Source of the DNA: Planctomycetaceae bacterium
GTDB lineage: Bacteria > Planctomycetota > Planctomycetia > Isosphaerales > Isosphaeraceae
Assembly (NCBI GenBank): GCA_019232645.1
Contig: JAFANO010000607.1
Location: forward strand, 1 to 16,732
Direction of reading: 5' to 3'
Length of the DNA: 16,732 nucleotides
Shown: in pieces, positions 1 through 16,732 of the stretch
Position numbering within the stretch: the stretch's first letter is position 1
Layout of the letters: each line of letters begins with the position of its first letter
Program-made: the position numbers and the translations under genes
The notes under the pieces: model-generated
What the model was told of the DNA's origin: nothing
What the model saw: only the letters and a program-made list of their open reading frames with translations
The model's database searches: none

Positions 1-2661
1 GGCGCGTCGGCCGTGGCGATCGACCACCGCGTCGACCTCTACGCGCTGGGGGTCGTCCTGTTCCAGGCCCTGGGCGGGCAGCCGTTCCCGCCCCGGGGCG
101 CGTCGACGGCCGAGCGGCTGCGCGACGCGATCGCGCAGCGCCGGGCCGGCGCGCCGAGGCTCCGCGACGCCTGCCCGGGGGCGTCGCCCGCGCTGGAGGC
201 GGTCGTGCGCAAGTGCTTGGCGCCGGAGCGCGACGACCGCTATGCCAGCGCCGCCGACCTGGCCGTCGACCTCCAGGCGGTCGCCGACGGCGGCCCGCTC
301 CGCTTCGCCCTCGAGCCGCTGCCCAGCCGGGCCTCCCGGACGCTCCGGCGGAACGCCAGGAGCATCACCGCGGCCCTGATCGTCGTCCTGGTGGCGACCG
401 TCGCCGTCGCGGCCTGGCTCCGGGGCCAGTCCGAGCGACTCCACCAAGAGCAGGATGCCCACCACCGGTTCTGGTTGGCCGAGCACTCCGAGCAGGACGG
501 CCAGTACGCGGCGGCCGCCGCCCAGTTCACTGCCGCCGCCGACCTGGTTCGCGGCCGTCGCGACCTCCGCGCGTTCCACGATGAGGCGATGCGGAGGCAG
601 CTCCTCGCCCTTCGGACGCACGCCGCGCGGGACCAGGTCGACGCGCTGCTCCGCCACGGCGATGCCTTGCGGTTCGGCCTGATGGGGCTGGGCGAAGACC
701 CGGCCGAGGCGTCGCGCGAGCTGGAAGCGGCGCTGCGGCCCTTCGACGTGCTCGACGACCCCGGCTGGGACCGTCGCCCCGAATGGCAATTGCTCGACCC
801 GGGCCGCCGGAAGCAACTGCGCGACGAGGTCAACGACCTGCTCTTCCTCTGGATCGTGGCCTCGGATCGGCCCGGCGATCCGGTGTCGTCGCTGCGCGCC
901 GTCGCGCTCTGCGACCGGGCGTCGACGTTCGCCGAGCCCCGAGGTCCCTGGCGGGCCTTGCGGGCGCGTCATGCCGCCTCGACGCGCACGGGGCCTCCCC
1001 CGCCCCCGGGGGAAGCCGACGACCCCGCGCGCGAGACCTCGGCCCGCGCGTGCTTCCAGAGGAGCCTGCTCTGCAAGCTCGCGGAGGACCGGGCCGGCGC
1101 CCTGGTCTGGCTGGAGCGCGCGGTCCAGCTCCATCCGGACGACCACTGGTACCAGTTCGCCCTGGCCTACCAGCACGACCTGGCCGATCACGTCGATCGG
1201 GCGCTGACCCATTACGAGGCGGCGCTGGCGCTGCGGCCCGCCAGCCCGTGGGCGCTGGCCAATCGCGCCCACCTCCTCTGGTCGCGGCGGGGGGCCTGGG
1301 GCCGGGCCCGCCGCGACCTGGAGCAGGCGCTGGAGCGGGTGGACGGGCGCCATGGCGTGCTGATCCGCCTCGAGTATGGCCTGGTCCTGCAGCGGCTGGG
1401 CGACTTCCGGGGCGCGCGCGCGGCCTACGCGCGGGTCCTCGCCCAGGGCCGCGAGACCCGGGTGGCCCGGATCGCCCGCCTGAACCTGGCGAAGCTCGAG
1501 GCCGACTCCGGGGCGCCCGGTCGGGCCCGGGCCGGCTACGACGCCCTCCTGGCGGAGGATCCCGGCGACCGTGACGCCCGGCTCGGGCGGGCCGTGCTGG
1601 CGCTCCGGCTCGGGCGGGCCGGAGCGGCCGAGGCCGACCTGACCTGGCTGCTCCGCGCGGCCCCCGGCGCCGCCGGGTGTGCCGAGGTGCTCGCCTACCG
1701 CGCCATGGCCCGGCTCCTGCGGGGCCACCCCGAGGAGGCCGAGGCCGACGCCGCCGAGGCGCTCCGCCTGGACCCCGGCCCGGGCCGGTCCCGGCCGGTG
1801 CTCCGGCTCTGGCGCCGCGCCGTGCTGGCCTCGGGCCGCGACCTCGACCTGCGCGACGCGTCCCCCGACGAGTTCGCCCTCTGGCCCGCCACGGGGCCGG
1901 CGCTCGAGGCCGACCTCCTCGCGGCCGCCGACCGGCTCCGCGACGCCGCCGAGGGCGCTGCCGCCGCCGACTCCCCGGCCGCGATGGCGGCCCTCCGAAT
2001 CCGCGCCGTGCTGCTGAGCGCCCTGGGCCGGCACGGGGAGGCGGAGGCCGAGGCGAGCCGGGCCGTGGCGCTAGCGCCGCTGTCGGCCCCCGCGTCCGAG
2101 ACCCGCGCCCGGGTCCGTCATCGTCGCGGTGACCGCCCCGGCGCCCTGGCCGACGTCGCCCAGGGCCTGGCCCTCGAGCCCGACGACGCCCGGCTCCGCG
2201 CGCTGGGCGCGTCCCTGGCGCTGGAGGCCGGCGACCCCGGGGCCGCCCTGGACGAGTGCGACCGGGCGTCCTCGGCCGGCGCCCCGGTCTCGGCGGGCCT
2301 CGAGGCCCTGCGGGCCCGCGCCCTGATGGCGCTGGGCCGCCCCGAGGCGGCGCTCGACGCCTGGTCCCGCGCCCTCGGCGACGACCCCGAGGACGCGCGT
2401 GCCCTGCTGGGACGGGCGCGGGCGTTCACCCAGCTCGGCCTGTGGGACCAGGCCCTGGCCGACCTCGAACGCGCCGCCGACGATGCCGGCGAGCGGTCCG
2501 GCCTGCTCGGGCGGATCGCCCTGGCGTACGGATCCTGCCTGATCGCCCGCCCGGCACGGGTCGACCGCGTGCTCGCCCTGGCCCGGCGCGCGGGCGCCGC
2601 CTGGCTCCGGGAGATCCGATCCGTCACGCGCGGGGCCTTCCTCGCCAGTCGAGGCGAGTGA
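1..2661 (+). CDS. Ser/Thr protein kinase with transmembrane helix and TPR tail (5' truncated)
   Basis: The reading frame is open from base 1, so the true start and most of the kinase domain lie upstream of the window. The first ~95 residues match the C-lobe of a bacterial Hanks-type kinase: DHRVDLYALGVVLFQALGG is subdomain IX (conserved D, then a small-G-V-x-L helix), and PERDDRY carries the conserved Arg of subdomain XI. A hydrophobic segment follows (about residues 118-136 counted from the GTG at base 13, ITAALIVVLVATVAVAAWL, bases ~361-420). The remaining ~740 residues are Ala/Leu/Arg-rich helical repeats with TPR character, for example around bases 1060-1300 and 2000-2500, probably on the outer side of the membrane. 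This kinase-TM-TPR layout is common in planctomycetes. Catalytic HRD and DFG motifs are outside the window, so activity cannot be judged. The stop TGA at 2659-2661 faces a convergent minus-strand gene across a repeat-bearing gap. Confidence 0.88.
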   Translation, partial: GASAVAIDHRVDLYALGVVLFQALGGQPFPPRGASTAERLRDAIAQRRAGAPRLRDACPGASPALEAVVRKCLAPERDDRYASAADLAVDLQAVADGGPLRFALEPLPSRASRTLRRNARSITAALIVVLVATVAVAAWLRGQSERLHQEQDAHHRFWLAEHSEQDGQYAAAAAQFTAAADLVRGRRDLRAFHDEAMRRQLLALRTHAARDQVDALLRHGDALRFGLMGLGEDPAEASRELEAALRPFDVLDDPGWDRRPEWQLLDPGRRKQLRDEVNDLLFLWIVASDRPGDPVSSLRAVALCDRASTFAEPRGPWRALRARHAASTRTGPPPPPGEADDPARETSARACFQRSLLCKLAEDRAGALVWLERAVQLHPDDHWYQFALAYQHDLADHVDRALTHYEAALALRPASPWALANRAHLLWSRRGAWGRARRDLEQALERVDGRHGVLIRLEYGLVLQRLGDFRGARAAYARVLAQGRETRVARIARLNLAKLEADSGAPGRARAGYDALLAEDPGDRDARLGRAVLALRLGRAGAAEADLTWLLRAAPGAAGCAEVLAYRAMARLLRGHPEEAEADAAEALRLDPGPGRSRPVLRLWRRAVLASGRDLDLRDASPDEFALWPATGPALEADLLAAADRLRDAAEGAAAADSPAAMAALRIRAVLLSALGRHGEAEAEASRAVALAPLSAPASETRARVRHRRGDRPGALADVAQGLALEPDDARLRALGASLALEAGDPGAALDECDRASSAGAPVSAGLEALRARALMALGRPEAALDAWSRALGDDPEDARALLGRARAFTQLGLWDQALADLERAADDAGERSGLLGRIALAYGSCLIARPARVDRVLALARRAGAAWLREIRSVTRGAFLASRGE

Positions 2662-2923
2662 TCGAACCGGGCCGATTATGTTCAATTCGAGATTTCAGAT
2701 TCGAGATTTCAGATTCGAGATTATCAATTAACAACGGCCCGACGAACGGCGAGAATGCCGATTTTTAGAAGAGACTGCAGCATTTTTCCTGGAACTCGTT
2801 TTCGTCAGATTTTGCACAAGTGCAGAAATGTCAAAATATTACGACATCTCGATTTTCATCAGGTTTCTAGCGATGCGTCGGCTCGTTGTAAAATTTTGAA
2901 TCTGAGATTTCAAATTTCGAATC
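2662..2923. other. AT-rich convergent intergenic region
   Basis: This gap separates two convergent genes and is clearly AT-richer than its flanks. It holds two repeat islands of the GATTCGAG type near its ends, described separately, and about 160 bp of unrecognised AT-rich sequence between them. An 80-codon open frame crosses it (2755-2997) but it has no family resemblance and runs into the opposing gene, so I do not call it. No classic hairpin plus T-run terminator was seen. Confidence 0.6.
2682..2728. repeat. Tandem 14-bp repeat, GATTCGAG family
   Basis: The unit ATTCGAGATTTCAG is present twice exactly (2685-2698, 2699-2712) and a third partial copy follows (2713-2722). It starts 24 bp after the kinase stop codon. 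The core word GATTCGAG (2698-2705, 2712-2719) also occurs in the islands at 10552-10787 and 13489-13533. Confidence 0.9.
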
Positions 2924-2930
2924 TCAATTA
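2890..2930. repeat. Second GATTCGAG-type island, partly inverted
   Basis: The stretch contains GAATCTGAGATTTCAAATTT followed by TCGAATCTCAATTA. It is related to the 2682-2728 island and partly in inverted orientation (TCGAATCTC against GATTCGA). It overlaps the last codons and the TGA stop of the minus-strand gene at 2924-4801, so the repeat helps define that protein's C-terminus. Confidence 0.65.
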
Positions 2931-4801
2931 CGCGTCCGTCGGCCCCGGTCCCCGCAGTCCTGCACCACTGGGACAAGGTCCAGGCACAGGCCCTTGACGA
3001 TCATCGCCGACGACAGGCTCAGGCCGGCGAGGATCAGGGTCCGGCTGCCCGGTCTCATCCTCGGACGACTCGCCGTGCTCCAGGTCTCCGCCCCAGTCGG
3101 CGGACGGGCGGACGGGGGCGGCGCGGGGCGCGTGCCCATGACGTCCGGTCCCTGCGGGACGGCCGCGCCGCCAGACACGGGCGTGACTGCGGGGAGATCG
3201 ACCAGCGTCGGGGGGACGGTGAGGCGCGACTCGCCCCCCTCCCGCGGCAGCAACCCTCGCGCGACCGGCGCGGGCTCGGGAGCGGACGCCGACGCGACTG
3301 CCCCGGTGACGGGCTCGTCCCCCGGTGCCTCGCCGCTCGAGGGCTCGAGGGCCCGATCACGTCTCACGGCCCGCTCGGGCACCGGGATGCCGGACCGCAC
3401 GAGGTCGGGGATCCCCTTCGCGTTCGTGTAGGAGGGTCCGGGGGGGAGGTCGAGCAGGGGGAGGTCGACGACGACGGACTCGCGGCGCCGGGATTCCGGC
3501 ACGGGCCCGTCGTCGGCAAGGATCCCAACGGCCGGGGGAGGCGCTGCCACGGGCAGGGGCAGGGGCAAGGACGTCGGGATGGTGGTCGTTCCGGCGGGGC
3601 TCATGCCGACGATGGAAACGAGCCCGTCTTCGGGATGCGAACTTGTCGGCGGGACCTGACCCTGGCCAGTGTGGCTGCCGTGGCCGCCCCCACCCCCGCT
3701 GTCCGAAGTCGACGATAAGGGAGGCGAGGGAGATGGCGCCAATGAGACGGGCCCACTCGAATTGTTGATACCCTCGGGCCAGGGGTGCGTCAGCGAGGAA
3801 ACGATCATCCCTAATGGGAGGCCGACGCTCTGGGGCGGGACGCCGGACGTCCCGGAGTTGGTAACGCCTCCAGCGTTGGTGGCGGGGGTGGACGAAGTGA
3901 GGGAGGAGAGACGTGTGACCTGGAGGTGGAACACGCTCGGGGCCGGCGCCGTCTCCCCGGTCTGGGTAACCTGAGCGGAGACCCCCACGTATATGGACTG
4001 GCCCGCGAACGGGTCCACGCCCGTGACGCTCAGGCTCGTGTCGGTCGAGACGGGCTGGTCGAGGAGGACACGGCCCGAGGTGTCGGTCAGCCAGACCTGG
4101 TCGGAGACCGGAGCCAGGGTCGAATCCGACGTCGGGACCGATCCCCAGGCTAGGTTGATCTCGAGGCCGACCGCGTCCGGCGTGAGGGTGGCGCGATACA
4201 TCTGGATCGCGTCGCCGGGGGGGACAACGCCGTCGACCTGGGTCTCGCTGATGTCCGGCAGGCTCTGCACCCCGGAGGGGAGGTCGAGGGCCACACCCGG
4301 GGACGTCCCACTCTGGGACACCGAGACGGTCACCGCGACCGGCCCCGACGCCGCCGAGGACGTCCCACCCGAGGGCGACACGACCGACACCGGCGCGGCC
4401 GAGGACGTCCCACCCGAGGGGGACGCGACCGACACGGCCTGGGACGTCCCACTCTGGGACACCGAGACGGTCACCGCGACCGGCCCCGACGCCGCCGAGG
4501 ACGTCCCTTGCCCCATCGTCGACACCCAAGCCGTCACGGGCAGCGCGGGAGCGGTCGCGCCGGGCGTCGGAGTGGTCAGGAGAAGGCGAGGTTCGAGGGC
4601 CTCCAGCCGGAGCGACGACCGGCGCGCCGCCACCCGACCGAGGATTCCGTTCCGGCGCGATCGCTCGCGCGGGATTCGCCTGCTTGGCATGGCCATCGTT
4701 GAGCCGGGTCCCAGGTCCTTGGTTCGCTCCCCCGAAGAGTCGTCACCGATCGGGCCGGGGTCGCGCGGGCCATCCCACCCCCCGGCCGGATCACCGGCCA
4801 T
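2924..4801 (-). CDS. Exported LEPR-xLL motif protein, Ser/Thr/Pro-rich
   Basis: The 625-residue product carries LRLEALEPRLLL (LEPRLLL at residues 69-75) after an Arg-rich stretch (residues 41-65). This is the LEPR-xLL motif found near the N-terminus of many large exported proteins of planctomycetes. Residues ~95-170 are Ser/Val/Gly-rich repeats with two identical copies of a 22-residue block (99-120, 146-167). Residues ~185-295 look like a beta-sandwich, perhaps PPC-like (inference). The rest is low-complexity Pro/Ser/Gly, including a GGGGGHG run, and a hydrophobic segment near the end (about 588-607) could anchor the C-terminus. The ATG at 4801 has GAGGTGG 6 nt upstream; the internal ATG at 4696 would place the motif nearer the N-terminus and is the main alternative. 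No enzyme motif was recognised and its function is unknown. It converges on the kinase gene. Confidence 0.78.
   Translation of the reverse strand: MAGDPAGGWDGPRDPGPIGDDSSGERTKDLGPGSTMAMPSRRIPRERSRRNGILGRVAARRSSLRLEALEPRLLLTTPTPGATAPALPVTAWVSTMGQGTSSAASGPVAVTVSVSQSGTSQAVSVASPSGGTSSAAPVSVVSPSGGTSSAASGPVAVTVSVSQSGTSPGVALDLPSGVQSLPDISETQVDGVVPPGDAIQMYRATLTPDAVGLEINLAWGSVPTSDSTLAPVSDQVWLTDTSGRVLLDQPVSTDTSLSVTGVDPFAGQSIYVGVSAQVTQTGETAPAPSVFHLQVTRLSSLTSSTPATNAGGVTNSGTSGVPPQSVGLPLGMIVSSLTHPWPEGINNSSGPVSLAPSPSPPLSSTSDSGGGGGHGSHTGQGQVPPTSSHPEDGLVSIVGMSPAGTTTIPTSLPLPLPVAAPPPAVGILADDGPVPESRRRESVVVDLPLLDLPPGPSYTNAKGIPDLVRSGIPVPERAVRRDRALEPSSGEAPGDEPVTGAVASASAPEPAPVARGLLPREGGESRLTVPPTLVDLPAVTPVSGGAAVPQGPDVMGTRPAPPPSARPPTGAETWSTASRPRMRPGSRTLILAGLSLSSAMIVKGLCLDLVPVVQDCGDRGRRTRN
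4301..4507. repeat. Perfect 66-bp direct repeat inside the LEPR-xLL gene
   Basis: Bases 4301-4366 and 4442-4507 are identical over 66 bp (offset 141 bp = 47 codons, frame kept). Between them two more partial units share the GAGGACGTCCCACCCGAGGG word. The array encodes GTSSAASGPVAVTVSVSQSG twice. Exact identity at synonymous positions points to recent duplication or gene conversion. Confidence 0.93.
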
Positions 4802-5047
4802 CCGACGCCACCTCGCCCGTCAAGATGCTATGCTCTCCTGATCTTTCTTCGAATTCCGGCGACCTCATCGGACATCTTTCTCCCGATCCGATCCCGAGGA
4901 GCGTCTCGGGTGACCGGATCGCGCGCAACGAAACCACGCCCAAAACCGGAAGAATCCGCCGTCTGAACTGAGAATGATCAATAATGGGGAGGCCCCTTGT
5001 CAAGACCTCTGTCATGTGAGCGAGAATTCGGATCTCATCGTTTTTCA

Positions 5048-5075
5048 ATTATGCTTATGATCGAATGCATTGCAA
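5048..5075 (-). promoter_or_regulatory. Candidate promoter for the LEPR-xLL gene
   Basis: On the minus strand, TTGCAA (5070-5075) is followed after 16 bp by CATAAT (5048-5053). These match the sigma70 -35 and -10 consensus at 4/6 and 5/6, in the AT-richer part of the gap. It would give a leader of about 240 nt before the ATG at 4801. Planctomycete promoters are poorly defined, so this rests on consensus alone. Confidence 0.33.
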
Positions 5076-5387
5076 AAACGGTTACACGATCGCGCTGACT
5101 TCGGTCAGAGGAGTGCTCTCCCCTTTGATCACCCGGGCAGATCCTTGCGCTGGGGATCGTCGCGATGGTGCGCGCTGGTTTGTCTCGCTGGTTCACGCCA
5201 CGCAGGCCGCGGCGTGGAGAATGCTCCGGTCTTGAGTCCGTGGCCCTTGAGGATCATGGTGGCGAGGCGTTCCGCCGTCCTCGGCCTTGCAGGATTTTGG
5301 GCCCTGTTTGTGCGATGACGGGCGCCCTCCTGCTCCGACGGAAGGTTTTGAACGGCGGCAACCACCCGGGTTTTTCGATGTGCGCAA

Positions 5388-5484
5388 GCGGCGGGATGAG
5401 TGCGCGATCTCAACGGCTTGAGGCCCCTCGCCCCTCGCCCCTCTCTCAGCGGCGGGGTGAGTGCGCGATCCCAACAACGTGAGG
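5388..5484. repeat. 36-bp imperfect direct repeat pair
   Basis: Bases 5388-5423 and 5449-5484 match at 31 of 36 positions, both starting GCGGCGGG and containing GAGTGCGCGATC. The 25 bp between them is a C-rich run with CCCCTCG units. This looks like non-coding repeat debris. Confidence 0.75.
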
Positions 5485-5570
5485 ACCATCCCGGGCATGA
5501 AGATCGGCACGATTCAAGCGTTGGCGTGCGTGGGGCTGGGCAGGTTGCTCGGCCCCGTCGCCCCGACCGC

Positions 5571-6374
5571 TCAACGGCCGTAGACCATCGAGGCCGGCAG
5601 TTCGGTGACCTGCTGGTTTGGCGGATCGTAGGAGAGGGAGGCATGGTTCTCGCGCCTCCTCCGCTCCCACGCCTCGCGCCGCCAGCGGCCCAAGGCGGTC
5701 AGGCCGAGCGTGTGCCCCAGGATGTTCGGCGAGCGGGAGGGCGGACCGGTGACCGCCGTGGTTGGCGGGGGGAGCTGCGGCGTCATCGAGCCATTCCTCA
5801 AGGCGTCATTGGTCATCCCGCCAGAGGGGCCTTCACGAGCCGCCGGGCGCGCGGCGGTCGGCGGGGCCATCCTCGAGTAGTCGGCCTGCACGACGCCGAT
5901 CGGGGTCGGCTGGGCCGTCGGGGCCATCGGCCCCGAGACCGCGTATCCGGGGGCGGACGCGGCGGCCACAACCGCAGATCCGGGTGGGTTTCCGGCCGTG
6001 GCGGCCGGCGCCGGGCCCGAGGGCCGCGCCGAGATCGGGGGCATCGCCGCGGTCATGGCCGAGGCCGCGACCGGGGCCGAGGCGGCGGCCCTCGCCGCTT
6101 CCTCACAGCGCGGGCACGGCTCGCTCTGCATCACGACGCCCCTCGGGGTCGCCGGGGGCGGCGGGACCTGGATGCCCTGCGCCAGGAGCTCCGCCCGCTG
6201 ACAATCGGGGCAGAGATGGCGCTTGCGGAACAGGCCCGCCCGGTAGGAATGGACGGAGGACATCGTTGCGTTCGCCTGCGGCGGGGTCGAGTCGGGCGGG
6301 TCGGCCCAGAGGTGGGGCGGGGCGGCCAGGGCCAGACCGGGCAGGACCAGGCCAATCCGAGCGAGTCGGCTCAT
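5571..6374 (-). CDS. Small secreted Ala/Pro-rich protein with CPDC and CPRC cysteine pairs
   Basis: The 267-residue product starts at the ATG at 6374, chosen because AAAGGAG lies 6 nt upstream and the N-terminus is then a good Sec signal peptide (MSRLARIGLVLPGLALAAPP, likely cleaved near residues 18-24). The open frame extends further upstream, but that part crosses a large inverted repeat. Two CxxC pairs, CPDC (55-58) and CPRC (87-90), are 28 residues apart and suggest a small zinc-ribbon-like site or two disulphides. Residues ~95-215 are low-complexity Ala/Pro/Gly. The C-terminal ~50 residues are basic then polar (RWRREAWERRRRENHASLSY). I do not recognise the family; CxxC pairs in an exported protein could also bind haem only if CxxCH, which is not the case here. 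It is transcribed divergently from fusA. Confidence 0.72.
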   Translation of the reverse strand: MSRLARIGLVLPGLALAAPPHLWADPPDSTPPQANATMSSVHSYRAGLFRKRHLCPDCQRAELLAQGIQVPPPPATPRGVVMQSEPCPRCEEAARAAASAPVAASAMTAAMPPISARPSGPAPAATAGNPPGSAVVAAASAPGYAVSGPMAPTAQPTPIGVVQADYSRMAPPTAARPAAREGPSGGMTNDALRNGSMTPQLPPPTTAVTGPPSRSPNILGHTLGLTALGRWRREAWERRRRENHASLSYDPPNQQVTELPASMVYGR

Positions 6375-6830
6375 TGGGAACTCCTTTCCCAGGGTCGAAC
6401 CGAGTTCCCGGGGGAACGTCGGGACGGGAACGGGATATCGACGGGTCGGCTGAGGAATCCTGCCGGGGCCCGCCCTCGACCGGCCGACCCGAGAGTCGGC
6501 CGGTCGAGGGCGGGCCCCGGACACGGCTCCTCCAATTCCTTTCCCAAGATCGGCTTCGTGGATGTGACGCCTTGTGAAAAACCGCCCGGATCGGTGTCAT
6601 GCACCCACTCGGACCGGGCCACCTCGCTGCGGCGGGCCGGGTCCGCTGATCGGATAGGGGGCGGTGCCACCATACCGAGGCAGGGATCCGGTTTTGACGC
6701 CGACGCGATCGCGCGGGCGTGCTGGAGACCGCGTGCGACTCGCGCTGTGCGCCGCCGCGCGCGGCGTTAAGCTGGAAAGGAATGTCCCGCGACCCGGCCC
6801 CCGGCCGACGTCCCCCTTTGACCGCCTCGG
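6375..6830. other. Divergent intergenic region before fusA
   Basis: These 456 bp separate the minus-strand secreted-protein gene from fusA. They hold a perfect 26-bp inverted repeat (6463-6520) and a second imperfect copy of the Shine-Dalgarno region of the minus-strand gene (6534-6552, 16/19 matches to 6379-6397). Promoters for both directions are expected here, but I found no convincing -35/-10 pair. Confidence 0.55.
6463..6520. repeat. Perfect 26-bp inverted repeat with 6-nt loop
   Basis: Arm 6463-6488 is the exact reverse complement of arm 6495-6520, with CCGAGA between them. The arms read CCGGGGCCCGCCC then TCGACCGGCCGAC. There is no T-run on either side, so it is not a classic terminator. 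It sits about 90 bp upstream of the minus-strand start codon at 6374 and 310 bp before fusA. Confidence 0.95.
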
Positions 6831-8963
6831 ATGGCCACCATGGACAGCGACCCCGCACATTTGAAGTCGATCCGCAACATCGGGATCATCGCGCACATCG
6901 ACGCCGGCAAGACGACCACGACCGAACGCATCCTCTACTACACCGGCGAGATCCACCGGATGGGCGACGTGGACAAGGGGTCCACGGTCACCGACTACCT
7001 CGACGAGGAGCGCGAGCGGGGGATCACGATCGTCGCCGCGGCGATCACCTGCCGCTGGAAGGATCCCGCGGGCCACCCGATCACGATCAATATCATCGAC
7101 ACCCCCGGCCACGTCGACTTCACGGCCGAGGTCGAGCGTTCGCTCCGCGTCCTCGACGGCGCCATCGTCATTTTCTCGGCCGTCGAGGGGGTCGAGGCGC
7201 AGAGCGAGACCGTCTGGCGGCAGGCGGCCAAGTACCACGTCCCCCGGCTCTGCTTCATCAACAAGATGGACCGCATCGGCGCCGAGTTCGAGCGGGTCTT
7301 CGACGAGATCCGCGAGCGGCTCGAGAGCCACCCGATCCCGGTGCAGATCCCCATCGGCGCCGGGCCCGAGGGGACGATGGGCGAGTTCCAGGGCCTGATC
7401 GACCTGATCACGATGCGGGCCCTCCACTTCAAGACCGAGGACCTGGGCTCGACCTACACCGAGGACGAGATCCCCGAGGGCCTCCGCGCCGGGGCCGAGG
7501 CCTGGCGGGAGACGATGCTCAACGCCCTGGCCGACTTCGACGAGGAGTTCACCGAGGCCTACATGGCCCACCTCGAAGGGGCCGAGCTCACCGAGTCCCA
7601 GATCGTCGCGGCGCTGCGGCGGGCGACCCTGACCGGCCGGGCGCAGCCGGTCCTCTGCGGGTCGAGCTTCAAGTACGTCGGCGTCCAGCAGTTGCTCGAC
7701 GCCGTGGGGGCCTACCTGCCGAGCCCCCTGGATCGGCCTCCGGTGGTCGGGCACCACCCCAAGAAGGGGACCGAGATCACCCGCCGCCCCCGCGTCGACG
7801 ACCCCTTCTGCGGGCTCGTCTTCAAGATCACCAACGACCAGCACGGCGACCTGGCGTTCGTCCGCGTCTACTCGGGCGAGCTCAAGGCCGGTAGTCGCGT
7901 CTACAACCCGGGCAGGGACAAGAAGGAGATCTGCTCGAGGCTCTACCACATCCGCGCCGACGAGCGCGAGCGGGTCGAGCGGGTCGCGGCCGGCGACATC
8001 GTCGGCGTCGTCGGGCTCAAGGAGTCGGTCACCGGCGACACCCTCTGCGACGCCGCCCACCCGATCCTCCTCGAGCGGATCGAGTTCCCCGAGACCGTCA
8101 TCAGCATGTCGATCGAGCCGGTCAGCTCGGCCGACAAGGGGAAGCTGGCCGACACCCTCAACGCGCTGGCGCGCGAGGACCCGACGTTCGCCTTCAAGTT
8201 CAACGAGGAGACCGGCCAGACGCTCATCTCGGGCATGGGCGAGCTGCACCTGGAGATCCTCAAGAACCGGATGATCCGCGACTACAACCTGAAGGTGCAC
8301 GTCGGCCGTCCCCGGGTCAGCTACCGCGAGACGATCAAGCACGCCGTCAAGCGCGTGCAGGGGACCTGCATCCGCCAGACCGGCGGGGCGGGGCTCTACG
8401 CCAAGGTCACCATCGACCTCGAGCCCGAGGTCCAGCCCAAGGGGGCGCCCGTGCTGGCGTTCGTCACCAAGCTCAAGGGGGGCGTCATCCCCTCCGAGTT
8501 CCTGCCGGCGATCGAGGCCGGCCTGCGCGAGGAGGCCAAGTCGGGGGGCCGCACCGGCTACCCGCTGGTCGACCTCAAGGTGACCCTCGTCGACGGCGAC
8601 ACCCACGACGTCGACTCGAACGACCTGGCCTTCCGCTTCGCCGCGTCCGACGCGCTGCGCAAGGCGGTCCACGAGGCCGGGTCCGTCCTGCTCGAGCCGA
8701 TCATGAGGCTCGAGGTCGTCACGCCCGAGGACTACCTGGGCAACATCACCGCCGACCTCTCCAGCCGCCGCGCCCTGATCGACCGGACGTTCACCCGGGG
8801 CAAGCTGATGGTCATCGAGGCCCGCGCCCCCCTGGAGAAGATGTTCGGCTACTCGACCGCCGTCCGGAGCCTGAGCCAGGGCCGCGCCAGCTACTCGATG
8901 GAGCCGCTGGAATACGCCCCCGCCCCCGAAAGCTTGCTCGAGAGCCTCGCCGGGGGCTGGTGA
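6831..8963 (+). CDS. fusA: Elongation factor G, EFG2-like (spdEFG2/mtEFG2 type)
   Basis: This is a full-length 710-residue translational GTPase. EF-G drives tRNA-mRNA translocation and, with RRF, ribosome recycling. The GTPase motifs are intact: AHIDAGKTT (21-29), the switch I region ending ERERGITI (60-67), DTPGH (90-94) and NKMD (144-147). Domains II-V follow; domain IV shows [15 protein letters not shown] and [12 protein letters not shown], and domain V shows [18 protein letters not shown]. The switch I context [20 protein letters not shown] and the [11 protein letters not shown] segment resemble mitochondrial EFG2 (GDVDDGDTVTDF...) more than the planctomycete spdEFG1 type, which has AHIDSGKTT and ATMDHMELEKERG. 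I therefore infer the EFG2-like branch, whose studied members act mainly in recycling. The ATG at 6831 has no strong Shine-Dalgarno; the ATG at 6840 is an alternative. rpsL, rpsG and tuf are not adjacent. Confidence 0.9.
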
Positions 8964-9092
8964 CCCGAAGGCGCGCCCCGCGGGACCGGGTGCCGAAGCA
9001 GGCATGGGCCGACGGAGCCCGGCGGTGCGCGTCCGGTGCCTCGTCATCGAGGCCCCGGAGCCGAGGCTCTCATGCCCGCGTCTCGAGGACGA

Positions 9093-9112
9093 GGCCCCGG
9101 CCACCCGGGGCC
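9093..9112 (+). other. Hairpin downstream of fusA (possible terminator-like structure)
   Basis: An 8-bp perfect stem GGCCCCGG/CCGGGGCC with a 4-nt loop CCAC lies 130 bp after the fusA stop. No T-run follows, so intrinsic termination is doubtful. Confidence 0.4.
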
Positions 9113-9175
9113 GTCCGCCAAGGATCGCCGGGATCCATGGGCGAGCCCAGAAAGAGGAAAATCGTCGAGGAGCCA

Positions 9176-9204
9176 TTGACACCGGCCCGGACTGCCATTA
9201 CATT
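9176..9204 (+). promoter_or_regulatory. Sigma70-type promoter for the S10 operon
   Basis: TTGACA (9176-9181, full consensus) is followed by a 17-bp spacer and TACATT (9199-9204, 4/6 match). Transcription would start near 9211, giving a leader of about 80 nt before the rpsJ GTG. Position, spacing and the unusual AT content for this genome all agree. It implies that rpsJ onward is transcribed independently of fusA. Confidence 0.68.
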
Positions 9205-9213
9205 CTTACTTTC

Positions 9214-9235
9214 CCGCATGACAGATGACATGCGG
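9214..9235 (+). other. Leader hairpin upstream of rpsJ
   Basis: A 7-bp perfect stem CCGCATG/CATGCGG with an 8-nt loop ACAGATGA begins within a few nt of the predicted transcription start. It could be a leader regulatory or stabilising structure, by analogy with S10 leaders elsewhere. No sequence likeness to the E. coli L4-binding leader was seen. Confidence 0.4.
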
Positions 9236-9289
9236 CGCGGGAGGTTCGGGAGACTCGGATCGGCGGTCGTTTGGCGAAGGGAACTACGC

Positions 9290-9622
9290 GTGTCGGGCAT
9301 CAGCAATGAGCGGATCCGCATCCGCATGGAGGCATACGACCACACGATCCTTGACCAGTCGGCCAAGGACATCGTCGACACCGCGAAGCGGACCGAGGCC
9401 ATCGTCCACGGGCCGATCCCGCTGCCCACCCGGATCGAGCGCTACACCGTGCTGCGGAGCCCGCACATCGATAAGAAGTCGCGGGAGCAGTTCGAGATCC
9501 GGACGCACAAGCGGCTGATCGACATCGTCCAGCCAACAAACAAGACCATCGATGCCCTGAACAAGCTCAGCCTGCCCGCGGGCGTCGACATCAAGATCAA
9601 GGCCTCGCCCTCCGGGTCGTGA
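9290..9622 (+). CDS. rpsJ: 30S ribosomal protein S10
   Basis: The product is 110 residues when started at the GTG at 9290, close to the usual 102-105. GTG is chosen because the recognisable S10 fold begins at once ([19 protein letters not shown]) and AAGGGA lies 7 nt upstream. The longer open frame to 8960 would add 110 residues unrelated to S10. Conserved segments include [20 protein letters not shown], the basic [12 protein letters not shown] loop and the C-terminal [12 protein letters not shown]10 is a tertiary binder of the 30S head and also the NusG/NusB partner in transcription antitermination. It is the first gene of the S10 cluster, preceded by its own promoter and separated from rplC by 259 bp with two hairpins. 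Confidence 0.96.
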
Positions 9623-9681
9623 CCGGATCGGATCGTCGCCGACGCATTCGCGGCGCGACGGCGTGGGCGGGGGCGGCCCGG

Positions 9682-9754
9682 GCGTCACGGGGGTGCTCTC
9701 TGAGGCCCGTGACGCTCGTGGCATTCATCGGGACCGCGGGGAGGTCCCCCGCGG
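9682..9754 (+). other. Two tandem hairpins between rpsJ and rplC
   Basis: The first has a 10-bp perfect stem GCGTCACGGG/CCCGTGACGC (9682-9691, 9706-9715) with a 14-nt loop. The second has an 8-bp stem CCGCGGGG/CCCCGCGG (9734-9741, 9747-9754) with a 5-nt loop. An A-run (about 9807-9814) follows about 50 bp later. Without a T-run they look like processing or attenuation structures rather than an intrinsic terminator. Confidence 0.5.
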
Positions 9755-9881
9755 CCCGCCGAGCGAGGCGACGTGGTGCGAGGCCACGCGCCGCGCCGGG
9801 TATTGAAAAAAAACTCAGGGTCAACCTCACCGGGCGGCGCCGCCGGCCCCGGCAGTGGATGATTGACGACGGAGTTTCGCG

Positions 9882-10514
9882 ATGCGCGTCGGACTGCTCG
9901 GCCGTAAAGTCGGCATGACCCAGATCTTCGAGGCCGACGGCACCGCCGTCCCGATCACGGTCCTGGAATGCGGCCCGTGCACCGTGCTCCAGGTCCGGAC
10001 GGAGGAGCGCGACGGCTATCACGCGCTGCAGCTCGGTTTCGCCGATAAGAAGCGGAAGAGCGCGACCCAGGCCGAGCGCGGACACGCCCGCCGGGTCGAC
10101 GCCGAGCCGAAGCGCTACGTCCGCGAGATCCGCCAGGACGGCCCGAGCGACGTGGCCGAGGGCCAGACCCTCACGGTCGAGGTCTTCGGCGCGATCCCGC
10201 GCGTCGACGTCATCGGCACGAGCAAGGGGCGGGGCTACTCGGGCGTCGTCAAGCGGCACGGCTTCAAGGGCCTCCGGGCATCGCACGGCGTCAAGCGGAT
10301 GCACCGCCACCCCGGCTCCTCCGGCCCCAGCGCCGACCCGGCCCACACCCGCAAGGGGATCCGCAAGCCCGGCCAGTACGGCAATGCCCGGATCACCGCG
10401 CGGAACCTCAAAGTCGTCCGGGTCGACCCGACCAACAATCTGCTCCTGGTCCGGGGCGCCGTCCCCGGCCCCAACGGCGGGTTCCTCACGGTCCGCCAGA
10501 CGAACAAGGTTTGA
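9882..10514 (+). CDS. rplC: 50S ribosomal protein L3
   Basis: The 210-residue product has the L3 start MRVGLLGRKVGMTQIF, the HGFKGLRASHG segment, and the conserved extension KPGQYGNARITARNLKVVR followed by LLVRGAVPGPNGGFLTVR. L3 is an early 23S assembly protein whose extension reaches toward the peptidyl-transferase centre. The length is normal. GACGGAG lies upstream of the ATG at 9882. Gaps are unusually wide on both sides: 259 bp to rpsJ and 369 bp to rplD, the latter filled by an AT-rich repeat island. Confidence 0.97.
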   Translation: MRVGLLGRKVGMTQIFEADGTAVPITVLECGPCTVLQVRTEERDGYHALQLGFADKKRKSATQAERGHARRVDAEPKRYVREIRQDGPSDVAEGQTLTVEVFGAIPRVDVIGTSKGRGYSGVVKRHGFKGLRASHGVKRMHRHPGSSGPSADPAHTRKGIRKPGQYGNARITARNLKVVRVDPTNNLLLVRGAVPGPNGGFLTVRQTNKV

Positions 10515-10883
10515 TACGTGTCCCGATGATTTTGTGTACTCTGTCTGGATGTCGGATTCGGGATTCCGAATTCTGGATGTAGGATTCGAGATTCCGAATT
10601 CCGGATCTCGAATCCGAGATCAGATTCTGAATTCCAGATTCCGAATTCCGGATCTCGAATCAGAATCTCGAATCCGAAAATCGAGATCTCGAATCCGGGA
10701 TCTCGAATCCGACATGAGACACCGAGTTCCGGATCTCGAATCCGAAAATCGAGATCTCGAATCCGGAATCTCGAATCCGAGATTTCCAATGGCCATCCCT
10801 CAGACCGGGTATACGAAATCCCTGGAACCCGTCAGAGAGAATCACCCGAGCTCGAGGCAGAATCCCCGCGGAATGGAACCGGG
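10515..10883. other. rplC-rplD intergenic region with repeat island
   Basis: This 369-bp gap breaks the normally tight rplC-rplD pair. Most of it (10552-10787) is the CTCGAATC repeat island; the last ~95 bp before rplD return to ordinary composition. No gene is supported. Confidence 0.75.
10552..10787. repeat. Dense CTCGAATC/GATTCGAG repeat island inside the S10 operon
   Basis: The word CTCGAATC occurs eight times (10607, 10654, 10667, 10688, 10702, 10735, 10756 and 10770), plus one GATTCGAG at 10583 in the other orientation. A 48-bp unit is duplicated with one mismatch (10665-10712 and 10733-10780, offset 68). The units are palindromic: TCGAGATCTCGA at 10681-10692 and 10749-10760, and GATCTCG-AATC-CGAGATC at 10604-10621. 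Spacing is irregular, so this is not a CRISPR array. It is much AT-richer than the genes on either side. Confidence 0.95.
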
Positions 10884-11720
10884 ATGGATGGGAACATGTT
10901 GACCGTGCCCGTATACAACCCCGCCGGCGAGAAGGTGGGGGAGGAATCGATCGACCCCGCCGACTTCGGCGGCGGGGTCAACAAGCAGCTCCTGCACGAC
11001 GTCGTGCTGATGCACCTGGCCAACCGCCGCGTGGGCACGGTCAACACGCGGGGCCGCGCCGACGTCGCCGGGTCGGGCAAGAAGCTGTTCCGCCAGAAGG
11101 GGACGGGCAACGCCCGCGCCGGCGCCAAGCGGACCAACAAGCGCAAGGGCGGCGGCGTGGCCTTTGCCCGCCGCAACCGCGACTACAGCTATGCGATCCC
11201 CAAGCGAGCCGTCCGCGCCGCGATCCGGATGGCGCTGCTGTCCAAGTTCCAGGACGGCCAGGCGCTGGTCATCGACGGCTTGAACCTCTCGGAGCCCAAG
11301 ACCAAGGTGGTCGCGCAGGCGCTCCGGGCGATCCGGAGGCCCGACCTGACTGAGGACGAGGCGACCGTCGCCGTCGGCGAGACCAAGGCGCAGGCCCTCA
11401 GCCGGACACTCGACCACCGCTCGATCCTGATCGGCCTGCCGGCGCACGACCCCACCTTCTACCGCAGCGCGCGGAACATCGAGGGGGTCCAGGTCGCACA
11501 CGTGGCCGACTTCAACACCTACGACATCCTCAAGCAGCGCTACCTGCTGCTGACCCGCGAGGCACTGGCGGTCCTCAAGCAGCGGGTCAAGGAGAAGGTG
11601 GGCCGCCGTCCGGCGCCGGGGGCCACCCCGGCCGAGGGCCAGGCCGAGAGCGCCACAACCACAACCTCAACCGACGCCGACGTCGAAGCCGTCGCCGCGC
11701 CGGCCGACCCGGAGGGCTGA
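10884..11720 (+). CDS. rplD: 50S ribosomal protein L4 with C-terminal extension
   Basis: The 278-residue product shows the L4 core: VPVYNPAGEKVGEESIDP, LHDVVLMHLANRRVGTVNT, the basic loop GSGKKLFRQKGTGNARAG, and RNIEGVQVAHVADFNTYDIL near the usual C-terminus. L4 lines the exit tunnel and in enterobacteria represses its own operon. Usual length is about 205; here about 60 extra residues follow (GRRPAPGATPAEG, then a TTTTSTDADVEA tail), Ala/Thr/acid-rich and probably disordered. The ATG at 10896 (MLTVPVYN) fits the family N-terminus slightly better than 10884, and neither has a strong Shine-Dalgarno. rplW follows after 10 bp, so the two are probably coupled. Confidence 0.95.
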   Translation: MDGNMLTVPVYNPAGEKVGEESIDPADFGGGVNKQLLHDVVLMHLANRRVGTVNTRGRADVAGSGKKLFRQKGTGNARAGAKRTNKRKGGGVAFARRNRDYSYAIPKRAVRAAIRMALLSKFQDGQALVIDGLNLSEPKTKVVAQALRAIRRPDLTEDEATVAVGETKAQALSRTLDHRSILIGLPAHDPTFYRSARNIEGVQVAHVADFNTYDILKQRYLLLTREALAVLKQRVKEKVGRRPAPGATPAEGQAESATTTTSTDADVEAVAAPADPEG

Positions 11721-11730
11721 GAGGTCGATC

Positions 11731-12057
11731 ATGGTCACGCTCCGTCGTCCCCCGCAATATGAGCGCCCTGGCCCGAAGCTCGAGCCGTACCAGGTGATCC
11801 TCCGCCCCTTGATCACCGAGAAGGCCACGCACCTCTCGGAGCGGCACAACGCCTACACCTTCGAGGTGAACGCGCTGGCCACCAAGACCGAGATCAAGCG
11901 GGCCGTCGAGGAGTTGTTCCAGGTCAAGGTGGCCGACGTCCGGACCCAGAACCGCCGGGGCAAGCTCCGCCGCCACCGGCTCAAGATGGGCCGGATGCGG
12001 AACTGGAAGAAGGCGATCGTCGCGCTGCACGAGGATTATCGGATCGATTTCTATTGA
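11731..12057 (+). CDS. rplW: 50S ribosomal protein L23
   Basis: The 108-residue product contains the L23 signatures VILRPLITEKATHLSERHNA, YTFEVNALATKTEIKRAVEE and VKVADVRTQNRRGKLRR. L23 sits at the tunnel exit and docks trigger factor and SRP. An ~18-residue Pro/Arg-rich N-terminal extension (LRRPPQYERPGPKLEPYQ) precedes the core. GAGAGG upstream of the ATG supports the start; the gap to rplD is 10 bp. Confidence 0.96.
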   Translation: MVTLRRPPQYERPGPKLEPYQVILRPLITEKATHLSERHNAYTFEVNALATKTEIKRAVEELFQVKVADVRTQNRRGKLRRHRLKMGRMRNWKKAIVALHEDYRIDFY

Positions 12058-12085
12058 GAACGGGGCCGTCGATCATCGGCGTCCC

Positions 12086-12109
12086 GCCGCGAGCCCCGGG
12101 CTCGGCGGC
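12086..12109 (+). other. Hairpin between rplW and rplB
   Basis: GCCGC-GAGCC (12086-12095) pairs with GGCTC-(G)-GCGGC (12099-12109), a 10-bp stem with one bulged G and a 3-nt loop. It lies in the 99-bp junction, 47 bp before the rplB start. Confidence 0.45.
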
Positions 12110-12156
12110 TGAGGTCAGGCCGAGGCGGCGACGGCGACGAGGGATGCGACCGCGTC

Positions 12157-13017
12157 ATGGGTATCCGCTACTACAAACCGACCAGCCCCGGGCGGCGGAA
12201 CGCCTCGGTCAGCGACTTCTCCGAGCTGACCGACAAGAACAAGAAGCCCGAGAAGAGCCTGACCGAGCCGCTCAAGAAGAAGGGGGGCCGGAACAACCAG
12301 GGGTTCATCACCGCCCGGCACCGCGGCGGCGGCCACAAGCGGATGTACCGGATGATCGACTTCCGCCGCAACGACCGCGACGGCGTCCCGGCCGAGGTCA
12401 CGCACATCGAGTACGACCCCAACCGCTCGGCCCGGATCGCCCTGATCCGGTACCCCGACGGCGCGAAGCGGTATATCATCGCGCCCGAGGGGCTGAAGGC
12501 GGGGATGACCGTCACCAGCGGCCCGAACGCCGAGCCGAAGCTCGGCAACTGCCTGCCGATGTCGCGGATCCCGACCGGCATGACGATCCACAACCTCGAG
12601 ATGCAGCCGGGGGGCGGGGCCAAGCTCTGCCGCTCGGCGGGCGTCGGCGCCGTGCTGACGGCCCGCGAGGGGGACTGGGCCCAGATCACCCTTCCCTCGG
12701 GCGAGGTCCGGCGGATCCCGGCGGCCTGCCGCGCCTCGATCGGGACGGTCGGCAACGCCGACCACATCAACATCCGACTGGGCAAGGCGGGCCGGAGTCG
12801 CTGGCTCGGCCGTCGCCCGCACGTCCGGGGCGTGGCGATGAACCCGGTCGATCACCCGATGGGCGGCGGCGAGGGCCGGACCTCGGGCGGCCGCCATCCC
12901 TGCTCGCCCACCGGCAAGCTGGCCAAGGGGGGCAAGACCCGCCGCCGCCGCAAGCCGTCGAACTCGGCCATCATCCGGCGCCGCCGGAGCGTCCGGTATG
13001 GCCAGTTGAAACTCTAG
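12157..13017 (+). CDS. rplB: 50S ribosomal protein L2
   Basis: The 286-residue product has the L2 landmarks: [20 protein letters not shown], the [20 protein letters not shown] segment, and the C-terminal [20 protein letters not shown] loop that reaches toward the peptidyl-transferase centre. The catalytically discussed His of VDHP is kept; the second His of the common HPH is Met, as in several other phyla. The end is Arg/Lys-rich ([10 protein letters not shown]). Length is normal. The start at 12157 has only a weak Shine-Dalgarno. Gaps of 99 bp before and 148 bp after both carry hairpins. Confidence 0.97.
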
Positions 13018-13051
13018 CCGGCACGCCGCACGCCGCGCCTGCCGCCTCACG

Positions 13052-13082
13052 GCCGGCCGTCGTTCCGGGGACGACGGCCGGC
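13052..13082 (+). other. 12-bp-stem hairpin between rplB and rpsS
   Basis: GCCGGCCGTCGT (13052-13063) pairs perfectly with ACGACGGCCGGC (13071-13082) across the loop TCCGGGG. It lies 35 bp after the rplB stop. No T-run follows, so read-through is expected or Rho would be needed. A shorter one, GCGACG/CGTCGC, lies near 13105-13122. Confidence 0.6.
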
Positions 13083-13165
13083 TGCTCCGTGTTCAAGACC
13101 AAAGCGACGAAACCCCGTCGCCCGTTTCGAGCCCCTGATTTTGTCAGGTCCGGGACCAAACATTT

Positions 13166-13450
13166 ATGGGACGTTCGTCGAAGAAGGGCCCGTACGTCGT
13201 CGAGCGGCTGCTCGACAAGGTGGACCGGGCCGAGCAGACCGGCAGCCGCGAACCGATCAAGACCTGGGCGCGCGCCTGCACGATCGTGCCCGAGTTCGTG
13301 GGCAAGAACTTCGCCATCCACAACGGCCGGAACTTCATCAAGCTCTACGTGACCGAGGACATGGTCGGCCACAAGCTCGGCGAGTTCGCGCCGACGCGGA
13401 CCTTCCGGGGCCACGGCGGCAAGGCCGCCAAGGGTGCCGGCCGCAAGTAA
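13166..13450 (+). CDS. rpsS: 30S ribosomal protein S19
   Basis: The 94-residue product is a standard-length S19: [58 protein letters not shown] and [16 protein letters not shown]. It binds the 30S head together with S13. The upstream Shine-Dalgarno is weak. A small GGGTCCC/GGGACCC inverted repeat directly follows the stop (13452-13466). The next gene, rplV, is 339 bp away rather than adjacent as in most bacteria. Confidence 0.96.
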
Positions 13451-13488
13451 TGGGTCCCAGGGACCCCGTGCGACCGGTCCGAGGATGG

Positions 13489-13533
13489 GAAATTTGAGAT
13501 TCGAGATTCCCAATTATTCCCAATTCGAGAGAG
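13489..13533. repeat. GATTCGAG-family island after rpsS
   Basis: The island contains GAGATTCGAGATTCCCAATT and then CCCAATTCGAGAG. GATTCGAG is at 13498-13505. It shares the core word with the islands at 2.7 kb and 10.6 kb and the CCCAATTATT word with the partner island at 13640. Confidence 0.8.
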
Positions 13534-13639
13534 GAATTGCGCAGCCGTGGACATCAGTCCCTAGTCGTATGACGGTTTGGAGCAGGTGGGTGAGGGGCGG
13601 GTTCGCCGTACCGTCCGGTGGTAGCGAGGGGTTATACCC

Positions 13640-13680
13640 AATTATTTTCGAATCTCGAATTCGAACTCTCGAATTTGGAA
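13640..13680. repeat. GATTCGAG-family island before rplV, inverted partner
   Basis: The island begins CCAATTATTTTCGAATCTCG and continues AATTCGAACTCTCGAATTTGG. It carries CTCGAATT twice, the opposite orientation to the 13489 island, which suggests an element with inverted ends or inverted copies. Confidence 0.75.
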
Positions 13681-13733
13681 GTCCAGGCAGGGCGCCCCAA
13701 CGATAACGATCTGGAGCGCGGATCAGGCAGGCG

Positions 13734-13762
13734 GTCGGGTGCGCCTGGCGCACCCACCCGAC
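13734..13762. repeat. REP-like palindrome upstream of rplV
   Basis: GTCGGGTGCG (13734-13743) faces CGC (13749-13751) and ACCCGAC (13756-13762); the alternative pairing is GGGTGCG/CGCACCC with loop CCTGG. A related GGGTGGGC/GCCCACCC palindrome lies before rplN. GGTGGGC- or GGTGCGC-type palindromes are frequent intergenic repeats in GC-rich genomes. Confidence 0.6.
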
Positions 13763-13789
13763 GATATCGATGGCATGAGAGACCCGGCC

Positions 13790-14173
13790 ATGAGCCCCCT
13801 CGCTGAATACACCGCCAAGCACCGCTTCGCCCGGATCTCGGTGCGCAAGGTCCGGCCGCTGCTCGACCTGGTGCGCGGCAAATACGCCGACGACGCCATG
13901 GACCTCCTCAAGTTCATGCCGCACCGCGGGGCGCGGCTGATCGAGAAGGTGCTCAAGAGCGCGATGGCCAACGCCGAGGACCGCGGCGTCCGCAAGGTCG
14001 GCAACCTGGTCGTCGTCGACGCCCGCGGCGACGGCGGCCCGATGTTCAAGCGGCTGATGCCCCGGGCGCGGGGCATGGCGTACATGATCCGCCGGCGCAG
14101 CGCGCACATCTCGATTGGCCTGACCGACCTGAGCGCGCCGGCCGACGGCACCTCGGACAAGGACCGGGATTAA
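13790..14173 (+). CDS. rplV: 50S ribosomal protein L22
   Basis: Started at the ATG at 13790 the product is 127 residues. The core is clear: AKHRFARISVRKVRPLLDLV, the KSAMANAEDRGV helix, and the tunnel-lining hairpin GPMFKRLMPRARGMAYMIRR. The 13790 start is preferred over 13775 or the GTG at 13739 because GAGAG lies upstream at good distance and the family N-terminus begins here; the earlier starts would translate the REP-like palindrome. L22 lines the exit tunnel with L4. rpsC follows after 19 bp. Confidence 0.94.
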   Translation: MSPLAEYTAKHRFARISVRKVRPLLDLVRGKYADDAMDLLKFMPHRGARLIEKVLKSAMANAEDRGVRKVGNLVVVDARGDGGPMFKRLMPRARGMAYMIRRRSAHISIGLTDLSAPADGTSDKDRD

Positions 14174-14192
14174 CCCCGAAGGACGCAGACCC

Positions 14193-14897
14193 ATGGGCCA
14201 AAAGGTTCAACCGACCGGGTACCGCGTCGGTATCATGGAGGACTGGCGGAGCCGCTGGTACGCCTCCAAGCACGAGTTCAAAGACCTGCTGGTCGAAGAC
14301 TTCAAGATCCGCAAGTTCATCAAGGGGAAGTACGGCTTCGCGGGCATCCCCAAGATCGAGATCGAACGGACGCGCGACGCCGTCACCGTGTTCCTGTCCA
14401 CGGCCCGGCCGGGGATCATCATCGGCCGCAAGGGGGCCGAGGTCGACCGGCTCAAGGAGGAGCTGCAGGAGCTGACCGGCCGCCGCATCGAGGTCAAGAT
14501 CGTCGAGGTCAACCGCCCCGAGATCGACGCGCAGTTGATCAGCGAGGACATCGCCGAGCAGCTCCAGAAGCGGTCGAGCTTCCGGCGGACCATGAAGCGC
14601 GCCCTCGAGCAGACGATGGACGGCGGCGCCCGGGGCGTCCGGATCCAGCTCTCGGGCCGGCTCGGCGGCTCGGAGATGTCGCGGACCGAGTCCGCCAACC
14701 TCGGGTCGATCCCGCTCAGCACGCTCCGCGCCCGGATCGACTACGGGTTCTCCGAGGCCAAGACGGCGCAGGGACACGTCGGGGTCAAAGTGTGGGTCAA
14801 CCAGGGCGATTACCTGAAGACGGAGGGCGGCACCGATGCCTTTGATGCCCAAGCGGGTCAAGTACCGAAAAAGCCAAAAAGGCCGCGTAAGAGGTAA
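14193..14897 (+). CDS. rpsC: 30S ribosomal protein S3
   Basis: The 234-residue product has the S3 N-terminus MGQKVQPTGYRVGIMEDWRS, a type II KH domain with the GRKG loop at residues 78-81 (IIIGRKGAEVDRL), and the C-terminal domain with GARGVRIQLSGRLGGSEMSR. S3 forms part of the mRNA entry channel and helicase. AAGGAC upstream supports the start. The last 20 codons, encoding a basic tail ending KKPKRPRKR, lie inside the start of rplP (62-nt overlap), which implies translational coupling. Confidence 0.97.
   Translation: MGQKVQPTGYRVGIMEDWRSRWYASKHEFKDLLVEDFKIRKFIKGKYGFAGIPKIEIERTRDAVTVFLSTARPGIIIGRKGAEVDRLKEELQELTGRRIEVKIVEVNRPEIDAQLISEDIAEQLQKRSSFRRTMKRALEQTMDGGARGVRIQLSGRLGGSEMSRTESANLGSIPLSTLRARIDYGFSEAKTAQGHVGVKVWVNQGDYLKTEGGTDAFDAQAGQVPKKPKRPRKR
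14820..14838 (+). promoter_or_regulatory. rplP ribosome-binding site inside rpsC
   Basis: GGAGG (about 14822-14826) is followed after 9 nt by the ATG at 14836. It lies within the rpsC coding sequence and supports genuine initiation of rplP upstream of the rpsC stop. The ATG at 14845 (MPKRVKYRK) is the nearby alternative. Confidence 0.65.
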
Positions 14898-15255
14898 CGC
14901 CACGCGCGGCAACTACGTCGCCTTCGGCGAGTACGGCCTCCAGTCGCTCGAGCCCGGCCGGATCAGTGCCGCGACCATCGAGGCCGGTCGCGTCGTCGCC
15001 AGCCAGTCGGTCAAGGGCGGGGGCAAGCTCTACATCCGGATCTTCCCCCACAAGAGCGTCACCTCGATCCCCGCCGAGACCCGCATGGGCAAGGGCAAGG
15101 GCGAGGTCGAATACTGGGCGGCCGTCGTCAAGCCGGGCACGATCCTCTACGAGATCGGCGGCGTCAGCGAGGAGCTCGCCCGCAGCACCCTGGCCCGCGT
15201 CGCGTTCAAGCTCCCCGTCGCCTGCCGGTTCGTCACCCGGCGGCCCATGCTGTAG
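14836..15255 (+). CDS. rplP: 50S ribosomal protein L16
   Basis: The 139-residue product is standard L16: [40 protein letters not shown], and the conserved [19 protein letters not shown] loop near the A-site tRNA and peptidyl-transferase region. It ends in RFVTRRPML. The start overlaps rpsC by 62 nt (53 nt if the ATG at 14845 is used). rpmC follows after 34 bp. Confidence 0.97.
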
Positions 15256-15289
15256 GGATCGGAGGTCCGGCCCCAGGAGCCCGTCAATC

Positions 15290-15517
15290 ATGTCCAAGCC
15301 CGCCGAACTCCGCGAGCAGACCGACGAGCAGCTCGACCTCCTCCTGAAGGAGACGCAGCAGAACCTGTTCCGGCTCCGCCTCCAGAGCGAGACCGAGCGG
15401 CTCGAGGCGCCCAGCGAGATCGTCAAGGCGAAGCGGGAGATCGCCCGGATCAAGACGATCCTCCGCCTCCGCCAGATCGAGCGCGAGCGGTCCGCCGCCA
15501 CGGCCTTGACCCCCTGA
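15290..15517 (+). CDS. rpmC: 50S ribosomal protein L29
   Basis: The 75-residue product has the two-helix L29 pattern: AELREQTDEQLDLLLKETQQ, NLFRLRLQSETERLEAPSEI and KAKREIARIKTILRLRQIE. It is slightly longer than the usual 60-70, with a short SAATALTP tail. The ATG at 15290 is chosen by AGGAG upstream and the family N-terminus; the frame is open further upstream but that part lies over rplP. L29 borders the tunnel exit with L23. A strong hairpin separates it from rpsQ. Confidence 0.95.
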   Translation: MSKPAELREQTDEQLDLLLKETQQNLFRLRLQSETERLEAPSEIVKAKREIARIKTILRLRQIERERSAATALTP

Positions 15518-15546
15518 AACACGCGATCTTTGGAACGACAGCGGCA

Positions 15547-15580
15547 AGGGTCCCAGCGCCGCGCGTGGCGCCGGGACCCT
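15547..15580 (+). other. 14-bp-stem hairpin between rpmC and rpsQ
   Basis: AGGGTCCCAGCGCC (15547-15560) pairs with GGCGCCGGGACCCT (15567-15580), 13 of 14 pairs, loop GCGCGT. The rpsQ ribosome-binding site (GAGGTAAGGA) begins immediately after the stem, so the hairpin may influence rpsQ translation or mRNA end protection. Confidence 0.65.
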
Positions 15581-15597
15581 GAGGTAAGGAACCCGCG

Positions 15598-15936
15598 ATG
15601 AGCCAGCCGACCCCCACGCCCTCCCCCGCCCGCTCGCGTCGCAAGACGGAGATCGGGGTCGTGGCGTCCGACAAGATGGACAAGACCCGCCGGGTCGAGA
15701 TCGAGACGCTCGTGCCCCACCCCAAGTACGGGAAGCTGATGAGGCGCCGGACCGTCTGCCACGCGCACGACGAGGAGAACCGGTCGCATGTCGGGGACCT
15801 GGTCGAGATCATGGAGACCCGCCCCCTGTCGAAGCTCAAGCGATGGCGGATCGTCCGGATCGTCCAGCCGGGCGCCCAGCAGGCCCTCGCCGGCGAGGGC
15901 GAGGCGGCGGCGCAGGTCCAGGCCGAGTCGTCCTGA
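15598..15936 (+). CDS. rpsQ: 30S ribosomal protein S17 with terminal extensions
   Basis: The 112-residue product contains the S17 OB-fold core: [40 protein letters not shown] and [20 protein letters not shown]. Usual length is ~85. An extra N-terminus ([14 protein letters not shown]) and an Ala/Glu-rich C-terminal tail ([14 protein letters not shown]) account for the difference and look disordered. S17 is an early-binding 16S protein. AGGTAAGGA lies just before the ATG. The next gene, rplN, is 93 bp away across a REP-like palindrome. Confidence 0.95.
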
Positions 15937-15972
15937 GCGCCGGCCCGGGCCGGCGACCCGTCGCTTCTCACC

Positions 15973-15991
15973 GGGTGGGCGGTGCCCACCC
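15973..15991. repeat. REP-like palindrome upstream of rplN
   Basis: GGGTGGGC (15973-15980) and GCCCACCC (15984-15991) form a perfect 8-bp stem with loop GGT. It lies 38 bp before the rplN start and resembles in pattern the palindrome before rplV. Confidence 0.65.
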
Positions 15992-16029
15992 AACCCGTTG
16001 AGGCGGGCCTCCACGAGGGAGCATGTCCC

Positions 16030-16410
16030 ATGATCCAGATGCAAACTCGGCTCGACGTGGCCGACAACACCGGGGCCAAGGAAGTCATGTGCTTCAAGGT
16101 CCTCGGCGGCAGTGCCTCGCGCTACAAGCGGCGCACCGCCGGGCTGGGCGACATCATCATCGCCAGCGTCAAGAAGGCGACCCCCGGCGGCGACGTCAAG
16201 GCCGGCGACGTGGTCCGCTGCGTCGTCGTCCGCGTCCGCAACTCGACCCGGCGGTCCGACGGCTCGTACGTCCGATTCGACCGCAACGCCGTGGTCCTGA
16301 TCGACAACGAGAAGAACCCCCGCGGCACCCGGATCTTCGGCGCCATCGCGCGCGAGCTCCGCGACCGCCAGTTCATGAAGATCATCAGCCTGGCCGCCGA
16401 GGTGGTCTGA
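16030..16410 (+). CDS. rplN: 50S ribosomal protein L14
   Basis: The 126-residue product is standard L14: [80 protein letters not shown] and the ending [13 protein letters not shown]14 forms intersubunit bridges near L19. The ATG at 16030 is chosen because L14 always begins MIQ-x-x-T and GAGGGAG lies upstream; the earlier in-frame ATG at 15982 would add 16 unrelated residues and translate part of the REP-like palindrome. Confidence 0.97.
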
Positions 16411-16496
16411 CCCCCGCCACGGCCGTCGCGTCCCGCGCGGCCCGCCGCCGCGAGCGGACGCCGGCCCCGCCGGCCCCCAACACCGCAGGACGAGCC

Positions 16497-16732
16497 ATGC
16501 ACATCCGCAAAGACGACCAGGTCGAGGTGATCACCGGCGACGACCGGGGCACCCCCGACAACCGCCGGATCGCCAAGGTGCTCCGCGCCATCCCCGGGGC
16601 GAACAAGATCGTCGTCGAGGGGGTCAACCGCGTCTACAAGCACATGAAGCCCAGCGCCAAGAACCAGCAGGGGGGGCGGCTCTCCAAGGAGATGCCGATC
16701 GACGCCTCCAACGTCATGCTCTATTGCCCGAG
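16497..16732 (+). CDS. rplX: 50S ribosomal protein L24 (3' truncated by window end)
   Basis: The frame begins ATG CAC ATC CGC at 16497 and is open to the last base, giving 78 codons. The product shows the KOW-type start IRKDDQVEVITGDDRG, then KIVVEGVNRVYKHMKPS, a GG (GGRLSKEMPIDASNV) and MLYCP. L24 starts 23S assembly and sits near the tunnel exit. Position after rplN is the usual spc order. The KOW loop reads GTPDNRRIAKV rather than the common GKxGKV, about two residues longer and without the second Gly. AGGACGAG lies just upstream of the ATG. The end lies beyond the window. Confidence 0.9.
   Translation, partial: MHIRKDDQVEVITGDDRGTPDNRRIAKVLRAIPGANKIVVEGVNRVYKHMKPSAKNQQGGRLSKEMPIDASNVMLYCP

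Follow-up and report, generated by a model that had tools for sequence, protein, structure and literature searches.

The cyanobacterial STRR heptamer repeats are intergenic and multicopy with a period of 7 bp, and consist of direct tandem heptamers that are not known to have terminal inverted repeats; REP sequences, for their part, are not known to come with a target duplication. The nearest precedent for the family presented here is BrickBuilt, of Porphyromonas gingivalis, a MITE, or short non-autonomous DNA transposon, described in PMC4596501 as non-coding, strictly intergenic and able to form long predicted stem-loops: it has 19 copies, IS5-like ends of 12 bp, duplications of variable length, and an internal 23-bp direct repeat that expands and contracts between strains. 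The RUP element of Streptococcus pneumoniae, as described in PMC2229807, is 107 bp long, has 108 copies, and is a MITE for which mobilisation in trans by an insertion sequence, IS630, into TA targets has been proposed. The account of the IS1031 group of the IS5 family in PMC12016507 presents autonomous elements with a transposase, a TNA target, a 3-bp direct repeat, TGA as one of the sites used, and a member whose ends read GAACCTGTC... Finally, PMC3733652 describes GTAG and CGTC REP sequences, 20-40 bp long and linked to RAYT, that lie downstream of genes and between convergent genes; the ends of the GTAG sequences often supply a TAG stop codon.

The window analysed here is the whole stretch of 16,732 nucleotides, and the subject is an island of short repeats between rplC and rplD in it. 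We hold, with a probability of about 0.86, that this island is a MITE copy which carries a 7-bp satellite inside and has expanded and partly decayed. The features of the locus are the following:

9882..10514, plus strand: rplC, ribosomal protein L3 (TIGR03625, 254.8 bits; ORF list), with its stop codon TGA at 10512-10514
10512..10514, plus strand: TGA, the TNA flank on the left of the element, which coincides with the stop codon of rplC (family boundary between TNA and TACG, 51 copies)
10515..10550, plus strand: left terminal inverted repeat (TACGTGTCCCGATGATTTTGTGTACTCTGTCTGGAT), left-end profile score 21.3
10544..10783, no strand: 7-bp-periodic, strand-alternating (palindromic) heptad array (lag-7 identity; 28-nt repeat family)
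10665..10712, plus strand: 48-bp unit, first copy (sequence reading; repeat family D2)
10681..10692, no strand: perfect palindrome TCGAGATCTCGA
10733..10780, plus strand: 48-bp unit, second copy, with one mismatch (sequence reading; repeat family D2)
10749..10760, no strand: perfect palindrome TCGAGATCTCGA
10800..10832, plus strand: right terminal inverted repeat (TCAGACCGGGTATACGAAATCCCTGGAACCCGT), scoring 31.8 with the right-end profile, which matches 10799-10834
10833..10837, plus strand: decayed right junction, CAGAG in place of the A-TNA-G of the family (sequence)
10884..11720, plus strand: rplD, ribosomal protein L4 (TIGR03953, 176.9 bits)

The identity of the two neighbours as the genes of ribosomal proteins L3 and L4, proposed in a first-pass annotation of this DNA, is confirmed by TIGR03625 and TIGR03953. 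The best named relatives of rplC belong to Singulisphaera (Singulisphaera acidiphila, 89%) and other Isosphaeraceae, which bears out the family that the annotation had guessed. The conserved start of rplD is probably the ATG at 10896, since the alignment of 25 of 29 relatives begins no earlier than residue 4-6.

The same annotation had delimited an AT-rich block at 10552-10787. The block itself is real, with 47.5% G+C versus 66.9% across the fetched stretches of the genome, but these coordinates are too narrow and miss the terminal inverted repeats: as these bound the array on the outside, the element extends over approximately 10512-10836. The repeats reported within the block are there too. 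Exactly eight CTCGAATC words are found on the plus strand of the window, all within 10607-10777; perfect palindromes stand at 10681 and 10749; and the 48-bp unit is duplicated with a single mismatch, the repeat analysis giving 93% identity over 56 nt. The reverse word GATTCGAG occurs once inside the island (10583) and at three sites elsewhere in the window. The self-identity of the island at lag 7 is 0.53, versus 0.25 in Markov-resampled sequence (0/1000): the basic unit is thus 7 bp long, not 8. A 28-nt repeat family recurs in the island at spacings of 14, 21, 26, 34 and 47, and the palindromes are a consequence of heptad units that alternate in strand. Two further pairs of heptad islands exist in the window, both inverted, 2686-2725 with 2892-2930 and 13487-13530 with 13640-13685; their members are 110-170 bp apart and are without the ends of the MITE family, and the stretch 13640-13685 is weakly periodic (246/20,000 shuffles).

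In the genome to which the window belongs (an assembly of 3.86 Mb in 777 contigs, 81% complete), about 100 or more dispersed copies form one family with common asymmetric terminal inverted repeats (TACGSATTCC...). Coding and intergenic sequence together, the word CTCGAATC has 241 matches, versus 6 for the word read backwards. Several arrays among 40 stretches chosen around this word end in a common non-heptad sequence, which is also present just outside the block as it was first delimited. A query containing the common end sequence has 42 matches in the genome; the end pattern, with at most three mismatches, has 196, versus 0 for the reversed pattern, two matches being expected for each intact copy. 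The covariance model R1, built from 18 copies whose alignment displays the terminal inverted repeats, has at least 140 matches among the 150 candidates scored out of 1377, and at least 12 of the 140 are opposite-strand duplicates of listed copies. By its own terms, the first-pass annotation would have been refuted by a word no more frequent in intergenic DNA than composition predicts, or by an island without copies elsewhere. Neither is the case: copies of the island are numerous, and the word, counted over coding and intergenic DNA together, is in great excess.

A standard copy has 100 bp between two TNA triplets and contains four heptads; the aligned unit, counted with both triplets and one further base, comes to 107. 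This length is found in 26 of the 51 copies that have both ends in the fetched stretches, and the mean identity among these 26 is about 83%. Judged from length alone, the copies have no coding capacity. L226:2469-2552 is a short element, of about 84 bp, whose ends match and whose interior has no heptads, and a different inverted-repeat element (GTACGCGTTCACGG...) adjoins a truncated copy of the family at L228:1-135.

The family duplicates a 3-bp TNA target directly, as does the IS1031 group of IS5. A TNA triplet is present on both sides of 35 of the 50 scorable copies, and is missing on one or both sides of the other 15. The middle bases of the two triplets agree in 26 of the 35 copies, where 14.4 are expected (0/100,000 permutations); they differ in the nine others, and are complementary in only two of these. 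The preferred context is C-TNA-G, the base before the triplet being C in 30 of 42 cases and the base after it G in 23 of 39. Five pairs of copies are directly adjacent: in L155, L156, L180 and L200 one complete TNA is common to both copies, the first base of the next copy being changed or lost in L155 and L180, and in L177 the junction reads TCC. Compared by description only, the family departs from BrickBuilt by its alternating 7-bp unit, its ends of about 36 bp and its constant 3-bp TNA; from RUP, by TNA in place of TA; and from the IS1031-group member cited above, by ends in TACGSATTCC and by the lack of a transposase of its own. Titles and abstracts, with subscription journals and preprints largely outside the search, returned no description of the family. 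It joins BrickBuilt as a further type of MITE with a satellite inside.

The clean TNA target duplication points to a transposase group that can be tested. IS5-family transposases are present in the genome, where NF033580 is above cut-off in four of the eight proteins tested. Among the 21 DDE_Tnp_1 loci of this 81% complete assembly, none is an autonomous element with the ends of the family. Only one of the 21, L211, has a strong end, and that end belongs to a separate MITE copy; at L206, where an IS5-family transposase has, on one reading, TCA as its flank at either side, the end is at chance level, with a score of 10.3 versus a control maximum of 13.3. Five stretches with unpaired ends, inspected for facing ends only, revealed no autonomous partner. 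A second IS5-type element, with ends TAGGAGTTACGCAGTTGG, was noticed at L204:933-2111; what appear by eye to be small derivatives of it lie between CTCAA and TTGAA inside the heptads of L069 and L105.

The positions of the copies relative to genes were examined with a custom gene caller based on codon usage, for which 151 long ORFs served as the training set. Between predicted genes, 14 of the 51 copies are in convergent spacers, 23 in co-directional ones and one in a divergent spacer, a neighbour being missing for 13; the corresponding numbers for 80 non-coding CTSAG control sites are 6, 34, 6 and 34. The ratio of convergent to divergent spacers is thus 14:1 for the copies versus 6:6 for the control (Fisher p = 0.024). 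For the copies that have at least 150 bp on both sides, which drops 6 of the 51, coding sequence of one strand reaches both edges in 0 of 45 cases versus 64 of 186 for CTSAG controls (p ~1e-7): insertions inside genes are not seen. A stop codon coincides exactly with the TNA of 13 of the 51 copies, and with 14 of the 80 non-coding CTSAG controls (p = 0.28). The coincidence is thus attributable to target choice, not to a special preference for stop codons. More generally, the position of the copies outside genes and at gene ends would follow from the TNA target, combined with the elimination of copies that disrupted a gene or a promoter.

The copy between rplC and rplD is assigned to the family on its end profiles, whose scores of 21.3 and 31.8 compare with control maxima of 6.2 (left) and 4.6 (right) in 523 kb of reversed sequence of the same genome, and not on R1: among the 150 of 1377 candidates scored, the match list of this model does not contain it, presumably because its interior, at about 240 bp versus four heptads in a standard copy, is too long. 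Its flanks are TGA on the left and CAG on the right, so that the decayed right junction has no recognisable target duplication; bases seem to have been lost there. It is natural to conjecture that an IS5-family, IS1031-like DDE transposase, working in trans, inserted a copy at the TGA that ends rplC, and that the target duplication kept a stop codon at the end of the gene. The interior would then have grown to about 240 bp, by replication slippage or by recombination between self-complementary heptads, and the right junction would have decayed. A foreign element of about 325 bp can be accommodated between rplC and rplD, a tolerated insertion being the simplest account, and any effects on the rplC-rplD transcript would be side effects of this probably near-neutral event.

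A difference in the number of heptads can be observed at one locus. Contigs C325 and C282 (L091 and L099) overlap with 3 substitutions in 367 aligned bases, and differ by 35 bp inside the element, that is, five heptads. This suggests a change of unit number in the population, reminiscent of the expansions and contractions of the BrickBuilt repeat between strains, with an assembly artefact as the other possibility. Expansion by heptads only was rejected as a general rule: 5 of the 25 longer copies have an excess length divisible by seven, which is not clearly above chance.

The comparison of the rplC-rplD gap in relatives, which the first-pass annotation had proposed, bears on the question of function. 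The gene rplD was found in 58 of the 59 genomes searched, the window's own included, and 29 relatives of the same family, none of them of the same genus, were compared at this locus. The element is in none of the 29. Measured to the first rplD residue that aligns, their spacers are between 12 and 372 bp long, and they vary too much in length and sequence to display an empty site. The family-end profiles have no score above 8.7 in these 29 loci, versus 21.3 and 31.8 for the copy in the window, and no score above 12.3 in 109 partly redundant rplC/rplD loci. The spacers of G029 and G004 (L010 and L018) hold, by eye, other palindromic repeats, CACAAAGG... and CAGTTGCC...; the rplC-rplD junction thus seems to tolerate repeats repeatedly.

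Could the island be a cis-acting RNA element, such as an attenuator, a processing site or a 3'-end stabiliser, whose hairpin tunes rplC against rplD? The repeated hairpins announced for the operon transcript are indeed predicted, with a fold of -162.1 kcal/mol for the spacer (z -4.64 versus shuffles), and the preference of the copies for convergent over divergent spacers is one that REP sequences share (as described in PMC3733652). However, a strong fold is what is expected of any palindromic array, the element is absent from the spacer of all 29 relatives, and the family copies in co-directional spacers are found in both orientations (13 and 10). In the alignment of the family, the covariation term is 0.01 and both sides have changed in only 4 of 30 pairs. 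A scan of 9800-11200 against Rfam gives 19 weak matches (E up to 1), none of them at its gathering score; terminator-like sites are on the minus strand only, 2 versus 1.0 expected; and a sigma-70-type promoter-like site was looked for without success. We consider this explanation very unlikely: a side effect on the mRNA is possible, a dedicated regulatory function is unsupported. Of the four options first put forward for the island, the attenuator, the processing site and the protein-binding array find no support, unlike the miniature palindromic element, which has the ends, the TNA duplication and the dispersed copies on its side. Looking for copies elsewhere is, in general, a sensible precaution before a predicted hairpin in an essential operon is called an attenuator.

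Two other origins for the repeats deserve to be weighed against a MITE. A palindrome of REP/BIME type, moved by a RAYT (a Y1 tyrosine transposase), would be extragenic and located at gene ends, as these copies are, and the genome does have five Y1_Tnp matches. Yet HUH/Y1 transposition would not be expected to leave a direct 3-bp target duplication such as that of this family; a unit measures about 100 bp and has long inverted repeats, instead of 20-40 bp; and the ends of the family are absent from all five Y1_Tnp loci, where the highest score is 6.0. These observations leave the REP/BIME explanation with hardly any credibility. The same can be said of a free-standing 7-bp satellite, arisen locally as in cyanobacterial STRR, for which the ends would be incidental. 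Satellites derived from heptamers are known in bacteria (reported in PMC6749651), and among 40 loci of the genome chosen by CTCGAATC alone, only 5 of 11 lag-7 islands have family ends nearby; the 6 others have none, one of them, L051, not being of the ATTCG type, and the two further island pairs of the window also speak for such a process. But both ends of the copy in the window are right in place and orientation, and far above control, and standard copies have these same ends with only four heptads. The free satellite is thus contradicted for the rplC-rplD island, while the end-less islands may fit it. The MITE reading, in turn, offers a concrete origin for some of the 7-bp-periodic intergenic islands of this genome: the interiors of such elements.

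Outside this genome, the family appears scarce. R1 has matches in at least 3 of 98 other genomes, no more than 39 candidates being scored in each: those in G006 are strong, and those in G024 and G092 are weak and come through the heptads. One contig of G006, C92, is 93.5% identical over 294 bp to a stretch of the window's genome that includes a copy; as the rplD genes of the two genomes are only 74% identical, this contig may be stray. The ends have 16 matches in 44 genomes of the host family, versus 10 for the control, which amounts to background apart from G006 and G024, and the exact end pattern has no match in 84,980 species genomes or viral contigs, a collection that possibly does not include the window's genome. 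The MITE family appears to have spread within one lineage.

An element that shares the outer end TGA-TACGCATTCCGGATC with the family has 12 matches in G024, whose genus is a different one. Its interior, GATGCAT-GATGTCC-GATGGTC-GATGAGG, differs and is also of period 7: in a stretch picked by eye, its lag-7 identity is 0.56 (9/20,000 shuffles). Since the copies share their ancestry, this periodicity counts as one observation. The element has one weak match among the other 44 genomes of the family, the window's own included. This sister element raises the idea that a period of 7 bp belongs to the architecture of a whole class of Isosphaeraceae MITEs and did not arise by local chance, and that sister families in this class would keep the ends and the period and replace the heptads, ATTCGAG/CTCAAAT in one case and GATGNNN in the other, because the period serves transposition. 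We regard this generalisation as tentative, and on balance unlikely. If it were true, the period might give the transposase repeats to bind, favour the formation of hairpins or provide built-in YTNAR target sites, and many unexplained 7-bp-periodic intergenic islands of planctomycetes would be the remains of such MITEs.

Heptad islands as such reach far beyond the MITE family, as 87 of 99 genomes, the window's own among them, contain the word GATTCGAGATT. One example, without family ends that could be seen by eye, is a long heptad island of G024 (L161, contig C106), which begins right after an apparent gene end.
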